Source: Telmatobacter sp. DSM 110680
Lineage (GTDB): Bacteria; Acidobacteriota; Terriglobia; Terriglobales; Acidobacteriaceae
Assembly (NCBI RefSeq): GCF_039994875.1
Contig: NZ_CP121196.1
Coordinates: 2,046,001-2,110,000, forward strand
Direction of reading: 5' to 3'
Length of the DNA stretch: 64,000 bases
In this document: positions 1-64,000 of the stretch, in pieces
How positions within the stretch are numbered: the stretch's first letter is position 1
How the letters are laid out: every line of letters begins with the position of its first letter
Made by a program: the position numbers and the translations under genes
Notes under the pieces: generated by a model
Told to the model about the DNA's origin: nothing
Databases searched by the model: none
The model's input: only the letters and a program-made list of their open reading frames with translations

Positions 1-3
1 GGC

Positions 4-1200
4 TTGGATTCAGGCGGGACATATCTCGAAAAGGACGTTACTAGCGAGCTCGCTAAGGCTTGTGGCTTCAGTAATGCCGACGTGGTGGCCCTACCGCATG
101 GTGAAGCGTCCCGCGATGCGAACCGTTTCACGCAATGGATTGCGGCTGGACATGCAGGCACGATGCAGTATCTCTCGCGCACAAACGAAAGCGGCGAGCT
201 AGTGCGCGCGCGTGTTAACACGCCGTTCAAGTGGGCACGTTCTGCGCTTGTGTGTTTTGCGAATTATCATTCCGCTGCTCCGCTCTCAATCGAAGTACAA
301 GACCCGCGGAGCGGGTGGATTTCGCGCTACGCATGGAGCAGCCGCGTGGATGCGGATGGAAGTCGCAGGCCGAGCGACTATCACAAGGTGCTGCTAAAGC
401 GGCTGAAGTCTCTCGATGCAATGCTGCGCGAGCGGTACGGTGCATTTGAATCACGCGCGTATGTGGATACGGGGCCAGTGGTGGAGAGATCGCTGGCAAT
501 AGCAGCGGGGCTGGGATGGACGGGAAAAAACACTTGCCTCATTCATCCCAAGCTGGGGTCGTTTGGATTTTTGGCGGTGCTGCTGACGTCGCTCGATGTG
601 AGTCGAGAAGAAAAAACAGCGGAGCTCATGCTGGATCGATGTGGGACGTGCACGCGGTGCCTTGATGCTTGTCCGACAGGAGCATTGATTGCGCCGTACA
701 AGATGGATGCGACAAGGTGCATTTCATATCTGACGATCGAGCACAAAGGAGAGATCGCGTCGGAGTTGATGGAGGGGATGGGGCGGCAGGTGTTCGGCTG
801 CGACATTTGCCAGGATGTGTGCCCGTGGAATCGCAAGGCGCCGATCGCGACAGATGCGGAACTAGAGCCGCGAGCGGAGCTGGTGAATCCCACGCTGGCG
901 TGGCTGGCTTCCCTGGATGAGCAATCTTTCGAGCACGTCTTCAACGGCTCACCGGTGAGACGCGCCGGTTACATGGGTCTGCGCCGCAACATCGCCATCG
1001 CGATGGGCAACAGCGGGAGCAAAGGCTTCTTGCCGCGGCTCAGCGAGTGGTCCGAATCGGCAGACAAAACCTTAGGCGCCGCCGCACGATGGGCGCTGAG
1101 CAAGCTGAATTTTGAATTAACCCCGGGGACGAAGAACTACCACAGGCAATCAGTAATTCAAAGTGACCTCAAAGACGAGGCCGCAAAAAAACAGGTCTAA
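4..1200 (+). CDS. queG: Epoxyqueuosine reductase QueG
   Basis: QueG reduces epoxyqueuosine to queuosine in tRNA anticodons, the last step of queuosine synthesis, using cobalamin and two [4Fe-4S] clusters. About 398 residues, a normal size. Visible: the DTGPVVERS segment with the likely catalytic Asp near residue 155, the GWTGKNTCL segment, a ferredoxin-type cluster motif [12 protein letters not shown] near residue 213, and a second Cys group [13 protein letters not shown] near 265. The C-terminal part resembles a HEAT-like tail. The first start codon in the window is a TTG at 4, and the frame stays open to base 1, so the true start may lie just outside. The stop TAA overlaps the stop of the convergent cold-shock gene by 4 bp. 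Confidence 0.95.
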
Positions 1201-1406
1201 CCGACTACGCGGCTGACGTTGGCGGCGCTCAGTCCTTTGGGTCCCTGCTGGCACTCAAATTCGACTGACTCGCCTTCGTTCAAGGTCTTGTAGCCGTTCT
1301 CCTGGATAGCGGAGAAGTGCACGAACACATCCTCACCGCTGGACCGTTGAATGAACCCGTAGCCTTTGGCACCGTTGAACCATTTCACTACACCCTGTTC
1401 CTTCAT
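1197..1406 (-). CDS. Cold-shock domain protein (CspA family)
   Basis: Small single-strand nucleic-acid-binding protein of 69 residues, probably an RNA chaperone. It is one complete cold-shock domain with the RNP1-type motif KGYGFI and RNP2-type motif VFVHF, and the usual N-terminal GVVKWFN segment. An AAAGGAG-type ribosome binding site sits about 7 nt upstream of the ATG. The gene converges on queG and their stop codons overlap within 1197-1200. About 345 bp without a convincing gene lies upstream, which leaves room for the long leader common in csp genes, though I see no defined structure there. Family assignment is secure; which paralogue it is cannot be told. Confidence 0.95.
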
Positions 1407-1752
1407 TTACCTTCTCCTTTTTTGTGGAGCACATTGGGGAAAACCTTCGCGTTCCATTCCTGTCTAAGCAGTGCGCAGGATATGGAGGCTTGGGTCTACT
1501 CCAACCCAGAAACGGCGCGAGCCGCCCACGCGTCCATACTTGGCGCGCTGAGGCAGCTCGAGGTTACTTCTGAATTGGGGTTGTGCTTCCCGAACACCAA
1601 AACTTCCAATGCTATGGCCTTCCTGAACTTGCAGACGGTGTGCCTCCCGGCGCGCCGTGCTCTTTTTATGGCAGGAAGTCTGTTCAAAAGCAAGGAGAAA
1701 ATTTACTTCCGTACCGCAAGGTAACTTCTGCGGATTCTTCAATTGTGGAAAA
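1407..1752. other. Gene-poor stretch upstream of the cold-shock gene
   Basis: Short frames exist on both strands (for example plus 1482-1724 and minus 1464-1742), but none has a convincing ribosome binding site or a recognisable protein. It probably holds the promoter and leader of the cold-shock gene (leftward) and the promoter of the BrkB-like gene (rightward). No terminator, tRNA or repeat was recognised. Confidence 0.4.
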
Positions 1753-2805
1753 ATGAAATCAGCCTACTCGTCAGAATCGTCGGTCCCTGGTTCCGTGCGG
1801 AGGCGCACAGTCCAGGAGGGTTGTTGTTTTGTAGCCTGTCATCAGGGAGATCCCTTGGAAAGTCTTACAAGTACCGAGGTCAGAGGGGCTGAAGCCCTGC
1901 CCAAAGGGGGAGGGTTCGAAACTAAGCAGCCGGTGACTGTCTCGAAATGGTACCGATGGCGCAGGAGCGGTGTGGCGCTGGCGGACTATCTGCTGGACGC
2001 CGAGGTGCATACATATGCGTTCAGTGTCGCGGCGAACGCGATTATTTCTTTCATTCCATTGATTGTGCTGCTGTACACGATTGCACTGTCCGTCTTCCAC
2101 TCGCAGGAGATGGTGAACGTGGTGAACAAGATCGTTGAACAGTTCCTCCCCTCGACCGCCATACAGGCAACGAGCAGAGGCAATGAGGATTTTCTGGCGT
2201 TCTGGCTCAGAACCGTGGCTGTCACGTCGTCGCGCCACAACCTGCAGGCCTTGTCTCTGCTGATGATCCTGGTTTCCTGTACCGGGATCTTTCTCCCTCT
2301 TGAGGTTGCATTGAACCAGGCCTGGGGTGTGGCCAAGAGCAGGAATTATCTGCTTAATCAAGTGGTGGCATTCGGGCTCGCCATCCTGATGTTGTTTCTG
2401 GCCGTGGGAAGCGTTTTTTTGAGCACGTGGCAGCGGCAGCTTTTAGGATTTGTGTTCTTCCATCACACAGATAATTTTGTTTTCGAAGGAATCAGTTATC
2501 TGTGGCTGAGCGCGACGACCGGGCTGGCTTCGATCCTGTTTTTTTTCTCTATTTACTGGCTGCTGCCTAACCGAAAAATTCGCGCAAGGCAGGTGGCACA
2601 CACAGCGATCATTACGGGAATTGTGTGGTTGATCGCCAAGGAAGCATTCGCGGCGGTGCTTCCGCATCTGGATTTGAAGGCGCTGTACGGACCGTTCTAT
2701 GTCTCTGTGGGTTTGCTATTCTGGGCGTACATCTCGGGGCTCATTCTTTTCGCAGGCGCTCAGTTCAGCGCGGTTCAGCCTCTGGAGAAGACGGCCGGAG
2801 AATAG
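1753..2805 (+). CDS. YihY/BrkB-family inner-membrane protein
   Basis: Polytopic membrane protein of the YihY/virulence factor BrkB family. Transport roles are proposed for the family, but the function is unsettled. From about residue 60 the family pattern is clear: an amphipathic start (KWYRWRRSGVALADYLL), then SVAANAIISFIPLIVLLYTI and five further hydrophobic segments. The ATG at 1753 follows GTGGAAAA. The roughly 60 residues before the family region are polar and Cys-containing, unlike the family, so a GTG at 1933 is an alternative start (about 290 aa). The frame is also open upstream to 1657. It converges on the YVTN lipoprotein gene with a 28-bp gap. Confidence 0.85.
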   Translation: MKSAYSSESSVPGSVRRRTVQEGCCFVACHQGDPLESLTSTEVRGAEALPKGGGFETKQPVTVSKWYRWRRSGVALADYLLDAEVHTYAFSVAANAIISFIPLIVLLYTIALSVFHSQEMVNVVNKIVEQFLPSTAIQATSRGNEDFLAFWLRTVAVTSSRHNLQALSLLMILVSCTGIFLPLEVALNQAWGVAKSRNYLLNQVVAFGLAILMLFLAVGSVFLSTWQRQLLGFVFFHHTDNFVFEGISYLWLSATTGLASILFFFSIYWLLPNRKIRARQVAHTAIITGIVWLIAKEAFAAVLPHLDLKALYGPFYVSVGLLFWAYISGLILFAGAQFSAVQPLEKTAGE

Positions 2806-2833
2806 CGGCGCGATGAGATAAGGTGCTTCGCAG

Positions 2834-4063
2834 CTACGAGGCCTTGAATGACTTCACGGCGATGGCGTTTGGCGCGCGTCCGGCGGGGAGCATCGTAAAC
2901 ATCTGGCAACCGGTGCGCAAAGGTGTGGACACGGCGCAATTGAGTGTGCGCACCACGGCCACGTCGCCGGAGCGTGCATCTACTACGAAGAGCAGATGGC
3001 CAGCAGTGGAAAACGCCAACGCCGAAGGGCCGTCACCCACGTGAATTGAGCCAACGCGTTTGCCGTCTTCGATGGAGTAAACCGTTACTTCCTGGGAACG
3101 CAAGTTGCCGATGTAGAGCAAGGTATTGTCAGCGGAGACAATGCCTCTGACGGGGTCGGCGCCCATCAGGTACGCGCCTCCGACATCATCGGTGCTGGTC
3201 ACAATTTCAGAGATCGAATTCGACAGCGAGTTGGATACGAAGAGTTCGCCGCCATCAGGCTTCAGCGCAAGCTGCACCGGGGCGCGGCCAACGTCGAGGA
3301 GCGATTCCATGCGATCCGTTGCCGCGGGGAGGCCGTCGGGACGGGCTTCATGCGCGAGTTGAATGGCCATGACCTGATGGCCGCCGGAGCAGGCTGCGAA
3401 GCTCTTGGATGAGTCGGGCAGAATGACAACATCATTGGCCCCAGGGCAACCCACTATGACGGTGCGGACTTTGCCGGTGGCGGTGTCGATAATACTGATG
3501 GAGTTTCCGCCGCGATTCGCAACGACGAGAGTTTTGCCGTCAGGCGAAACTCGGGCCGCGGCTGGATCTTCTCCGACGCCAATCTGCGCGACTTCGCGAT
3601 GCGTTTTCAGATCAAGCGCCGAGACACTGTTTGAACCCGAGTTGACTACGTATGCTAGATCTCCCCTGGGATCAAGTGCGATGGCGACCGGCTGCTTGTG
3701 AACGGGGACGGTGGCAGTGACGGAGTTGTTCTCCGCATTGATGACGGCAATGGAACCCTGGCCACCGAGAGTGCCGGAGTTGACTACGTATAGCTCGTTG
3801 CGCACGGGGTTCGCAGCCACGGCGGTCGGGTTTTGGCCGACGGGGATTTCGCGGTCTACGCGGACGTTGACGACGTCATATACGGAGACGGTGCCGCTGC
3901 CGCCATTGGTTACGTATGCATATTCGCGGTAGGCGGGGTCGTATTGGGGGAAGTCGTGAGGACGGCAGGCGGTTAGGGCGAATGTTGCCAGCAGGGATGC
4001 GGTTACGATCCCAGGTCTCAACCGCGAGACCTGGGGCACCCAGAATCGTGACGATTGGAGCAT
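2834..4063 (-). CDS. YVTN-type beta-propeller lipoprotein
   Basis: Predicted periplasmic lipoprotein with a seven-bladed propeller of YVTN/NHL-like repeats. Recurring blocks such as YAYVTNGGSGTVSVYD, ELYVVNSGTLGGQGSIAVI, LAYVVNSGSNSVSALD, TLVVANRGGNSISIID and LFVSNSLSNSISE run from the lipobox to the C terminus. A lipobox LTAC follows a hydrophobic stretch (IVTASLLATFALTAC). The ATG at 4063 gives 409 aa, but this start and the first signal-peptide codons lie inside a hairpin-bearing repeat element (4010-4144). A TTG at 4021 would also give a compact lipoprotein signal. A longer frame to 4204 would translate the whole repeat and overlap aroF, which I consider spurious. The ligand or enzymatic role is unknown. 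Confidence 0.85.
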   Translation of the reverse strand: MLQSSRFWVPQVSRLRPGIVTASLLATFALTACRPHDFPQYDPAYREYAYVTNGGSGTVSVYDVVNVRVDREIPVGQNPTAVAANPVRNELYVVNSGTLGGQGSIAVINAENNSVTATVPVHKQPVAIALDPRGDLAYVVNSGSNSVSALDLKTHREVAQIGVGEDPAAARVSPDGKTLVVANRGGNSISIIDTATGKVRTVIVGCPGANDVVILPDSSKSFAACSGGHQVMAIQLAHEARPDGLPAATDRMESLLDVGRAPVQLALKPDGGELFVSNSLSNSISEIVTSTDDVGGAYLMGADPVRGIVSADNTLLYIGNLRSQEVTVYSIEDGKRVGSIHVGDGPSALAFSTAGHLLFVVDARSGDVAVVRTLNCAVSTPLRTGCQMFTMLPAGRAPNAIAVKSFKAS

Positions 4064-4144
4064 TGCGAAAAGCAGGCCCTTCGCGCAGCTTACCCCGCGA
4101 ACAAGTTGTTCGCGGGGCCCCAAGCTTGCTGCGCTCAGGATGAC
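4010..4144. repeat. Hairpin-bearing element of probable dispersed-repeat type
   Basis: Two perfect inverted repeats sit 57 bp apart. At 4093-4117 is CCCCGCGAACAA-G-TTGTTCGCGGGG (12-bp arms). At 4010-4035 is CCCAGGTCTC-AACCGC-GAGACCTGGG (10-bp arms). On the minus strand the element opens with GTCATCCTGAGCG at its 4144 end. That wording and the paired-hairpin layout match high-copy intergenic repeats I recall from acidobacterial genomes; no second copy is visible in this window. It lies just downstream of aroF, and the first hairpin could act as an attenuator or terminator for it. The second hairpin falls inside the signal-peptide region of the lipoprotein gene. Confidence 0.65.
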
Positions 4145-4160
4145 AGGAGTCTGTTGTCGC

Positions 4161-5240
4161 TTACTTGGTTTTAGCGACATGGGATTGCGCTGCGACGGTT
4201 TCAACGCGGATGCCGCGGACTAGCTTGCGATCGACGATAGGAGCGATCTGTTCAATCTCGTCCATCATGCGCGCGAACTGGTCCGGATAGATGGATTGCG
4301 GCCCGTCTGAAAGCGCCTTTTCAGGCTGGTGGTGCACCTCGACCAGGATGCCGTCGGCGCCTACAGCAACAGCAGCACGCGCCATCGGCAGTACTTTGTC
4401 TCGCTTTCCGGTGCCATGGCTGGGGTCTACGAGGATGGGCAGATGGCTTAGCTTCTGGACAGCGGGAACAATGCTGAGATCGAGGGTGTTGCGGGTGTGA
4501 TCGGCGAAGGTGCGCACACCGCGTTCACACAGGATTACTTCGTAGTTGCCCTCGCTCATGATGTATTCGGCGGCCATCAGGAACTCGTCGAGCGTGGCGC
4601 TCATCCCGCGCTTCAGCAGAACAGGCATGCGGAGACGGCCTGCGTGCTTGAGCAGCGAAAAGTTCTGCATGTTGCGTGCGCCGATCTGCACGACATCAGC
4701 CCAATGGGAAACGAGTTCGAGGGTTTCGTTGTCGATGGCTTCGGTGATGATGCGCAATCCGAAGCGATCGCGGATTTCGGCCATGATTTTGAGTGCTTCA
4801 ACACCGAGGCCTTGAAACGCGTATGGAGATGTGCGCGGCTTGTAAGCGCCACCGCGGAAAAATTGTGCTCCGGTGGCTGCGACCTGCTCGGCGATGGCGA
4901 AGGCTTGTTCGCGACTTTCGATGGAACAGGGGCCGGCCACGATGGCAAGGTTGCGTCCGCCGATGGTGGCATCGGTGCCGGGGAAGCGGATGATTGTGTC
5001 TTCTTCTTTAACATCGCGGCTGGCAAGTTTGTAGGCCTTGGAGACGCGGATCACTTCGGCGACGCCGGAGAGCTCTTCAATGTTGCCGCGGTCGACTTCG
5101 CCCTGGTTGCCGGTGATGCCGATGGCGGTGCGCTGCGCACCGGGCATGGGGTGGGCGCGATAGCCCAAAGCTTCAATATGTTCGCAGACGGCCTGGATTT
5201 GTTCCGCAGTTGCCTGCGCCTTCATCACGACTAACATCAC
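4161..5240 (-). CDS. aroF: 3-deoxy-7-phosphoheptulonate (DAHP) synthase, type I-beta
   Basis: Condenses phosphoenolpyruvate and erythrose 4-phosphate, the first step of the shikimate pathway. 359 residues: an N-terminal ferredoxin-like regulatory domain (about 1-75), then a TIM barrel. Barrel motifs visible include [48 protein letters not shown] and the metal/substrate segment [12 protein letters not shown]. This layout matches the Thermotoga-type enzyme, in which the ferredoxin-like domain mediates aromatic amino acid feedback. The start is MMLVV at 5240 or the next Met. The gene stands apart from other shikimate genes in the window and is followed by the hairpin-bearing repeat. Confidence 0.95.
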
Positions 5241-5335
5241 TGGAACCTCACAGTAAGTTTACGGCAAACGGCGGAATTCTGTGATTCCGGCCGGGTTGGG
5301 GTGCCGGGCTACATTTCGCAGACGGCACCGGATTC

Positions 5336-5485
5336 TTAGCGTGCCTGGCGTGATTTGCGCTCGGCACTACGTTTTTCACTGCGCCACTTGAGGCCGAGAA
5401 AGGCCAGGTAGCCGAGCTGAATGACCCAGGTGACGGTGTAGGCGGCGGCTACGAATTGATGATCGAGAATGTCGCGTTGATCCAT
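5336..5485 (-). CDS. ccmD: CcmD-like small membrane protein
   Basis: A 49-residue protein just downstream of ccmC: about 15 polar residues, one hydrophobic helix (VAAAYTVTWVIQLGYLAFLG), then a strongly basic tail (KWRSEKRSAERKSRQAR). Size, a single helix starting near residue 12, the basic cytoplasmic tail and position after ccmC all match CcmD, which helps release holo-CcmE from the CcmABCDE complex. An AAAGAGG ribosome binding site lies about 6 nt before ATG 5485, and the gap to the ccmC stop is 47 bp. CcmD is poorly conserved in sequence, so the call rests on topology and context. Confidence 0.75.
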   Translation of the reverse strand: MDQRDILDHQFVAAAYTVTWVIQLGYLAFLGLKWRSEKRSAERKSRQAR

Positions 5486-5532
5486 TCATTCCTCTTTGAA
5501 TATGTCCTCGTATCGGACTGAGTTGACGCGCT

Positions 5533-6243
5533 TTAAACGTTGGCTTCGAGGGCTTCCTGGGCCTCAAGTGCTGCATATTGCTGATGACGGCGTTCTACCT
5601 GATAGCGGATGAAGAGCACGAGCAATCCCCAACAAAACCATGCCAGCATGTTCCAAAGCAGGGCGTGAACCATGGTGGGATCTTTCATGCCGGAGTCCTG
5701 GTCGCCACCGAAAACTGGGGCTGGATGCTGCGTTCGCCACCAGCGATTCGACATATAGACGATGGGCACATCGAGCGCTCCAAAGATGCCGAGCACGGCG
5801 GCGAGTGTCTGCATCTGCGGACCGGCGGCAAAGCGACGCAGCAGCAGGTAGCTGACGTAGATGAGCCACAGAACGAGTGTTGTGGTGAGACGAGCGTCCC
5901 ACGTCCACCAGATTCCCCAGGCGCGGCGGCCCCACAGCGGGCCAGTGGTCAGCACGACGGTGCAGAAGACCACTCCAACTTCAGCTCCGGCCAATGCCCA
6001 AGCATCGGCGATTTGCGCGCGATTAGGACTGCTGCGGCGGTAGGTGAGATAGCCGATTGAACCAATCAGACTGACGGCGAAGAACAGGAAAGCCACCGTG
6101 GCCGAGGGCACGTGGTAGTAGATGATGCGGAAAACATAACCCTGTAACGCGTCGTCGGGCGCGACGTAGATGGCCTGGTGGTATCCCCACACCATCAGCA
6201 AGATAGTGACGAGGGGAAAAAGAGTAAGCAAGACTTTTTTCAT
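5533..6243 (-). CDS. ccmC: Heme exporter/heme-handling protein CcmC
   Basis: Inner-membrane protein that presents heme to CcmE during cytochrome c maturation. About 236 residues with six hydrophobic segments. The tryptophan-rich heme-binding motif WGIWWTWDARLT lies on the periplasmic side, with family segments YYHVPSA (His ligand) and PIVYMSNRWWRTQHP (second His). ATG 6243 (MKKVLLTLFP) is preferred over a Met eight codons upstream because it starts directly at the first helix. The gene precedes the ccmD-like gene on the same strand. The remaining ccm genes lie beyond a plus-strand glycoside hydrolase, so ccmCD must have its own promoter in 6244-6481. Confidence 0.95.
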   Translation of the reverse strand: MKKVLLTLFPLVTILLMVWGYHQAIYVAPDDALQGYVFRIIYYHVPSATVAFLFFAVSLIGSIGYLTYRRSSPNRAQIADAWALAGAEVGVVFCTVVLTTGPLWGRRAWGIWWTWDARLTTTLVLWLIYVSYLLLRRFAAGPQMQTLAAVLGIFGALDVPIVYMSNRWWRTQHPAPVFGGDQDSGMKDPTMVHALLWNMLAWFCWGLLVLFIRYQVERRHQQYAALEAQEALEANV

Positions 6244-6481
6244 CGTGATGAACCCATCACCCAGCATTCCATTTCACGTTTCGACAGGGCTGGGACCTTT
6301 TTAGTGTACGACCTCACCGGAAAGCACCTGTCCTTCGAAAGGTGGATGTTCGGCATTGAGACCTTTCGCGCAAATCGTTAAAAACGTAACAGCAGTTAGC
6401 TCTTTGGTAATAGACAGGCCACTTGCGTGGAGGGCGTGGCATCCCCTCCTCGTATCCTGAAAGAATTGGGCCAGAATACCT

Positions 6482-8083
6482 ATGATTTTCGTCACTTGTC
6501 TCTCTTCCGCCTGCCCTAATCGCCTTATCTCAAGTCAATCAGCATTTCCTGACGGCAAAGTTGTGCGGAGTCAGGAGCGTGCCAGCGGGCATCGACCGTC
6601 GATAGTCAGGGGATTAGCGGCCAAAATCAGGTTCTTTCTGGCTTTCTGTCTGATCGGAATCATCGGCCTGACTTGTACGGCACAGAAACCGGGCAGTATG
6701 AATATCGGTACGCTATCCCCCAGTCACTGGCCGACGCCTTCGCCGAGCTATCTACGAATCCGGGGGCTGGTGTGGTCGACGATTGAGAAGACTCGTGGGA
6801 CCTATAGCTCGACGTTCGGTAGTCTTGATAGCTGGATCGCCGCCGCAAAAAACCACAATACACAGCTGATATTCACTTTCTACAGCGTGCCTTCCTGGGC
6901 ATCGAGCAACAGCACTATGCCGCCTAAGGATTTGAATGCCGTGAATGAGACGTGCCAGGCACCCCTGGCTGGCGTTGTCCGGCCAACGGGGAACTGCATG
7001 TGGGCGGAGTTCATCACGAAATTCATGCAACACGTGTGTGGAGTGAGCACAGCGCCATCGACTCCTTCAAAAGGCACCTGCAAGATTCACTATTACGAAG
7101 CCTGGAATGAATTCAATGATGGCCAGTATTGGTCGTCGAACTACACCGATATGGCCAAAATGGCCAACGACGCCGCTACGATCGTGAAGAAGTATTGCGG
7201 GGATTGCGTGTTTTTTTCCGGCAATACATCTGCGGGCGGAGACGGATACAACGCGAATTACATTAAGGTCCCGGCGGTGTCGGGCCGCTTCGATCTTGCC
7301 ATCGGCCAGTTGCTGGATGCGTGGCATGCGATTCCTAACGCGTCGCTGCCTGATGCGGTGAGCTACCATGCATACGGCGCGCGCCGTAATGTCATTCCTT
7401 ATCCGTTTCCGGAGACGAATGTCTCGCACAGCAGTTCGCTTTGCACGCCTACCAATACGCCCAATCCGAATTGCCGCACTGCGGTTTTTGGGGAGACGGC
7501 GGCGATCCGGGCCGTGCTGAAGCAGCGGAGCTGGGCGGCGAATCTGGCTATCTGGAATACGGAGGGCGGATTCGGAAGAAACGACGATCTTGTGGATCCT
7601 GCAAGTCAGACAGGCGCGAACACCAACATGCTGAGAGAGGCCTATGTAGCTCGATGGATTCTGGCCATGGGAAGCACGGGCACCGTGACCAATCTCTGGT
7701 ATGAGTTCGACGATTCGTGCTGGGGAACGATGATGGGCTACGGAACCAGTCCCGTAACGACGGGATGTCCAACAGATCCGGAGATTCAGCCGGGCTTTAC
7801 ACCGATCCATGCGACGTGGATGCAAATGACAAGCTGGCTTAACGGAGCGAGCTTCTCCGGGCCATGCACCAGCTCCGGAACGATCTGGCAGTGCACAATT
7901 ACAAAAACTGGCTACAAGGGCACATTCATCTGGACAACTGCCTGGTTGGCCAGCCAGTCGGTATCCGTCGGAACAGATTACACACAGTATCGGGATTTGG
8001 ATGGCAATCTCTACAAGATGAATGGCGCAACGAGTGTCACAGTAACCAATCGTCCTATCCTGTTAGAGGATGTAGAGCCGTAA
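6482..8083 (+). CDS. Secreted glycoside hydrolase, clan GH-A type (GH39-like)
   Basis: Predicted exported TIM-barrel glycosidase of about 530 aa. A hydrophobic export segment FFLAFCLIGIIGLTCTAQ lies near residues 57-75, followed by a barrel in which EAWNEFN (probable acid/base Glu after Asn) and WNTEGGFG (probable nucleophile Glu) fit clan GH-A chemistry. Also seen are SYHAYGARR and many Cys residues, perhaps in disulphides. The first 50 residues are unlike a normal signal peptide, so a later start (for example GTG 6563) is possible. Family and substrate are uncertain (GH39, GH5 or an unclassified GH-A member). It sits between ccmB and ccmC in opposite orientation. Confidence 0.75.
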   Translation: MIFVTCLSSACPNRLISSQSAFPDGKVVRSQERASGHRPSIVRGLAAKIRFFLAFCLIGIIGLTCTAQKPGSMNIGTLSPSHWPTPSPSYLRIRGLVWSTIEKTRGTYSSTFGSLDSWIAAAKNHNTQLIFTFYSVPSWASSNSTMPPKDLNAVNETCQAPLAGVVRPTGNCMWAEFITKFMQHVCGVSTAPSTPSKGTCKIHYYEAWNEFNDGQYWSSNYTDMAKMANDAATIVKKYCGDCVFFSGNTSAGGDGYNANYIKVPAVSGRFDLAIGQLLDAWHAIPNASLPDAVSYHAYGARRNVIPYPFPETNVSHSSSLCTPTNTPNPNCRTAVFGETAAIRAVLKQRSWAANLAIWNTEGGFGRNDDLVDPASQTGANTNMLREAYVARWILAMGSTGTVTNLWYEFDDSCWGTMMGYGTSPVTTGCPTDPEIQPGFTPIHATWMQMTSWLNGASFSGPCTSSGTIWQCTITKTGYKGTFIWTTAWLASQSVSVGTDYTQYRDLDGNLYKMNGATSVTVTNRPILLEDVEP

Positions 8084-8103
8084 GTCAGGACGGCTCGTAT
8101 CTG

Positions 8104-8772
8104 CTATTCGGCGTGGAAGATGACGTCGAATAGCAGAAGGCTCACGGTTGTGAAGATGATGTCGTAGCCGATGAGCATCTTGATCCAGAGCCAGGGATCG
8201 CTTTCGCCGGTGAGGATGTTTCCGGTTCCCTGCACCATGCCTAATAGCGCCGGCAGAAAAATAGGAAACAGAATCAGCGGCAGCAAGAGTTCACGATTGC
8301 GGCTGCGAATGGCGAGAGCAGCGAAAAAGGTTCCGTTGGCAACCAGCGCCCATGTGCCTAGTGGCAGAACCAGCATCAGCAGCCATGCGTTGCCTTCGGC
8401 GTGGAGGTTGTACATCACGAGGAAGACTGGTGCGAGCGCGATCTGAACGATGCTGACGAAGATGAAATTGGCGAGGACCTTGGCGAGGAAAAGTTCTGCT
8501 CCCGAGCTCGGCGCCATACGCTGCGCGTCCATCACCTGGTGTCGAATTTCGCGTGCCCATGCCTGATTGAGTGCGCTTACTGACGCGAACATGGTGGCGA
8601 CGCTGAGAACTCCGCCGGCGATCTGCTGCGCGAAGGTTCCGCGCGGATCGAACGACATCGAGAACAAGACCACCACGAGGAAAGCGAAAAAGAGCATTGA
8701 ATTGATCGCATCTTTCGATCGCCATTCGATGCGCAGGTCCTTGGAGAGGTGTGTCCAGAGGGTCGAGGTCAT
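8104..8772 (-). CDS. ccmB: Heme exporter permease CcmB
   Basis: Membrane subunit of the CcmAB ABC complex, which uses ATP to free heme-loaded CcmE from CcmCD. 222 residues with six hydrophobic segments. Recognisable CcmB features are the N-terminal HLSKDLRIEWRSKDAINSM segment, SALNQAWAREIRHQ and the LILFPIFLPALLG helix. The ATG overlaps the TGA of the upstream ybaK-like gene by 4 bp (8769-8772), implying translational coupling. It converges on the plus-strand glycoside hydrolase with a 20-bp gap. Confidence 0.93.
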   Translation of the reverse strand: MTSTLWTHLSKDLRIEWRSKDAINSMLFFAFLVVVLFSMSFDPRGTFAQQIAGGVLSVATMFASVSALNQAWAREIRHQVMDAQRMAPSSGAELFLAKVLANFIFVSIVQIALAPVFLVMYNLHAEGNAWLLMLVLPLGTWALVANGTFFAALAIRSRNRELLLPLILFPIFLPALLGMVQGTGNILTGESDPWLWIKMLIGYDIIFTTVSLLLFDVIFHAE

Positions 8773-9287
8773 GCCGAGTGTCCCTCTGCGGTTAGCCTCG
8801 GGCCGTCCTTGATGATGTCGGCGGTCTGCACTTCGACATCGAGGGCGTGGGCTGCCTTCAAATAGTCGTCGGGGCTGAGGATGAGTTGGGTGCCACGCGT
8901 GCCGGCGGAGACGCTGATCTTGTCGAAGAGAATGGCGGTTTCGTCGATGTAGACGGGGAAGACTTTTCTGGAGCCGAAGAGAGTGACGCCGCCGCGAATG
9001 TAACCGGTGAGCGGCTGCACGTCTTTGAGCGGGGCCATCTCAGCTTTACGCAATCCTGCGGCGCGAGCAAGTTTCTTGAAATCGAGTTCAGCATCACCCG
9101 GGACTACGGCGAATCGGTAGATGTTCGGGCCTCCGGTTACCAGCAGGGTTTTGAAAACCTGTTCGGGAGGCATGCCGATCTTTTTTGCTACGGTGATCGC
9201 GGATAGATCTTCAGGGTCAACTTCGTACTCGCGCAGTTCGAAGGGGATGCCGAGGGATTCGAGGAAGCGTGCGCCGTTGGTCTTCAT
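8769..9287 (-). CDS. ybaK: YbaK/EbsC-family aminoacyl-tRNA deacylase
   Basis: 172-residue editing-domain protein. Members hydrolyse mischarged Cys-tRNA(Pro) and related tRNAs. Motifs: the N-terminal region with LESLGIPFELREYE, the QVFKTLLV segment carrying the family's key lysine, FAVVPGDAELDFKKLA, and GYIRGGVTLFG. It is embedded between ccmA and ccmB with 4-bp overlaps at both ends (9284-9287 and 8769-8772), so it is almost certainly co-translated with them. Function in cytochrome maturation is not known for this family; the arrangement may simply tie editing to cysteine-rich heme protein synthesis, or be accidental. Confidence 0.92.
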   Translation of the reverse strand: MKTNGARFLESLGIPFELREYEVDPEDLSAITVAKKIGMPPEQVFKTLLVTGGPNIYRFAVVPGDAELDFKKLARAAGLRKAEMAPLKDVQPLTGYIRGGVTLFGSRKVFPVYIDETAILFDKISVSAGTRGTQLILSPDDYLKAAHALDVEVQTADIIKDGPRLTAEGHSA

Positions 9288-9967
9288 AGGGTGGGGTTCC
9301 CCGGTGCAAAGTCTGCAACGCGGCCTGCCTTGAGGCGGAGAATCCAGTCGGCGATGGGCGCGGCCTGTTCGCGCTGGTGGGTGGTGATCACGATCGTCCG
9401 ATTGCTCTGCCGAAAGCCTGCCAACAGTTCAACCATCTGGTGGGCTGACTCCACATCCATGTTGGAGAAGGGCTCGTCGAGAAGCAGCAATTCTGGAATG
9501 GGCATCAACACGCGGGCTAGCGAAGTGCGCTGGCGCATGCCCTGCGAATACTGGCCGAGCGGGCGTGAGAGGTCCGGATCGAGGCCGACCTGGCGGAGTG
9601 CTTCAGCGGGCTGAAGGCATTTGCGGCCGAGGTAAAGGCTGGCGAAGTAGGCAAGATTCTCTTTGCCGGTGAGCTCGTCGTAGAGCATGGGGGCATGGCT
9701 CATGTATCCGATGCGCTCGCGAGAGTCGTGGGGTTCGTTGTCGCCGAAAACCGTGACTTTGCCGCCGGTTGGACGCAGAAGCCCGGCAAGAATGCGAAGA
9801 AGCGTCGACTTCCCAGCGCCGTTTTCACCGATCAGAACATAGCATTTTCCGGGCTCGAGATCGACCGAGACCTGGCGCAGCGCGGCAAAAGAACCAAATA
9901 GCTTCGAAACGTTTTCGAGGTGAGCGCAAAGGGTAGAGCTGATGGCCTCCGGGGCTTGCGCTGTCAT
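9284..9967 (-). CDS. ccmA: Heme exporter ATP-binding protein CcmA
   Basis: ABC ATPase that powers release of holo-CcmE together with CcmB. All nucleotide-binding motifs are present: Walker A GENGAGKST, signature YSQGMRQR, Walker B LLLLDEPF, and the switch His in IVITTHQ. ATG 9967 gives 227 aa and starts 4 nt after the ccmE stop. A longer frame to 10027 would overlap ccmE and adds residues unlike the family. The stop overlaps the next gene (ybaK-like) by 4 bp. The order ccmE-ccmA-ybaK-ccmB on the minus strand indicates one operon. Confidence 0.94.
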   Translation of the reverse strand: MTAQAPEAISSTLCAHLENVSKLFGSFAALRQVSVDLEPGKCYVLIGENGAGKSTLLRILAGLLRPTGGKVTVFGDNEPHDSRERIGYMSHAPMLYDELTGKENLAYFASLYLGRKCLQPAEALRQVGLDPDLSRPLGQYSQGMRQRTSLARVLMPIPELLLLDEPFSNMDVESAHQMVELLAGFRQSNRTIVITTHQREQAAPIADWILRLKAGRVADFAPGNPTL

Positions 9968-9971
9968 GGAA

Positions 9972-10514
9972 TCAGTTCGTGGCAATTCCAGCTGGGGCGC
10001 TACCCGGTTGAGGAGCAGGGGCGGCATTGGCGCGGGGGTTGGTGCTCGCAGGAGCGGGCTGCGCAGGCATGGCGCCCGGTTGGCCGTTGGGCGTTGCCGG
10101 AGCGTATTTGCTGGCGCACTTGGCTTGCAAACCAGTGGCGTGGAAGACCCCGTCTGTGCCGATGGTGCCGATGGCCAACGCCTGTGAATCGTCCTTGAAG
10201 GTATCTGGCGGTGGCTCAGAGCCTTTGTAGATCACGGTGAGCTTGCGGCCGTTGGGAGCTTTGGGAGAGTGGCTTTCAAACTCGTTGAGAACGAAGGTGA
10301 CGTGGGGTCCTTCCTGCTGGATCGAGCCGGGTTGAACGAAGCCTTCCACGCGCAGGTTGCTCTTATAAGCTTTGTCGCCCATTTTGCCGAGTTCAGCGAC
10401 GGTGACGTAGTAGCTCTTATTGGAGCTGTATCCGGTAAACGACAGCCAGCCGATGGTGCCGAGGATGATGGCGACCGCAATACCGATCCTTACCGAATTG
10501 GAAGACGTCTTCAT
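9972..10514 (-). CDS. ccmE: Cytochrome c maturation heme chaperone CcmE, Cys-type
   Basis: Periplasmic heme chaperone anchored by an N-terminal helix (VRIGIAVAIILGTIGWLSFTG), followed by the beta-barrel (RVEGFVQPGSI, VTFVLNEF, LTVIYKGSEPPPDTF). The heme-attachment motif reads KCASKYAP, i.e. CxxxY, where the classical protein has HxxxY; Cys-type CcmE proteins are known from some anaerobes and archaea. After this motif comes a Pro/Ala-rich disordered tail of about 40 residues. First gene of the minus-strand ccm operon; 180 aa. No ccmF, ccmG or ccmH is in the window. Confidence 0.93.
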   Translation of the reverse strand: MKTSSNSVRIGIAVAIILGTIGWLSFTGYSSNKSYYVTVAELGKMGDKAYKSNLRVEGFVQPGSIQQEGPHVTFVLNEFESHSPKAPNGRKLTVIYKGSEPPPDTFKDDSQALAIGTIGTDGVFHATGLQAKCASKYAPATPNGQPGAMPAQPAPASTNPRANAAPAPQPGSAPAGIATN

Positions 10515-10637
10515 ATCTTGAGTTTAACGATACGGGGGCCTGTGGAGCGGGTCAATGGGGCGAGCCAACATCCGTGATCTAGATCACAAATTGGCTCGCC
10601 ATTTTCTGCTGCTTAGAAAGACGACTCTGCTCCCTGT

Positions 10638-12782
10638 TTAGTGAGCACTTTCAAGGGTTTGCGCAGCCTTGTCCAGCGATTGAGCCAAGACCGCAAGTTG
10701 CGCGGAGGCCCGCCCGGAATCCTTGGCTTCGATTGCCTCGTTTACACCTGGGATTACGACGGCGGCGTAGCCTGTGTATTCGCCGGGCGCGTAGATGGTG
10801 TGTTTGTACCAGGGTCGGTTAGGCAGGCCGGCGGGCGCAATCATAGCGGTTTCAGCGGCACGCAGGGTAGTGTTGAACTCGGCGAGATCGGCCGGGGGAC
10901 TCATCTGCAGTTGATGAGCATGATCTGCAGCCTTGGCGAATTTTGTTGCTGCTTCCAAGGCGGGCGCGAAATCAAGGCCAGAGAGGCCAGTATCAGCTGC
11001 CTTGCGCTTGGCAGCCTCGATGTAGGCCTTCACTTCGCGAGCGTATGCCGCGTAGTCGTAAGGGAGCACATCGGTATCGGCCATTCGGATCGCCTCGAGC
11101 CCGAGAACGCGCGCCATCTGCTGCAGGTAGACGAAGTGCGGATCGGCGTTCATTACGAACCATGCGTAGTTATCGAAGACGGAGTGATACACGCCGTAGG
11201 GGCCGCCGGAGCCGATGTCGGTGGAAGGCACTCCGATGTGCTGCAGGAATGGCGTGAAGTCAGAGCCGGAACCGAGATCGCTGACGCGCACCTCTTCGCC
11301 GGGTTGTGGCGGGGCGTTGCTGGCGCGATGTTCGTTGGTGCCATGGCGATTGGCGCGCCATTCCTGGTAGACGGTGTCCCCCATGGGGCTGGGGACGGAC
11401 TTGGAAATTTCGCGCATGAAGTTTTTGAGCGAGGGAACGGCGGAGGCTGAAAAGTCAGGACCGGCAACGGCCACGTCGACGTTGAGGTAGGCGACGGCGT
11501 TGGTGAGTTGCTGTGCGTGCTGCTCTACCCATTCAGTCGATCCAATCAGGCCTTCTTCTTCGGCATCCCAACTGCAGAAGATGATGGAGCGTTTCGGCTT
11601 CCATCCACCGTGGATAAGAGCTCCAACGCCGTGCACGGCTTCAAGCATGCTGGCGGTTCCGCTGTTCGGGTCGACGGCACCGTAGACCCAGGCGTCGCGA
11701 TGATTGCCGACGACCACCCAGTTTTCCGGATCGTCAGTGCCCTTGATTTTGCCGATCACATCCCAGATGGTGCGCCGCTGGTAGTCCTGGTCGGAAACGA
11801 GATGAACGCGCACGCCGCCGGGACCGATGTGATAGCGGAAGGGGAGTGCTCCCTGCCAGCCCTGGGGGACGCCGGGACCTCTGAGGCTTTGCAAAATGGG
11901 CGCGACATCCTTGTAGCTGAGCGGGATGGAGATGATGTGGGGCTGGTTGCCTTCAGGGTTGATGCGCGCCGAATCGGGCAGGTCGGTTGTGGAGGCTACT
12001 CCGGGTGTCTCCGGGTCGCCGGGATATTTGAAGAGATACTGGACGGATCCGCGCTGGACCCCGTTGTCAGGCCGCCACGGACCGAGTGGATAGGGATCGC
12101 CTTTGTAGTAGCCGTCGTCTTGAGGATCGGAGTAGATGATGACGCCAGCGGCGCCGCGCTGCTCGGCGATGTAGACCTTGACGCCGCGAAAATTCGCGCC
12201 GTAGCGCACGACCACGATCTTGCCGTGCAGGTCGATCTTCTGTTTGGCGAGTTCGTCGAAGTCCTCGAGTCGGCCGTAGTTGGCGTAGACTGCTTCGCCG
12301 GTTACATCGCCAGAGCCCGAGGAGCCGTTAAAGGGCATCACTACGCGCGGGTCTTTATCGAAGGGGTCACCCTCGACGTGCTCGGGTGTCGGACCGGACA
12401 TCAGTTGCTTGCCGGCTGCGTCGAAGGCTTCGACCTTGACGACCTTGGGCTGATTCATCAGCACGCGGTAGGGAACGATTTCGGTTTCGAGTCCGGCGGC
12501 GCGAAACTTCTCCGCGACATATTCGGCGGTCTTTCGGTCTTCAGGACTCGAGGCAATGTGCGGCTCGGCAGTCAGAGTCTTCAGGTGCTCGCCTGCCAGC
12601 TTCGCATTTGGGACGGCGAGGAATTTTTCTTCGATGCTGGCTTCTTTGCTGAAGTCTTTGTAGCCGAAGACTTGCGTGGGAGCGACGGGTGTTGTTGCGC
12701 TTTGCGCTGTACTGATTCGAGTTTGGGGGGTAAAAACTGCGGCCAACAAAACGGGAACAACCGAAAGCCTGCGAATCATCAT
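10638..12782 (-). CDS. M28-family glutamate carboxypeptidase II-like metallopeptidase
   Basis: Exported zinc peptidase of about 714 aa resembling PSMA/glutamate carboxypeptidase II. Order: signal peptide (SVVPVLLAAVFTPQTRISTA), protease-associated PA domain (IVVVRYGANFRGVKVY, GAAGVIIYSDPQDDG), M28 catalytic domain with metal ligands in VVVGNHRDAWVYGAVDPNSG, the catalytic Glu-Glu pair in WDAEEEGLIGSTEW, NVDVAVAG and the C-terminal His in YHSVFDNYAW, then a helical dimerisation domain. The adjacent ATGs at 12782 and 12779 put the signal peptide at the N terminus; a longer frame to 12842 would overlap the divergent transporter. It probably trims peptides in the periplasm; the substrate is unknown. 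Confidence 0.93.
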   Translation of the reverse strand: MMIRRLSVVPVLLAAVFTPQTRISTAQSATTPVAPTQVFGYKDFSKEASIEEKFLAVPNAKLAGEHLKTLTAEPHIASSPEDRKTAEYVAEKFRAAGLETEIVPYRVLMNQPKVVKVEAFDAAGKQLMSGPTPEHVEGDPFDKDPRVVMPFNGSSGSGDVTGEAVYANYGRLEDFDELAKQKIDLHGKIVVVRYGANFRGVKVYIAEQRGAAGVIIYSDPQDDGYYKGDPYPLGPWRPDNGVQRGSVQYLFKYPGDPETPGVASTTDLPDSARINPEGNQPHIISIPLSYKDVAPILQSLRGPGVPQGWQGALPFRYHIGPGGVRVHLVSDQDYQRRTIWDVIGKIKGTDDPENWVVVGNHRDAWVYGAVDPNSGTASMLEAVHGVGALIHGGWKPKRSIIFCSWDAEEEGLIGSTEWVEQHAQQLTNAVAYLNVDVAVAGPDFSASAVPSLKNFMREISKSVPSPMGDTVYQEWRANRHGTNEHRASNAPPQPGEEVRVSDLGSGSDFTPFLQHIGVPSTDIGSGGPYGVYHSVFDNYAWFVMNADPHFVYLQQMARVLGLEAIRMADTDVLPYDYAAYAREVKAYIEAAKRKAADTGLSGLDFAPALEAATKFAKAADHAHQLQMSPPADLAEFNTTLRAAETAMIAPAGLPNRPWYKHTIYAPGEYTGYAAVVIPGVNEAIEAKDSGRASAQLAVLAQSLDKAAQTLESAH

Positions 12783-12874
12783 CAAGCGAAACCTTTGAGG
12801 AGCAAAGTGGGGTGATGGAGCATAGACAAAGCACGGCAACATGCGGCTTCGGCACAGTTCCCACAGCTTACACT

Positions 12875-14200
12875 ATGAATTGGAGTCCTCCCCCTCTGAC
12901 AAACAGGCCCAAACTGAACGAAGAGAACCTGGCCGCTGCTTCCGACGAACCTGCAGCGATTGTGCAGGAGCTTCCGAAACTGGAGACAGCGGAACTCCCC
13001 CAGGCAATTCGCGCTTTGCGCAATGCAAATTTCCGGCTCTTCTGGGCGGGAAACTTCACCTCGAACATCGGCACGTGGATGCAGAACGTGGCACAGGGAT
13101 GGCTGGTGCTCACGCTCACAAACTCGGCGTTTTGGCTGGGCGTAGTCGGCTTCGCGGGGTCAATTCCATTTTTGTTCGTCACGCTCTTTGGCGGGGTCAT
13201 CGCGGACAGGGTGAACAAGCGCCGCCTGCTGCAGGTAACGCAGACGATCATGATGCTGCTGGCTTTTCTGCTTGCGGGGCTGACGTATTTTCACGCGATC
13301 AGCGTGTGGGGAGTGGCGGCAATTGCCTTTGGCAACGGCGTGGCGATGGCCATGAACGCGCCAAGCTACCAGGCGCTCGTCCCAAAACTGGTGAAGCGCG
13401 AAGATCTTACCAATGCGATTGCGCTGAACTCCGCGCAGTTCAATATGTCGCGCATTCTCGGTCCAACGCTGGGCGGCTATGCCATGGTGGTTTTCGGCAT
13501 GGCTGGAAACTTTTTCTTGAATGGGCTCAGCTTTCTTGCGGTGCTGTGGGCGCTAGTTCGAATTGACTATCCCAAAGAAGACCTGAGTCGCCACCAGAGT
13601 ATGTGGGACAGCCTCAAGGGCGGCTTTGCTTACCTACGCAGTAATCGTCAGATGTACGTGATGATCTGGATGACTGCCTTCGCGAGCTTTTTCGGATTTC
13701 CATTTATCACGTTTATTCCGTATTTCGCAAAGGTGCAGCTTCATGCCGGGGAGAGCGGGCTGGGATGGCTTCTGGCGTGCTCAGGAGTGGGTTCGGTTCT
13801 AGGAGCTATGACGATCGCTATCTCCGGCGTGATTCGTCATCGCGGCCGCGTGCTGACGGGCTGCGGCGTGGTGTTCTTTGCGGCAATTATCGGGTTCAGT
13901 TATTCCCACGTTTTCGCCCTTTCGCAGGGTCTGGCGTTCTTCGAGGGGTTCTGCGGGATCCTGATGATCTCCTGCTTCAATGTATCGATCCAGCATCTGT
14001 CGAGTGACGCGATGCGAGGCCGCATGATGAGCATCTACGCGACAAGCTTTCTAGGCTTGCCGCCGATCGGTGCGCTCGTTGCGGGTGAACTCTCGCGACA
14101 CATGGACACCGGTCATGCGCTGGCGATGATGGCCGGTGTTTCGCTGCTGTCTTTCGTAGGGTTCTATGCGTCTTCGCCAGCGCTGCGCGAACTGGACTAG
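12875..14200 (+). CDS. MFS transporter (MFS_3/EntS-like)
   Basis: Twelve-helix major facilitator of about 441 aa. The N-terminal tail is Pro/Glu-rich and cytosolic, then ALRNANFRLFWAGNFTSNIG opens the first helix; the family segment MQNVAQGWLVLTLT and the loop motif GGVIADRVNKRRLL (motif A) follow. The pattern matches the MFS_3 group, which includes siderophore exporters such as EntS, but no siderophore genes are nearby, so the substrate is unknown. ATG 12875 leaves 92 bp to the divergent M28 gene; the frame is open to 12812. It converges on mscL with a 19-bp gap. Confidence 0.9.
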   Translation: MNWSPPPLTNRPKLNEENLAAASDEPAAIVQELPKLETAELPQAIRALRNANFRLFWAGNFTSNIGTWMQNVAQGWLVLTLTNSAFWLGVVGFAGSIPFLFVTLFGGVIADRVNKRRLLQVTQTIMMLLAFLLAGLTYFHAISVWGVAAIAFGNGVAMAMNAPSYQALVPKLVKREDLTNAIALNSAQFNMSRILGPTLGGYAMVVFGMAGNFFLNGLSFLAVLWALVRIDYPKEDLSRHQSMWDSLKGGFAYLRSNRQMYVMIWMTAFASFFGFPFITFIPYFAKVQLHAGESGLGWLLACSGVGSVLGAMTIAISGVIRHRGRVLTGCGVVFFAAIIGFSYSHVFALSQGLAFFEGFCGILMISCFNVSIQHLSSDAMRGRMMSIYATSFLGLPPIGALVAGELSRHMDTGHALAMMAGVSLLSFVGFYASSPALRELD

Positions 14201-14219
14201 GCCAACGTTTGAGAGCGGA

Positions 14220-14612
14220 TCAGGCGACCAACTGAGTGCAATGCGAGCACCGTTTCGCTGCGATCGGAATGTCGCTAAGGCATTCAGGGCACACCTTTGT
14301 CGCCGGCGGTGTATCGGGTACGGGCTTGTGAAACCTGGCCATCAGCGCGTTGGCGGGGACCACGATAAAGAAGTAGACGGCCGCTGCAACCATGAGGAAT
14401 GCGATCAGGGCATTCAGGAAGTTGCCGATCATGATGTGGTTGTACTGGATCGCGCTGAAGTCCGGCTTGCCCACAAGATTGCCAATGAACGGGGTGAATA
14501 TGTCCTTGACGAGAGAAGCTACGACCGTTCCGAATGCGCCTCCGATGATGACGCCAACTGCCAAATCGAGTACGTTACCACGAAGAACGAAATCACGAAA
14601 TCCCTTCAGCAT
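14220..14612 (-). CDS. mscL: Large-conductance mechanosensitive channel MscL with C-terminal zinc ribbon
   Basis: Opens a wide pore under membrane tension to release solutes during hypo-osmotic shock. 130 aa: the N-terminal amphipathic helix and TM1 ([37 protein letters not shown]), the periplasmic loop, TM2 ([20 protein letters not shown]), then a short tail with [18 protein letters not shown], a CxxC...CxxC zinc-ribbon-like module absent from the textbook E. coli protein. ATG 14612 has a near-perfect AGGAGGT 5 nt upstream; the longer frame to 14726 is ignored for that reason. Confidence 0.95.
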
Positions 14613-14786
14613 GTCAACCTCCTGGAAGTTAATTGCGCACATGTTACTCGACAGGCCCATCGATCTGAAAACAAAAACTTGACAATTCGCCAGACGCGTC
14701 GCCATGCGTCCGCATATCTTACACAACCAACGCAGAAAAGATATGTGATGTGACAGGACAAAAACTCAGACTGATTGAAATTCGGA

Positions 14787-15083
14787 TCACAACGGATATG
14801 CGACCAGAAACACGATCAGCGTGAGGATCATCAGGTCGGAATAGAGCAAGAGAATGACACCTGCATGGTAGAGGCTCCACTTGCCGCGGAGGCATCGCGC
14901 GGTTTCAGCCATGCCCCAGGCGGCGATGAGCAGAGATGCGAGCTGCCATGGAGATCCGTGCAACTTCTCAATATGAGGAAAGCCTGCCAGCAGAAGGCTT
15001 GCGATGAACGATGCCAGCGACAGGATTATGCCGCGCACCAAAGATCTTTGACGGAGCCGGAAGATGGTGAGGCGGGGAGGCAC
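14787..15083 (-). CDS. Small membrane protein of unknown function
   Basis: 98 aa from GTG 15083, with three hydrophobic segments (GIILSLASFIASLLLAGF, WQLASLLIAAWGMAET, GVILLLYSDLMILTLIVFLV) separated by short polar loops containing Cys and His. I do not recognise the family. Protein-like composition, a clean membrane topology and no competing frame support it as real. It stands alone between mscL and mtnA on the minus strand. Confidence 0.6.
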   Translation of the reverse strand: MPPRLTIFRLRQRSLVRGIILSLASFIASLLLAGFPHIEKLHGSPWQLASLLIAAWGMAETARCLRGKWSLYHAGVILLLYSDLMILTLIVFLVAYPL

Positions 15084-15209
15084 GACTCTTACAACTTTAG
15101 ACGTCGAAAGCGGACCTCATAAACTGTACTGTTGACAGCGCGCAAATGACAATCCACGACGCGGTGAGTCTGTGAGGAGCGGAAGCTGGAACTGGGACCG
15201 ATTCAAGGT

Positions 15210-16259
15210 TCATCCGGCGACCAGTTCCATCTCCTTAAGTGACTCGGCATAGGGCGCGCGCAATACACCGCGCTCGGTAATGATGGCCGTTACGTATTTT
15301 GCCGGGGTCACGTCAAATGCGGGATTGCAGATGCCTACCCCGTGGGGCGTCAGTTGCTTGCCGCCATGATGCGTGACTTCCTTCGCAGAACGCTCTTCGA
15401 TCGGGATGGCATCGCCGTTGGGTGTTGCCGTGTCGATGGTGGACCAAGGGGCGGCGCAGTAGAACGGAATGCCATGCTCCTTCGCAAGGATGGCTACGTT
15501 GTAGGTGCCAATTTTGTTGGCGAAGTCGCCGTTGGCGGCAATGCGATCGGCGCCGACGACCACGGCTTTGATCTTTCCGGCACGCATGAGGCTTGCGGCC
15601 ATGTTGTCGCAGATGACGGTGGTGGGAATGCCGTCGGCCATCAACTCCCACGCGGTGAGCCGCGCACCCTGCAGGAATGGCCGGGTTTCGTCGGCGTAAA
15701 CCTGGATGCGCTTGCCCTGCTCAACCGCAGAACGGATTACGCCGAGAGCCGTGCCGTAGCCGCAGGTGGCCAGCGCGCCCGCGTTGCAATGAGTGAGCAC
15801 GCCACCTTCATCGGGCAGCAGCGCGCCGCCAAAGGCGCCCATGGTCTTGCATGCTGCGATGTCTTCTTCGTACATGGCGTGGGCTTCGGCGAGCAGTTTG
15901 TCCTGTACCTGCTTCATGGACGCTCCGGTGGAGAGCAAGGCCGCGAAGACACGCTTCATGCGGTCGATGGCCCAGAAGAGGTTCACTGCGGTGGGACGGG
16001 TACTGGCGAGGCGGGCGCAGACTTTCTCGAATTCAGGCGCAAACTCTAGTGCGGTTTTTGTGTTGCTTCGGAGTGCGCCGAGGGCTACGCCATAAGCGGC
16101 AGAGACTCCAATCGCCGGGGCGCCACGCACGACCATGGTGAAGATGACATCAGCCACCTGTTCGTAATCGGTGGCCAGCACATAGCTCTCCTCGAGAGGG
16201 AGCTTGGTTTGATCAATGAAACGGACGCCTTCCGGGGTCCAGGCAAGGGTAGGAATCAT
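15210..16259 (-). CDS. mtnA: S-methyl-5-thioribose-1-phosphate isomerase
   Basis: Converts methylthioribose 1-phosphate to methylthioribulose 1-phosphate in methionine salvage. 349 residues with the MtnA/eIF2B-alpha fold. Motifs: [15 protein letters not shown], the catalytic Cys in [18 protein letters not shown] and the catalytic Asp in [13 protein letters not shown], plus [11 protein letters not shown]. The second catalytic region separates it from ribose-1,5-bisphosphate isomerases with fair but not complete certainty. No other salvage genes are nearby. It is divergent from the sodium symporter with a 166-bp shared upstream region. Confidence 0.93.
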
Positions 16260-16425
16260 GCTTCTTTAGTTTACCTGTTCGCTCATCCGAAGCAGGGCTG
16301 CCGGCAGAGCTGAAAAGGTTTTCATTTTGTGCTGGACGAGGCGAACCTCTCGTCAGTAGATTGGTTTGCGTATCCTCGGCATCGCAACACGGCTAAACTG
16401 CTCAAAGAATGAGACTGCCGTTTAG

Positions 16426-18288
16426 ATGGGTGTGCCGGGGGGACTTCGAGGAGCCGACTTGCAGCTTACTTTTGTTGATTGGCTGATCATGCTGCTGTAT
16501 TTCGTGTTCGTGCTGGGCATTGGCTTTGCCCTCAAGCGCTACATGAAAACCAGCAAAGACTTCTTCCAGGCAGGGCGCGCGCTTCCGGCGTGGATCTGCG
16601 GTCTGGCGTTTATCAGCGCGAATCTCGGAGCGCAGGAAGTGATCGGCATGGGTGCTTCAGGCGCTAAGTACGGCCTGGAGACGGCGCACTTCTACGGCAT
16701 CGGCGCGATTCCCGCCATGATTTTTGTGGGTATCTTCATGATGCCGTTTTATTACGGCTCGAAGGCGCGCTCGGTGCCGGAGTTTCTGCGGCTGAGGTTC
16801 GATGAAAAGACGCGCGCGCTGAATGCCTGTTCGTTTGCTGTAATGACGGTGTTCAGTTCGGGTATCTCGATGTATGCGATGGCACGGCTGATCCAGGCGC
16901 TGCACGTTTTCGACGGATTGTTTCGTGCGCTCGGCTGGGCGCCTGAAGGAATTTTTACTTTTTCCATCGTGATGTCGGCCGTGATTGTGCTGCTGTATAT
17001 CTTCCTCGGGGGACTCACCAGCGCGATTTATAACGAGGTGCTGCAGTTCTTCCTGATCATCGCAGGGTTTCTGCCGCTGGTGCTGCTGGGGCTGAAGAAT
17101 GTTGGCGGATGGAACGGACTAAAGACCGCGGTGTCGGCTGTCGATCCGCGCATGATGCATGAGTGGAAAGGCGTGATGCACGCAAGCACCAACCCGATGG
17201 GGATTGAGATTATCGGCATCGGGATGGGGCTTGGATTTGTGCTGGGGTCTGGATATTGGTGCACGGATTTCCTCGTAATTCAGACGGCGATGGCCTCGAA
17301 GAACATGGAGTCGGCGCGGCGCGTCCCGCTGATAGCTGCCGTGCCGAAGATGGTGTTTCCGTTCCTGGTGATTTTGCCAGGACTGCTGGCGATCTCGCTG
17401 CCTACTCCGAAGACGACGACCACGATTCACGAAAGCAATGGCGTCATTTACCACACGACTAACGTTGTTTCGAAACAGGTAGAAGAAGGCAGAGGGCTGG
17501 TTCCGGCGAAGATTAATCCGGTAACCGGCAAAGCAATGCTCGACGCCAGTGGCCATCCGCTGCTTGATTACGACATGGCCACGCCGAACATGTTGCTGCA
17601 TTATTTCCCGACCGGCATTCTCGGACTGGGCTTGACGGCTCTCCTAGCAAGCTTCATGAGCGGCATGGCCGGTAACGTGACGGCGTTCAATACCGTGTTC
17701 ACGTACGACCTTTACCAGTCCTACATTCACAAGGGCGGCAGCGACCGGCATTACATGGCGGTGGGTAGGTGGGCTACGGTGGGCGGAATTCTGCTGTCGA
17801 TCGCCACAGCGTATGCAGCCATCAACTTCAACAACATCATGGATACGCTGCAACTGGTGTTCAGCTTTGTGAATGCGCCGCTGTTCGCGACGTTCCTGCT
17901 GGGCATGTTCTGGAAGCGCACCACCGGCCACGCCGCATTTAGCGGGCTGATCTCGGGCACAGTGGCTGCGATGTTGCACCACGGGCTGACATTGCCAATC
18001 GAGGCGCATACGGGCATCCATGGCGGTTGGATTACGGTAATTCATCACTACCCAAGCGACATGGCACAGAATTTCTGGGGTGCAATCTTCGCCTTCGGTA
18101 CTAATTTCATCATCACGGTGATTGTGAGTTTGTTTACGAAACCGCGGCCGGAATCGGAACTGGTGGGGCTGGTGCACTCTCTGACACCGAAGCCGCCGGT
18201 TATGCATGATCGCTGGTGGAAGAGTCCCGAGGCTCTGGGAATCGCCGTGCTGCTGGGTTGCGTGGCACTTAATATTTTCTTTGCCTGA
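16426..18288 (+). CDS. Sodium:solute symporter (SSS family, SGLT-like)
   Basis: Na+-coupled uptake protein of 620 aa with about 14 hydrophobic segments. SSS features: DFFQAGRALPAWICGLAFIS, the sodium-site region around ANLGAQEVIGM, GISMYAMARLIQ, and GGLTSAIYNEVLQFFLIIAG. Similarity in style to sodium/glucose (vSGLT) transporters suggests a sugar or similar substrate, but this is inference. A periplasmic loop of about 60 residues lies near positions 325-390. It is followed 15 nt later by a small membrane gene with which it probably forms a two-gene operon. Confidence 0.92.
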   Translation: MGVPGGLRGADLQLTFVDWLIMLLYFVFVLGIGFALKRYMKTSKDFFQAGRALPAWICGLAFISANLGAQEVIGMGASGAKYGLETAHFYGIGAIPAMIFVGIFMMPFYYGSKARSVPEFLRLRFDEKTRALNACSFAVMTVFSSGISMYAMARLIQALHVFDGLFRALGWAPEGIFTFSIVMSAVIVLLYIFLGGLTSAIYNEVLQFFLIIAGFLPLVLLGLKNVGGWNGLKTAVSAVDPRMMHEWKGVMHASTNPMGIEIIGIGMGLGFVLGSGYWCTDFLVIQTAMASKNMESARRVPLIAAVPKMVFPFLVILPGLLAISLPTPKTTTTIHESNGVIYHTTNVVSKQVEEGRGLVPAKINPVTGKAMLDASGHPLLDYDMATPNMLLHYFPTGILGLGLTALLASFMSGMAGNVTAFNTVFTYDLYQSYIHKGGSDRHYMAVGRWATVGGILLSIATAYAAINFNNIMDTLQLVFSFVNAPLFATFLLGMFWKRTTGHAAFSGLISGTVAAMLHHGLTLPIEAHTGIHGGWITVIHHYPSDMAQNFWGAIFAFGTNFIITVIVSLFTKPRPESELVGLVHSLTPKPPVMHDRWWKSPEALGIAVLLGCVALNIFFA

Positions 18289-18303
18289 GTTGAAGGGAGA
18301 ACT

Positions 18304-18561
18304 ATGAATCTCGATCTGCGCGTTCCCATGGGACTAATGTTCACCTTCACCGGCGCGATCATGACGACATGGGGCATCAAGACGAACGGCAACGTGGATC
18401 TCTATGCACGTAGCCTCGGCATTAACGCGAATTTATGGTGGGGATTGGTGCTGCTTGTGTTCGGGTTAACGATGTTCCTTCTCGGCCAGCGCAGCCAACG
18501 CCGGCTTGCGAAAGAACCGCCTCCGCCGGTAGAAGAGGGCGAAGTGCGTCGGGGACATTAG
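18304..18561 (+). CDS. Small two-helix membrane protein next to the SSS symporter
   Basis: 85 aa with two hydrophobic segments (MGLMFTFTGAIMTTWGI and LWWGLVLLVFGLTMFLLGQ) and a polar Pro/Glu tail. A GAAGGGAGAA ribosome binding site precedes ATG 18304, 15 nt after the symporter stop. No family recognised. Close co-transcription with the symporter suggests an accessory or stabilising subunit, which is inference only. Confidence 0.7.
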   Translation: MNLDLRVPMGLMFTFTGAIMTTWGIKTNGNVDLYARSLGINANLWWGLVLLVFGLTMFLLGQRSQRRLAKEPPPPVEEGEVRRGH

Positions 18562-18674
18562 AAGCGGGAATTAGGGAATCGGGATCAGCCTAGATCATGC
18601 CTTGCTCACTTGCGCTGGCCCACATCGGAAATTGATACGGTCCTCATCATGCTGCTACTACACTTAAAGCAGCG

Positions 18675-21140
18675 ATGAAACGAAAGATCATTGAGCATTA
18701 CGAAATTATTCGCCGCCTGGGGGCTGGCGGAAGCGGTGTGGTGTACCTGGCCAACGACACGCTGCTGCAACGGCCGGTAGTGCTCAAAATTCTGCGTACG
18801 GGCCTGCTCTCGGCACAGCAACTGCGAACAACGGTGTTGCGCGAAGCGAGGCTGGCATCTGCGATCGAGCACCCGAATGTCTGCGCCATTTACGAAGTGG
18901 GCGAGGCGGGCGATGAGGGCTACATCGTCATGCAGTATGTGCCCGGCCAGTCGCTCGATCAGCTGATTGTACGCGGCCCGGCGACTCCGCAGCTTGTTCT
19001 CTCTGTCGGTATCCAGATTGCAGACGGTCTGCAGGCGGCGCACTCGCTGGGTATTTTTCATCGCGACCTAAAACCGCAGAACGTGATGCTCACCGATGGC
19101 GGCCTGGTGAAGATTCTGGATTTCGGTCTGGCGCGGCGACTTCGTCCGGAAGATGCGAACTTTGATCCTTCAAAGCCAGCACTTGCCAAGAATGCTTCGG
19201 TCGCCGCTACTTACACCGCGCGTGGCGGCACTATTCGCTACATGGCGCCGGAGCAATTTGTTACCGGGCAATCGAGCGTGCAGTCGGACGTGTGGGCGCT
19301 GGGCGTGCTGCTCTACGAATTGGCCAGCGGACGCCATCCATTTTCGCGTCCCGATGCCGAAGATTTTCAGACGATTCGCGCGATTCAGTTTTCCGATCCG
19401 GTGGACCTGAGCGAGATTGTGCCCGACATTTCGACGGAATTGAAGAGCGTAATCGCAACGTGTCTCGAGAAGACTCCGTCTACGCGGTATGCCTCCGCCG
19501 CGGAAGTGCGTGAAGCCCTGAAGACCATTATGAAAGCGCTGCAGATTGAGACGGGCGCGATTCCCGGCGAGGCCGCGGCTAACTTACCCACTACTGAAGC
19601 TGAAGCGGAGAAGCGGGCGACTGGATTTCTCTCCATGCTGGCTGAGAGATTTCGCGAATCGGCAGGCGATCAAGCGCAACAGAATTCTCTCGTGGTGCTG
19701 CCATTCGCAAATCTTGGCGCGACAGAGGTGGCACCGCTGTATGGCTATGCGCTGGCCGATGCCATCGCCGCACGTCTTGCGCGTATTCAGGCACTGGTAG
19801 TGCGACCGTCGAGCACTCTAATGTCACTGCCGATTGCGCAGATGGATCCACTGTCCGTCGGACAGCGGCTTTTAGTTTCGTATGTGCTTGCGGGCAGCTT
19901 CTTCCGTTCCGAAAACGGGTTCGATCTGAACTGGCAATTGCTTGATGTTGCATCGCAGAGCGTTCGCTCCGGAGGAGCAATTCGAGTGGCCTCGCTCGAT
20001 CTGATTGCGGTGCAGTCGGAGATTTCAAACGAGGTTTTTGCCGCGTTGCATGGCCTCGGCGCCGCAGACCAGATGGATGCGCCGCGTGGCGCGCTCCGCG
20101 ATGGATCCCTGCCCGGACCTGTGAGCGAGGAGTATCTACAGGCTCGCGCGTTGCTTAGTTCCTTCATGGTGCGGACTGGGTCGAAGAACGATCTTGATAA
20201 AGCGCACACGCTGTTTACAAGCGTCACTACGAAGGATCCGGAGTTTGCTTCAGGGTGGAGCGGACTTGGCATCGCGGAATTGCAATATGTGCGGCATGGA
20301 TTTGGCGGACAGATTCACGTGATGCATGCGCGACGCGCCTTTGACGAAGCGCTGCGTCTCGATCCGGCGGCAACGGAAGCGAATTTGTACCGCATCTACA
20401 TGCTGCTCTCACGCGGGGAAAAGGAGTCGGCCCGCCATGGCATTGCTAACCTGCTGGCGGGCGCCGCTAACGACTGGAACGTCCACATGGTGGCCGGGAT
20501 CGCGTTGCGCGGCGATGGCATGTACGATGAGGCGCTGCTGCAGTTCAATCGCGCCTTGAAGCTCAACCCAGCGAATGCCGCCATTCTTTATAACCACCGC
20601 GCACGTGTGTATCACTATCAAAATCAGATTGAGCTAGCGGGCGATGAACTGGAAAAAGGGCTTGCGCTTGAGCCGCGTCATCCTCTGCTGCGAACGTCCT
20701 CCGGCTATCAGCAAATGCGGATGGGAAATCTTGACGAGGCAATCAAGATTCTAGAGGGTGTGATTCGCGACGATGAATCATTGCGGATAGCAGTGCCCAC
20801 GTTGGCGATGTGTTACGTGCAGGTGGGCGAGCGCGCTCACGCTGCGGCGCTGCTGAAGGATGAGACGCTCGCTGCGGCTGAGGCAGACAGCGAGATGGCG
20901 TATCGTCTGGCAACTTACTTTGCGGTTGAAGGCGATTCGAGCGAAGCGCTGCACTGGCTGCGGCGGGCGATTTATCTAGGCAACGAAAATTATCCGTGGT
21001 TCCAGAAAAATCCGACTTGGAACAACCTGCGCACCAATGCTGATTTCGAACGCATTCTCGAAGACCTGAAGAAGGGATTCCGACGCAATCAGAAGACATG
21101 GAAGCGACTGCTGGAACAAGTCCCGCCGGATGCGGAGTGA
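18675..21140 (+). CDS. Ser/Thr protein kinase with TolB-N-like domain and TPR repeats
   Basis: 821 aa, soluble (no transmembrane segment seen). The Hanks-type kinase domain covers about residues 8-285: glycine loop LGAGGSGVVYLA, Lys in VVLKIL, catalytic HRDLKPQN near 128, DFGLARR, activation end APEQF and SDVWALGVLLYEL. Residues about 335-460 form the module also found N-terminal to TPRs in adenylate-cyclase-like regulators (LVVLPFANLG, YVLAGSFFRSENGFDLNWQL). TPRs follow from about 490 to the end (for example ALLQFNRALKLNPANAAILY). The GNAT gene starts 5 nt after the stop, so the two are likely co-expressed. Substrates are unknown. Confidence 0.92.
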   Translation: MKRKIIEHYEIIRRLGAGGSGVVYLANDTLLQRPVVLKILRTGLLSAQQLRTTVLREARLASAIEHPNVCAIYEVGEAGDEGYIVMQYVPGQSLDQLIVRGPATPQLVLSVGIQIADGLQAAHSLGIFHRDLKPQNVMLTDGGLVKILDFGLARRLRPEDANFDPSKPALAKNASVAATYTARGGTIRYMAPEQFVTGQSSVQSDVWALGVLLYELASGRHPFSRPDAEDFQTIRAIQFSDPVDLSEIVPDISTELKSVIATCLEKTPSTRYASAAEVREALKTIMKALQIETGAIPGEAAANLPTTEAEAEKRATGFLSMLAERFRESAGDQAQQNSLVVLPFANLGATEVAPLYGYALADAIAARLARIQALVVRPSSTLMSLPIAQMDPLSVGQRLLVSYVLAGSFFRSENGFDLNWQLLDVASQSVRSGGAIRVASLDLIAVQSEISNEVFAALHGLGAADQMDAPRGALRDGSLPGPVSEEYLQARALLSSFMVRTGSKNDLDKAHTLFTSVTTKDPEFASGWSGLGIAELQYVRHGFGGQIHVMHARRAFDEALRLDPAATEANLYRIYMLLSRGEKESARHGIANLLAGAANDWNVHMVAGIALRGDGMYDEALLQFNRALKLNPANAAILYNHRARVYHYQNQIELAGDELEKGLALEPRHPLLRTSSGYQQMRMGNLDEAIKILEGVIRDDESLRIAVPTLAMCYVQVGERAHAAALLKDETLAAAEADSEMAYRLATYFAVEGDSSEALHWLRRAIYLGNENYPWFQKNPTWNNLRTNADFERILEDLKKGFRRNQKTWKRLLEQVPPDAE

Positions 21141-21145
21141 CCGCG

Positions 21146-21670
21146 ATGTTTCTCGAACATGCGAAGGAAGACGACTATCCCGCGATCATCGAGCTGGTGA
21201 ATGCAGCCTATCGCGGCACCGGCGCCGTGGAGAGCTGGAACATCGAGACGGGCATCATCGAGGGAACGCGGCTAACGGATTCCCTGCTGCGGCAGGACCT
21301 CGCTACAAAGCCGGATGCTCACTTTCTCGTTCATCGCGATCTGGCAGGCGGCGCGATCGTGGGAACTGTATGGCTCGAACCGGTGAACAATCGCGCGTGG
21401 TACCTCGGGCTTTTCACGATCGATCCCGCGTTGCAGAAGCAGCACCTGGGCCGTAAATTGCTAAGTGCGGCGGAAGACTTCGCGCGGGCGCACAAAGCCA
21501 AATCAATTCGCATGGGAGTTCTCAGCGTTCGCAGCGCGCTGGTCGCATGGTACCAACGGCGCGGATATCAGCTCACTGGCGAAACTGAGCCGTATCCTTA
21601 CGGGGACAACCGGTTCGGCACCCCGCTGCGCGATGATCTGGAATTCGTGATTCTGGGCAAACAGCTTTGA
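21146..21670 (+). CDS. GNAT-family N-acetyltransferase
   Basis: Acetyl-CoA-dependent acyltransferase of 174 aa. The GNAT core is clear: N-terminal EDDYPAIIELVNAAYRG, the beta4/alpha3 acetyl-CoA loop in LFTIDPALQKQHLGRKLL (QxxHLG in place of the usual R/QxxGxG/A), and a C-terminal WYQRRGYQLTGETEPYPYGD. ATG 21146 is chosen because it starts at the family boundary, 5 nt after the kinase stop; a frame to 21098 overlaps the kinase. Acceptor substrate unknown. Confidence 0.88.
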   Translation: MFLEHAKEDDYPAIIELVNAAYRGTGAVESWNIETGIIEGTRLTDSLLRQDLATKPDAHFLVHRDLAGGAIVGTVWLEPVNNRAWYLGLFTIDPALQKQHLGRKLLSAAEDFARAHKAKSIRMGVLSVRSALVAWYQRRGYQLTGETEPYPYGDNRFGTPLRDDLEFVILGKQL

Positions 21671-21766
21671 TTGTCAGAAGATGATTGAGTTTTGGATTAG
21701 TACGTCCAGACCGATCTGCGCTTTATGATGGTTGTCGCATTTGAATCCTAGAGCTGCGGGTGATGA

Positions 21767-23203
21767 ATGGACGTTTCGCGTCGGAGTTTTCTTGAGGGTG
21801 TGACGGGAGTGGTTGGAGCGGCTGCTATCTCTCCGAAGAGTATTTTTGCGCAAGAGAGCTTCACATCGAAGCGTCCTGCGCCGGGGGCGCGACGATTCCG
21901 CAGCAAGGCTGTGGATGCTGCCATCGCATCGACCGCGGCGAAGATCCGTGATCCAGAGTTGGCGTGGCTTTTCTCCAACTGCCTGCCGAACACTCTCGAC
22001 ACTACAGTTGAATTCACCAATGGGCCGTCGGGGCCGGACACGATTGTCGTGACTGGTGACATTCCTGCAATGTGGCTGCGGGATTCCTCCGCACAGGTGT
22101 GGCCCTATCTGCAGTTCCTTAACGCTGATGCAGAGTTGGCGCGACTCATCGAAGGAGTTATCCGGCGGCAGACGCGATGCATCCTTGCCGATCCGTACGC
22201 AAATGCGTTTATGCCTGACCTTGCCAGCCACGAGCCGCTCTCGTGGAGCAAGACCGACCATACCGAGATGAAGCCCGGCGTGGGCGAGCGGAAGTGGGAA
22301 GTCGACTCGCTCTGCTACCCGGTGCGACTGGCGCATGAGTACTGGCGCATCACGCATGACACGAAGCCGTTCAATGCAGAATGGGCACGTGCGATGCAAA
22401 CCATTCTTGAAACCTTCTCGGCACAGCAGCGAAAGACGTCGCGTGGACCTTACTCGTTCCAGCGCCAGGCTTTCAATCCCACAGACACGCTGAGTGGCGA
22501 TGGTTACGGTAGCCCGGCGCGGCCTGTTGGGCTCATTCATTCGGGCTTTCGTCCGTCGGACGATGCGTGCGTGTATCCGCTGAACATTCCGGGTAATTTC
22601 TTTGCCGTGCAGACGCTGCAACGGATTGAAGAGATGCTGACGGGGATTGCGCATGACAATGCCGGGGCAACGCAGGCCAGCCGGCTTCGGTCCGAAATCA
22701 AGGCTGCGCTTGATGCGCATGGACGGGTGCATCATCCCACCGCGGGCGAAATCTGGGCATACGAAATTGATGCCTTTGGGAATGCGATCTGCATGGATGA
22801 CGCCAATGTTCCGAGCTTGCTGGCGTTGCCTTATCTCGGTTCGTGCAGTTCATCCGATTCGACGTATCTTGCGACTCGCAAGTTTGTGCTGAGCGAGGCG
22901 AATCCTTACTTCTTCCGTGGTTCAGCAGCCGAGGGAATCGGCGGACCGCACATCGGGCAGGACATGATCTGGCCTATGGCGATCACGATGCGCGCGCTGA
23001 CTACTGACGACGAGAAGGAGCATCTACAGTGCCTGGCATGGCTGAAGTCGACGCACGCTGGGACTGGCTTCATGCACGAGAGCTTCAACAAAAACGATCC
23101 GGCGAAGTTCACGCGGGAGTGGTTTGCGTGGGCCAACACGTTGTTTGGCGAACTGATCCTCAAACTCGACAAGAATAATCCAAAACTGCTGCAGAAGGTC
23201 TGA
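21767..23203 (+). CDS. GH125 exo-alpha-1,6-mannosidase-like protein
   Basis: Metal-independent mannosidase family (formerly DUF1237) acting on mannose-containing glycans. 478 aa with a twin-arginine-type signal (SRRSFLEGVTGVVGAAAIS). Family motifs: DIPAMWLRDSSAQVWPYL (catalytic Asp region), DGYGSPARPVGLIHSGFRPS-like segment near 245-265, DDANVPSLLALPYLG and GGPHIGQDMIWPMAI near the C terminus. Folding before Tat export is implied. It converges on the GH3 gene; a hairpin at 23218-23249 probably terminates both transcripts. Confidence 0.9.
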   Translation: MDVSRRSFLEGVTGVVGAAAISPKSIFAQESFTSKRPAPGARRFRSKAVDAAIASTAAKIRDPELAWLFSNCLPNTLDTTVEFTNGPSGPDTIVVTGDIPAMWLRDSSAQVWPYLQFLNADAELARLIEGVIRRQTRCILADPYANAFMPDLASHEPLSWSKTDHTEMKPGVGERKWEVDSLCYPVRLAHEYWRITHDTKPFNAEWARAMQTILETFSAQQRKTSRGPYSFQRQAFNPTDTLSGDGYGSPARPVGLIHSGFRPSDDACVYPLNIPGNFFAVQTLQRIEEMLTGIAHDNAGATQASRLRSEIKAALDAHGRVHHPTAGEIWAYEIDAFGNAICMDDANVPSLLALPYLGSCSSSDSTYLATRKFVLSEANPYFFRGSAAEGIGGPHIGQDMIWPMAITMRALTTDDEKEHLQCLAWLKSTHAGTGFMHESFNKNDPAKFTREWFAWANTLFGELILKLDKNNPKLLQKV

Positions 23204-23217
23204 GCCCAAAAAGAAAA

Positions 23218-23249
23218 CCGGCGGATCTGCTGGTGGGCAAATCCGCCGG
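23218..23249. terminator. Shared hairpin terminator between GH125 and GH3 genes
   Basis: Inverted repeat CCGGCGGAT (23218-23226) and ATCCGCCGG (23241-23249) with a 14-nt loop, preceded by an A-rich tract (AAAAAGAAAA). It lies between the stops of two convergent genes. On the minus strand the hairpin is followed by a T-rich run, so it best fits termination of the GH3 transcript. Confidence 0.7.
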
Positions 23250-23272
23250 CGCGTGTTGCGTTGAATTCAATC

Positions 23273-25522
23273 TTACTTCAGATTGACGGTCGCTTTCAGT
23301 GGGAGATCGGCCGAGGATCCTCCCACCATGATGGTGTAGTCGCCAGGCAAGAGGGACCAGTCGTTCTTCTGCTCATCGAAGATCGACAGGTACTTGGGAT
23401 CGACCTCCACTGTGACGCTCTGTTTTTCACCGGGTTTCAATTTCACCTTTGAGAAACCGATGAGGCGCTTTGGCGGTTCCTGTGCGGCTGCAGGCAGCGC
23501 TGCGTAGACTTCGGCGACCTCAGAGCCCTCACGCGCACCTGCATTGGTCAGCGTGAACGTCACTTTGACCTTATCTCCTGGAGTGACCTGAAGGCCGGAG
23601 TAGCGGTAGGTCGTGTAGGAGAGTCCATAGCCGAACGGGAACAAAGGCTTCTTGTTCTCGGCGTCGTACCACTTGTAGCCGACTTTTACGCCTTCGTCAT
23701 AGGCCATCTGGAACGGCGGAAGTCCCATTGCCCATTTCTCAGGTGTAGCGGCGCCATCGAAATGCGAGGACTCAGGCGGCGGCATGGTGATGGTAGGATG
23801 CGGAAGATCGGCTTCGCTCTTCGGGAAGGTATTGGGAAGCTTGCCACTGGGATTGACGCTGCCGAAGAGAATATTGCCTACCGCGTTGGCGCCGTCGCTG
23901 CCGGCGAACCACGCTTCCATGATTGCGGCGGGTTTGTCGACCCACGGCATGGTTACGGGATTGCCGGTTTCAAGTACCACGATGGTATGCGGATTAGCGG
24001 CAGCCACGGCGGCGATGAGTGCGTCCTGATCATGCGGCAATGAGAGGCTCTTGAGGTCCATGCCTTCGCTCGCCCACATGTAGGCGAATACGATTGCCAC
24101 GTCCGCGCCCTTGGCGGTCGAAGCAGCCGCGGCTGGGTCAGTGCCAGGATCGTACTTCACCGTTGCGTGCGGGGCGCGCGCCTGGATTGCTTTGAGCGGC
24201 GAGGTTGGAAACCAGATTTCTTCCATCCAATGGGTTGGGCCCTCGCCCGCGGGCTTGATTGCATTGCCACCGATCGGGTCGACCTGCGCCGATCCGCCGC
24301 CCGAGATCATGCCCACATCCGAGTGCGACCCGATGACGGCGATGGTGTGCAGCTTAGCGGCACTCAGCGGCAGGACCGCTTTTTCATTCCTGAGCAGAAC
24401 GATGCCGCCCTCTTCGATCTTGCGAGCGGTTTCAAATCCAGCGAAGGGATCGATCACGCTGCGTTGGCGGGGATGATCGATCACGCCTGCGGCGAACATT
24501 GCGCGAAGAATGCGATGTACATGTTCGTCGAGTTCAGCTTGCGGAATCTTGCCTGCGTCGAGGGCGTCCTTGAAGCGCTTCTCGTAGAAGAAACGACCGG
24601 GCTGCTCGTTATCGAGGCCGGCGGCAGAGGCCTTCACATCGCTATGCGTTCCACCCCAATCAGACAAAACGAAGCCTGGAAACTTCCAATCCTTCTTTAG
24701 AACCTCATTAAGGAGCCATTCATTCTCGCAAGCGAAGTCGCCATTGACGCGGTTGTAGGAGCACATCACGGCGGCAGGCTTGCCTTGTTCTACGCCGATT
24801 TCAAACGCGAGCAGATCGCTTTCGCGTGCGGCACGCTTGCTGATGGTGATGTTGACAGAGTTGCGTCCGCTTTCTTGGTCGTTCAGAGCATAGTGTTTGA
24901 TGTCGCCGATCACGTTGGCAGACTGAGTTCCTTGAATGAGCCGCGCTACCAGTGTGCCGGCGAGAACCGGGTCTTCGCCTAGATATTCAAATGTGCGGCC
25001 GTTGCGGGGTTCGCGGGTCAGATTGACGCCGCCGCCGAGGGACATATTGAAGCCCTGCGCACGCAGTTCATGTCCGATCAAGGCACCATATTGATAGGCT
25101 GCTTCGGTATCCCAGCTTGCAGCCGCGGCTACGTTCGCCGGGAGTGCCGTGGAGTAGCGGCCATTCACGCCGCTGGAGCGGACACCATAGGCCGCATCGC
25201 TCATATCGATGCCGGGAATGTGAAGGCGCGGCACACCGACTGTATAACCTACGCCACGATTGGAGGGGCCGTTCTCAGGCGTCACTGCGTCGTCGGTCGG
25301 CATGCCTACACCGTGGAGCAGCGCAATCTTTTCGTCGACGGACATCTCCTTCATCACCAGGTCGGCGCGCTCATCCGGCGAGAGGCTCGAATTCATCCAG
25401 GGGCCGCTGGGTGCGGATGGCCTCTGAGGCCGTTGCGCAAAACCTGAAAGCGCAATGCATGCAAAACACAAGAGCAACATTGCCGGAATTTTTATGCCGG
25501 TCGGCAGTGGTGTTGGTTTCAT
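23273..25522 (-). CDS. GH3 beta-glucosidase/xylosidase with fibronectin III-like C terminus
   Basis: Secreted glycosidase of 749 aa. Signal peptide (IPAMLLLCFACIALSGFA), GH3 N-terminal TIM barrel with the nucleophile Asp in GFVLSDWGGTHS, MCSYNRVNG and the KHY-type motif DIKHYALNDQES, then the alpha/beta sandwich (IAVIGSHSDVGMISGGGSAQ), and a fibronectin III-like domain (VKVTFTLTNAGAREGSEVAE). Sugar specificity cannot be assigned. An AGAGGGA ribosome binding site precedes ATG 25522, and a palindrome just upstream may be a repressor site. Confidence 0.94.
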   Translation of the reverse strand: MKPTPLPTGIKIPAMLLLCFACIALSGFAQRPQRPSAPSGPWMNSSLSPDERADLVMKEMSVDEKIALLHGVGMPTDDAVTPENGPSNRGVGYTVGVPRLHIPGIDMSDAAYGVRSSGVNGRYSTALPANVAAAASWDTEAAYQYGALIGHELRAQGFNMSLGGGVNLTREPRNGRTFEYLGEDPVLAGTLVARLIQGTQSANVIGDIKHYALNDQESGRNSVNITISKRAARESDLLAFEIGVEQGKPAAVMCSYNRVNGDFACENEWLLNEVLKKDWKFPGFVLSDWGGTHSDVKASAAGLDNEQPGRFFYEKRFKDALDAGKIPQAELDEHVHRILRAMFAAGVIDHPRQRSVIDPFAGFETARKIEEGGIVLLRNEKAVLPLSAAKLHTIAVIGSHSDVGMISGGGSAQVDPIGGNAIKPAGEGPTHWMEEIWFPTSPLKAIQARAPHATVKYDPGTDPAAAASTAKGADVAIVFAYMWASEGMDLKSLSLPHDQDALIAAVAAANPHTIVVLETGNPVTMPWVDKPAAIMEAWFAGSDGANAVGNILFGSVNPSGKLPNTFPKSEADLPHPTITMPPPESSHFDGAATPEKWAMGLPPFQMAYDEGVKVGYKWYDAENKKPLFPFGYGLSYTTYRYSGLQVTPGDKVKVTFTLTNAGAREGSEVAEVYAALPAAAQEPPKRLIGFSKVKLKPGEKQSVTVEVDPKYLSIFDEQKNDWSLLPGDYTIMVGGSSADLPLKATVNLK

Positions 25523-25534
25523 ATTTCCCTCTTT

Positions 25535-25549
25535 GATAAAACGTTTATC
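25535..25549. promoter_or_regulatory. Palindrome upstream of GH3, possible LacI-type operator
   Basis: GATAAA-ACG-TTTATC, 13 bp before the GH3 start codon, containing the AAACGTTT core typical of many LacI-family sites. It partly overlaps the region expected for the 5' leader. No regulator gene is adjacent, so this is a sequence-pattern call only. Confidence 0.35.
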
Positions 25550-25607
25550 TTGGCCGCACCCATACTATCAATAAAGGCCAGAGAAAGGCGTTTTAATCGC
25601 AAGGGCC

Positions 25608-27386
25608 TTAAGGTGCGTCAGTCGAACGCTGACCATGGTGAGTATGTTCGTAAGGTACGTAGACCGGGTTCCAGACATACGCGCGGATGCGTTCGGTAAG
25701 GGAAGCGGCATCCTCGATTGCCGCGACGCCTTCTGCGATCGCCTGTTGGGCGACTGCTTCGGATACAACCAGCGCCACGTTGCGCGATTCCCGAATCGGC
25801 GGCAGCAACGGCGCGTTCTTGTCTGTCCTTGATGGCGAGAGGCCGGCAAATGCCTTTGCCGCAGCCATGATCATTCCATCTGTAACGCGTGTAGCTTGAG
25901 ATACAAGGATGCCGAGAGCCAATCCTGGAAAGATGAATGAGTTATTTACCTGAGAGATGCGCACCAATTTGCCATCAATTTCGACGGGAGCAAACGGACT
26001 CCCAGTTCCGACCAATGCGCGGCCTCCGGTCCAATTCATCAGATCGGCCGGTGTGGCTTCAGCCTGCGAGGTCGGATTGGATAGCGGAAAGATAATCGGT
26101 CGTTCGGTGTGACACGCCATCTCGCGGACAATCTCTTCGGTAAAGGCTCCGGCCTGCGCTGATACGCCGGCAAGTGCCGTCAGTTTTGCGTTCCGTACGA
26201 CGTCGAGAAGCGAAATATCTTCTCCGCCCGAGAGCTTCCAGCCAGCGATGTCGGCGCGCTTCCTCACTAGCGGCGTCTGGCTGTCTTTGATGCCGCGTGC
26301 ACCTTCCACCAGGAGGCCGTAGCGATTGAACGCGTAGATGCGGCTGCGCGCCTGTTCGTCGGTCAGGCCCTGTTCTTTCATGGCGGCGATCAGCAACTCG
26401 ACGATGCCGATGCCTGCGGAACCGGCGCCAAACATCGCGATGGTCTGCTGCGATAAGGGAATTCCCGTCGCGTTCACCGCAGCAAGCAGCGTTGCGGTGG
26501 TCACGGCGGCGGTGCCCTGGATGTCGTCGTTGAAGGTGCACAGGCGATCGCGATAGCGTTCCAGTAATCGTGCCGCATTGGTTCCTGCAAAGTCTTCCCA
26601 CTGCAGCAGGATGTGCGGCCAGCGTTTCTGGACGGCGGTCACGAAGGCTTCGACAAAGTCGTCGTATTCCTGACCTCGCACGCGATTGTGCTGCCAGCCG
26701 ATGTAGATCGGATCGCGCAGGAGTTTTTCATTATCGGTTCCCGCATCGAGCAGAATTGGCAGGCAATGCTCCGGGGGGATGCCGCCGAGCGCAGTGTAGA
26801 GGGCCATTTTTCCGATAGGGATTCCCATACCACCCGCGCCCTGATCGCCAAGGCCGAGGATGCGTTCGCCATCGCTGACCACAATGCAGCGCACGTGGTC
26901 GTAACGCTTGTCCGCGAGAATATGGTCGATGCGATGCCGGTTGGTATAACTGATGAACAGTCCGCGTGGCCGCCTCCAGATTTCTGAGAAACGCTGGCAG
27001 CCTTCGCCCACTGCCGGTGTGTAGACGATCGGCAGCAGCTCATCGGTGTAGTGCTCGATCATCGAATAGAAAAGCGTCTCGTCGTTGTCCTGCAGATCGC
27101 GCATGTTGCTGTATTTGCCGAAAGCCGTCTCACGCGAATCGAGCACTCGCTTGCGTCGCGCGCGCTGATCTTCGAGTGTGCCGATGTGCGGCGGGAGCAA
27201 TCCATGCAGGCCGAAGATATTGCGTTCGTGCTCTGTGAATGCAGTGCCTTTATTGAGCCTGGAGTTTGATAGCAGGTCTATGCCATGAAGACGGGTGTGA
27301 AAAACCGGGCTCTCTGCATCTGGCTGATTGGAATGGACTGGGGATGTTTCGTTCACTGGAAGCTCTCTTTCAATGCAATTCAGCAT
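25608..27386 (-). CDS. NAD(P)-dependent malic enzyme
   Basis: Oxidatively decarboxylates malate to pyruvate. 592 aa, of the long SfcA/MaeA type. Motifs: LLPIVYTPAVGEGCQRFSEI (Tyr active site), RCIVVSDGERILGLGDQG, GMGIPIGKMALYTALGG (catalytic Lys), metal site LLQWEDFAGTNAARLLERYR and FNDDIQGTAAVTTA, and the nucleotide fold IAMFGAGSAGIGIVELL. NAD versus NADP preference cannot be read reliably. A single gene on the minus strand. Confidence 0.94.
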   Translation of the reverse strand: MLNCIERELPVNETSPVHSNQPDAESPVFHTRLHGIDLLSNSRLNKGTAFTEHERNIFGLHGLLPPHIGTLEDQRARRKRVLDSRETAFGKYSNMRDLQDNDETLFYSMIEHYTDELLPIVYTPAVGEGCQRFSEIWRRPRGLFISYTNRHRIDHILADKRYDHVRCIVVSDGERILGLGDQGAGGMGIPIGKMALYTALGGIPPEHCLPILLDAGTDNEKLLRDPIYIGWQHNRVRGQEYDDFVEAFVTAVQKRWPHILLQWEDFAGTNAARLLERYRDRLCTFNDDIQGTAAVTTATLLAAVNATGIPLSQQTIAMFGAGSAGIGIVELLIAAMKEQGLTDEQARSRIYAFNRYGLLVEGARGIKDSQTPLVRKRADIAGWKLSGGEDISLLDVVRNAKLTALAGVSAQAGAFTEEIVREMACHTERPIIFPLSNPTSQAEATPADLMNWTGGRALVGTGSPFAPVEIDGKLVRISQVNNSFIFPGLALGILVSQATRVTDGMIMAAAKAFAGLSPSRTDKNAPLLPPIRESRNVALVVSEAVAQQAIAEGVAAIEDAASLTERIRAYVWNPVYVPYEHTHHGQRSTDAP

Positions 27387-27510
27387 TCAAGAACTCGTCG
27401 ATGATAGCTAATCGAAAGTCCCTCGCCTGTGACGTATGCAACTCGTCAGCAACGGCTCGTAAGCGGCTGAATCTGGGAGAGCTACAGGGAGTGCCAAGAG
27501 CAAAACACTT

Positions 27511-27546
27511 AGGCCCACGCCTCTTTCGGAGAGCGTGGGCCTTTTT
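27511..27546 (+). terminator. Strong intrinsic terminator with no obvious plus-strand gene
   Basis: AGGCCCACGC (27511-27520) pairs with GCGTGGGCCT ending at 27542; a few inner CTCT/AGAG pairs extend the stem. It is followed by CTTTTTCT on the plus strand and preceded by AAAACA on the other side, so it may work both ways. Minus-strand use would end the transcript of the disordered protein gene at 27600. Confidence 0.75.
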
Positions 27547-27559
27547 CTGCTCGAATTGT

Positions 27560-27597
27560 CAGACGCTTACAGCGCTCAGCTGGGGCGTCTGTTTGTT
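27560..27597. terminator. Second terminator-like hairpin
   Basis: CAGACGC (27560-27566) pairs with GCGTCTG (27585-27591), with a smaller AGCGCT-containing loop, then TTTGTT on the plus strand. It lies directly after the stop of the disordered protein gene (minus strand) and 13 bp beyond the stronger terminator. Confidence 0.45.
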
Positions 27598-27599
27598 AC

Positions 27600-27836
27600 T
27601 CAGCGATTGTGGCTGCCTGATCCGCCGGAGCCGCTGCCGGAATGCTGTCCGCTCCCTGTGCCGGTGTTGCCAGATTGCTGCCCGGTTTGGCTGCCGCGAT
27701 TACCCTGACGCTCCTCATTCATGTCCTTGCTGCCTTGGTTACCCTGCTGGTTATGCTGCCCGGTTCCGCTCTTCTGAGAGGGATCCTGATTGGTGCGGGT
27801 ACCTGAACCTTGCTGTGAGCCTTGTGTGTTCGCCAT
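27600..27836 (-). CDS. Disordered Gly/Gln/Ser-rich hydrophilic protein
   Basis: 78 aa, built almost only of G, S, Q, N, T and charged residues, without any hydrophobic core (for example NTQGSQQGSGTRTNQDPSQK, then QQSGNTGTGSGQHSGSGSGG). It has no Cys, Trp, Phe or Leu. Such composition is typical of hydrophilins and stress-related disordered proteins; a desiccation or stress role is inference. ATG 27836 has an AGGAGC site 7-8 nt upstream; a longer frame to 27896 is less likely. A candidate promoter lies at 27986-28014 and terminators follow the gene. Confidence 0.65.
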   Translation of the reverse strand: MANTQGSQQGSGTRTNQDPSQKSGTGQHNQQGNQGSKDMNEERQGNRGSQTGQQSGNTGTGSGQHSGSGSGGSGSHNR

Positions 27837-27985
27837 TGAACTGCTCCTGTGTAAGCCGCGCTGCACCTCGTACGCGTACGTAACGCCGGCCTTCACTGGG
27901 ATGCCATGCTTTCCTCAGGAGGTTGCACGTTTTCAGGAATCAAACTGGAGGAACGATCACCGTCTAAGTTACTGAAAATAGGCTA

Positions 27986-28014
27986 TATATAATACGATCT
28001 GAAATCGCTTGCAA
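27986..28014 (-). promoter_or_regulatory. Candidate sigma-70-type promoter
   Basis: On the minus strand TTGCAA (28014-28009) and TATATA (27991-27986) are separated by 17 bp. It points toward the disordered-protein gene and would give a leader of about 140 nt. Confidence 0.4.
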
Positions 28015-28035
28015 TGCTGCCCAACGGTGCTAGAA

Positions 28036-28066
28036 TGCCACGGTGCTTCTCGCAGCTCACGTGGCA
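28036..28066 (-). terminator. Possible terminator after the GH42 gene
   Basis: TGCCACG (28036-28042) and CGTGGCA (28060-28066) form a 7-bp stem, 40 bp past the GH42 stop on its transcript. The following run on the minus strand is TTCT, so termination is not assured. An A/T-rich imperfect hairpin lies at about 28070-28094. Confidence 0.4.
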
Positions 28067-28106
28067 TTTGCGAAAAAACTTTGATCTTTTTGCGGTCTTG
28101 CCGGCT

Positions 28107-30302
28107 CTATTTCTCCTCCACAATTGCAAGGTCCCATGGTCCGAGCGTGAGCGAATCGCTCTTTGAAACTGCCTTCTCATCCAGCAGGCTCACTCCCGCC
28201 GCGAAGGTGTAGCTGGCCTTCACTTCGCTCCCCGAATAGTTGAAGTAGTAATGGACGCGTTTGCCCATGCGGTTCACACCGTGAGTCACGTGCACTGCCG
28301 CCGGCAATTGCTGATCCGCGCTTGTGAGACCGGCCTCATCCAGTGCGCGTTTCATCACCGCGGTCTGAAGTGTGTCCGATAGGTATGTGCCTTCGTACAG
28401 CAGTGTGCCTCTTCCAAACTGGTTCTCGGTGATCGCCGGCCATTTTCCGAAGAAAGGATGGTCATAGTAGGCCAGCGGCTTGGCGTGTTCCGGCATCAGG
28501 AATTCCGCCCAATCGCTGACCTGGTTGGCATCCTTCTCCGCGTTGCCGACGTGGAACGGATCGTCTTTGAGCATTAGAGGACGCTCGAGATTGGAAAACT
28601 CCTGGTAGCTGATGCCTGTGGCTTCGCGCAGGGGACCGGGCGCACGTACCCATCGGACGGCCGAGTTTTCGTTCGCGAATCCGCTCTTGAAGGTCATCAC
28701 GACGTGGCCGCCGTTTTTCACATAGTCCGATATACGTTGGAGCAAGGCATCGTCGGAGATGTACAGCGCCGGTACTATCAGCATTTTGTATGCTGAGAAA
28801 TCCTTTGTCTCCGGGAAGACAAAATCCGCGCCTACATTCATTTCATAGAGAGAGTGGTGCATCTGCTGCACGAGGGACACGTAGCCATCGCGCTCACCCG
28901 TCCAGCTTCTTGCTGGAACTCCGCCGCCGTATGGCATGAAGCTGATGGCGTTTGCGGAATCGCGGCTCCAGAGGATGGCCACATCGTTGTGAATCTTCAG
29001 ACCAACCAGTCGCGGACCGACCTTCTCAAGCTCATGCGCCGTTCGGCTCATCTCTGCATAAGCGCGGTTCGGCTCCAGATCGTGCGAGAGAATGCCTTTC
29101 CAATAGGTCTCCTGGTTGGCCGCGATAGAGTGCCAATGCCAGTACTCCACCATGTTGGCGCCGTTCGATAGATAGGTGTAGACGTCTTCGCGCAGTTGCC
29201 CGTCGTAGGGTGGGAACTGGCTGCCCGAACTCCATCCGATGGTTTGCGCGTTGGTTTCGGTGACCAGGAAGTTGCCGTGCTTCAGGGAACGCGAGAAATC
29301 AGACTGCAGCGCCTGGAATGATCCGTCGTAGTGATCCTGCGTGCCGTGATAAATGTTGTCGGCCACGACGTCGAGCTTCTCGGCAACTGCTTCTTCGTTG
29401 ACATCGCGCTTCATCATGCCACCGTAGTCCGTGGTGATGAACTGACGCGCTCCCGCGCATTCACGGACCAGGTCAGACTGCCAATGCAGAAAGTCCGTGA
29501 CACGCATCTGGCTCCAGCGCGACCACTCCAATTTGTAGCCGGTGCTTTGGGCGCTGTTTCGCACGGGCAAATCTTCCCATGTGTGGAGGTTTTCGCCCCA
29601 GTAGTTCAGGAACCATGCCTTGCTCAGTGCTTCGGGAGTTACAAACTTTTTTTCGAGATAGTGCTGGAAGCCGATAAACACGTCGCGGTTCGCTGCTTCA
29701 TAGCTGCCGGTCTCATTGTCGAGTTGCCATCCGATCACGGTTGGATTGTCTTTGTAGTGCGCCGCGATGTGGCGGATGAGACGTTCGGCATAAAAGCGGT
29801 ACGCCGGCGAATCGGTATCCATGTTCTGTCGGGGGCCGTATTGGGCAGGCGCGGTAGAACCACCGAAGGGACCTGCCGCGATGCGGTCGGCAAGGATTTC
29901 AGGATGCTGGTGTGCCATCCATGCGGGAATGGAATAGGTGGGTGTACCAAGGATGACCTTGATTCCGGCTTTGCCCATCGCATCCACGATGTGATCCATC
30001 CATGCGTAGTCGAAACGGCCATCTTCTGGTTCCCACAGGCTCCACGTGGACTCGCCCATGCGCACGACGTTCAAACCAGCGGACTTCATCATGGCGATGT
30101 CTTTTGTCAGACGGGCGTCATGGTCGGCAGCATCTCCCGGCATGTACTCGTTGTAATAAGCCACACCGTACAGCACGGTCGGGAACTCCAGCGTTTGTTG
30201 TGCTGGCGTTGAAGTGTCGCTATGCGTCTGTTGTGCGCTGGCAACGAATGGCAGGAGCGAGGCTGAGACGAGCGTTGAAAGAAAGCGCTTTCTGAACGAC
30301 AC
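28107..30302 (-). CDS. GH42 beta-galactosidase
   Basis: 731 aa, exported (signal FLSTLVSASLLPFVASA). The GH42 TIM barrel is clear: LYGVAYYNEYMPGD, NVVRMGESTWSLWEPEDG, ILGTPTYSIPAWMAHQHPE, the acid/base Glu in VIGWQLDNETGS and the nucleophile Glu in FLVTETNAQTIGWSSG. A trimerisation domain (VALLW-like NDVAILWSRDSANAISFMPY) and a C-terminal beta domain follow. Starts with GTG at 30302. It lies 62 bp downstream of a metallophosphoesterase gene in the same direction. A 14-bp palindrome overlaps codons 4-8. Confidence 0.94.
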   Translation of the reverse strand: MSFRKRFLSTLVSASLLPFVASAQQTHSDTSTPAQQTLEFPTVLYGVAYYNEYMPGDAADHDARLTKDIAMMKSAGLNVVRMGESTWSLWEPEDGRFDYAWMDHIVDAMGKAGIKVILGTPTYSIPAWMAHQHPEILADRIAAGPFGGSTAPAQYGPRQNMDTDSPAYRFYAERLIRHIAAHYKDNPTVIGWQLDNETGSYEAANRDVFIGFQHYLEKKFVTPEALSKAWFLNYWGENLHTWEDLPVRNSAQSTGYKLEWSRWSQMRVTDFLHWQSDLVRECAGARQFITTDYGGMMKRDVNEEAVAEKLDVVADNIYHGTQDHYDGSFQALQSDFSRSLKHGNFLVTETNAQTIGWSSGSQFPPYDGQLREDVYTYLSNGANMVEYWHWHSIAANQETYWKGILSHDLEPNRAYAEMSRTAHELEKVGPRLVGLKIHNDVAILWSRDSANAISFMPYGGGVPARSWTGERDGYVSLVQQMHHSLYEMNVGADFVFPETKDFSAYKMLIVPALYISDDALLQRISDYVKNGGHVVMTFKSGFANENSAVRWVRAPGPLREATGISYQEFSNLERPLMLKDDPFHVGNAEKDANQVSDWAEFLMPEHAKPLAYYDHPFFGKWPAITENQFGRGTLLYEGTYLSDTLQTAVMKRALDEAGLTSADQQLPAAVHVTHGVNRMGKRVHYYFNYSGSEVKASYTFAAGVSLLDEKAVSKSDSLTLGPWDLAIVEEK
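30280..30293. promoter_or_regulatory. Perfect 14-bp palindrome at the GH42 start
   Basis: AGAAAGCGCTTTCT, resembling LacI/CcpA-type sites (GAAAGCGCTTTC core). It overlaps the codons for Arg-Lys-Arg-Phe near the N terminus, so codon constraint could explain it in part. Confidence 0.3.
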
Positions 30303-30364
30303 TATGGCAATCCTTTCGCAACAAAAAAACGAAATCTTGAAGCGGAAGGACTATGAGAACACTT

Positions 30365-31486
30365 CTAGGCGAAAGTGAGCAAGACGATCTCGGGAGTTGT
30401 GCCGACGCGCATCGGCGGCCCCCAGGTTCCGGCACCGCTGGAAGTGTATACCTGCATCTTGCCGAATCGCTGCAGCCCATAGGTGAACTTTCCGAATGCG
30501 CGACGGGTGATGAAATTGAACGGAAACATTTGACCGCCGCCATGCGTGTGTCCAGAAAGTTGCAGACTGATTCCTGCATGTTCGGCGAGCGGCAGCCGGT
30601 TGGGAACATGATTGAGCAGAATGCTCGCCTGTCCTTCCTGCAGTTTCAATCCCTCAAGGAATTTGTGCATCTGCGTTGGAACTGTATGTCCATATGGAAT
30701 GCCAGCTACGCGCAATCCATCCACATCCGCGCACTCGTTGTGCAGCACGCGAATTCCGCCTGCCCGCAGCGCATCTTCGAAGTGGGCGGCTCCCCCGAAC
30801 TCCTCATGATTGCCGCCGGCGAAGAAGACGCCCAACGCTGGTTTCAGCTCAAGCAAGGGTGCGACCCAACGATGCGCGTCGATCTTGCTGCCATCGAAGA
30901 CATCTCCAGCCAGAAAAATGGTCGCAGGATTCAACTCCCGGGCCATTGCTGCAATCCGGCGCGCGAACCCGACCTGGTTTACATGACCGAGGTGTACGTC
31001 TGAAACAAGCAGAGCCTGACGTCCGCGCCAACTCTGGGGCAGGTTCGGCAACTCCACCGTGACGCGTCGAACCCGAATCGCTCGAGCATTCACGAGGCCG
31101 TAGATGGCTGTTGCGATTGCGAGGATGAGCAGAGATCCGGCGATATATGGGCGGTCTGAAATCCTGGTCGTCGTTGAGACTGTAAAGCGAAGAACCAGAT
31201 CAGCCAGCCACGCGATCCACGCGCCAACGAATAGAAAATTGGCCACCCCGACCCAGAGCGCCGCTACGCGGTAGAACAACCGGACCGCCGGATTGAAAAA
31301 ACGAAAGCTCAACAGGGACGCAGACACAAAGATGAAAGAGAGCACCCCAAAGGCAACCTGCAGAATGCGCGCGGCGGATGGGGTCATCGGCTGCCAGAAA
31401 TCAACCCAGGTGCGGTACATGAACCAATGGGCAAGGCAAAGAAATGATTGAACAATCACGATAGCGATCAATGGCCTGGCCTTCAA
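30365..31486 (-). CDS. Membrane-anchored metallophosphoesterase (YkuE-like)
   Basis: 373 aa with four N-terminal hydrophobic helices (about residues 5-130), then a calcineurin-type phosphoesterase domain. Metal ligands: LLVSDVHLGHVNQ (DxH), IFLAGDVFDG (GDxxD), FAGGNHEEFGG (GNHE) and SGHTHGGGQMFPF (GHxHxGQ). YkuE/YaeI-type members act on phospholipids or UDP-lipids near the membrane; the substrate here is unknown. Divergent from hemW; GH42 follows downstream. Confidence 0.88.
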   Translation of the reverse strand: MKARPLIAIVIVQSFLCLAHWFMYRTWVDFWQPMTPSAARILQVAFGVLSFIFVSASLLSFRFFNPAVRLFYRVAALWVGVANFLFVGAWIAWLADLVLRFTVSTTTRISDRPYIAGSLLILAIATAIYGLVNARAIRVRRVTVELPNLPQSWRGRQALLVSDVHLGHVNQVGFARRIAAMARELNPATIFLAGDVFDGSKIDAHRWVAPLLELKPALGVFFAGGNHEEFGGAAHFEDALRAGGIRVLHNECADVDGLRVAGIPYGHTVPTQMHKFLEGLKLQEGQASILLNHVPNRLPLAEHAGISLQLSGHTHGGGQMFPFNFITRRAFGKFTYGLQRFGKMQVYTSSGAGTWGPPMRVGTTPEIVLLTFA

Positions 31487-31562
31487 AAAAACCTCTCATT
31501 CATATGCACAGTTACCGCCACCTCAGCCTGCCGATTTTCACAAACATGAAAGAATTAAAAGT

Positions 31563-32807
31563 ATGGCAGCAACGGCTGGCGAACAACTCGGGCTCTATGT
31601 ATCGATTCCGTTCTGCCGCTCGAAGTGCACCTACTGCAATTTTGCTTCAGGAGTCTATCCGGCGAGCGAACACGCACGTTACGTTGAGCGCCTGATCAAT
31701 GAGATGCGTGGCGCGCGAAAATGGAGCGAAAACCTTCGCGCCGAGTTGCCTACCAGCGTGGACACGATCTATTTGGGTGGGGGAACACCCAGTTTGCTTG
31801 AGCCGAACCTGATCGCGCAGCTGTTTGGTGCCATTCGCGCGGAATTTCTGATCGATCCGGATGTAGAGATCACGGTGGAGTGTGCGCCGGGCCAGATTGC
31901 AGACACTACGCTTGCGGCACTTGTCCAGGTAGGAGTGAATCGCGTCAGTCTTGGTGTTCAGTCATTCATCGATCGCGAGGCGCAACAGAGCGGCCGACTT
32001 CATAGCCGGGCGATTGTGCTTGAGGATTTGAAGCGTCTGAGGGCCGCGGGAATCTCGAATCTGAATGTGGACCTGATTGCGGGACTTGCCGATCAGACCT
32101 TCGCCTCCTGGGAGAAATCTGTTTCGGTGCTGGTGGAGAGCGGGGCTTCGCACGCAAGCATCTACATGCTTGAGGTGGACGAAGATTCGAGGCTCGGCAG
32201 AGAACTGCTCTCGGGCGGCGCTCGCTATCACGCAGGGCTCGTTCCCGGCGACGACACGATCGCGCGGATGTACGAACATGTAATCGAGAGGCTTGTTGTT
32301 GCGGGTTTGCTTCAATACGAAATTTCAAACTTCGCGCGGCCGGGATTCGAGTCGCGACACAATCTGCGCTACTGGCAGCGTCGGCCCTATCTCGGCATTG
32401 GACTGGATGCATCTTCGATGCTCCGCGGATCGAGAGACGCCGGGGAGGATCCGCAACTGGGTTACGTTCTGCGCTTCACAACGACGGATGACCTTAAGGC
32501 TTATCTAGAAGGGCCGCAACGGCCGCAAACAGCGTGGCTGTCAGTGGACAGGCAGCATGAGGAAGCATGGTTTCTCGGGCTGCGTATGAATAGCGGCGTT
32601 TCTGTTTCTGCTCTCGGTCGCGAGTTTGGGAGCCAAATGGTTGCGCCTGCGGTGGAGGTCGTCAAACATCTCTCGGACCGCGGTTTGCTCACATTCGATG
32701 GCGAAACCGCGCGACTCACTGGCCAGGGCCGCATGCTTTCGAACGATGTCTTTCAGGAATTTCTTGAGATCGCACCGTTGCACCCGCGTCTGGCTACGCA
32801 GTCGTAA
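31563..32807 (+). CDS. hemW: HemW-like radical SAM protein (heme chaperone)
   Basis: 414 aa, once annotated as oxygen-independent coproporphyrinogen oxidase; HemW members bind heme and insert it into respiratory proteins. Radical SAM cluster motif FCRSKCTYCNF (CxxxCxxCxF, as in HemW), then DTIYLGGGTPSLL, VECAPGQI, GVNRVSLGVQSF, NVDLIAGLADQT and the C-terminal HemW region SNFARPGFESRHNLRYWQ. True HemN would need further substrate residues, so HemW is preferred. Stands alone, divergent from the phosphoesterase. Confidence 0.9.
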   Translation: MAATAGEQLGLYVSIPFCRSKCTYCNFASGVYPASEHARYVERLINEMRGARKWSENLRAELPTSVDTIYLGGGTPSLLEPNLIAQLFGAIRAEFLIDPDVEITVECAPGQIADTTLAALVQVGVNRVSLGVQSFIDREAQQSGRLHSRAIVLEDLKRLRAAGISNLNVDLIAGLADQTFASWEKSVSVLVESGASHASIYMLEVDEDSRLGRELLSGGARYHAGLVPGDDTIARMYEHVIERLVVAGLLQYEISNFARPGFESRHNLRYWQRRPYLGIGLDASSMLRGSRDAGEDPQLGYVLRFTTTDDLKAYLEGPQRPQTAWLSVDRQHEEAWFLGLRMNSGVSVSALGREFGSQMVAPAVEVVKHLSDRGLLTFDGETARLTGQGRMLSNDVFQEFLEIAPLHPRLATQS

Positions 32808-32833
32808 AGTGCGGTTTGAAATGGTTTGAGGCG

Positions 32834-33382
32834 TTACCAGTGGAGCGCTTCGTCTTGTAGTACAGGCAGGAAAAATGCGGCGGGGTCTGTGTCTTCTTCC
32901 ATCGCAACGCATTGAATCGAATCTGCATTCTCGGCCCTCGCGCTTAGCAAGGCTTTATCCACTTCGCGCAGCACCACAAATGGAGTTCTTCCACCGCTGG
33001 ACGCGATACCGAAGCAGGCTTGGAATTGCATCACGGCGGCGAAATCGGGCGCCAAGGCATCGAATATCTCATTTCGCAATCGCTCAGCCAGCGTCCTGGC
33101 ATTTGAGAGGCTGCAACCGGGCAAGACGAAGAGGAACTCCCGGTCTGCCATCTGGCCCACAGCGTCGTAGCAGCGCAGGTGAGGCGTGATTCGCTCAACG
33201 ATCTCTCGTAGCGCGGCGTCAAATGTCGTCGCTTCCGGCGCAGTTCTGCTCCGCCCAGAAGTAACGATCTTAACCTTGATCAGCGCAAGCGGCATTTTCA
33301 TGCGTTGTGCGCGATCGGTCTCGCGAAAGAGCGCGGACACAATTTCTTCACGGTCGAGGATCAAGTCCACCCCCACACCCAA
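32834..33382 (-). CDS. Degenerate GGDEF-domain protein
   Basis: About 182 aa consisting of one GGDEF-like fold: FRETDRAQRMKMPLALIKV (an N-terminal strand like LAxLxxDID), LREIVERITPHLRCYDAVGQ, then ADREFLFVLPGCS where the GGDEF active-site signature is expected, and AERLRNEIF plus FGIASSGGRT. The signature ADREF lacks the two glycines and has Arg for Asp, and the metal Asp near the first strand is replaced, so diguanylate cyclase activity is unlikely; binding or a structural role is possible. Start uncertain: TTG 33382 or GTG 33376. Convergent with hemW, 26-bp gap. Confidence 0.7.
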   Translation of the reverse strand: MGVGVDLILDREEIVSALFRETDRAQRMKMPLALIKVKIVTSGRSRTAPEATTFDAALREIVERITPHLRCYDAVGQMADREFLFVLPGCSLSNARTLAERLRNEIFDALAPDFAAVMQFQACFGIASSGGRTPFVVLREVDKALLSARAENADSIQCVAMEEDTDPAAFFLPVLQDEALHW

Positions 33383-33462
33383 TGCATCGGCTGGGATTAG
33401 TGATCCTTGAGAATCGCAAAAGGTTTATTTGCGGGAGTCAATGATTGAACGCCGCAAACAAG

Positions 33463-34335
33463 CTAGTCGATGAAGTCCACTTTGGGCGCGATTGGAATGA
33501 TTCCGCGCTCATGGCCCATGTCCAGCAGTTTGCGAATAGCTTCACGACCGTCCGGGCCATAGTCGAGCGTGCGCTCGTTCACGTACATGCTGACAAAGCG
33601 GCTGGCGAGGCTGGTGTCGAGATCGCGCGCAAATTGCATGGCGTATTCAAGCGCCTGTTCGCGGTGGTCCAGGGCGTGCTGAATGCTGTCGCGCAGAGCC
33701 TTGGAGATGATGGCGTGGGCTTCAGGGCCCAGAGAGCGGCGAATCGCATTGCCGCCCAGGGGCAGCACGAGCTTGGTCTGGTCTCGCCACCAAACGCCGA
33801 GGTCGATGATTTTGTGCAAGCCGCTGCGGCCGTAGGTCAGTTGCCCTTCGTGAATGATCAGCCCCGCCTCGTATTTGCCGGCGAGTACTTCCGGGATGAT
33901 CTGGTCGAACGGGACGACCTCGGTTTCGATTTCAGGATTGAAGATCTTCAAGGCCAGATAAGCAGTGGTCATGGTACCGGGAACAGCCACCCTCACTCGC
34001 TTTAGATGGTCCTGCGACATTGGCTTCAGCGAAATGACCATGGGGCCATAGCCCTCTCCGACGCTTCCACCGCAACCCATCAAAGTGTAATTTTCCTGAA
34101 CGTAAGGATAGGCATGGAAGCTGATCGCCGAAACGTCGTAGAACGCCTCATTCTGGGCACGCTTATTCAGAGTTTCGATATCGCACAGAGTATGCGAGAA
34201 CTTGTATCCGGGCACGCGAATCTTGTTGGTCGCGAGGCCGTAAAACATGAATGCATCATCCGAGTCGGGGCTATGCGCGATGGAGATTTCCCGGGTCGGA
34301 TTCAAAACGGTTGATTCAGAGTGCCTGGTGCTCAC
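33463..34335 (-). CDS. mqnD: 1,4-dihydroxy-6-naphthoate synthase MqnD
   Basis: Converts cyclic de-hypoxanthinyl futalosine to 1,4-dihydroxy-6-naphthoate in the futalosine route to menaquinone. 290 aa with a periplasmic-binding-protein fold: IAHSPDSDDAFMFYGL, CDIETLNKRAQNEAFYDVSA, GCGGSVGEGYGPMVIS, VAVPGTMTTAYLALKIF and LIIHEGQLTYGRSGLH. Starts with GTG at 34335, preceded by AAAGGAT. MqnE is encoded 21 kb away; mqnA, mqnB and mqnC are not in the window. Confidence 0.93.
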   Translation of the reverse strand: MSTRHSESTVLNPTREISIAHSPDSDDAFMFYGLATNKIRVPGYKFSHTLCDIETLNKRAQNEAFYDVSAISFHAYPYVQENYTLMGCGGSVGEGYGPMVISLKPMSQDHLKRVRVAVPGTMTTAYLALKIFNPEIETEVVPFDQIIPEVLAGKYEAGLIIHEGQLTYGRSGLHKIIDLGVWWRDQTKLVLPLGGNAIRRSLGPEAHAIISKALRDSIQHALDHREQALEYAMQFARDLDTSLASRFVSMYVNERTLDYGPDGREAIRKLLDMGHERGIIPIAPKVDFID

Positions 34336-34389
34336 GGGGACAAGATCCTTTCAATAAAACTGCGATGCGGGTTGGTGAACGAGTACCGG

Positions 34390-34998
34390 CTAGCTGTGGC
34401 GGCGAACCCGTTCGAATCCCTTAGCGACAGCCGCAGCGGCTACCACTTTAAGCGCGTCACCCGGCAGGAAGGGAAGCACAGTCATGACAAAAGCTGTCTT
34501 GACCGAAGTGAGTGATCCGGCTCCGTGGGTCCACACCATTAGCCATGCGAAGCCGGAGAGCAGAATCAACACGTTGCCCACCGCAGCGCTGGCGAGTGCG
34601 GCTGAAAACCCACGTCCACTACGTCGCCAAAGGGAGGCGATCAGGGTTGCGGCCGCCGGATACGCCATGAGGTAGCCGCCCGTCGGTCCCAGCAAATGCG
34701 CAATGCCCGCACCGAAGACTAACCCGGGGGCAAACACCGGCAGACCCAATGCGCCTTCGAAAAGGTAAGCGCCAAGAGTTGCGGCGGCCAATCGCGGCGT
34801 CAGCAGCAAACCCAGCAGCAGCACGGCAAATGGCTGCAGTGTAAGAGGAACGGGGGTAAATCCGAGCGGGAGGGCGATGTGCGAGGACACCGCTACAAGT
34901 GCGCTACCACCCAGAATGACCGCACCTGTGCGTAGACCTTGCGAGACAGCAGAATTCGCGATCTCTGAAGTGAGCGGATTCGAAAGTCTGTTTTCCAC
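34390..34998 (-). CDS. bioY: Biotin ECF transporter substrate-binding protein BioY
   Basis: Membrane protein of 202 aa that captures biotin for uptake. Six hydrophobic segments and family motifs LPLGFTPVPLTLQPFAVLL, AYLFEGALGLPVFA and LLGPTGGYLMAYP. Starts at GTG 34998; its AAGGA site lies at the very end of the preceding 58-aa gene, so the two are likely co-transcribed. No bioM/bioN (ECF ATPase and transmembrane) gene is next to it; a solitary BioY or shared energising module is implied. Confidence 0.92.
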   Translation of the reverse strand: MENRLSNPLTSEIANSAVSQGLRTGAVILGGSALVAVSSHIALPLGFTPVPLTLQPFAVLLLGLLLTPRLAAATLGAYLFEGALGLPVFAPGLVFGAGIAHLLGPTGGYLMAYPAAATLIASLWRRSGRGFSAALASAAVGNVLILLSGFAWLMVWTHGAGSLTSVKTAFVMTVLPFLPGDALKVVAAAAVAKGFERVRRHS

Positions 34999-35007
34999 GT
35001 CTATTCC

Positions 35008-35184
35008 TTAATTTTCGGATTCCATGTCGGCATTTTCGGGCGCATCTACTACAGTTGCATCTCCTTTAGACGCGAGATGCTTGAGTTTTCTGCGTTGCCG
35101 GAGAATGTGACGCGCCACCCCTGCGGCCGCGAGCAGCAGCCCGACCATCGAAACCAACAGAGCGATGATTAACCAACGGATCAC
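35008..35184 (-). CDS. 58-aa single-helix membrane protein upstream of bioY
   Basis: Starts at GTG 35184: a hydrophobic helix (WLIIALLVSMVGLLLAAAGV) followed by a basic stretch (ARHILRQRRKLKHLA) and an acidic tail. The stop overlaps the bioY ribosome binding site, 9 nt before its GTG, which supports translation of both. No strong ribosome binding site is visible for the gene itself. Family unknown. Confidence 0.5.
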   Translation of the reverse strand: MIRWLIIALLVSMVGLLLAAAGVARHILRQRRKLKHLASKGDATVVDAPENADMESEN

Positions 35185-35271
35185 AGCCGAAGCTCAGGAT
35201 AGCAGATGGACGAAAAACTCCGGGCCGCGCGGGTTCCCGACGCAGTGCGCGAAAAAACTCATCCGACTCTG

Positions 35272-35610
35272 CTATTTCGACGGAGCAAGTGAGGCAAACA
35301 ACCATTCCAGGTAGGGTCCGCTGCCGTGTTCGACCGGAATAACCAGGAATTCCGGCAACCGGTAACTGTGCAACTCCCGCAGGCGCGCTTCCAGCGCTTC
35401 CAGTTTCTCCGAACTGGTTTTTAGCAGGATCATGGTTTCGGGTGCGGACTGGAGCTGATCTTTCCAGTGATAGATGGATTGCACCACCGGCAGCAGGGTG
35501 GCACATGCCACCAAGCGCTCCTCTACCAACGTGCGGCCAAGTTTGTTGGCTTCATCGAGGGTGCTTTCGGTGGTCAGGACGATGCGTGCCTGCGGATTCG
35601 ATTCGGGCAT
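35272..35610 (-). CDS. cutA: CutA1-family divalent cation tolerance protein
   Basis: 112 aa trimeric PII-like fold protein linked to copper tolerance in E. coli; its cellular role elsewhere is unclear. Motifs: IVLTTESTLDEANKLGRTLV, VACATLLPVVQSIYHWKD and LHSYRLPEFLVIPVEHG, all typical of CutA1. ATG 35610 has GGAGAAAGAA just upstream; a longer frame to 35670 adds 20 atypical residues. Confidence 0.92.
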   Translation of the reverse strand: MPESNPQARIVLTTESTLDEANKLGRTLVEERLVACATLLPVVQSIYHWKDQLQSAPETMILLKTSSEKLEALEARLRELHSYRLPEFLVIPVEHGSGPYLEWLFASLAPSK

Positions 35611-35836
35611 TTCTTTCTCCACGCGTCCAGTGTACGAAGCGAACCCCGCAGTTCCGATCACAATTTTCATTTCCCGAATCCAAGTGACCCATTTGCTGAA
35701 CCCTCATCCGGTATCCAGCGCGGCACTTTATTCTCCAACTTGCCGACTTGGCTCCGGTGTTGCAGTATGTTCCTTGCGGCTCGCGCATCCTAGTTCATAC
35801 ATTCTGCGGAGACCCTGCCGCACAGGAGATCGATCG

Positions 35837-37240
35837 ATGAGTTCAGTCATCAAATTTGGAACCTCCGGCTGGAGGGCCATCGTTGCCGACGAATTTACGC
35901 TGGCCAACATTCGCCTCGCGATTGCAGGCATTGCCGCATACGTCAAAACGCAGCCTGAACCACACCGGGTGCTGGTCGGTCGCGATCCGCGCTTTCTCGG
36001 AGAAAGCTTTGTAGCCGAGGCCGCCAAGATCCTCGCCGGCGCGGGAATCACCCCCATCGTCATTCCGGATGCTGCGCCTACGCCCGCGATTGCCTATTCT
36101 GTGCGCGCACTGAAGACATCGGGCGCGATCAACTTCACCGCATCTCACAATCCGCCGGAGTACAACGGCATTAAGTTCTCGACTCATGACGGTGCGCCGG
36201 CGCTGCCCGAGGTGACCAAGCAGATCGAATCGGCGATCAACGCTAACACTGAGGGCAAGATCCCCCACGCTGATCCTCCGGAGGGAGGATTTGAAACGGC
36301 CGACGTCAAGCCCGGCTTCCTGCACCGCCTGGGAGAACTTGTCGATCTCAAGACCATCGCCAAGTCGCATATCAAGGTCGTTTTTGATCCGTTTTGGGGA
36401 GCGGGACGCGGCTATAGCTGCCATATTCTTCGCGAGGCTGGAGTCGAGGTCGCAACGGTACATGACTATCGCGATGTGCTCTTTGGCGGACATGCCCCAG
36501 AGCCCGACGATCACCTGCTGGGAGACGCCAAGAAGAAGATGAAGGAATTCGGCGCCAAGATCTGTATCGCGACGGATGGCGACGCGGACCGTTTCGGCAT
36601 CGTCGACGAAGATGGCACGTTTATCCAGCCCAACTACATCATTGCGCTTCTCTTCGATTATCTCGTCGAAACGCGCGGTTGGAAGAATGGCGTAGCCAAG
36701 AGCGTCGCTACCACCAACCTGATCAATGCACTTGCGGACTACCACAAGGTGCCGCTTTTCGAGACGCCGGTCGGCTTCAAGTACATTGGCGAACTCATCA
36801 TCGCCGACAAGATCGCCATCGGTGGCGAAGAGTCGGCAGGGCTCACGATTCGCGGTCACGTTCCGGAAAAGGATGGAATTATCGCAGGGCTGCTGGTCAC
36901 GGAAATGGTTGCTGCCCGCGGCAAGAGCCTCGGCAAGCAACTCAAAGAACTGTTTGCCAAGGTTGGTTCCTTCTATCCCGTTCGCGAGAACTTCCACTTG
37001 ACCCCGGAACGGAAAGCCGCGTTCACTGAAGAATTGAAGAAGGATCCCGCTGAGCTTGGCGGCCGCAAGGTTACCCAAGTTGTGCGCACCGACGGTCTCA
37101 AACTGGTCCTGGACGACGGATCGTGGGTTTGTTTCCGCTTGTCGGGAACCGAACCTGTGGTCAGGGCTTACACCGAGGCGCGGGACGAGAAGGATATGGT
37201 CGCGTTGCGCTCGGCGGCCGAAAAATTTGTGCAGGGTTAA
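35837..37240 (+). CDS. Phosphohexomutase (phosphoglucomutase/phosphomannomutase family)
   Basis: 467 aa alpha-D-phosphohexomutase. Catalytic phosphoserine loop TASHNPPEYNGIKF, magnesium loop IATDGDADRFG, sugar-selectivity loop GGEESAGLTIRGH and phosphate-binding loop FRLSGTEPVVRAYTEA are all present. The sugar loop GEESAG suggests phosphoglucomutase-type use, but specificity cannot be proven. ATG 35837 follows CAGGAGATCGATCG; a frame open to 35474 is spurious and overlaps cutA. The ftsB-like gene starts 14 nt downstream. Confidence 0.93.
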   Translation: MSSVIKFGTSGWRAIVADEFTLANIRLAIAGIAAYVKTQPEPHRVLVGRDPRFLGESFVAEAAKILAGAGITPIVIPDAAPTPAIAYSVRALKTSGAINFTASHNPPEYNGIKFSTHDGAPALPEVTKQIESAINANTEGKIPHADPPEGGFETADVKPGFLHRLGELVDLKTIAKSHIKVVFDPFWGAGRGYSCHILREAGVEVATVHDYRDVLFGGHAPEPDDHLLGDAKKKMKEFGAKICIATDGDADRFGIVDEDGTFIQPNYIIALLFDYLVETRGWKNGVAKSVATTNLINALADYHKVPLFETPVGFKYIGELIIADKIAIGGEESAGLTIRGHVPEKDGIIAGLLVTEMVAARGKSLGKQLKELFAKVGSFYPVRENFHLTPERKAAFTEELKKDPAELGGRKVTQVVRTDGLKLVLDDGSWVCFRLSGTEPVVRAYTEARDEKDMVALRSAAEKFVQG

Positions 37241-37254
37241 TCCGTAGAGGCCGA

Positions 37255-37665
37255 ATGCAGCAGCCCAATCTGTTCAGTGAAAACAAGGAAGCGGCCAAAG
37301 AGCCGCTTCCGTTTCGTCAGCGCGTTCTTGAGTGGTTGCAGGAGGGTTGGCGGCCCGCAGGAACGGCACTGTCCGTCGTTCTCGCCCTGCTGTTTGCATG
37401 GAGCGTAATAAACGGTCGACACGGCTTGTCGACCTGGTATCAGCAGCGCAGTCAAGAAAAGCAGCTCAAGCAAGAAATCGACGATCTACAGCGTGAGAAT
37501 GCGCACCTGCGCACGCACGTAGACCGACTCAAGAACAATCCCGAGGCAATCGAGCATGAAGCCCGCGAGAAACTTCACTACGCCAAGCCCGGCGAGGTAA
37601 TCTACACGCTGCCCGCTGAGCCTCAAAGCCAGTCCGTGGTCCAACCCGGATCCACGAGCCGATAA
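37255..37665 (+). CDS. ftsB: FtsB/DivIC-family cell division protein
   Basis: 136 aa bitopic protein: a cytoplasmic head, one helix (GTALSVVLALLFAWSVING), then a coiled coil (QEKQLKQEIDDLQRENAHLR) and the family's short motif after it (LKNNPEAIEHEAREKLHYAK, then PGEVIY). FtsB-type proteins form a complex with FtsL and FtsQ at the septum. The Pro/Ser tail is variable. ATG 37255 lies 14 nt after the phosphohexomutase stop. FtsB versus an FtsL-like role is a fair guess from the PGE(V/I)x(Y/F) motif. Confidence 0.85.
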   Translation: MQQPNLFSENKEAAKEPLPFRQRVLEWLQEGWRPAGTALSVVLALLFAWSVINGRHGLSTWYQQRSQEKQLKQEIDDLQRENAHLRTHVDRLKNNPEAIEHEAREKLHYAKPGEVIYTLPAEPQSQSVVQPGSTSR

Positions 37666-37692
37666 CAGGCAAACAACACCTTCGGCAATTTG

Positions 37693-37735
37693 TTGCACCA
37701 GAGGGTCGCTGAATGATAGCGATCCTCTGGTGCAA
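37693..37735. repeat. Long perfect hairpin downstream of ftsB
   Basis: TTGCACCAGAGG-GTCGCT pairs with AGCGAT-CCTCTGGTGCAA: an 18-bp stem with one G-T pair and a 7-nt loop (GAATGAT). No T-run on either strand, so it is not a standard intrinsic terminator. It lies between the ftsB-like stop and the convergent secreted protein gene, so it may end or protect both transcripts. Confidence 0.65.
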
Positions 37736-37806
37736 TGCTTCGCCCGCCCTTCTGGATGGCTAGTCTGAAACGGACCGACGGCTCGCTTCAGACGGCATTC
37801 ATCGAA

Positions 37807-38430
37807 TTATCGATCATTCCTTATCGAATCCGTAGATGTTCCACGCACGACGCCGTGGATGGCCTGGGTCCCGAAATGTCCAGTTGCAGGCCCTGTGAAC
37901 ACCATCGTGATGTTCGAGTTCGTTACCGAGAAAGGAACATCGAGGCCGCCGGTGATGCAGACCTGCAGCGTCGAAGATGGCGGATTTGTCTCGAAGCCCC
38001 CATTGCTTCCGTTCCCCGTCAACAGGCTGACCGTTTTGCTGATTTGAAAGCCCATTTGAGTGGGCGTGGCGTATGCGGGACAGCCGTCCATGTTCCACGT
38101 GATCCTGGCATTCGTTACCTTAATGTGGTGCGTGTGAGGGCCCTGAAGAGGCTGTGTCGGATCGACTGCGCCGGTCGCAGTTTTCCCAAAACTGGACATG
38201 GTCATATCGGCTGAGAATTCCGCAGTGCCCATTTCCGGGTCGAGATCCATAGACCATTGACCATGCATTTCATATGGACTGCCTTTCACGGTAGTCAGCA
38301 AGGGAACATAGTCGTTGATCAGGCCCGTGAGGTGCACGGGTTTGTGCTCCTGCGCCAAAGCGCAGGTGGTTGCTGCCAAGAGAAGCAGGGATAGTGCGCG
38401 TATCACAGAAGCAGGGGATTTGCGTTCCAT
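37807..38430 (-). CDS. Secreted protein of unknown function
   Basis: 207 aa with a signal peptide (VIRALSLLLLAATTCALA) and a beta-rich mature part containing GLINDYVPLLTTVKGSPYEM, HGQWSMDLDPEMGTAEFSAD and two Cys (CPAYATP, LQVCITGG) that may pair. I do not recognise the family. A GGAGGT site precedes ATG 38430. Convergent with ftsB; 203 bp separates its start from the HTH-TolB gene. Confidence 0.75.
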   Translation of the reverse strand: MERKSPASVIRALSLLLLAATTCALAQEHKPVHLTGLINDYVPLLTTVKGSPYEMHGQWSMDLDPEMGTAEFSADMTMSSFGKTATGAVDPTQPLQGPHTHHIKVTNARITWNMDGCPAYATPTQMGFQISKTVSLLTGNGSNGGFETNPPSSTLQVCITGGLDVPFSVTNSNITMVFTGPATGHFGTQAIHGVVRGTSTDSIRNDR

Positions 38431-38633
38431 GGAGACCTCCAAGGCTGAAATTCATCTACGATGCCCGGTCACGATGAGACATTTCGACGGAGGTCTCAAG
38501 CAGCATAGTGAGGAATCCGCACCATTTCTTCTGTTTGCAGCTGAATGCAGTGCTTTGCTGTGTCCTTCACGCTACAATTTTGGTTCTCGAAGCTCGAAGC
38601 ACGCGGAAACCTCTTACTCGATAGGAGCGCAAG

Positions 38634-40685
38634 ATGGGTGAACCGTTCTCCGGCGCAATGCCATCGGCAAGCCCACCCGAGGACCGCCTGGATTCCTGGA
38701 AGGAGATAGCGGCCTACCTCAAGCGCGACGTGACGACCGTGCAGCGGTGGGAGAAGCGGGAGGGGATGCCCGTTCACCGGCACCTCCATGAGAAGACGGG
38801 ATCCGTCTATGCCTATCGTGAGGAGTTGGCCGCATGGGCCAGCGGAAGAAATCTTCGAGTAGCGCAAGAGAACGAAAACAGTCTTTCATCATCGATCCCA
38901 GCCGAATCCGCGCCATCTTTGGAGAAACAAGTAACTGCCCTCCGATGGAAACTCATCCTGTCGATGGCGGCATTGGCAGCCGTCGCACTGGCCATTTGCG
39001 CACTCTGGTTTCAGAGGACGGAGCGCTTCTGGCGAAGCCCTCTCACTGACGCCCGGTATCAGGCGGTGACGGACTTCGATGGTTTGGAGCAGGCCGCGAC
39101 CGTGTCACGCGACGGGCGCTTTGTGGCATTTCTCTCAAACCAGGACGGGCCGACCGACGTCTGGGTTACGCAAGTCGGCTCGGGTCAGTTTCACAACCTC
39201 ACCCACGGCAGCGCCTCGCAAGTCGTCAATCCGTCGGTGCGCGATCTGGGGTTCTCACCTGACGGATCTCTGGTTACGTACTGGATGCGCAAGCGGGACG
39301 GTTCGGGAACAGAGGACATCGGCGTCTGGGCTGTGCCAATGCTGGGTGGGGAACCACGGCCCTACCTGGAAGGCGTCGCCGAATTTGATTGGTCACGCGA
39401 TGGATCTCGACTCGCCTATCACACGCCCGGTCCAGGTGATCCGTTATTTGTATCGAACGGCAGTCGACTGCCGGCGGATCGGCCCATTTTTTCCGCGCCT
39501 GACGGGCTCCACAGCCATTTTCCGTTGTGGGACCCAGAAGGCAAGTTTATCTATTTCGTCCAAGGCACACTTCCAGACAAACTCGATATCTGGCGCATTC
39601 CGTCAGTTGGCGGTAATCCGGAACGAATCACATCGCAGAATACGCTCGTCAGTCATCCAGTCCTGCTGGATCATCGGACGCTCATGTACCTGGCATGCGA
39701 TCCCGACGGTTCGGGGCCGTGGCCCTATAGCATTGACGTCGAGCGCCGCATTCCCCACCGGTTGGCCGCTGGCCCCGAACGCTTCACATCACTGGCAGTC
39801 AGCGCGGATGGTCGTCGTCTGGTCGCGACGGTTGCGAGCCCGAAAAGAACGCTCTGGCGTTTGCGGCTTTCAGGCTCTAACGCCGAGGTTTCAGCAGCAA
39901 CTCCGATTTTGTTGACGACCGGCACTGGTTTCTATCCACGATTCGGTCTTGATTTCCTTCTATACGTTTCTGGGACGGGCACGAAAGAGAGCATCTGGAA
40001 ACTGGCTGACGGAACGAGCACGGAGTTGTGGAGTGCTGAGGGGGCGAGAGTCCTTGGGGGCCCTGCGATTTCTGCTGATGGGCGATTCATCACGTTTTCC
40101 GTTCGACAGCACGGAAAGTCTCTCTTGTACTCGATGCAGGCCGATGGCACGAACGCACGGATTGTCGTCGACTCGCTCGACCTTCGAGGATCTCCAGCAT
40201 GGTCGCCCGACGGCAAGTCGATTACTTCGGCGGCAATTGATCACGGAGTTCCGCATCTGTTTCGCATACCAGTCGATGGTCGTCCTCCCACTCTTATTGT
40301 CCGGGAGTATTCGGTCGATCCGACGTGGGCGCCAGACGGGTCTTTCGCGGTCTACTCAGGGCCCGACATCGGCACGACATTTCCGCTGCAGGCAGTCACG
40401 GCGGAGGGGGAATCTCGTCGCCTGCCATCGCTGACCCTGACGCGGGGGGCTCGGCGGCTCGCCTTCCTGCCGGGAGGACGAGAACTCGCGCTGTTAAGAG
40501 GCGATATTCAACACAAGAACTTGTGGGCCATCCATCTGGAAACTGGAACCGAGCGGCAATTGACCAACCTCCCCACTGATTTCAACATTCAAGACTTCGA
40601 CGTGTCCCCCGACGGCCACGAGGTCGTTTTCGAACGAGTACAGGACTACTCGCATGTGGTGCTGATTGACCTTGCCGGAAAATGA
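38634..40685 (+). CDS. Membrane-spanning HTH/TolB-propeller regulator
   Basis: 683 aa with three parts. Residues about 18-70 form an excisionase/MerR-like helix-turn-helix (SWKEIAAYLKRDVTTVQRWE, then KREGMPVHRH). A single membrane helix follows near 103-123 (LILSMAALAAVALAICALWF), then a large extracytoplasmic TolB/WD40-like propeller from about 140 to the end (repeats such as VSRDGRFVAFLSNQDGPTDVW and WSPDGKSITSAA). The layout implies a one-component sensor that reads a periplasmic ligand and binds DNA from the membrane, like CadC/ToxR but with a different sensor. Ligand and targets unknown. A TAGGAGCG site precedes the ATG. Confidence 0.82.
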   Translation: MGEPFSGAMPSASPPEDRLDSWKEIAAYLKRDVTTVQRWEKREGMPVHRHLHEKTGSVYAYREELAAWASGRNLRVAQENENSLSSSIPAESAPSLEKQVTALRWKLILSMAALAAVALAICALWFQRTERFWRSPLTDARYQAVTDFDGLEQAATVSRDGRFVAFLSNQDGPTDVWVTQVGSGQFHNLTHGSASQVVNPSVRDLGFSPDGSLVTYWMRKRDGSGTEDIGVWAVPMLGGEPRPYLEGVAEFDWSRDGSRLAYHTPGPGDPLFVSNGSRLPADRPIFSAPDGLHSHFPLWDPEGKFIYFVQGTLPDKLDIWRIPSVGGNPERITSQNTLVSHPVLLDHRTLMYLACDPDGSGPWPYSIDVERRIPHRLAAGPERFTSLAVSADGRRLVATVASPKRTLWRLRLSGSNAEVSAATPILLTTGTGFYPRFGLDFLLYVSGTGTKESIWKLADGTSTELWSAEGARVLGGPAISADGRFITFSVRQHGKSLLYSMQADGTNARIVVDSLDLRGSPAWSPDGKSITSAAIDHGVPHLFRIPVDGRPPTLIVREYSVDPTWAPDGSFAVYSGPDIGTTFPLQAVTAEGESRRLPSLTLTRGARRLAFLPGGRELALLRGDIQHKNLWAIHLETGTERQLTNLPTDFNIQDFDVSPDGHEVVFERVQDYSHVVLIDLAGK

Positions 40686-40753
40686 CCGTCTAGGTCAGCC
40701 GGAACGGCGGTCGGCAGAGGTGGATATCTTGCGAGTGGCTAGCGAGTTCGCTA

Positions 40754-41644
40754 CTAAGCATCATTCCGAGCAAACCACGCCACGCCGGCACCGGCCAGGG
40801 GGGCATTGTCGCCGAGTTCGGCGATGCGGACTTCGAACTTGGCGCCCTCGAGTTCAGTCTTCATCGCCGGCAGGAATAAGTGCGCAGACCGCGATATACC
40901 GCCGCCCAGCACGACCACGTCCGGTGCAAAGTCGGATAGGAGCCGCTTCAGTGCGACGCCGAGATTCTTGCCGAAGTCTTCGAAGACCGCAATCGAAACT
41001 GGCTCACCGCCGGTTGCGTAGTGGGCGATGGACGCTACTTCGCGCTCCTGCCCCTTCCGCTCTTTATATGCGCTCTGCAGCGCTCGCGTCGAAATCTTGT
41101 CCTCAACGATGCCGCCTTCGTAGGGGACATTCCATATCTCCCCTCCCGGCGGAACACCTTTGCCTTCGGTGACTACCTTGCCATCTACGGCAAAGCCTGA
41201 ACCGACTCCGGTTCCCAGCGTGAACACAACTACACGTTTCACACCCCGGGCCGCTCCCGCACCGACTTCGCCTAGCAGATAAGCTGCAGCATCATTCAGG
41301 AACCGCACCTGAGTTGTTTTCCATCCGAAACGAGTCGCCATTGCCTCACTCAGATTCACGCCATACAGGTAGGGCATTTTGTGCTTCATCCAACTGATGC
41401 CTTGCACGTAATCAAATGGGCCCGGCATCGCCAATTCTGCACCTTCGACTCCGTCAACGCCTTCGGAAGCCTGCTTCCCGAGTGAATAAAGCACCTCAAC
41501 GAAAGCCGCGCTTGTCTGCTCTTCGGGCAGGTTTGCCCGCACTACGGTGCCAAGACGAAAACCCTGCTTGTAGCAGACGGCTGCGGAGATATGGCTGCCT
41601 CCAACGTCATAGACCAACACACACGGCTCTTCTACGGCGCTCAC
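40754..41644 (-). CDS. ROK-family sugar kinase
   Basis: 296 aa from GTG 41644 (GAGGTGG upstream); a frame to 41737 adds 31 non-family residues. ROK features: phosphate loop VYDVGGSHISAA, the catalytic Asp in VRFLNDAAAYLLGE, the ATP segment VVVFTLGTGVGSGFAV and VVVLGGGISRSAHLF. The usual ROK zinc motif CGxxGCxE is absent, replaced by GEIWNVPYEGG, so zinc-dependent structuring is lost. Probably a glucokinase-like enzyme, possibly with another substrate. Convergent with the HTH-TolB gene. Confidence 0.8.
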   Translation of the reverse strand: MSAVEEPCVLVYDVGGSHISAAVCYKQGFRLGTVVRANLPEEQTSAAFVEVLYSLGKQASEGVDGVEGAELAMPGPFDYVQGISWMKHKMPYLYGVNLSEAMATRFGWKTTQVRFLNDAAAYLLGEVGAGAARGVKRVVVFTLGTGVGSGFAVDGKVVTEGKGVPPGGEIWNVPYEGGIVEDKISTRALQSAYKERKGQEREVASIAHYATGGEPVSIAVFEDFGKNLGVALKRLLSDFAPDVVVLGGGISRSAHLFLPAMKTELEGAKFEVRIAELGDNAPLAGAGVAWFARNDA

Positions 41645-41807
41645 TGCCCACCTCGCTTCGGAATCTCCAATATTGTAAGCGGGAGAGGCGCCGGTCTGAT
41701 TTGAACGAGCTGACGTCAGGTTTGCAGGGAAGTGCACGTCTATATGTTTTTACGGATCGTTGATGTTCGGCTCGAATTCCTCGACGGTATAGTGGAAGTT
41801 CATCGAC

Positions 41808-42701
41808 ATGCACCGACGCGCCCGGGTTCTGATCTGGATGATTTGTCTCTACTCGACTCAGCCGTTGCTGGGGCAGATGCCCTTTTACACCGACAATGCC
41901 GATGTCACTGATCAAGGCACCTTGCACTTCGAGTCCTTCAACGAATTCGACGGGCTTCAGTCTGCGCAGTTCCCCGATGTCCGCCAGAACACGGCCAATT
42001 TCAAATTCAACTACGGTCTGCCCCATGGTGTGGAACTCGATTTCGACGTTCCTTATCTCTCCATTTATCGCGCTCCTGGATCGCAGACCTCGGCGGGCTT
42101 AGGCGATGCCGATATGGGCGTGAAATGGAACTTTCTCAAGGCTCCCCGGCCACGCAGCCGTCCGGCCCTCTCCGCCAGTCTCTACATTGAATTCCCAACC
42201 GGCGATGCCGCACAGTCTCTCGGATCAGGATTGACTGACTACTGGCTCAACGTCATCGCCCAGGAACCTTTCTCCGACAAGACCAGGCTCAACGCCAACT
42301 TCGGGTATCTCTTCGCCGGAAACACCAGCACTGGAGTTCTTGGTATACAAACCACTCGCGGTCAGGTTGTCACCGGTGGGGTGTCGTTACTCCACGACTT
42401 TAACCCGCGCATTACGCTTGGCGCTGAACTCTACGGCGCCCTCGCTCTCGACAGCGGACTAGGAAAAGACCAGTTGCAGGCGCTCGCCGGCGGCCAGTAC
42501 TCTCTCAACAATCGCGTCGCCGTTACTTTCGGCCTGCTCGGGGGCAGCCACATCGCCAGTCCCAGGATCGGCGGACAAGTTGGCTTCGAGGTCGACTTTC
42601 CCCGTCGCCATGCTCCCGCAGGCAAACAGACTGCTCTTGATTCGCTTTCATCTCTACCAACACAACGGAGATCACCATGTCCTGTAAGCCCGAACTATTA
42701 A
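41808..42701 (+). CDS. Outer-membrane beta-barrel protein (phenol-degradation MetA-like)
   Basis: 297 aa, signal peptide (VLIWMICLYSTQPLLG) and alternating-hydrophobicity strands consistent with a porin-like barrel: NFKFNYGLPHGVELDFDVPY, GLGDADMGVKWNFL, SASLYIEFPTGDAAQSLGSG, RLNANFGYLFAGNTST, ITLGAELYGALAL. Style matches the 'MetA-pathway of phenol degradation' transporter-like family, whose function is not established. The C-terminal 20-25 codons overlap the start of the next gene (42677-42701), so the two are coupled. Confidence 0.72.
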   Translation: MHRRARVLIWMICLYSTQPLLGQMPFYTDNADVTDQGTLHFESFNEFDGLQSAQFPDVRQNTANFKFNYGLPHGVELDFDVPYLSIYRAPGSQTSAGLGDADMGVKWNFLKAPRPRSRPALSASLYIEFPTGDAAQSLGSGLTDYWLNVIAQEPFSDKTRLNANFGYLFAGNTSTGVLGIQTTRGQVVTGGVSLLHDFNPRITLGAELYGALALDSGLGKDQLQALAGGQYSLNNRVAVTFGLLGGSHIASPRIGGQVGFEVDFPRRHAPAGKQTALDSLSSLPTQRRSPCPVSPNY

Positions 42702-43525
42702 AGAACGTTCCGCTGTTTTCACTTCTGGACGATGATGAAACCGCGGTCCTGGCCAGCCACGTCGAAGCCAAAGCGTTTGCGGCACGACAGCGAATCTACA
42801 AAGCAGGTGATCCCGGCATGGCCTACGTCATCGTTTCGGGTAGCGTGAGGGTCACGACCGTTGATGAGGATGCCCAAGAAGTTACCGTGGATGAACCGAC
42901 CAAGGGCGATTTCTTTGGGTTTGCATCGATGCTGGAGCAGACGCCGCATCAGACAAACGCGATGGCGCTCGAAGATTCAGAGTGTCTCGAGGTCTCGCGC
43001 GACGACATCGAGGCACTTCTCCTGAAAAAGCCAATGGCGGGGATGGACCTGCTAACGACGCTGGGCCACCAGTTCCACGCCGCTCATCAACTCGTGAGGC
43101 TGCGGGCGACCCGCAATCCCAACGAGATTATCGAAAAAGAGATGACCACGGGAGAACGCATCGCTGATGCGGTTGCGAGCTTCGGTGGCTCTTGGACATT
43201 CATCATCACGTTCGCGGTTGTTTTGATCGTTTACACGCTGGCCAATGAGATCCTAGACAAAAAGGCGTGGGACCCTTACCCGTTCATCTTGCTGAACCTG
43301 TTCCTGTCGATGCTTGCTGCCATCCAGGCACCCGTGATCATGATGAGCCAAAATCGCCAAGACACCAAAGACAGATTGCGCGGCGAACTCGATTTTGATG
43401 TTAATCGCCGCGCGGAATCCGAAATACAGGGAATGGCGAGGAAGCTGAATCAGCTGGATGAGCGTATCGAGGATCTCTCCGATCTTCTGCGTGGAAAGGG
43501 CATTCCCGTTGCGGAGAAGGGGTAG
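42677..43525 (+). CDS. Cyclic-nucleotide-binding domain plus DUF1003 membrane protein
   Basis: 282 aa. Residues about 8-125 form a cNMP-binding-like domain (LFSLLDDDETAVLASHVEAK, YVIVSGSVRVTTVDED, GDFFGFASMLEQTPH). The phosphate cassette lacks the usual Arg (TPHQTNAMALED), so nucleotide binding may differ or be lost. Two helices of DUF1003 follow (WTFIITFAVVLIVYTLANEI, FILLNLFLSMLAAIQAPVIM), then a coiled-coil tail (MARKLNQLDERIEDLSDLLR). Starts in the upstream outer-membrane gene with a 25-bp overlap. Its stop is 1 bp from the stop of the convergent porin. Function unknown. Confidence 0.88.
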   Translation: MSCKPELLKNVPLFSLLDDDETAVLASHVEAKAFAARQRIYKAGDPGMAYVIVSGSVRVTTVDEDAQEVTVDEPTKGDFFGFASMLEQTPHQTNAMALEDSECLEVSRDDIEALLLKKPMAGMDLLTTLGHQFHAAHQLVRLRATRNPNEIIEKEMTTGERIADAVASFGGSWTFIITFAVVLIVYTLANEILDKKAWDPYPFILLNLFLSMLAAIQAPVIMMSQNRQDTKDRLRGELDFDVNRRAESEIQGMARKLNQLDERIEDLSDLLRGKGIPVAEKG

Positions 43526-43526
43526 C

Positions 43527-45059
43527 TCAAAAATCGACGTGCGTGCGAACCGAGCCAACCCAAGCTGGTCCGCGATCGCGGTTGTATCCCGGATTGTCGA
43601 TGTGTTGCACGTCCGCGGAGTAGAACATCCCTTTCCAAGCGTGCCAAGAGTAGTAGCTTTCCACGATGTTCTCGCGGCCGTAGTTAAGGTTGCCATCCCC
43701 GAGTAGGAAGCCCAGGCCGCCCAAACGCAGATAGTTCTGGTGATCGCGCTTGATCGCATTCGAGACCAAGACAATTGCCAATTTGTCCTGCGAACGATGC
43801 CAGCGATTGCCGGTGTAGTCTGCTCCGATTTCAACCGTCTGATCAACCTCGGTGTATGCAAAGGATTCATGCTGGCCCTCGTTCCATCCGAAGCGGCCGA
43901 AGACACGTAGATTTGCAGTCAACTCCTGCTCCGTGTTGTAGCCGAAGCCGTACTTGAGTGCGCCAAGATGCTCGTGCGCGATGATGTTGGGAGTTTGATC
44001 AGTTCCGGCCAAAAAGGCATTGACCGCTTCCCTGTAGGAGCCCATATGCGCGCGGTTGGCGTAGAACAAGAGGCGGCTCATACCTTTACGTTGCAGCACC
44101 CAACTGTGGCGCAACTCGAATTCTCCATTGTGCCCGTGGGCGCGGCTGAACGCCCAGTCCATGTCGATGCCGTTGGCGACGACCGGCATGGCAAATAGAC
44201 CGTAGCGAATGCTCCAGGATCGATCGTCGTACTCAGCCATGCCGCCCACGGTGTAGCCGCGTGTATCGGCCGCGTAATCCCACGCGCCGTTGTTGTCCGC
44301 GGTCCAGTTCATGAACTGCAAGTGGCTGTCTGAACCTACGGAGTTCACATCGAAGAAGTCCGGCAGCGTCATTTTTCCGACACGAAGTTCGACCCGTCTG
44401 GCGGGAACAGTTGAGGCAACCGCAAAGAAATTCGCTTCCTGTGCAATGGTTTTGTCCGTCAGCCCAATCACCTGGTGAATCTCATAACGCGCGATGTAAG
44501 GTGTAGACCCGAGGTTCGGATTTCGCACCACATCAAGGTTCGTGAATCCTGCCAGTCCCAGCGCTTCGCTCAGCCCGCGTCCAGCAGCTGACTCCACATC
44601 GAAGATGAAATCAGTGTTATAGCGGACTGACTGATTTCGCCGTAGTGCGGCGTATGCGGTGCCTACCATCGAGGTCTTGTACTCCGCTGAATTACGAAAG
44701 CTGTTCGTGCCCTGATAAAGCGAGTGAAAGGGAAGTCGTCCCTGAAAGATGATGTTCGCCTGACCCGAAAGCCAATACCTCGCGTCTTCTGGATGAGGAA
44801 ACATGGTTAACGCAGGAGCTCCCGGCGGATCTGTTGGCGTGTTTTCATCGGCAGGTTTGTCCGCAGGCTTAGGAGCGTTTTGCGAGAACGCAGTGTTCGA
44901 TGGCATAAACGACGACAGATTTTGGCTGATTGGTTCCGGCGCTGAGGGGAGATCAATGCGGGATTCGACGGACTGAGCAGGTGCAATTGCACCCGCAAAC
45001 GTAAAAAAGAGAAGAGTCAAAAGGCCTTTATAAATTTGGCGACGATTAGAGGAAAACAT
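43527..45059 (-). CDS. OprB-family carbohydrate-selective porin
   Basis: 510 aa with a signal peptide (GLLTLLFFTFAGAIAPAQS), a Pro-rich linker and a long beta-barrel. OprB-type features: FPHPEDARYWLSGQANIIFQ, RVELRVGKMTLPDFFDVNS, SWSIRYGLFAMPVVANGID and a C-terminal aromatic strand (AWVGSVRTHVDF). Lets sugars or other small solutes across the outer membrane. Start ATG 45059 is 46 bp from the operator-like inverted repeat shared with the divergent repressor, implying regulation by it. Confidence 0.85.
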   Translation of the reverse strand: MFSSNRRQIYKGLLTLLFFTFAGAIAPAQSVESRIDLPSAPEPISQNLSSFMPSNTAFSQNAPKPADKPADENTPTDPPGAPALTMFPHPEDARYWLSGQANIIFQGRLPFHSLYQGTNSFRNSAEYKTSMVGTAYAALRRNQSVRYNTDFIFDVESAAGRGLSEALGLAGFTNLDVVRNPNLGSTPYIARYEIHQVIGLTDKTIAQEANFFAVASTVPARRVELRVGKMTLPDFFDVNSVGSDSHLQFMNWTADNNGAWDYAADTRGYTVGGMAEYDDRSWSIRYGLFAMPVVANGIDMDWAFSRAHGHNGEFELRHSWVLQRKGMSRLLFYANRAHMGSYREAVNAFLAGTDQTPNIIAHEHLGALKYGFGYNTEQELTANLRVFGRFGWNEGQHESFAYTEVDQTVEIGADYTGNRWHRSQDKLAIVLVSNAIKRDHQNYLRLGGLGFLLGDGNLNYGRENIVESYYSWHAWKGMFYSADVQHIDNPGYNRDRGPAWVGSVRTHVDF

Positions 45060-45104
45060 TTCGAACCTTTCAAGGGGGTTCAGATAAGATAAATTAAGTG
45101 ATGC

Positions 45105-45143
45105 ATACCCCCATACGGTATATACTATACCGGGGGTGGGTAT
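45105..45143. promoter_or_regulatory. 39-bp inverted repeat, likely CsoR/RcnR/FrmR-family operator
   Basis: Two half sites around a TAC centre: ATACCC-N5-CGGTATA and TATACCG-N5-GGGTAT. The two spacers carry a C-run (CCATA) and G-run (GGGGT), giving the G/C-tract flanked by AT-rich ends typical of operators of this family (RcnR: TACT-G6-N-AGTA). It lies between divergent porin and repressor starts, 46 bp and 20 bp away, and covers probable promoter sequence (TATACT at 45121). Confidence 0.6.
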
Positions 45144-45162
45144 ATGGCAAGAGGTGATATCT

Positions 45163-45435
45163 ATGTCCCTGCATGAACGAGAAAAATTGAAGCTTCAACA
45201 GCGGGTGCGCCGATTGCGGGGCCAACTTGACGCGGTGGAACGACTGGTGACATCCGATGAAGACTGCGGCGGCCAACTGATGCTGCTTGCAGCGGTCCGC
45301 GGCGGCGTCAACGGCTTGATGGGCGAGATTATGGAGACGCATATTCGGTTCCACCTCGTCGATGGCGCCAAAGAGCAGATTGCTCCTGAACTTGCTGAGG
45401 ATCTTATAGACCTGGTGCGCGCTTATTTGAAGTAG
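45163..45435 (+). CDS. CsoR/RcnR/FrmR-family transcriptional repressor
   Basis: 90 aa all-helical regulator of the DUF156 family. Residues typical of the FrmR/RcnR branch are visible: RVRRLRGQLDAVERLV, the Cys in SDEDCGGQLM, LAAVRGGVNGLMGEI, the His pair in ETHIRFHLV and the C terminus LVRAYLK. The Cys plus His arrangement resembles FrmR (formaldehyde) and RcnR (Ni/Co); CsoR copper sensors would have Cys-His-Cys, not seen. ATG 45163 follows an AGAGGTGA site. Likely autoregulates and represses the divergent porin. Confidence 0.9.
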   Translation: MSLHEREKLKLQQRVRRLRGQLDAVERLVTSDEDCGGQLMLLAAVRGGVNGLMGEIMETHIRFHLVDGAKEQIAPELAEDLIDLVRAYLK

Positions 45436-45643
45436 ATGCATCGTCTCGCCAATATCCTAGAGGCCGCAGCTGGCGGAAGACGTTAACGCTCTGTTGATTT
45501 GTTTGGCAAGCCGAGAAATGGTCGGAGCCTCGCCGCGTACACCAACAACTCAAGGCGCAGGGCCGGGGTTCGGCATTCTCGCTCTCTCTCACTCTCTCGG
45601 GCGCCTGCACGACGGAGAAGAGAGAAGCGCCTCGCAGTTTGCT

Positions 45644-46369
45644 TCATCCTCTCAGGAACATCGCCCCTGCGATTAGCAGCGTCAAATCGATGGTGGCGAT
45701 AAACACCCGCTCCGGTAAACGATCCACAATGCGCTTGCCTGCGAAAGATCCCGCCACCATGATCGGTCCCATGGCAACTCCTGTTTGGACTGCGTGGAGT
45801 GAGAGTATCGCCGATCCGCGATATGCGATGAGCTTGGCAACATGCATCACTACGGTCGAAAGAGCCTCGGTCCCGATGTATGCGCCCTTCACCAAGCCAT
45901 AGGCCAGGAAGAACGGAGCCATCAGTGGGCCAACACTTCCCAATAAAGCTGACAGAAAGCTCGATGCGGCGCCGATCAATGCAAAGGACTTCAGCGATGG
46001 CTTAATTGCGGGCAGTTTGGGCAAGTGCCTGAGCACAACGATGAGGATGAGAAAAGCGCCCAACGCCCTCGTTAAAACAACCAAGGGTGCATGGGCAAAT
46101 AGGTATCCACCGAGCAAGGCCATGGGAATGCCGCCAAGTGCGAACCACGCGACGACGCGGAGGTCGAGGCGGTGGCGGTTGAACCAAACCCGGCTCAGAT
46201 TGCCAATGAGTTGCGCGACTGTGAGGATTGGCACGGCTTCGCGGACGCCAAAGACGAATACGAGCGCAGGCAGCAGGACAGCAGCTCCGCCGAATCCGGT
46301 GACGGCGGCCAGCAGTGACGCAACGAATGCGGCTAAGCCAAGAAGTGAGAGCCGAAGGAATTCATGCAT
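45644..46369 (-). CDS. TSUP/TauE-SafE-family membrane permease
   Basis: 241 aa with about eight hydrophobic segments and the family features LLAAVTGFGGAAVLLPALV and SFLSALLGSVGPLMAPFFLA (two halves with Gly/Pro-rich signature). TauE/SafE proteins are linked to sulfite or sulfonate export and related anions, or other small substrates; the substrate here is unknown. It lies 91 bp downstream of the EF-P-like gene on the same strand and converges on the repressor gene at a 208-bp gap. Confidence 0.82.
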   Translation of the reverse strand: MHEFLRLSLLGLAAFVASLLAAVTGFGGAAVLLPALVFVFGVREAVPILTVAQLIGNLSRVWFNRHRLDLRVVAWFALGGIPMALLGGYLFAHAPLVVLTRALGAFLILIVVLRHLPKLPAIKPSLKSFALIGAASSFLSALLGSVGPLMAPFFLAYGLVKGAYIGTEALSTVVMHVAKLIAYRGSAILSLHAVQTGVAMGPIMVAGSFAGKRIVDRLPERVFIATIDLTLLIAGAMFLRG

Positions 46370-46460
46370 GAGGCTCTACCAAGTAAGGCGAATGAATCCG
46401 CGGCCTGTCGAGTTTGCCGGTCGAAGACAAAACACGACCTGCCTATTCAAGCACTGAGTG

Positions 46461-47036
46461 CTAGGCCCGGCCGGCGAATTCGCGCGTTTCAGTGAAGACT
46501 TTCACCTTTTCACCCTCTTCAACGAAGAAGGGAACTCGTATTTCCAGACCGGTTTCAAGTCGCGCATGCTTGGTAACGGCTCCGCTGGCGGTATTGCCGC
46601 GTGCGCCTGGTTCTGTATAAGCGACTGCGAGCTCCACCTTTTCGGGTAACTGGAGTCCGATCGGGTTCCCATTGAATTTGTCGATCTTGATGATCAGGCC
46701 TTCGGTGAGGAACTGGAGGGCATCGCCAAGCTTTTCGGCCGTCAGCGGAATGGTGTCGAACGACTCCTGGTCAAGGAAATACGATGCATCGCTATCGGAA
46801 TAGAGATAGGAGGCCTCAATGGTCTCGAGATCCGGCTCTTTGAACTTTTCTCCGGCCTTGAAGGTCTTGTCGAAGACGGCGCGTGTGAGCAGGTTGCGCA
46901 TCTTGAATCGGACCAGGGTCTGGCCACCGCGAGCGGTGGGAGTGGAGACTTCCACGTCAAGGCAGTAGTAGGGAGCGTTTTCGAATTCAAAGTACATCTT
47001 GCGCTTAATGTCGATTGCATCGATGAGTGCGGCCAT
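46461..47036 (-). CDS. EF-P-family translation factor with YeiP/EfpL-type loop
   Basis: 191 aa, three-domain EF-P fold: a KOW-like N-terminal domain (residues 1-65), an OB domain (LYSDSDASYFLDQESFDTIP) and an OB C-terminal domain (NTASGAVTKHARLETGLEIR). EF-P rescues ribosomes at poly-proline. The tip loop reads STPTARGGQTLVRFKMRN: where bacterial EF-P has a modified Lys (PGKG), this has Arg in an TARGG context. That loop matches the E. coli YeiP/EfpL type (SPTARGAATL). Whether it is the only EF-P of the genome cannot be told from here. Confidence 0.88.
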   Translation of the reverse strand: MAALIDAIDIKRKMYFEFENAPYYCLDVEVSTPTARGGQTLVRFKMRNLLTRAVFDKTFKAGEKFKEPDLETIEASYLYSDSDASYFLDQESFDTIPLTAEKLGDALQFLTEGLIIKIDKFNGNPIGLQLPEKVELAVAYTEPGARGNTASGAVTKHARLETGLEIRVPFFVEEGEKVKVFTETREFAGRA

Positions 47037-47167
47037 GCGGATTCCTTTTTAGAGCGTCGTTCTCAATCTTAATGGATCGGCGAGCGTGATTCTAAGACAA
47101 GGTAATGCGTAAGTTCCCCAAGGATGGTGCCGACTGAAGACCGATAGCTAATCGATGAGAACGTGCT

Positions 47168-49777
47168 TTACGCGCCTACAGGAGCGCGGAGCTGATTGAT
47201 CGCGGCAGTCAGATCGCCGGCTAGGGCGTGCTGCGTTTCGTTACTGAGTTTGGCGCCGCCCTCGGTGAGATAAAAAACGTCGATGGCGGTTTCGCCTTCA
47301 GTGTCAATAAGCGCAACCTCGATGTTGCACTTGTGAATGCTGAGGGTGAGCGCGATCTGGCGCAACAGGCCGGGAACATCCTGCGCGACGACTTGCAACA
47401 GCGTGGAATGGGTAGAGGATTCCGAGTCAAATTGCAGGCGCGTCGCGACTTCAACTTTCACATTCGAGGTATTGCTTGCGTGGCGCCGCGCTTCCAGCAT
47501 CTGCTCTACAGCGACTTTTTGCGCGACGACATCGTGGACGTAATCGAGGAAGCGATCTTTCTCGCTGGGATTCAACTCGATTGTGCGAAATACGTCGGTG
47601 AACTGAAAGCTGTCGACCACCACGCCGGCATCGTTGGAGAAGGCGCCGGCTTTCACGATGTTCATGCCCCAAGCAGCGAGAGCACCGGCCACGTCGGCAA
47701 ACAGGCGGCTGCGGTCGCGAGCGATCACCGTGAGGTCAAAGAGCTGGCGGTGCGGTCGAAGGTCGAGTTGAACGGGATTTTTATCGAGATTGGCGGCGAG
47801 CTGAAAGTGGTTGCGAATGTGCTCGGGGAGGCGGGTCTGAAGGTAGCGCTGCGGAAGGCCTTCGAGAAACTGTTTGAGGTCGTCGTACTGCGCGGGAGGC
47901 ACCATCGAGCGAATGCGATTCAGCAGGGTTGGATCGATCGCCGCGTGGTATCGGACCTCGTCCACGCTGCGATCCATGAAGTTGGCGGTGGCCATGTAGA
48001 GCTGCCACAGGTTTTCGGCCTTCCACGGAGTAAGCGCTTCGGGATTGACGGCCTTGATATCTGCGTAGGTCATCAGCGTCAGCATCTTCAGGAGGGCGGG
48101 ACTGCCTATTTTCTCGGAGAAGGCGCGAACATTCTCGGCGTCGAAGATGTCGCGGCGCAGGGCATTAGACATCTCGAGGTGGAGGCGAATGAGCTTGAGC
48201 ACGGAATCGCGCTCTTCGGTGTCGAAGTCGAGCCGCGCCATAAAGCTGTCGGCGAGTTCTACGCTCTGGCCGGTGTGTTCGCCGCTGCGCCGGCCTTTGC
48301 CGGTGTCGTGCAACAGCAACGAGAGCAGGAATAAATCGAGACGGTCGATTTCGGGAAGCAGTTGAGCGAGACGCTGCTCGTAGTCGTGTGCAGGCTGCCG
48401 CAGGCTATGAACATTGTCGATGGTGAGGAAGGTGTGCTCGTCGACGGTGTAGCGGTGATAGCTGTCGCGGATTACGAGCGCATCGATGCCGTGAAATTCG
48501 GGGATCAGCATTTCCAGCACGCCCAGTGCGTGCATGGTGCGGAGAGCGTGCGCGGCGTGCGGTCCCAAAAGAACTTCGCGGAGTGCGTTCCAGAGATATG
48601 GGCCTTCTGGGATATGGATAGCCAGCGCGGGCAGCGCGTCGGTGATGCGGTCCTCGGCAGCCTGCGAGAGGGCGTATCCGTGGGTTGCCATCAGCGAGAA
48701 GATGCGCAAGATCGCGGCGGTATCGCTGAACTGCGCGCCCGGAAGAATATCGATGCGGCCCTGGTCGAGAATGAAGTCGGTGCCAGCGATGGGAGTGCGG
48801 CGGCGACGGAACTGGCGGTAGAAGCTGACGGGGGCGGGAAGATGTTCCATCAGCAGTGCGGCGCGGCGGTAGATGACACGGGCGTGCCGGTAGTAGGTCC
48901 GCATCCAGTAGGCGGGGTCAGCGGTGCCACGCGTTTCAAGGCCGATGGAGTTTGCGGCGGCCTCGTCCTGCGACTGCCAATCGAGTGTGTTGTCATCGCG
49001 GCCATGGCGGAAGTGGAGGAAACATCGCGCGGCGGCGAGGAAATCAAAGGCGGCTTCGGCGTCTCCGCGAGCGCTCTGGAAGACCCCGCCACGCTGGCGA
49101 GGCCATTCCTTGGTTTCCTTGAGGTGGAAAAGAAGTGCGAACCAGACGGCGAGGTGGTAATCGCGAAGCCCGCCCGGGCACTCCTTCAGATTCGGCTCGA
49201 GATGGAAGATGGTGTTGCCGTATTTGGCGTGGCGGGCGCGGGCAATTTCGCCCAACTTCTGAGTGATGGTGTTCCATTCGCTTAGAACCAGGCCGGGAAA
49301 AACTGTCTGATGAAGCTGCTGATAGAGAGGGAACTGGCCGGCTAGAAATCGGCGGTCAAGGGTGGCCAGGGTGAATTCAAGATTGTCGGGGTCGAATTTT
49401 CCGGCTTCCTTAACGGTTCTCGAACTTGGGCTGGCGCGCAGACCGATATCCCACATCCCTTGAATGATGCTCCGGACGGCTTCCTTGGTCTGCTCCTCGG
49501 TCTTCTCGTCGGCGAAAGCGAACAGGACGTCGATGTCTGAGTAGGGGAAGAGATCTTTGCGACCGTAGCCGCCCAGGGCGAGCAGCGAGACGTTCTGTGC
49601 GGGCTGGCCGGCGAAGGCTCGGCGCCACATTTCAATGAGGATGCGGTCGACGACTGCGGATCGCCGCCGGATCGCTGCGGTGCCGTCGCCAGTCCGCTCA
49701 CAAGTCTGGCGGACGAGCGCCATCTCCCGGAGATACTGATCCCGTAGATCGTCAACCGCTAAAGCGACTGGATTCAT
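47168..49777 (-). CDS. glnD: [Protein-PII] uridylyltransferase GlnD
   Basis: Adds or removes UMP on PII according to glutamine. 869 aa: nucleotidyltransferase domain ([20 protein letters not shown] near residues 65-90), a UR/HD domain for removal ([19 protein letters not shown]), a long linker, and two C-terminal ACT domains ([20 protein letters not shown] and [20 protein letters not shown]). Complete and intact. It is the third nitrogen gene in the block after amtB and glnB, separated from glnB by a 725-bp gap, so it probably has its own promoter. Its PII target with modifiable Tyr51 is next door. Confidence 0.95.
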
Positions 49778-49995
49778 GATTTTTTAATTTGAAAGGCTCG
49801 CAGAAGCAAAAAGATGTTTTAACAGGATAAACGATGCCGGGTCTGTCGCAGCCGCAAGAGGGATAAATGAGCGGAAGGAGGGGAAAATAAAAGGAAGGGT
49901 GGATTCAACCATCGCACTTGGGCGGTTTTAGCTTGGTGCTCACGGGAAAGCGCTGGCAGCAGACGACAGTTTGTGGGGACGGAATGGACAGAGGT

Positions 49996-50178
49996 CTAAA
50001 GTGCGAGCCGGTTTGGCTTTTGACCCACATCGATGGGCCGGTCGGAAAGTGCGGAGTCGACGACGGCCTTCCGGCCGCTTCCTGCAACCAGGCCAGACGT
50101 GATTCGAAGAAAGTAGAACAAGTTGGCGCGGGAGTCGATGGGTGAAAAGTCCTTAACTTCACTCTGGCGTTCGTTCAT
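49996..50178 (-). CDS. Possible 60-aa hypothetical protein
   Basis: ATG 50178 follows a GGAGGT motif 11 nt upstream, within an otherwise gene-poor stretch between glnB and glnD. The product is polar and without a membrane segment; DSRANLFYFLRITSGLVAGS is the only moderately hydrophobic part. No family recognised. Supported only by the ribosome binding site and an open frame. Confidence 0.3.
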   Translation of the reverse strand: MNERQSEVKDFSPIDSRANLFYFLRITSGLVAGSGRKAVVDSALSDRPIDVGQKPNRLAL

Positions 50179-50502
50179 GACGTTCAAGCACCTCCGACTG
50201 AAATCTCTGCGAAATCGATATCGAACAGTACTTCTACAGGGCTGGTGACAGAAAGAATTGCTCTACTGCGGGGAATAGTTCACGAATGCCTTTTGGAGGC
50301 ATTGAGCCCTTGCGTCTGGCCCCAACTCTGAATGACGCATGTGATATTTCAGACAATAGAGGCGATTTGGGTACGGAACAATCCCATGTCGGTAACCAAT
50401 TTGAACGGGAAAAGGACTGTTACCGAGCGATGCCGGTGACAATTGGCCAAGAAGTTGTTCTAGTTCACTTGACGCGCTGATTGCGGGGATGCGGAAGGTT
50501 GA
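50179..50502. other. Gene-poor stretch between glnB and the possible small ORF
   Basis: Only short, unsupported frames. It probably holds the promoter region for glnD and the end of the glnB transcript. No hairpin with a T-run, no tRNA and no riboswitch was recognised. Confidence 0.35.
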
Positions 50503-50889
<387 letters not shown>

Positions 50890-50912
50890 CTATACCCGGC
50901 GCTATCTTTTCA

Positions 50913-52310
50913 TCAGGAATTCAGGTCGTAACCTTCCTCGCCATGCTGGGAAAGGTCAAGGCCTGTGCTCTCGTCCTCCGACGAGACGCGAAGTCCCATT
51001 GCCTTATCCACAATGAAGAGCAGGACAACCGTTCCTACGGCAGAGATCGTCCATGCGATCGCGATGCCGGCAATCTGATTGAGAATCTGCCGCCAATGGC
51101 CATCGATTGCGCCTGTGGCGACACCGGAGCCGAATGCGGGATTGACCAGTTTTGTTGCAAAGATTCCGGTAAGCAAAGCGCCGAGAGTTCCTCCGGCCCC
51201 ATGTACGCCGAAGGCATCCAGCGAGTCGTCGTAGCCAAACCAGCCTTTGACTTTGAAGACCATGAACGAACAAAAGATTCCGGCCAAAAGTCCGATTAAT
51301 AGAGCCGGAAAGGGCTGGACGAATCCTGAGGCGGGAGTGATAGCGACCAGTCCAGCTACTGCGCCAGATATGGCGCCGAGTGCCGTGGGCTTGCCGTTGT
51401 GGATCCATTCCGCGATTGTCCAGCCCAGTGCCGCAGCGGCAGCCGCAAAGTGTGTATTGATGAAAGCGCTGGTCGCTAATGGCCCCGATCCCAGCGCGCT
51501 GCCGGCGTTGAAACCAAACCACCCAACCCACAGGAGGCATGCGCCGATGAAACTGAGCACCATCGAATGTGGCGGCATATTGGTGTGGGGATATCCGATG
51601 CGTTTGCCTAAATAGATTGCGGTTACAAGCGCCGAGATACCAGAAGTGACATGGACTACGGTGCCGCCGGCGAAATCCAGCGAAGGAATGCGCCCGCCGC
51701 TGGCATTTAGCAATCCGCCGACGCCCCAGACCATATGTGCCATGGGGCTGTAGACAATCAGGGACCACAGGGAAAGAAACACGGCCATGGCGCTGAACTT
51801 CATACGTTCAGCGAACGCACCTGTGATCAGAGCCGGCGTGATGATGGCAAACATGAGTTGGTAGATCATGTACGTCTGCTCGGGAATAGTTGCGGCGTAA
51901 TCGGGATTAGGAGCGAGTCCCACGCCGCGGAGGAAGACATGTTCGAATCCACCGATAAAACTGGTTCCGTGAGCGAAGGCCAGTGAGTATCCCACGATTG
52001 CCCAGATGATCGTCACGAGCCCCATCATTGCGAAACTTTGCATCATGGTGCCGAGAATGTTCTTGCGCCGCACCAGTCCGCCGTAAAACAAGGCAAGACC
52101 GGGCCCCGTCATCAGCAGCACAAGCGCTGCGGAGATGAGCATCCACGCATTGTCGGCATTCATCTGCGCGGAATGAATTGCGTCTTGAAGGGATTTCAAG
52201 TCGGCTTGCGTCACGGCACTTTGCGCCGCAGCGGAACTCTGTGCGGACAGCAGAGACGACGGTACAAGCAGAAGTGACATTAAGAAAAATCGAAAACGAA
52301 TACCGAACAT
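50913..52310 (-). CDS. amtB: Ammonium channel AmtB
   Basis: Ammonia/ammonium channel, 465 aa. Signal-like N-terminal part then an Ala/Gln-rich leader (SAQSSAAAQSAVTQADLKS) that ends before 11 hydrophobic helices (MLISAALVLLMTGPGLALFY). The pore twin His pair is represented by VVHVTSGISALVT and DAFGVHGAGGTLGALL. The C-terminal tail with STGLDLSQHGEEGYDL carries the conserved HGE(x)AY-like element that contacts PII. ATG 52310 follows GGAGCAAGC; longer frame to 52367 rejected. Divergent from nuoB. Confidence 0.94.
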   Translation of the reverse strand: MFGIRFRFFLMSLLLVPSSLLSAQSSAAAQSAVTQADLKSLQDAIHSAQMNADNAWMLISAALVLLMTGPGLALFYGGLVRRKNILGTMMQSFAMMGLVTIIWAIVGYSLAFAHGTSFIGGFEHVFLRGVGLAPNPDYAATIPEQTYMIYQLMFAIITPALITGAFAERMKFSAMAVFLSLWSLIVYSPMAHMVWGVGGLLNASGGRIPSLDFAGGTVVHVTSGISALVTAIYLGKRIGYPHTNMPPHSMVLSFIGACLLWVGWFGFNAGSALGSGPLATSAFINTHFAAAAAALGWTIAEWIHNGKPTALGAISGAVAGLVAITPASGFVQPFPALLIGLLAGIFCSFMVFKVKGWFGYDDSLDAFGVHGAGGTLGALLTGIFATKLVNPAFGSGVATGAIDGHWRQILNQIAGIAIAWTISAVGTVVLLFIVDKAMGLRVSSEDESTGLDLSQHGEEGYDLNS

Positions 52311-52550
52311 GCTTGCTCCGAAAGCGAGTTGACAGGACCCTGCGAAGCGATGGGGGAGTGCATACACACCCTCCCTCGCGTCCGTGTTCCCTCAGATTGT
52401 CGCGAACATTGAAGGATAACGCATCTGCAACGCGGAGATTCAAAGTCCCCGGCCTGCCGATCAGCCTGTGCTTGGCGAGCCGTACCCGCTGGCCCCGGTT
52501 TGCAGAGTTGCGAGGCATCCATGCGCTCGAGAAAGAGGTAAGATAGTCCC

Positions 52551-53126
52551 ATGGGGACTGTTCAGGAACGCGATCGCTATCTCTTCGGGGCGCTCGAGAG
52601 CAGCGCGAAAAACCGGGCCAAGGTACAGGAAGTCAACTACGGGTTCGAGCAGCCGGAAGGCGTTTTTCTCACGACCCTGGATTTCGCGGTGAACTGGGTT
52701 CGCAAGAGCTCCGTGTGGCCGGTGACTTTTGGACTGGCCTGTTGCGCGATCGAGATGATGTCAATGGGTGCTTCGAGATTTGATATCGCGCGGTTCGGGG
52801 CAGAGGTTTTTCGTCCCTCGCCGCGGCAATCGGACCTGATGATCATTGCAGGCCGGGTCGCCCAGAAAATGGCACCCGTGATTCGGCGCCTCTATGACCA
52901 GATGCCAGAACCGAAATGGGTCATCTCGATGGGTGCATGTGCGACGTCGGGCGGCGTTTTCAATAATTACGCAATCGTGCAGGGTGTCAATCAAGTCATT
53001 CCCGTCGATGTGTATGTTCCGGGATGTCCTCCTCGTCCCGAGCAACTGATGTATGCGATTACGCTCTTGCAGGAAAAAATTCAGCGCGAGCCTCGCAGTT
53101 TGTTGAAGACGTTGAATGCGGAGTAG
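52551..53126 (+). CDS. nuoB: NADH-quinone oxidoreductase subunit B (NuoB), stand-alone
   Basis: Holds iron-sulfur cluster N2 of complex I at the membrane-arm junction. 191 aa; cluster ligands in [11 protein letters not shown] (Cys-Cys), MGACATSGG and [12 protein letters not shown] are all present. No nuoA, nuoC or other complex I gene is adjacent, so this is a solitary copy, possibly an extra paralogue or a split operon. A strong start context is not visible. Followed by a 324-bp stretch before the OmpA-like gene. Confidence 0.93.
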
Positions 53127-53450
53127 CCGCCAAGGCTTCCCCTGTGGAGGCGATGGATCGTACGCGTTGTTTTTGTCTTCGACCCATACCGAAGATCACG
53201 CTATCTGGACCGCTCGGGTCTAGATATGTTGGGGCTGTTCCCTAACCGCAATCCGGGTATACCAGTTGGTAAACCTATTCAGAAAGTAGGCTCTGGCCCG
53301 GTCCTACTATGTTACGTTTATTGATGGTGTGCCCTAGTATCTCTGGATTGTGATTTGCAGGGAGCCGAATCGTTTTCAACTGGAAAATGGCCCGCGTAAG
53401 AGGTGCCATTTCCAAACCAGTTTCAGTTTTGCATTGTGGAGGAGAAACGC
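53127..53450. other. Gene-poor stretch upstream of the OmpA-like gene
   Basis: Contains the leader and promoter of the OmpA-like gene, ending in a GTGGAGGAGAAACGC ribosome binding site just before ATG 53451. No clear terminator for nuoB, tRNA or small gene was recognised. Confidence 0.4.
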
Positions 53451-55262
53451 ATGTTCTCTCGAATTTCAAAAATCACCCGCCTGGCATTGACCGTTGCATG
53501 TGCGAGCGTGATGCCGATAGCCATAGCAGCCCAGGATGCAGCACAGCCGCCAGCAGCCCCTGCACCGGCTCCCAAGGCAGCTTCTGCACCAGCCCCTTCA
53601 AAGTGGGATTTGTTTGCAGGATATAGCTACCTGGCGCCCAAAGGATCGCTCGTTAACAACTCGACTCAGCAAGATGACGCCAAGTCCGTTGCTTGCTGCG
53701 CCGATGTGAGTCTTGCACGTTATTTCAGCAACTATTTCGGCGTGCAAATTGAAGGTGATTTCCATAAGAACGGCGGAAACAACGTCACCGTTGTGCATAA
53801 CCAATTTGCCGGCGGTTCGGGCGGATTGATCGTCCGCCTTCCCACGTCGGACATCACGCCTTTTGTCCATGCGCTGATTGGCGGCGAGAGCGTTAGCAGC
53901 ACATACTACCCGAGCAACAAGTGGGGGATGGTGCTGACCGCGGGCGGTGGAGTAGATTACAACACGCCGTTGCTGGATCATCATCTTGCGATTCGCGTTT
54001 TCCAGGCCGACTATCAATACACACACGAGAACATGTACCCGGTCACTCGGTTGAATCTCAACATGGCACGTCTGAGCACCGGTGTTGTGGTCAGCTTCGG
54101 ATCCATGGCGCCCCCGCCAACGGTAACGATTGCCTGCGCCGCCCAGCCGACCGCAGTTTTCCAGGGTGAGCCGGTAGCTGTAACTGCGACAGTCGGGAAT
54201 CAGCTTCCCAAGGACCATGTGATCTACAGCTGGTCGGGCAACGGAGTTACGGGAACTGACACCAATGCCAAGGTCGACACCTCGAACCTGGCGCCGGGCA
54301 GCTACACAGTTAACTGCGGAGTGAAGGAAGGCAAGCCCGGTAAGGAAGGTCTGAAGCCGTGGGAAAGTGCTTCCGGCACCGCGACTTTTACCGTGAAGGA
54401 ATTCGAGCCGCCAACCCTGAGCTGCTCCGCAAACCCTACGGACCTCAAGCCGGGTGATTCTTCCACGATCACTTCGCAGGGTGTGAGCCCGCAAAACCGT
54501 CCGTTGACCTACACCTACCAGGCTTCAGGTGGAACCATCAGCGGCAGCGGAACCACTGCGACCTACTCTTCGACGGGCGCTCAGACAGGACCGGTGCAGA
54601 TCACTTGCAGCGTTTCCGATGATAAGAGCCACACGGCAACGGCAAACACCAGTGTCACCATCCAACCGCCTCCTCCGCCGCCAGGACCGTCTCCTGAGCA
54701 GGTGCGTCTGGAAGCTCGCCTTGCGCTGCACAGCATCTTCTTCCCGACCGCGCAACCTCGCGAGAAGCATCCCGAGGGCGGCTTGGTGGAAAGCCAGCAG
54801 ACAACTCTGACCACGCTTGCAACGGATTTCAAGAGCTACTTGCAGTTCAAGCCTGATGCCCATCTGACGCTGACCGGCCACACCGATCCGCGCGGTACGG
54901 AGAAATATAATCAGGCGCTTTCCGAACGCCGCGTTAACCGTGCCAAGGACTTCCTCGTATCGCAGGGAATCTCCGCAAGTGCAATTGACGTTCAGGCCCT
55001 TGGCGAGTCGCAACAACTGTCCAAGGACGAGGTGAAGGCTCTCGTCGAAAGCAACCCGGAAATCAGCGACCAGGACAAGAAGAAGGTCCTTCGCCAGATC
55101 CAGACCATTTATCTGGCGCAGAACCGTCGCGTCGACATCACGCTGGCCAACACTGGTCAGCAGTCGGTGAAACTCTATCCCTTCAACGCTGCCGATTCGG
55201 CGACCCTTCTGGACCAGAAGGCACCCGTACACGGCAAGAAAAAGGCAGCGCCAAAGAAGTAG
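53451..55262 (+). CDS. OmpA-like outer-membrane protein with Ig-like domains
   Basis: 603 aa. Signal peptide (LALTVACASVMPIAIAAQ), a Pro/Ala-rich linker, an OmpA-like barrel (KWDLFAGYSYLAPKGSLV to about 210), then two Cys-pair Ig-like domains (each about 95 residues, for example VTIACAAQPTAVFQGEPVAV and LSCSANPTDLKPGDSSTITS), a PPPPPPGP linker and the peptidoglycan-binding OmpA domain (LTLTGHTDPRGTEKYNQALS and RRVD). That domain has a roughly 25-residue helical insertion before RRVDI. It tethers outer membrane to cell wall. Confidence 0.9.
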   Translation: MFSRISKITRLALTVACASVMPIAIAAQDAAQPPAAPAPAPKAASAPAPSKWDLFAGYSYLAPKGSLVNNSTQQDDAKSVACCADVSLARYFSNYFGVQIEGDFHKNGGNNVTVVHNQFAGGSGGLIVRLPTSDITPFVHALIGGESVSSTYYPSNKWGMVLTAGGGVDYNTPLLDHHLAIRVFQADYQYTHENMYPVTRLNLNMARLSTGVVVSFGSMAPPPTVTIACAAQPTAVFQGEPVAVTATVGNQLPKDHVIYSWSGNGVTGTDTNAKVDTSNLAPGSYTVNCGVKEGKPGKEGLKPWESASGTATFTVKEFEPPTLSCSANPTDLKPGDSSTITSQGVSPQNRPLTYTYQASGGTISGSGTTATYSSTGAQTGPVQITCSVSDDKSHTATANTSVTIQPPPPPPGPSPEQVRLEARLALHSIFFPTAQPREKHPEGGLVESQQTTLTTLATDFKSYLQFKPDAHLTLTGHTDPRGTEKYNQALSERRVNRAKDFLVSQGISASAIDVQALGESQQLSKDEVKALVESNPEISDQDKKKVLRQIQTIYLAQNRRVDITLANTGQQSVKLYPFNAADSATLLDQKAPVHGKKKAAPKK

Positions 55263-55314
55263 GCTTACACCCTAGCGGGACGGATCTGCCAAGACCGTTC
55301 CGGTAGCTGATCAA

Positions 55315-55354
55315 GAAGAGGTTAGCTGGTATTCCCGGCTAACCTCTTCGTTTT
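55315..55354 (+). terminator. Intrinsic terminator after the OmpA-like gene
   Basis: GAAGAGGTTAGC (55315-55326) pairs with GCTAACCTCTTC (55338-55349): 12 bp, 11-nt loop, followed by GTTTTG. Lies 53 bp after the stop codon. Clean stem plus T-run. Confidence 0.85.
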
Positions 55355-55498
55355 GAGAGGCTATGGTCGGCTTCATGAGCCCAACTCCGGGCTTTCAAAT
55401 TCATGGCTCGAAAGCGAAACGGCTCTTATGCCAGTCTAAGAACAGGGAATCCGCGAACCTCCTCAAAATGCTTTGTGCGGATTGGGTATCATCGAACT

Positions 55499-56650
55499 AT
55501 GCAGGCTGCCGCGACAGACAATCCTCAACTTCCTGGATTTCGCACTTACGATTCGCACCTCGAAGCAATCGCTGCCAAGGTTCACGCCGGTCAACGCCTG
55601 GACGCCGAGGATGGCGTAGCTCTCTACGGATCCAAAGATGTGCTTGCGGTCGGCTGGCTGGCCAACTACGTGCGCGAGCGGATGCATGGCGATATCACCT
55701 ACTTCAACGTCAATCGCCACATCAATCCGACCAATGTATGCGTAGCGGCATGCAAGCTGTGTGCCTTTGGGAGGAAAAAGGGCGATCCGGCAGGATACAC
55801 GATGGCTTTGGAAGAAGCCTGGCAGACCGCGGCTTCCGGTTACAGCGAGGCAGTCACCGAGTTCCATATTGTCGGCGGACTTCACCCGGACCTGCCCATC
55901 GAATATTTTCTCGATCTGGTCAGCGGACTTAAGCAGCGATTTCCCAAGGTGCATATCAAGGCTTTCACGATGGTGGAAGTTTCGTACCTGGCGAGAAGGT
56001 CAAAGTTGACCATCGAGCAGACGCTAGTGAAACTGCGCGAGGCGGGCGTTGATTCCATGCCTGGCGGCGGCGCGGAGATTTTTGCAACGCGCGTGCGGTC
56101 GATCATCTGCGATCACAAGATCGACGGCGACGAGTGGCTGGATACCGCACGGTTGGTGCATAAGCATGGCTTCAAATCGAATGCGACGATGCTCTACGGA
56201 CACATCGAGAATGATGAAGATCGCGTCGACCACCTGCTGAAATTGCGCGCTCTGCAGGATGAGACTGGCGGATTCCAGACTTTCATTCCGCTGGCATTTC
56301 ATCCTGAGAACACGCCGCTCGATCATCTGCCCGTGACGACGGGCCTCACTGATATTCGCCAAATCGCGGTGAGCAGATTGTTGCTCGACAATTTTCCGCA
56401 CATCAAAGCCTACTGGCAGATGATGACGCCGAAGATTGCGCAGATCGCATTGCGTTTTGGCGCCGACGATCTGGACGGTACGGTTATCGAGGAGAAGATC
56501 TATCACGATGCCGGAGCGACGACGCCGCAGGGCATGACCCGCAAAGAACTATGCCGACTAATCACGGAGGCCGGCCGCGTTCCGGTCGAACGCGACACGC
56601 TGTATCACGCAGTGACGCGCCATGAAGACACCTTCACCGTAGCGGTATAG
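55499..56650 (+). CDS. mqnE: Aminofutalosine synthase MqnE (radical SAM)
   Basis: Makes aminodeoxyfutalosine from chorismate-derived enol ether and SAM, the entry of the futalosine menaquinone pathway. 383 aa; radical SAM Cys motif in NPTNVCVAACKLCAFGRKKG (CxxxCxxC), then EFHIVGGLHPDLPIEYFLD, SMPGGGAEIF, KSNATMLYGHIEN and TFIPLAFHPENT. The layout matches MqnE rather than MqnC (extra N-terminal block, GRKKGD). Start ATG 55499 at the family boundary. mqnD lies 21 kb upstream; other mqn genes are not seen. Confidence 0.92.
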   Translation: MQAAATDNPQLPGFRTYDSHLEAIAAKVHAGQRLDAEDGVALYGSKDVLAVGWLANYVRERMHGDITYFNVNRHINPTNVCVAACKLCAFGRKKGDPAGYTMALEEAWQTAASGYSEAVTEFHIVGGLHPDLPIEYFLDLVSGLKQRFPKVHIKAFTMVEVSYLARRSKLTIEQTLVKLREAGVDSMPGGGAEIFATRVRSIICDHKIDGDEWLDTARLVHKHGFKSNATMLYGHIENDEDRVDHLLKLRALQDETGGFQTFIPLAFHPENTPLDHLPVTTGLTDIRQIAVSRLLLDNFPHIKAYWQMMTPKIAQIALRFGADDLDGTVIEEKIYHDAGATTPQGMTRKELCRLITEAGRVPVERDTLYHAVTRHEDTFTVAV

Positions 56651-56682
56651 AGTTCAGCCTCGGAGAAAGAAGCGGTGCTGCC

Positions 56683-56904
56683 ATGTCTGATTTCAGTGCA
56701 TATGGTTTGTTAGGGTTATGCATCGGATTCTTCTGGGGAATTGGATGTTCGCTCGCGATTCTCTATTCCATCTATCTCGGTGGATATCGCAAGGGCGTAG
56801 AAGATTCACTGGCAGAAGTGAAGTCCCGGCGCTTTCTGGAAGCGAAGAAAAAGGTTCAAACTCGTCGCCAAAAAGAACCCCCAACCGTGCGGAACTCAGC
56901 GTAA
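56683..56904 (+). CDS. Small single-helix membrane protein
   Basis: 73 aa: one helix (LLGLCIGFFWGIGCSLAILY) then a basic, polar tail (KSRRFLEAKKKVQTRRQKEP). It follows mqnE by 32 bp on the same strand and converges with a hypothetical gene at a 10-bp gap. Start context is plausible but not strong. Family unknown. Confidence 0.55.
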   Translation: MSDFSAYGLLGLCIGFFWGIGCSLAILYSIYLGGYRKGVEDSLAEVKSRRFLEAKKKVQTRRQKEPPTVRNSA

Positions 56905-56914
56905 CGATTGCGCT

Positions 56915-57586
56915 CTAGTACATCCAACTGCAGTTGCTGAAAAAATCGGCCTGATCCGAACGCTTCCACGTGCTCCCGCTTTTCTCAACTTCAAAGACTC
57001 CACCGCCTCCGCATTGATTGCCGCACATCTTGATGACCGAAACCAGCGCCCGCGTGTGAGTGTGATCAAACCCGGGAACGCCAAGGAAACGGATGTGCTG
57101 GAGAGATTGATATGCCTGGCAGCCCGCGATGTTTTTTCCGCGGCTCGCAAAGCAGTCCTGAGTCTTTGCGATTGCAGCACCTGAGAGCAAAAGATACGGG
57201 GCCGGTATGGTGAACTTCTTCTCCCATCGATGACTTCGTCCATTCGCGGCAACAAAAGCCGCAGCTATCTCGTATTCCTGAACTGTTGAGGGTTTCAAGC
57301 AGCTTCCATTCACCTGGGGAATGTCGGTCTGCGAGTCTTCAGCAAAGGCCAGCGGTTCCTGCGGTTGCTGGTAAAGAGCGGAATAGACCTCATATGCTTC
57401 CGCCGGAACTTCTCCACCGCCGGGCTGATTGAGAGGACTGGTCAAAGACTGATCTTGAATCTTCGAACCGGCGTTCGGTCTTGTGAAATGCGGCCCGAGG
57501 AGACGCAGGCAAAGTACCCCCGACGCCACGACCACAAGGATCAACGACCACCATCTGCTCGACGAGTTGCGCATCGAAGACTCCAA
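56915..57586 (-). CDS. Membrane-anchored protein of unknown function
   Basis: 223 aa: an N-terminal helix (WWSLILVVVASGVLCLRLLG) anchors an extracytoplasmic domain rich in Cys (SCLKPS, DCFASRG, IKMCGNQCGGGGV, FSNCSWMY), which suggests disulphides. No known family recognised. Its start lies 12 bp after the amidohydrolase stop, so the two form a minus-strand pair. Confidence 0.65.
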   Translation of the reverse strand: MESSMRNSSSRWWSLILVVVASGVLCLRLLGPHFTRPNAGSKIQDQSLTSPLNQPGGGEVPAEAYEVYSALYQQPQEPLAFAEDSQTDIPQVNGSCLKPSTVQEYEIAAAFVAANGRSHRWEKKFTIPAPYLLLSGAAIAKTQDCFASRGKNIAGCQAYQSLQHIRFLGVPGFDHTHTRALVSVIKMCGNQCGGGGVFEVEKSGSTWKRSDQADFFSNCSWMY

Positions 57587-57598
57587 ATCAGGTTCGGC

Positions 57599-58915
57599 CT
57601 ACTGGCGCAATACAACCCCGTCCTTCATCACAAAGCTCACATGCTCGCAGGTGGAGATATCGTCAAGCGGATTTCCGGGGACAGCAATGATGTCGGCGAA
57701 GTAGCCGGGCTTGAGTTCGCCGATCTGCCCTTTCCAGCCGAGCAGTTTTGCTCCGTTGATCATGTCCGCCTGTAGTACAGCCAGAGGCTTCATGCCGTAT
57801 TGCACCATGAGCGTGAGTTCGCGTGCCTGCGTGCCGTGCGGGAAGGGGCCCACGTCGGAACCCACTGCAAAGGAGACGCCGGCGGCTAACTGTTTTTTGA
57901 ATTCGTTGATTTTATATTCGAGCATCTCGGCTTCGGCAGCGGCCTGATCCTGCGATTCGCGATGATGCGCGAAATAGTCGAAGATCGTGAAGGTAGGTAC
58001 GGCGAAGATTCCTTTTTCTTTCATCAGGCGAACGGTTTCGTCGCTGAGTTGCGTGGCGTGATCGATAGAGGCTACACCCGCTTGCGCAGCATAGAGCGTG
58101 CCGGGCTCGCCCATCGCATGTACTGCGACGGAGGTTCCAAGACGGTGCGCTTCCTCGACGGCGGCGGTGAGCTGGGCTGCGGTGTATTGATAGGGCGTGT
58201 GCAAAACGCCGTCGATCATGCGGTCGCCGCCGGTCTCATAGATCTTTGCGAAGTCAGAGCCTTCCTTATGTTGCTCGCGCATCACCTCGACGATCTGTTC
58301 GGCCGAGTTGGCATAGTCGGCATTGGAGAGCACGTGCTGCGCGGGGTTGTAACGATTGGCGTCTTCGTGTCCGCCAAGCAGATCGATGGCATTGCCGCTG
58401 ACGCGCAGGCGAGGCCCCGGAATAATGCCTTGATCGATGGCATTACGTACGGCCGTATCGGCTGATCCCGCGCCTTCGGTGCCCATATCACGCTCGGCAG
58501 TGAAGCCGGCCATGACGTCATCTTTGGCGGCCTTCTCAGCGAGAATAGTGCGCCAAGGAACAGACTCGATAACGGTCTGCAGGTCTTCGGCGCCGGGATG
58601 CAGAAAAAGATGAATATGCGCGTCGATCATGCCCGGCATCAGTGTCGTATTGCCGAGGTCGATGACTTTAGCGCTCGCAGAGTGTTCCACGCTCTTTCCT
58701 ACAGCGCGAATACGATTGCCTTCGACGAGAATTTCGCCCGGTTGCAGAATTTGACCGGTATCAATTTGAAGCAGGCGCGCTGCGTGCAACACAACTGGAA
58801 CCGACGATGCTGCGGATTGCTGGGCAGAAGCCGGGAGAATGAAAGAGAAAGCGACCCAGGCCGTGAGCGCGAAGAAGCGGAATTCTAAGGACCGAATCGA
58901 ATTGAAGTTGAACAT
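57599..58915 (-). CDS. Exported amidohydrolase (imidazolonepropionase/Xaa-Pro dipeptidase-like)
   Basis: 438 aa TIM-barrel metal hydrolase with a signal peptide (FALTAWVAFSFILPASAQQS). Metal ligands: GMIDAHIHLFLH (HxH), DFAKIYETGG (possible carboxylated Lys), VAVHAMGEPG (His), ASIDHATQL (His) and AVGSDVGPFPHGT (Asp). The family hydrolyses amide or peptide bonds, often in prolidase-like fashion; the substrate here is unknown. A hypothetical membrane protein gene follows 12 bp downstream. Confidence 0.9.
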   Translation of the reverse strand: MFNFNSIRSLEFRFFALTAWVAFSFILPASAQQSAASSVPVVLHAARLLQIDTGQILQPGEILVEGNRIRAVGKSVEHSASAKVIDLGNTTLMPGMIDAHIHLFLHPGAEDLQTVIESVPWRTILAEKAAKDDVMAGFTAERDMGTEGAGSADTAVRNAIDQGIIPGPRLRVSGNAIDLLGGHEDANRYNPAQHVLSNADYANSAEQIVEVMREQHKEGSDFAKIYETGGDRMIDGVLHTPYQYTAAQLTAAVEEAHRLGTSVAVHAMGEPGTLYAAQAGVASIDHATQLSDETVRLMKEKGIFAVPTFTIFDYFAHHRESQDQAAAEAEMLEYKINEFKKQLAAGVSFAVGSDVGPFPHGTQARELTLMVQYGMKPLAVLQADMINGAKLLGWKGQIGELKPGYFADIIAVPGNPLDDISTCEHVSFVMKDGVVLRQ

Positions 58916-58998
58916 GGCTACGAATATGCCGCATCGGGGCGAGCTTGTCGATGAAAGTTTTCGAGTCGACTATTGATGGTCTGAAAAAGAGCAACGCG

Positions 58999-60762
58999 TC
59001 AGCCTTGAATCGCCGCCGCTTCAGACTTTTCCATACTTGCTTCGAATGTTACGCAGAAGGCTGCACCGCGGTCGCCGTTCTTTCGGTTCTCCACTACGAT
59101 GGAGCCGCCGTGGCGTTCGACTATTTCGCGTGATACCCAGAGTCCCAGACCGGTTCCCACGTCTTGCTTGGTGGTAAAGAAAGGTTCAAAGATTCGTTCT
59201 CTGTTCTCATCTGCGACTCCTGGCCCGTCATCTTCAATGGTCAAGTGGACAGTAGTCCGGCTGCCTTCTTCAACGCAGTGCAGCGTGACGATGATGGTGC
59301 CCCCGATGGCAACGGCGTCGGCGGCATTGGAGATGAGATTGGAGACGACCTGCTTAATCTCGTTTTGCACTCCGTGAATCGGTGGGCACTTGCCGAAGTG
59401 GCGCTGAAGCGTGATTCGCTTGGTCAGGAATTTGTTTGCGTAAAGGCGGAATACGGAAGCGATGAGCGCCTCGAGATCAATCGGTCCCGGCGCATTGTTG
59501 TCGCGAAAAAAACCGAGTGTCTGGCGAGTGATGTGGGCGACGCGCTCCAGTTCCTGCTCAGCCTGGGTTAGCTGGTTGATCACGGCCGACGGCGCGTTTG
59601 GATCGAGCCTCGCTATGTAAACGAGATTGACCGCTGCCTCCAGCGGATTATTGATCTCGTGAGCAACGGTGGCCGAGAGGCGGGCCGCAGCTCCGAGCTT
59701 TTCTGCATTGCGGAGAACGCGCTCTGTTTTGCGGTCGTTGCTGATATCACGGAAGACGAGGACGACGCCGATGAGCTTGCCATCGTCGTCTCGAATAGGT
59801 GCGGCACTGTCGTCTATCGGCGTAAGGGTTCCATCAGGCTTGCGCAGGACTGTGTGGTTGGCCAAACCCATGGCTTTGCCTTGCGCGATCACCTTGGCTA
59901 CGGGATTATCGACGGGCGCCATTGTGGTCTCGTTGAAGATAGGGAAGATGTCGAGGATATTTCGACCATTGGCGCTCGCGGTGGTCACGCCCGTGAGTTC
60001 TTCAGCGACGGGATTGAGGAAAGTGACATTTCCGTCCTGGTCAGTGGCAATCACTCCATCGCCGATACTGGTGAGCGTGGTGCGAAACCAGCGCTCGCGC
60101 GTATGCATATCGCGAGTGTATTGCTCGCGAAGCTCCATCTCGCGAATGATGTAATAAGCGAGGAGAATGAGCCCGAACGCGGCAAGCGTCGTCGTCAAGT
60201 AGATGCAAGTCTTGGTCAAGACGATGTTCTTGCGATATGCGGCTTCGCGAACGGCCCCTAAAGACGCTTCTTCGTCACCCATACCTGCGATCTCGGCACG
60301 AATCTTGTTCATTGTGTTCAAGCCCGCATCGCTGAGAACCAGCTTGCGTGCTTCGTCCTGTTTGCCGGAACGATAGAGTGCGATGGTGCTGGCAAGTTCG
60401 TCGAGCTTTTGGCGCGCGAGAATGCGAAGATCTGCGATCGCCGCCTGCTGCCGGTGGTTATCAGAGGTCAACTTTGCGAGTTCGTTGATGTCGGAATCAA
60501 CTTGGGTGGCAGCCTGGTTGTAGGGTTTAAGATATTGCTCACTACCGGTATAGAGGAATCCGCGTTGACCGGTTTCAGCGTCTTTGAGGAGCGATTCGAC
60601 TTCGCCGATCTGAAGCTGGACCTGGCGGGTATGGTTGAGCCAGAGTCCGGTTTCGATTTGCTGATCGAGCTGATGCTTGGTTACGTAGGCGTCCCCTACG
60701 AGGATGGCGAGCAGAATTAGAAAGCCGCCGAACACACTGAAGCGTTTCAACTGTGTCTGCAT
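58999..60762 (-). CDS. Membrane sensor histidine kinase with CHASE3 and PAS domains
   Basis: 587 aa from ATG 60762. First helix (VFGGFLILLAILVGDAYV), CHASE3-type extracytoplasmic domain (IGEVESLLKDAETGQRGFLY), second helix near 185-205, PAS domain (TTLTSIGDGVIATDQDGNVT), H-box SATVAHEINNPLEAAVNLVY with the phosphorylated His near 366, N-box (QVVSNLISNAADAVAI), and G boxes (DDGPGV, GTGLGLWVS). No response regulator is adjacent, so this is an orphan kinase. A longer frame to 60918 is rejected. Confidence 0.92.
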   Translation of the reverse strand: MQTQLKRFSVFGGFLILLAILVGDAYVTKHQLDQQIETGLWLNHTRQVQLQIGEVESLLKDAETGQRGFLYTGSEQYLKPYNQAATQVDSDINELAKLTSDNHRQQAAIADLRILARQKLDELASTIALYRSGKQDEARKLVLSDAGLNTMNKIRAEIAGMGDEEASLGAVREAAYRKNIVLTKTCIYLTTTLAAFGLILLAYYIIREMELREQYTRDMHTRERWFRTTLTSIGDGVIATDQDGNVTFLNPVAEELTGVTTASANGRNILDIFPIFNETTMAPVDNPVAKVIAQGKAMGLANHTVLRKPDGTLTPIDDSAAPIRDDDGKLIGVVLVFRDISNDRKTERVLRNAEKLGAAARLSATVAHEINNPLEAAVNLVYIARLDPNAPSAVINQLTQAEQELERVAHITRQTLGFFRDNNAPGPIDLEALIASVFRLYANKFLTKRITLQRHFGKCPPIHGVQNEIKQVVSNLISNAADAVAIGGTIIVTLHCVEEGSRTTVHLTIEDDGPGVADENRERIFEPFFTTKQDVGTGLGLWVSREIVERHGGSIVVENRKNGDRGAAFCVTFEASMEKSEAAAIQG

Positions 60763-60929
60763 ACAAAAGATCTCATCCGACGAAACTGAGGCGGGAAAGC
60801 TGAGTTCCGGTAAACAAGCTCGTGCGTGTCGTGATGTCTTGATTTGAAAGTAACTTAGGGTTCGGTGGGCGTCAAGGGTGGGAAAGAAGAGTGTCCGCAG
60901 GCCGGGACCAACGGACACTGTTCGGATAA

Positions 60930-62108
60930 CTAGTAAGCAGAGATTCCAGTGATGTGCTGACCAAGAATCAGCGCGTGGATGTCGTGGGTTCCCTCATAGG
61001 TTTTCACGGATTCCAGATTCATCATGTGACGCATGATGGGATAGTCTTCTGTGATCCCGTTCGCCCCCAGTATGTCGCGGGAGATTCGAGCGCATTCGAG
61101 AGCCATCCACACATTGTTTCGCTTTGCCATGGAGATGTGCTGATGGCCAACTGTGCCTTTGTCTTTCAGGCGGCCGACCTGGAGCGAAAGCAGTTGTGCC
61201 TTGGAGATTTCACTGATCATCCAGACGAGCTTGTCCTGGATGATCTGGTGACTGGCGATGGGCTGGTTGTGGAACTGCTTCCTGGTCTTTGCATACTGCA
61301 GTGCGGTGTCGTAACAGGACATGGCCGCACCGATAGCTCCCCAGCTGATTCCATAGCGGGCCTGGTTCAGGCACATCAACGGACTCTTCAGGCCGCCGGT
61401 GCCGGGCAAAAGATTTGTGGCGGGAACGTGAACGTCTTGCAGCGATAGTCCGCTGGTAATTGAGGCGCGCAGACTCCATTTTCCGTGGACTTCAAATGCA
61501 CGAAAACCGGGACGGTCCGTCTCCACCAGAAATCCGCGGACGCGATGGTCTTTGTCTTCAACCTTGGCCCAGACGATGGCCACGTCGGCGATGTTGCCGG
61601 AGGTGATCCACATTTTTTCGCCATTGAGAATGTATTCGTCGCCAGACTTGCGGGCAGTGGTGGTCATGCCTCCCGGATTGGACCCAAAGCCGGGTTCGGT
61701 CAAGCCAAAGCATCCAAGTTTTTCGCCCGTCGCCATGGCCGGCAGCCAGGTATTTTTCTGCTCGTCGGAGCCGAAGGTGTAGATGGGATACATGCAAAGC
61801 GCGGATTGCACGCTGACGAAACTGCGGAAGCCGGAGTCGCCGCGCTCGAGTTCCTGCATCACAAGGCCGTATTCCACGTTGGACATGCCGGCGCAGCCGT
61901 ATCCCTCAAGGTTGGCGCCAAAGAAACCCAGTTCGCCCATGGTCGGGACGAGTTCGCGCGGGAAGCGCTCAGTCCGGAAGCACTCCTCGATAATCGGAAT
62001 GAGGTTGTCCTCGACGAAGTCGCGAGCGGTCCTGCGAACGAGAAGTTCGTCCTCGCTAAAACTGGCATCGAGATGAAGAAAGTCAACACCCTGAAATTTA
62101 AAACCCAT
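60930..62108 (-). CDS. Acyl-CoA dehydrogenase (glutaryl-CoA dehydrogenase-like)
   Basis: 392 aa flavoenzyme of the acyl-CoA dehydrogenase family. Features: ATGEKLGCFGLTEPGFGSN, EYILNGEKMWITSGNIADVA, FHNQPIASHQIIQDKLVWMI and the catalytic Glu in KTYEGTHDIHALILGQ, the pattern typical of glutaryl-CoA dehydrogenase, which also decarboxylates. Substrate preference is inferred. ATG 62108 (MGFKFQGVDF) is preferred over an upstream in-frame start. No glutarate or lysine degradation genes are adjacent. Confidence 0.9.
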   Translation of the reverse strand: MGFKFQGVDFLHLDASFSEDELLVRRTARDFVEDNLIPIIEECFRTERFPRELVPTMGELGFFGANLEGYGCAGMSNVEYGLVMQELERGDSGFRSFVSVQSALCMYPIYTFGSDEQKNTWLPAMATGEKLGCFGLTEPGFGSNPGGMTTTARKSGDEYILNGEKMWITSGNIADVAIVWAKVEDKDHRVRGFLVETDRPGFRAFEVHGKWSLRASITSGLSLQDVHVPATNLLPGTGGLKSPLMCLNQARYGISWGAIGAAMSCYDTALQYAKTRKQFHNQPIASHQIIQDKLVWMISEISKAQLLSLQVGRLKDKGTVGHQHISMAKRNNVWMALECARISRDILGANGITEDYPIMRHMMNLESVKTYEGTHDIHALILGQHITGISAY

Positions 62109-62237
62109 GATTGCACCTTGCCCATTCTGTGTTGCCCAAACCTGCAAGGCTAGCAGATGCGCCCTCGAACATTCCACTGCTTTGCCCCGTTGACCAGTTT
62201 TCGTTTTGACGTCAACGACAGAACGACTTTGCGTTAG

Positions 62238-64000
62238 CTATTGGGCTGGGGAGACGTCGCAGGTTCCTTTGAACTCGCTGGCCACCGCTGCTGTAGAAGG
62301 GGCATCTTCAAGCCTGCTGATGGCGCCGACCTCCGCGCTATTGAGCGAACGCCGGTAGATACGCACCTCACTTACATCGCCGTTAAAGAAGAGGCCGTCA
62401 TCCCGTTGCGCACCGATAAGAATTGGTCCAGAGCTTGAACCCCAGGATCCGAGGTCGTGAACAGTCTGGACTTCGTGCCCGTTGACATAAAGGTGCAACT
62501 CTCCGAGCGTCTGGTCAAAGACGGCTGCGGTGTGCGACCACTTGTCGACGGGAAGCCCGTCGCCATCGACCCAGTAGTCAGTCCAGCGCGTGCCGAAGAT
62601 TGTTGCGCCCCACTGCGAGGCTGGGTTCGGACCGAAACCAAGGCGCCACTGTGAACCCCATCTTGGTCCAACCTGCGAAACCCATGCTGTATAAGAAGCG
62701 GGTTTGTGCGGCCGCACCCACGCGGTCACAGAGGTTGAACCCGCATTGTCATAATCGGAGTTCTTCGGTATCTCGATGGATGCGCCGTCTCCGCTGAATC
62801 GATAAGCCATGTTCTCGCGCCCGCGACGGTCTGGAGCCAGCTCCGCTCCATGAATCACAGCCGCTGAGGCTGGGTGGCACAGGTCGACGGCAGATCCGTG
62901 GAGAGGTAAATCGGCAACCAGCCCGGTCTTGAGGTCCACGTCGGACCCGTAATTATTGCCCGTCACGTTCGGTCCAGCGAAGCCCGGAAGAGCGCGGAGC
63001 CGAGCCACGTCCTCCTTACGGCCACGGGCCTCGAGAGACGCGAGCAGGTTCTGACGTTCCACGGGATCAAAGCGGAAGTCGTCGGAATACTCCGTTCGCA
63101 GTCGCTGCCATGCCGCGATCAGATCGTCGCGCTCATGCGTTGCGAGCGCGTCCTGCATCGGAAGTGCCACAGAGTATCGCGGAAGCACATCATCGTCAAA
63201 CGTCGAGCCAAAACGTCTCACCCATGCGTGACGGCGGCGCTGCGCCTCGCTCAAGTAGCGAGCGGGGCCGTAGGAAAGGTGAGGATCGGGTCCACCCAGG
63301 AGTTCTAGTCCGCGATAGTAGGCGCGCAAGCCCACCGAGCCGTGAGTCTCGCTTGGAAAAACTTCGTAGCGATAGTCCAGATTGGCGTTTGCGCTCATCT
63401 CAAAGGTCTTTGCAAAGCGCATCGCGCCCACAGCAATATCGGCTTCTTCATCGCCGCCGGCGCCCAGAAAGACAAAGCGCGGCGAAGATGCCGGATTGGC
63501 GATGGCACGTCCGAGCAGCGCGACAAAGCGATCATCGAGACCAAAGCTCGGGCTCAGCGCGATGTTCGCCTGGAACAAGTCAGGCCGGCGGATGAATGCA
63601 TACAGCGAGAACATGCCGCCATTCGAGTGGCCCGCAAGAATGTGGTATTTCCCAATGGGGTACTCCGCGGCAAGCTGGGGGATCAATTCGTCGGCGATGA
63701 AGGAAAGAAATTGGTCCGCTGGACCATGGGTAAATTCTCCGCCGTTGAAGCTGGGCGTGAAGTCGCGTCCGCGATCGGTGTTTACAATTCCTGCCACGAC
63801 CATTGGCGGAAGGCGCCCGTTGGAAACGAGATGGTCGACAATGACGGCTACCTTGGTGAACGTCCATTCGCCGTCAAGCACGACAAGCAGCGGCATATTG
63901 GGCTTTGTCTGATGGGGAACAGAGATGAGGATGTCGCGCTTTTCACCGAGGATCTTCGATTGCAGGACCTCATGTTTGCCGACTGTCAGGTTGAAGTCCT
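62238..64000 (-). CDS. Esterase (Fes/EsteraseD-like) fused to LamG-like domain, 5' end outside window
   Basis: The frame runs to base 64000 without a stop, so the N terminus is missing; about 587 residues are seen. First an alpha/beta hydrolase of the IroE/esterase D type: MPLLVVLDGEWTFTKVAVIV, VAGIVNTDRGRDFTPSFNGG, nucleophile Ser in ILAGHSNGGMFSLYAF and the C-terminal His in SETHGSVG. Then a LamG/concanavalin-like jelly roll (SVTAWVRPHKPASYTAWVSQ, then LHLYVNGHEVQ and RIYRRSLNSAEV). The fusion suggests action on a polysaccharide ester. The substrate is unknown. Confidence 0.82.
   Translation of the reverse strand, partial: DFNLTVGKHEVLQSKILGEKRDILISVPHQTKPNMPLLVVLDGEWTFTKVAVIVDHLVSNGRLPPMVVAGIVNTDRGRDFTPSFNGGEFTHGPADQFLSFIADELIPQLAAEYPIGKYHILAGHSNGGMFSLYAFIRRPDLFQANIALSPSFGLDDRFVALLGRAIANPASSPRFVFLGAGGDEEADIAVGAMRFAKTFEMSANANLDYRYEVFPSETHGSVGLRAYYRGLELLGGPDPHLSYGPARYLSEAQRRRHAWVRRFGSTFDDDVLPRYSVALPMQDALATHERDDLIAAWQRLRTEYSDDFRFDPVERQNLLASLEARGRKEDVARLRALPGFAGPNVTGNNYGSDVDLKTGLVADLPLHGSAVDLCHPASAAVIHGAELAPDRRGRENMAYRFSGDGASIEIPKNSDYDNAGSTSVTAWVRPHKPASYTAWVSQVGPRWGSQWRLGFGPNPASQWGATIFGTRWTDYWVDGDGLPVDKWSHTAAVFDQTLGELHLYVNGHEVQTVHDLGSWGSSSGPILIGAQRDDGLFFNGDVSEVRIYRRSLNSAEVGAISRLEDAPSTAAVASEFKGTCDVSPAQ

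Follow-up and report, generated by a model that had tools for sequence, protein, structure and literature searches.

A transposase-linked repeat composite that probably entered the leader of a lipoprotein gene in frame in Telmatobacter sp. DSM 110680

The aroF/lipoprotein junction

The window analysed here, a stretch of 64,000 nucleotides from Telmatobacter sp. DSM 110680 (contig NZ_CP121196.1, positions 2,046,001 to 2,110,000), carries a lipoprotein gene downstream of aroF, and a 139-nt repeat composite at 4007-4145 (module A, linker and module B) lies at their junction. In window coordinates, the features are as follows:

4161..5240, minus strand: aroF, DAHP synthase (PF00793 and ferredoxin-like PF18152), with its stop codon at 4161-4163
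4067..4145, plus strand: repeat module B, with constant ends AAAAGCAGATCCTTCGC... and ...CTCAGGATGACA and a variable palindromic core (here 4093-4117)
4051..4066, plus strand: 16-nt linker between modules A and B, containing the ATG at 4061-4063
4007..4050, plus strand: repeat module A, palindrome CCCAGGTCTC...GAGACCTGGG with tail GGGGCACCC
3965..3967, minus strand: lipobox Cys codon (LTAC), 71 codons after ATG 4180 and 32 after ATG 4063
2834..4180, minus strand: lipoprotein ORF of 448 aa from the conserved ATG at 4178-4180, beta-propeller PF10282/YNCE-like

An earlier note on this DNA had described two perfect inverted repeats between these genes, with an ATG at 4063 between them and the 4010-4035 hairpin encoding part of the signal peptide (WVPQVSRLRPGIV...LTAC), and this description is correct. 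The arms match at 100% in both repeats, with 10-nt arms and a 6-nt loop at 4010-4019/4026-4035, and 12-nt arms at 4093-4104/4106-4117. A fold of the RNA, which that note had proposed as a check, turned out far better than shuffled sequence on either strand (z -4.5 and -5.6, with 0 of 200 shuffles equally good). What had been overlooked is that the lipoprotein frame stays open upstream of both repeats as far as ATG 4180, where it overlaps the 3' end of aroF by 20 nt. By inspection, the leader reads VSRLRPG-IVTASLLATFAL-LTAC and was compared with the plan of a positive n-region, a hydrophobic core and a lipobox, module A being read on the minus strand as WVPQVSRLRPG. From ATG 4180 the leader begins MSLKPS..., matching MTTKPS of a relative (L163), and no Shine-Dalgarno sequence is visible at this codon. 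Module A remains within the translated leader whether translation starts at ATG 4180, at ATG 4063 or at a GTG at the module A edge; a TTG inside module A is the only start that would exclude it.

A dispersed repeat family and its transposase

A BLAST search with 4000-4160 matched at least 49 places in the own genome, a count in which degenerate copies are underrepresented since the scoring took in 40 of 94 candidates; copy numbers therefore combine BLAST with pattern searches. In the 5.99-Mb genome, the patterns located module A as 14 perfect palindromes and module B as 19 strict matches, and the control patterns (reversed for module A) found 0 in both cases. Matches also occurred in 34 of 60 relatives, every one of the same genus, with 0 outside it. 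The suspicion of a high-copy family from Acidobacteriota was thus borne out, within one genus, and a single copy is excluded. An Rfam search gave no match for the repeat. Stretches of A, linker and B were also found joined at three other loci (L002, L003 and L009), with a comparable linker at the first two, so the composite is a recurring arrangement. In module B (e.g., L096, L098 and L099) the ends are constant, and the palindromic core differs in almost every copy yet remains self-complementary.

Most genomic copies of the repeat are intergenic and many lie near gene ends. For module A, 12 of the 14 copies fell outside genes predicted by a simple codon-based gene finder, the two exceptions being the lipoprotein leader and uvrD/pcrA. 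At one further locus (L095 ~1501-1530; own genome C1:5677340-5677365), the ATG that opens a membrane-protein-like ORF shares bases with a module A edge (GGGAT), and the frame upstream of that ATG is open through the repeat, so that here, too, a repeat may lie at the start of a gene.

The genome contains two Y1_Tnp genes (L061 and L062), and such genes were present in 79 of 80 genomes of the genus. L061 encodes a 180-aa Y1 (IS200-like) transposase (PF01797, 42.4 bits against a cut-off of 23) with an EHVHLLV motif, and has inverted module A copies on either side, with the GGGTGCCCC tails facing outward; the downstream copy encodes the C-terminus of the transposase (SQVSESRPGAPSSK). L062 is likewise flanked, by a sister palindrome CCCGGTCCC...GGGACCGGG. 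The L062 gene itself (1464-2040) looks frameshifted, with ~44 extra nt after its YIHRNP motif. Because inverted copies flank a Y1 transposase gene, module A is classed here as a RAYT/TIRtron-associated palindrome, and an IS200-like tyrosine transposase (RAYT/TIRYT) is the likely mover of its family. The family is amplified and probably mobile, its mobility being judged by comparing repeat-bearing with repeat-free sites between species.

Judged from sequence alone, in-frame copies occur in uvrD, recG, an lptC/lptA-like gene, the transposase C-terminus and the lipoprotein leader. In uvrD/pcrA, module A lies mid-gene and is read, in the same frame as in the lipoprotein leader (VPQVSxLRPG), as RVPQVSDLRPG in a linker of the helicase (L089 1501-1526; own genome C1:1540598-1540623), and the same UvrD linker region holds in-frame versions in six congeners (G001, G002, G005, G006, G009 and G012). 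In relatives, copies read as SQVSxxRPGAP are found in recG (L076 810-3035, minus strand) and in the LptC/LptA-like gene (L079 58-2664, plus strand). Di Nocera et al. (2013, PMC3733652) describe REPs in UvrD and further repair proteins from other bacteria, so the copies in repair proteins are that known pattern in a new group. Some UvrD palindromes of congeners show matching changes in both arms (GGTCTC/GAGACC versus GGTCCC/GGGACC).

Orthologous junctions and the translated leader

Orthologues were fetched from the genus, and in 55 species the gene was adjacent to aroF. In 38 of these 55, an in-frame ATG falls between -27 and +24 nt relative to the aroF stop and is followed by an uninterrupted frame down to the lipobox; several further species have a GTG or TTG near the aroF stop instead. 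Seven species in or near the sister clade have an ATG at exactly -20, a repeat-free leader of 33 codons and a gap of 79 nt between the aroF stop and the Cys codon; the clade uniting them with the present genome is supported at 99/92. Here the ATG is also at -20, but the gap measures 193 nt and the leader 71 codons, a net gain of 114 nt or 38 codons, exactly in frame. As the composite is 139 nt long, ~25 nt of the old leader seem to have been replaced, an arithmetic that presumes the sister leaders to represent the ancestral state. The native start of the lipoprotein is therefore probably the conserved ATG 4180 and not ATG 4063, which is a possible second start. The proposal that the repeat had supplied or disturbed the start and leader of the gene thus fares unevenly: the repeat does encode part of the leader, whereas a supply of the start is probably wrong or incomplete, since the conserved ATG appears to predate the repeat. 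That the hairpin had created the gene start was dropped, given the ATG at -20 in the sister species.

In several relatives, the stretch that seems to have been replaced here holds a different hairpin, one resembling a terminator. It is found as GGCGGC...GCCGCC in six of the repeat-free leaders (L034, L036, L046, L154, L163 and L164), at the place taken by the repeat in this genome, and may serve as an attenuator or just encode protein (GG..GRL).

By our reading, palindromes of this kind occupy the junction in 12 species. They read WVPQVSxLRPG in G000 and G010 (decayed in G030), GAPGLASETWD in G002 and GCPTSPAVGDVG in G001. Mapped by parsimony onto a mature-protein tree, their presence requires 8 gains or losses, of which at least 5 are forced by well supported branches. 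Since the junction palindromes differ in family, strand and reading frame between species, repeated independent entry, possibly with some losses, is the simplest account; their number also varies, and many species have none.

Stop codons were counted in the 36 species with long leaders, defined as a gap of at least 100 nt from the aroF stop to the Cys codon. Over 1910 codons the lipoprotein frame contained 6 stops, whereas the other two forward frames had 76 and 33. With the last 25 codons omitted the counts were 6 in 1010 against 35 and 30 (Fisher 7e-7), and with the last 33 omitted 5 in 711 against 18 and 23 (4e-4), these p-values being optimistic since the species are related; 0 of 300 shuffles were as low in each of the three tests. 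The depletion of stops in the lipoprotein frame indicates that, as a genus-wide average, long leaders are kept open. Three species lack any ATG, GTG or TTG 15-45 codons from the Cys codon, which seems to oblige them to use leaders near 60 residues. G008 (L032) has no usable start closer to the Cys codon than one upstream of its third palindrome. At L158, a late ATG and a stop come downstream of the junction repeats, so these are probably non-coding there, a case that speaks against the coding reading.

Competing explanations and related repeat systems

We consider it probable, with the copy number, the flanked transposase gene, the repeat-free sister leaders, the frame evidence from the genus and the same-frame copy in uvrD in its favour, that the 139-bp composite inserted in frame behind the conserved start of an existing lipoprotein gene, became the n-region of its signal peptide and is translated; that the repeat is read as protein, and does not merely lie beside the gene, is likewise probable. 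The composite would have entered the leader with an IS200-like transposase of the module A family as the likely mover, ATG 4180 at the aroF 3' end would have been retained, and the leader would have grown from 33 to 71 codons, with the insert as n-region, and the hydrophobic core and lipobox still derived from the host. Translation would probably begin by termination-reinitiation at the aroF stop and run through both palindromes, a coupling that we infer for this strain because no Shine-Dalgarno sequence is visible at its ATG. Such a site may tolerate insertions because the sequence of an n-region is little constrained and no non-coding gap separates aroF from the lipoprotein gene.

For a lipoprotein, 71 residues make an unusually long leader; a start at ATG 4063 would shorten it to 32, a more typical length. 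This is the strength of an alternative in which the repeat itself provides a working start, translation beginning at the linker ATG with module B as 5' untranslated RNA and only module A coding. The leader would then be close to the ancestral 33 codons and would have three arginines before the hydrophobic core, and module B contributes an SD-like GAAGGG 13 nt ahead of this ATG. Moreover, in this genome alone, chance could account for the ~39 open codons from 4180 to 4063. We nevertheless regard this start as unlikely, as 38 of 55 species retain an ATG at the aroF stop with an open frame, the upstream frames are depleted of stops, and GAAGGG is both too distant and paired in the predicted fold. 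The same pairing bears on the idea that the repeat folds over the ribosome binding site, which is possible at ATG 4063, where GAAGGG is the only SD-like sequence, but matters less if translation starts at 4180. Somewhat less likely still is that the hairpins are mainly RNA elements, which protect or end the aroF message and damp translation of the lipoprotein, with coding as a side effect. The mainly intergenic placement of the copies, many of them close to gene ends, the strong folds, and the other strong hairpin at the same place in the repeat-free leaders of several relatives speak for such a role, yet the junction palindromes vary in kind, number and strand across species, many species do without any, and the T-run of an intrinsic terminator is missing here. 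A chance or purely local origin of the palindromes, without a mobile source, has a negligible probability and is refuted by copy number, in view of the genomic matches, the empty reversed controls and the presence of the palindrome on both sides of a transposase gene. In-frame insertion remains the preferred account of this junction.

The closest known systems are TIRtrons, REP/RAYT elements and Rickettsia palindromic elements. TIRtrons of Acidobacteria combine an IS200-like tyrosine transposase (TIRYT) with inverted repeats that lack the GTAG tag, and one repeat family of this type has been reported in Koribacter versatilis (PMC3733652). The present family resembles them in arrangement, in having a transposase flanked by inverted non-GTAG repeats that are dispersed in the genome, and differs in that its palindromes also lie in frame inside genes. 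With the REP/RAYT systems (REPtrons, BIMEs, REPINs) it shares short, multi-copy, mostly intergenic palindromes and a dedicated, flanked Y1/HUH transposase, but by our reading the GTAG tetranucleotide of GTAG REPs is absent from both strands of 4007-4050; REPs, too, have copies inside genes, among them those for UvrD and further repair proteins (PMC3733652). Rickettsia palindromic elements (RPE) lie in frame in many unrelated genes and are translated (PMC10969869, PMC3733652), and the copies described here are likewise in frame in several unrelated genes, as known from their DNA alone. Unlike the RPE families discussed in PMC3733652, module A lacks a CGTC end tag by our reading, and unlike RPE it has a transposase gene flanked by the same repeat; the lineages are also unrelated. 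No closer account of coding repeats like these in Acidobacteria emerged from the literature searches.

Whether the transposase-associated palindromes of this genus supply protein sequence time and again, repeatedly entering the same signal-peptide leader and the same helicase linkers, being read in frame as VPQVSxLRPG or, in the other orientation, SQVSxSRPGAP, and giving lipoproteins with leaders of ~45-71 residues, appears evenly balanced to us. Di Nocera et al. warned that REPs at the 5' ends of genes are mostly misannotated non-coding DNA (PMC3733652). A locus with dozens of orthologues and repeat-free sister sites permits a statistical test of that warning, and here the outcome falls on the coding side and corrects the likely start codon of the lipoprotein gene. 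If the insertion took place as proposed, repeats linked to a transposase can remodel a signal peptide while the gene survives, and the series of insertions at one site would offer material for studying frame-preserving insertion.

Follow-up and report, generated by a model that had tools for sequence, protein, structure and literature searches.

An Arg-tipped, EfpL-type elongation factor P paralogue beside an Asn-tipped EF-P in Telmatobacter sp. DSM 110680, with a survey of the Acidobacteriota

The window, i.e. the whole stretch of 64,000 nucleotides of the Telmatobacter sp. DSM 110680 genome analysed here, carries on its minus strand, at positions 46461..47036, an ORF with an ATG start that encodes a protein of 191 amino acids followed by a stop codon. 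On the basis of three EF-P domains and the loop alignment, it is annotated here as an EfpL-type elongation factor P (EF-P). The domains, all encoded on the same strand like the other features of this locus, are the KOW-like N-terminal domain (PF08207, residues 7-65, 46842..47018), the middle OB domain (PF01132, residues 74-126, 46659..46817) and the C-terminal domain (PF09285, residues 134-190, 46467..46637). Each of the three Pfam models (EFP_N, EFP and Elong-fact-P_C) scored above its gathering score, which is the domain composition used to define the EfpL subgroup (PMC11611912). Residues 32-41 (TPTARGGQTL), which comprise the beta3-beta4 loop and the beginning of the strand after it, are encoded at 46914..46943; Arg36 at the loop tip, the counterpart of Arg33 in the alignment with E. 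coli EfpL, has its codon at 46929..46931. Inspection by eye of the upstream sequence revealed AAGGAA (47042..47047), which lies 5 nt upstream of the ATG and may serve as ribosome-binding site. The upstream neighbour (47168..49777) is a glnD-like ORF of 869 amino acids, presumably glnD. A conserved operon with this neighbour was considered and rejected: the upstream match was found in 12 of the 80 named efpL loci, while 66 had room for it but no match, and 2 had no room.

The 80 loci kept from a total of 277 relatives are 73-90% identical to the window protein and are labelled as Acidobacteria or subgroups thereof; the nearest named species among them is Occallatibacter savannae (89%), and Geothrix is found at 74%. 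The gene is under purifying selection, with 0.055-0.098 non-synonymous vs 0.65-0.81 synonymous differences per site in comparisons with six close relatives. The solved relatives of the protein are EF-Ps, with E. coli EfpL (8S8U) ranking 10th of 12. The AlphaFold model, computed from 20 sequences (the window protein and 19 others at 73-89% identity to it), was poor (mean pLDDT 55, below 50 for residues 33-37), and gives no structural support.

Compared with E. coli EF-P, the window protein has an insertion of two residues at the tip of the loop, which is shared with E. coli EfpL (YeiP; PDB 8S8U) and leaves Arg36 at the tip. EfpL has been defined by a loop of more than seven residues with an Arg at its tip and a Pro three positions before it (PMC11611912); the alignment with E. 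coli EF-P and EfpL shows all these features in the window protein, and both Pro30 and Arg33 (numbered as in E. coli EfpL) are conserved throughout the 34 EfpL-type rows from the phylum survey described below. In addition, P33, T34, A35, R36, G37, T40 and L41 are invariant in 21 aligned rows (the window protein, 19 orthologues chosen from the 80 loci, and E. coli EfpL), and therefore TPTARGGQTL is not a chance string. The preliminary description, made from the letters alone, had proposed that this is an EF-P homologue whose loop is of the EfpL/YeiP type; the three domains, the two-residue extension and the Arg tip bear this out. An Arg is also found at the tip of the P. aeruginosa-type EF-P (Pseudomonas aeruginosa, PDB 3OYY), which is rhamnosylated by EarP (PMC11611912). 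However, the loop of that protein, KSGRNAA, has neither the extension nor the Pro, which is typically missing from EarP-modified EF-Ps (PMC11611912), while the window loop has both.

The assignment has its limits. The window protein did not reach the NCBIfam equivalog cut-offs for EfpL (NF003392, 145.1 vs 216 bits) or yeiP (TIGR02178, 127.8 vs 264.05 bits), and the general EF-P models score it higher (192.7 and 189.4 bits, over their cut-offs). Its loop and domains make it an EfpL as defined in PMC11611912, though the NCBIfam cut-offs do not. It shares with E. coli EfpL the three domains, the longer loop, the Pro and the tip Arg, as well as the presence of a second EF-P in the same genome, but is only 30% identical to it and keeps one of its four acylated lysines (K57; K23, K40 and K51 are replaced by L, R and V), so that the acyl-lysine control of the E. 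coli protein is probably not shared. The presence of EfpL in Acidobacteria is already in print (PMC11611912), where this phylum is named within the EfpL branch on the basis of an EFP_N domain alignment including the loop; the window protein is, therefore, one more EfpL.

Is this the only EF-P of the genome, as the preliminary description had allowed for? It is not: in a profile search, PF01132 matched twice in the genome, a single contig of 5,987,865 bases. The domain matches of the second EF-P lie at G000:C1:5471087-5471440, and its ORF (L001:1306-1866, minus strand) encodes 186 amino acids, 35% identical to the window protein. Nor is it a Lys-loop EF-P of the usual kind, which together with the normal modification enzymes would have made the window protein an ordinary paralogue, because its loop reads TPGNLRA, with an Asn aligned at the site of Lys34 of E. 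coli EF-P. The second EF-P resembles the Lys-type EF-Ps associated with EpmA and EpmB (that of E. coli and, within the phylum, those of genomes G042 and G014) in its domains and in keeping P32 and G33, but has N34-L35-R36 in place of K34-G35-Q36. The tips of the two copies being Arg and Asn, the standard lysine modification is applicable to neither.

The distribution of the two types was surveyed in 99 genomes of the phylum, at least 90% complete, by reading the loop of every listed EFP_N match. A match was present in 98 of them; the remaining one (G088) was excluded from the tip tests. The largest class combined an Asn-tipped EF-P with EfpL (30 genomes), followed by Lys-tipped EF-P alone (29), Asn-tipped alone (26) and Arg-tipped alone (7); two genomes had Lys-tipped EF-P and EfpL, and EfpL alone, Arg with EfpL, Lys with Asn, Asn with Gln, and no EF-P accounted for one each. 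An EfpL-type copy was thus present in 34 of the 99 genomes, accompanied by an Asn-tipped EF-P in 30 and by a Lys-tipped one in 2. EfpL has been reported to co-occur predominantly with beta-lysylated EF-P (PMC11611912), whereas in this sample a beta-lysylated partner could be present in at most 2 of the 34 EfpL genomes. All 12 genomes of the window's genus had the Asn-tipped copy, and 9 of them had EfpL. At the family level, of 150 genomes (at least 95% complete) 59 had one EFP_N match, 86 had two and 5 had three, the EF-P types being read in the fetched genomes. EfpL stood alone in one genome of the phylum survey (G003) and one of the family (G130), both drafts in many contigs, which may lack a piece of sequence. 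The association of EfpL with the Asn tip was significant by Fisher's test over the 98 genomes (p 1.4e-5) and over the first genome of each of 52 families (p 0.024). On independent pairs of the EF-P tree (without G015, whose two copies are both canonical, and without the Gln-tipped G098 copy) it was not significant (median p 1), the differing pairs being so few that a p of 0.05 was out of reach. For this reason, our claim is one of co-occurrence of EfpL and Asn tip, not of dependence.

The loop columns were left out when building the trees. A careful tree of 134 rows (omitting the EF-P of P. aeruginosa, G098_L217, and G087_L157 with its frame broken in the stretch retrieved) placed all 35 EfpL-type rows, i.e. 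the 34 of the survey and E. coli EfpL, on one side of a branch with support 64/96, and a quick tree of 137 rows did the same with support 97, although P. aeruginosa EF-P fell on the same side. In contrast, careful trees of 73 and 72 rows, in which the first row per class per family was retained, did not unite the EfpL rows, which starred branches forced into two groups; E. coli EfpL and the G064 copy are set apart in the 72-row one. A single EfpL clade was nevertheless not rejected by the AU test on the 73-row set (p-AU 0.289). The window protein belongs to a subclade of 24 rows (100/99), and every member genome also has an Asn-tipped copy.

These data bear on the possibility that the TARG loop of Acidobacteriota arose by convergence, independently of E. 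coli EfpL. The two groups forced in the smaller trees would agree with such an origin, as would the failure of the window protein to reach the curated EfpL/YeiP cut-offs and the separation of its 24-row subclade from the G064 copy, which goes with E. coli EfpL (100/99). The larger trees, the outcome of the AU test and the placement of Acidobacteria in the EfpL branch by PMC11611912, even if its alignment includes the loop, point the other way, and we consider convergence rather unlikely. Common descent of the window protein with E. coli EfpL is likely. It should be noted that the G064 copy (L218, SPSARGAVTLYK) pairs with E. coli EfpL and not with the other copies of the phylum; perhaps it is a transfer.

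In the survey sequences, the loop of the Asn-tipped EF-Ps is a distinct motif. The residue after the tip is Gly in all 32 Lys-tipped copies, while the 58 Asn-tipped copies have Leu (41), Trp (12), Lys (4) or Arg (1) there, followed at position 36 by Arg (49), Pro (8) or Lys (1); a single Asn-tipped copy of the 58, that of G010, lacks the P-G before the tip. The loop may have changed as a unit, with K34N accompanied by G35 to L, W or K and mostly by Q36R. E. coli EF-P is inactivated by the single change K34N and retains 3.8% of activity with G35N (PMC6544042), but neither substitution alone shows how the natural combination would behave. Asn tips as such are already in print: they are found in 2.23% of EF-Ps, and proteins resembling deoxyhypusine synthase (DHS) have been noted along with Lys or Asn tips (PMC6544042). 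Our literature search, which covered main texts, mostly from open journals, retrieved no paper joining EfpL with an Asn-tipped EF-P or describing the PGN[LW]R loop, and gave no answer on the mode of action of Asn-tipped EF-P. One genome, G015, contains a Lys-tipped EF-P (PGKGRA) together with an Asn-tipped one (PGNLRG), the two falling in the same clade (L119, L136), and Lys tips nested in Asn clades are also found in G069, G008 and G023. The tip thus seems, from its position in the trees, to have been switched more than once.

As for the modification enzymes, the profile search gave no EpmA match over the cut-off in the genome of the window; two of the frames below the cut-off were scanned and proved to be lysine- and asparagine-tRNA ligases, and a 629-amino-acid frame has two weak matches. 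KamA/EpmB gave no match in this genome, with a search that was positive in 9 of 14 controls, nor in any of the 10 genomes covered from its family. The pair EpmA and EpmB, which marks the Lys-type pathway, was thus not found. Over the whole phylum, EpmA exceeded the cut-off in 11 of 99 genomes (10 with a Lys-tipped EF-P and one without an EF-P match) and in none of the 58 Asn-tip genomes. Matches of similar length below the cut-off occur in some Lys-tip genomes (G052, G041, G062 and G071), so that 11 has to be taken as a minimum. KamA/EpmB, efp and EpmA are located together in G042 and G014, showing that the searches detect the pathway where it is present. EarP was not matched in the genome of the window or in the 99 genomes of the phylum, but the control genomes were equally silent, and therefore its absence is not established. 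The preliminary description had expected the modification enzymes to differ if the window protein were the only EF-P, and it was right in so far as the usual lysine-modifying ones were not found. YmfI acts on Lys, and the SDR family to which it belongs is broad.

It could be argued that one of the loop residues, be it Arg36 or else the Asn or the Arg of the second EF-P, bears a modification of unknown kind, introduced by an enzyme outside the known list. A candidate would be a DHS-like protein of 323 amino acids (L003:1486-2457, minus strand), in which the Lys of the motif TWGKL, presumably the catalytic one, falls in the same alignment column as the WNK/WGK Lys of two DHS chains of solved structure. 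When matches of at least 60 bits are counted (three genomes with weak partial matches, G032, G073 and G082, counting as without), 56 of the 58 Asn-tip genomes carry a gene of this type, compared with 20 of the other 40. Across the phylum, the full-length matches form two score classes, of about 130-155 and 195-323 bits. However, the link with the Asn tip was not significant when relatedness was controlled, and the score of the protein stays well short of the cut-off in each of the DHS and homospermidine models that it matched; bacterial relatives make polyamines. Furthermore, DHS acts on the amino group of Lys (PMC2821294), which neither loop tip has here, and Arg33 of E. coli EfpL is unmodified (PMC11611912). 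Such a modification appears, on balance, quite improbable.

EfpL helps ribosomes through proline-rich stretches. In most bacteria the tip of EF-P is a chemically modified lysine, and EF-P is usually presented as requiring a modified Lys or Arg at that position; neither copy in the genome of the window is Lys-tipped. We consider it probable that the window gene encodes an EfpL (YeiP)-type paralogue acting through an unmodified Arg36, as an accessory rescue factor beside the second EF-P. In E. coli EfpL, a docking model brings the unmodified Arg to the CCA end by means of the long loop, the lack of modification of R33 was shown by mass spectrometry, and exchange of R33 for Lys (R33K) abolishes the relief of the growth defect (PMC11611912). 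The window protein shares loop length, the Pro three positions before the tip and the tip Arg with E. coli EfpL, and these two residues recur in all 34 EfpL-type rows. By analogy with E. coli EfpL and EF-P, the window protein would bind the stalled ribosome beside peptidyl-tRNA-Pro, the longer loop would set Arg36 against the CCA end, and peptide-bond formation at XP(P)X motifs would be eased. The Asn-tipped EF-P of the same genome would be active without any known modification.

Conversely, the Arg-tipped factor might be the main polyproline rescue factor of the lineage, the Asn-tipped EF-P being inactive on polyproline or otherwise employed; the preliminary description had likewise suggested that rescue would depend on it, were it the only EF-P. 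The inactivity of E. coli EF-P K34N (PMC6544042) and the scarcity of Lys-tipped partners (2 of the 34 EfpL genomes, against 30 with an Asn-tipped copy) could be read in this way. Yet the E. coli mutant differs in one residue, while natural Asn loops also diverge at one or both of the two residues that follow; the Asn-tipped EF-P is the only one in 26 of 98 genomes; and in the genus 3 of 12 genomes lack EfpL, whereas all 12 keep the Asn-tipped copy. Rescue is therefore not simply dependent on the Arg-tipped factor, and a leading role for it is hardly to be expected.

Returning to an accessory EfpL beside an Asn-tipped EF-P, we tentatively suggest, as a possibility somewhat short of an even chance, that much of the Acidobacteriota uses an EF-P system without known modification, formed by an Asn-tipped EF-P that is joined in about half of the Asn-tip genomes (30 of 58) by an Arg-tipped, long-loop EfpL. 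A stiffened loop and the long EfpL loop have been named as ways to position the CCA end without modification (PMC11611912); if the suggestion is correct, the Asn loop would be a further one. A direct test is on offer, because a natural Asn loop and a long Arg loop coexist in the same cell, and there are near relatives in which EfpL was not found.

Two minor groups of sequences emerged from the surveys. Odd tips were read at L152, L155, L177, L176, L215, L216, L138 and L159, with loops such as TQGRGYA, TQGRQAG, TPGRYKS, GTARGQA (an Arg without the loop extension) and KIANRRA; these genomes gave no EarP match, with the control silent. In the family of the window, a third, divergent EF-P-like paralogue (L282, L283, L284 and L285) has loops such as AGAAKMSG, AGTAKMGG and AGSAKLGG and shares 26-33% identity with the other copies over the aligned parts, L285 matching only the Asn-tipped one; G098_L217, with the loop VAQMAG, may resemble it.
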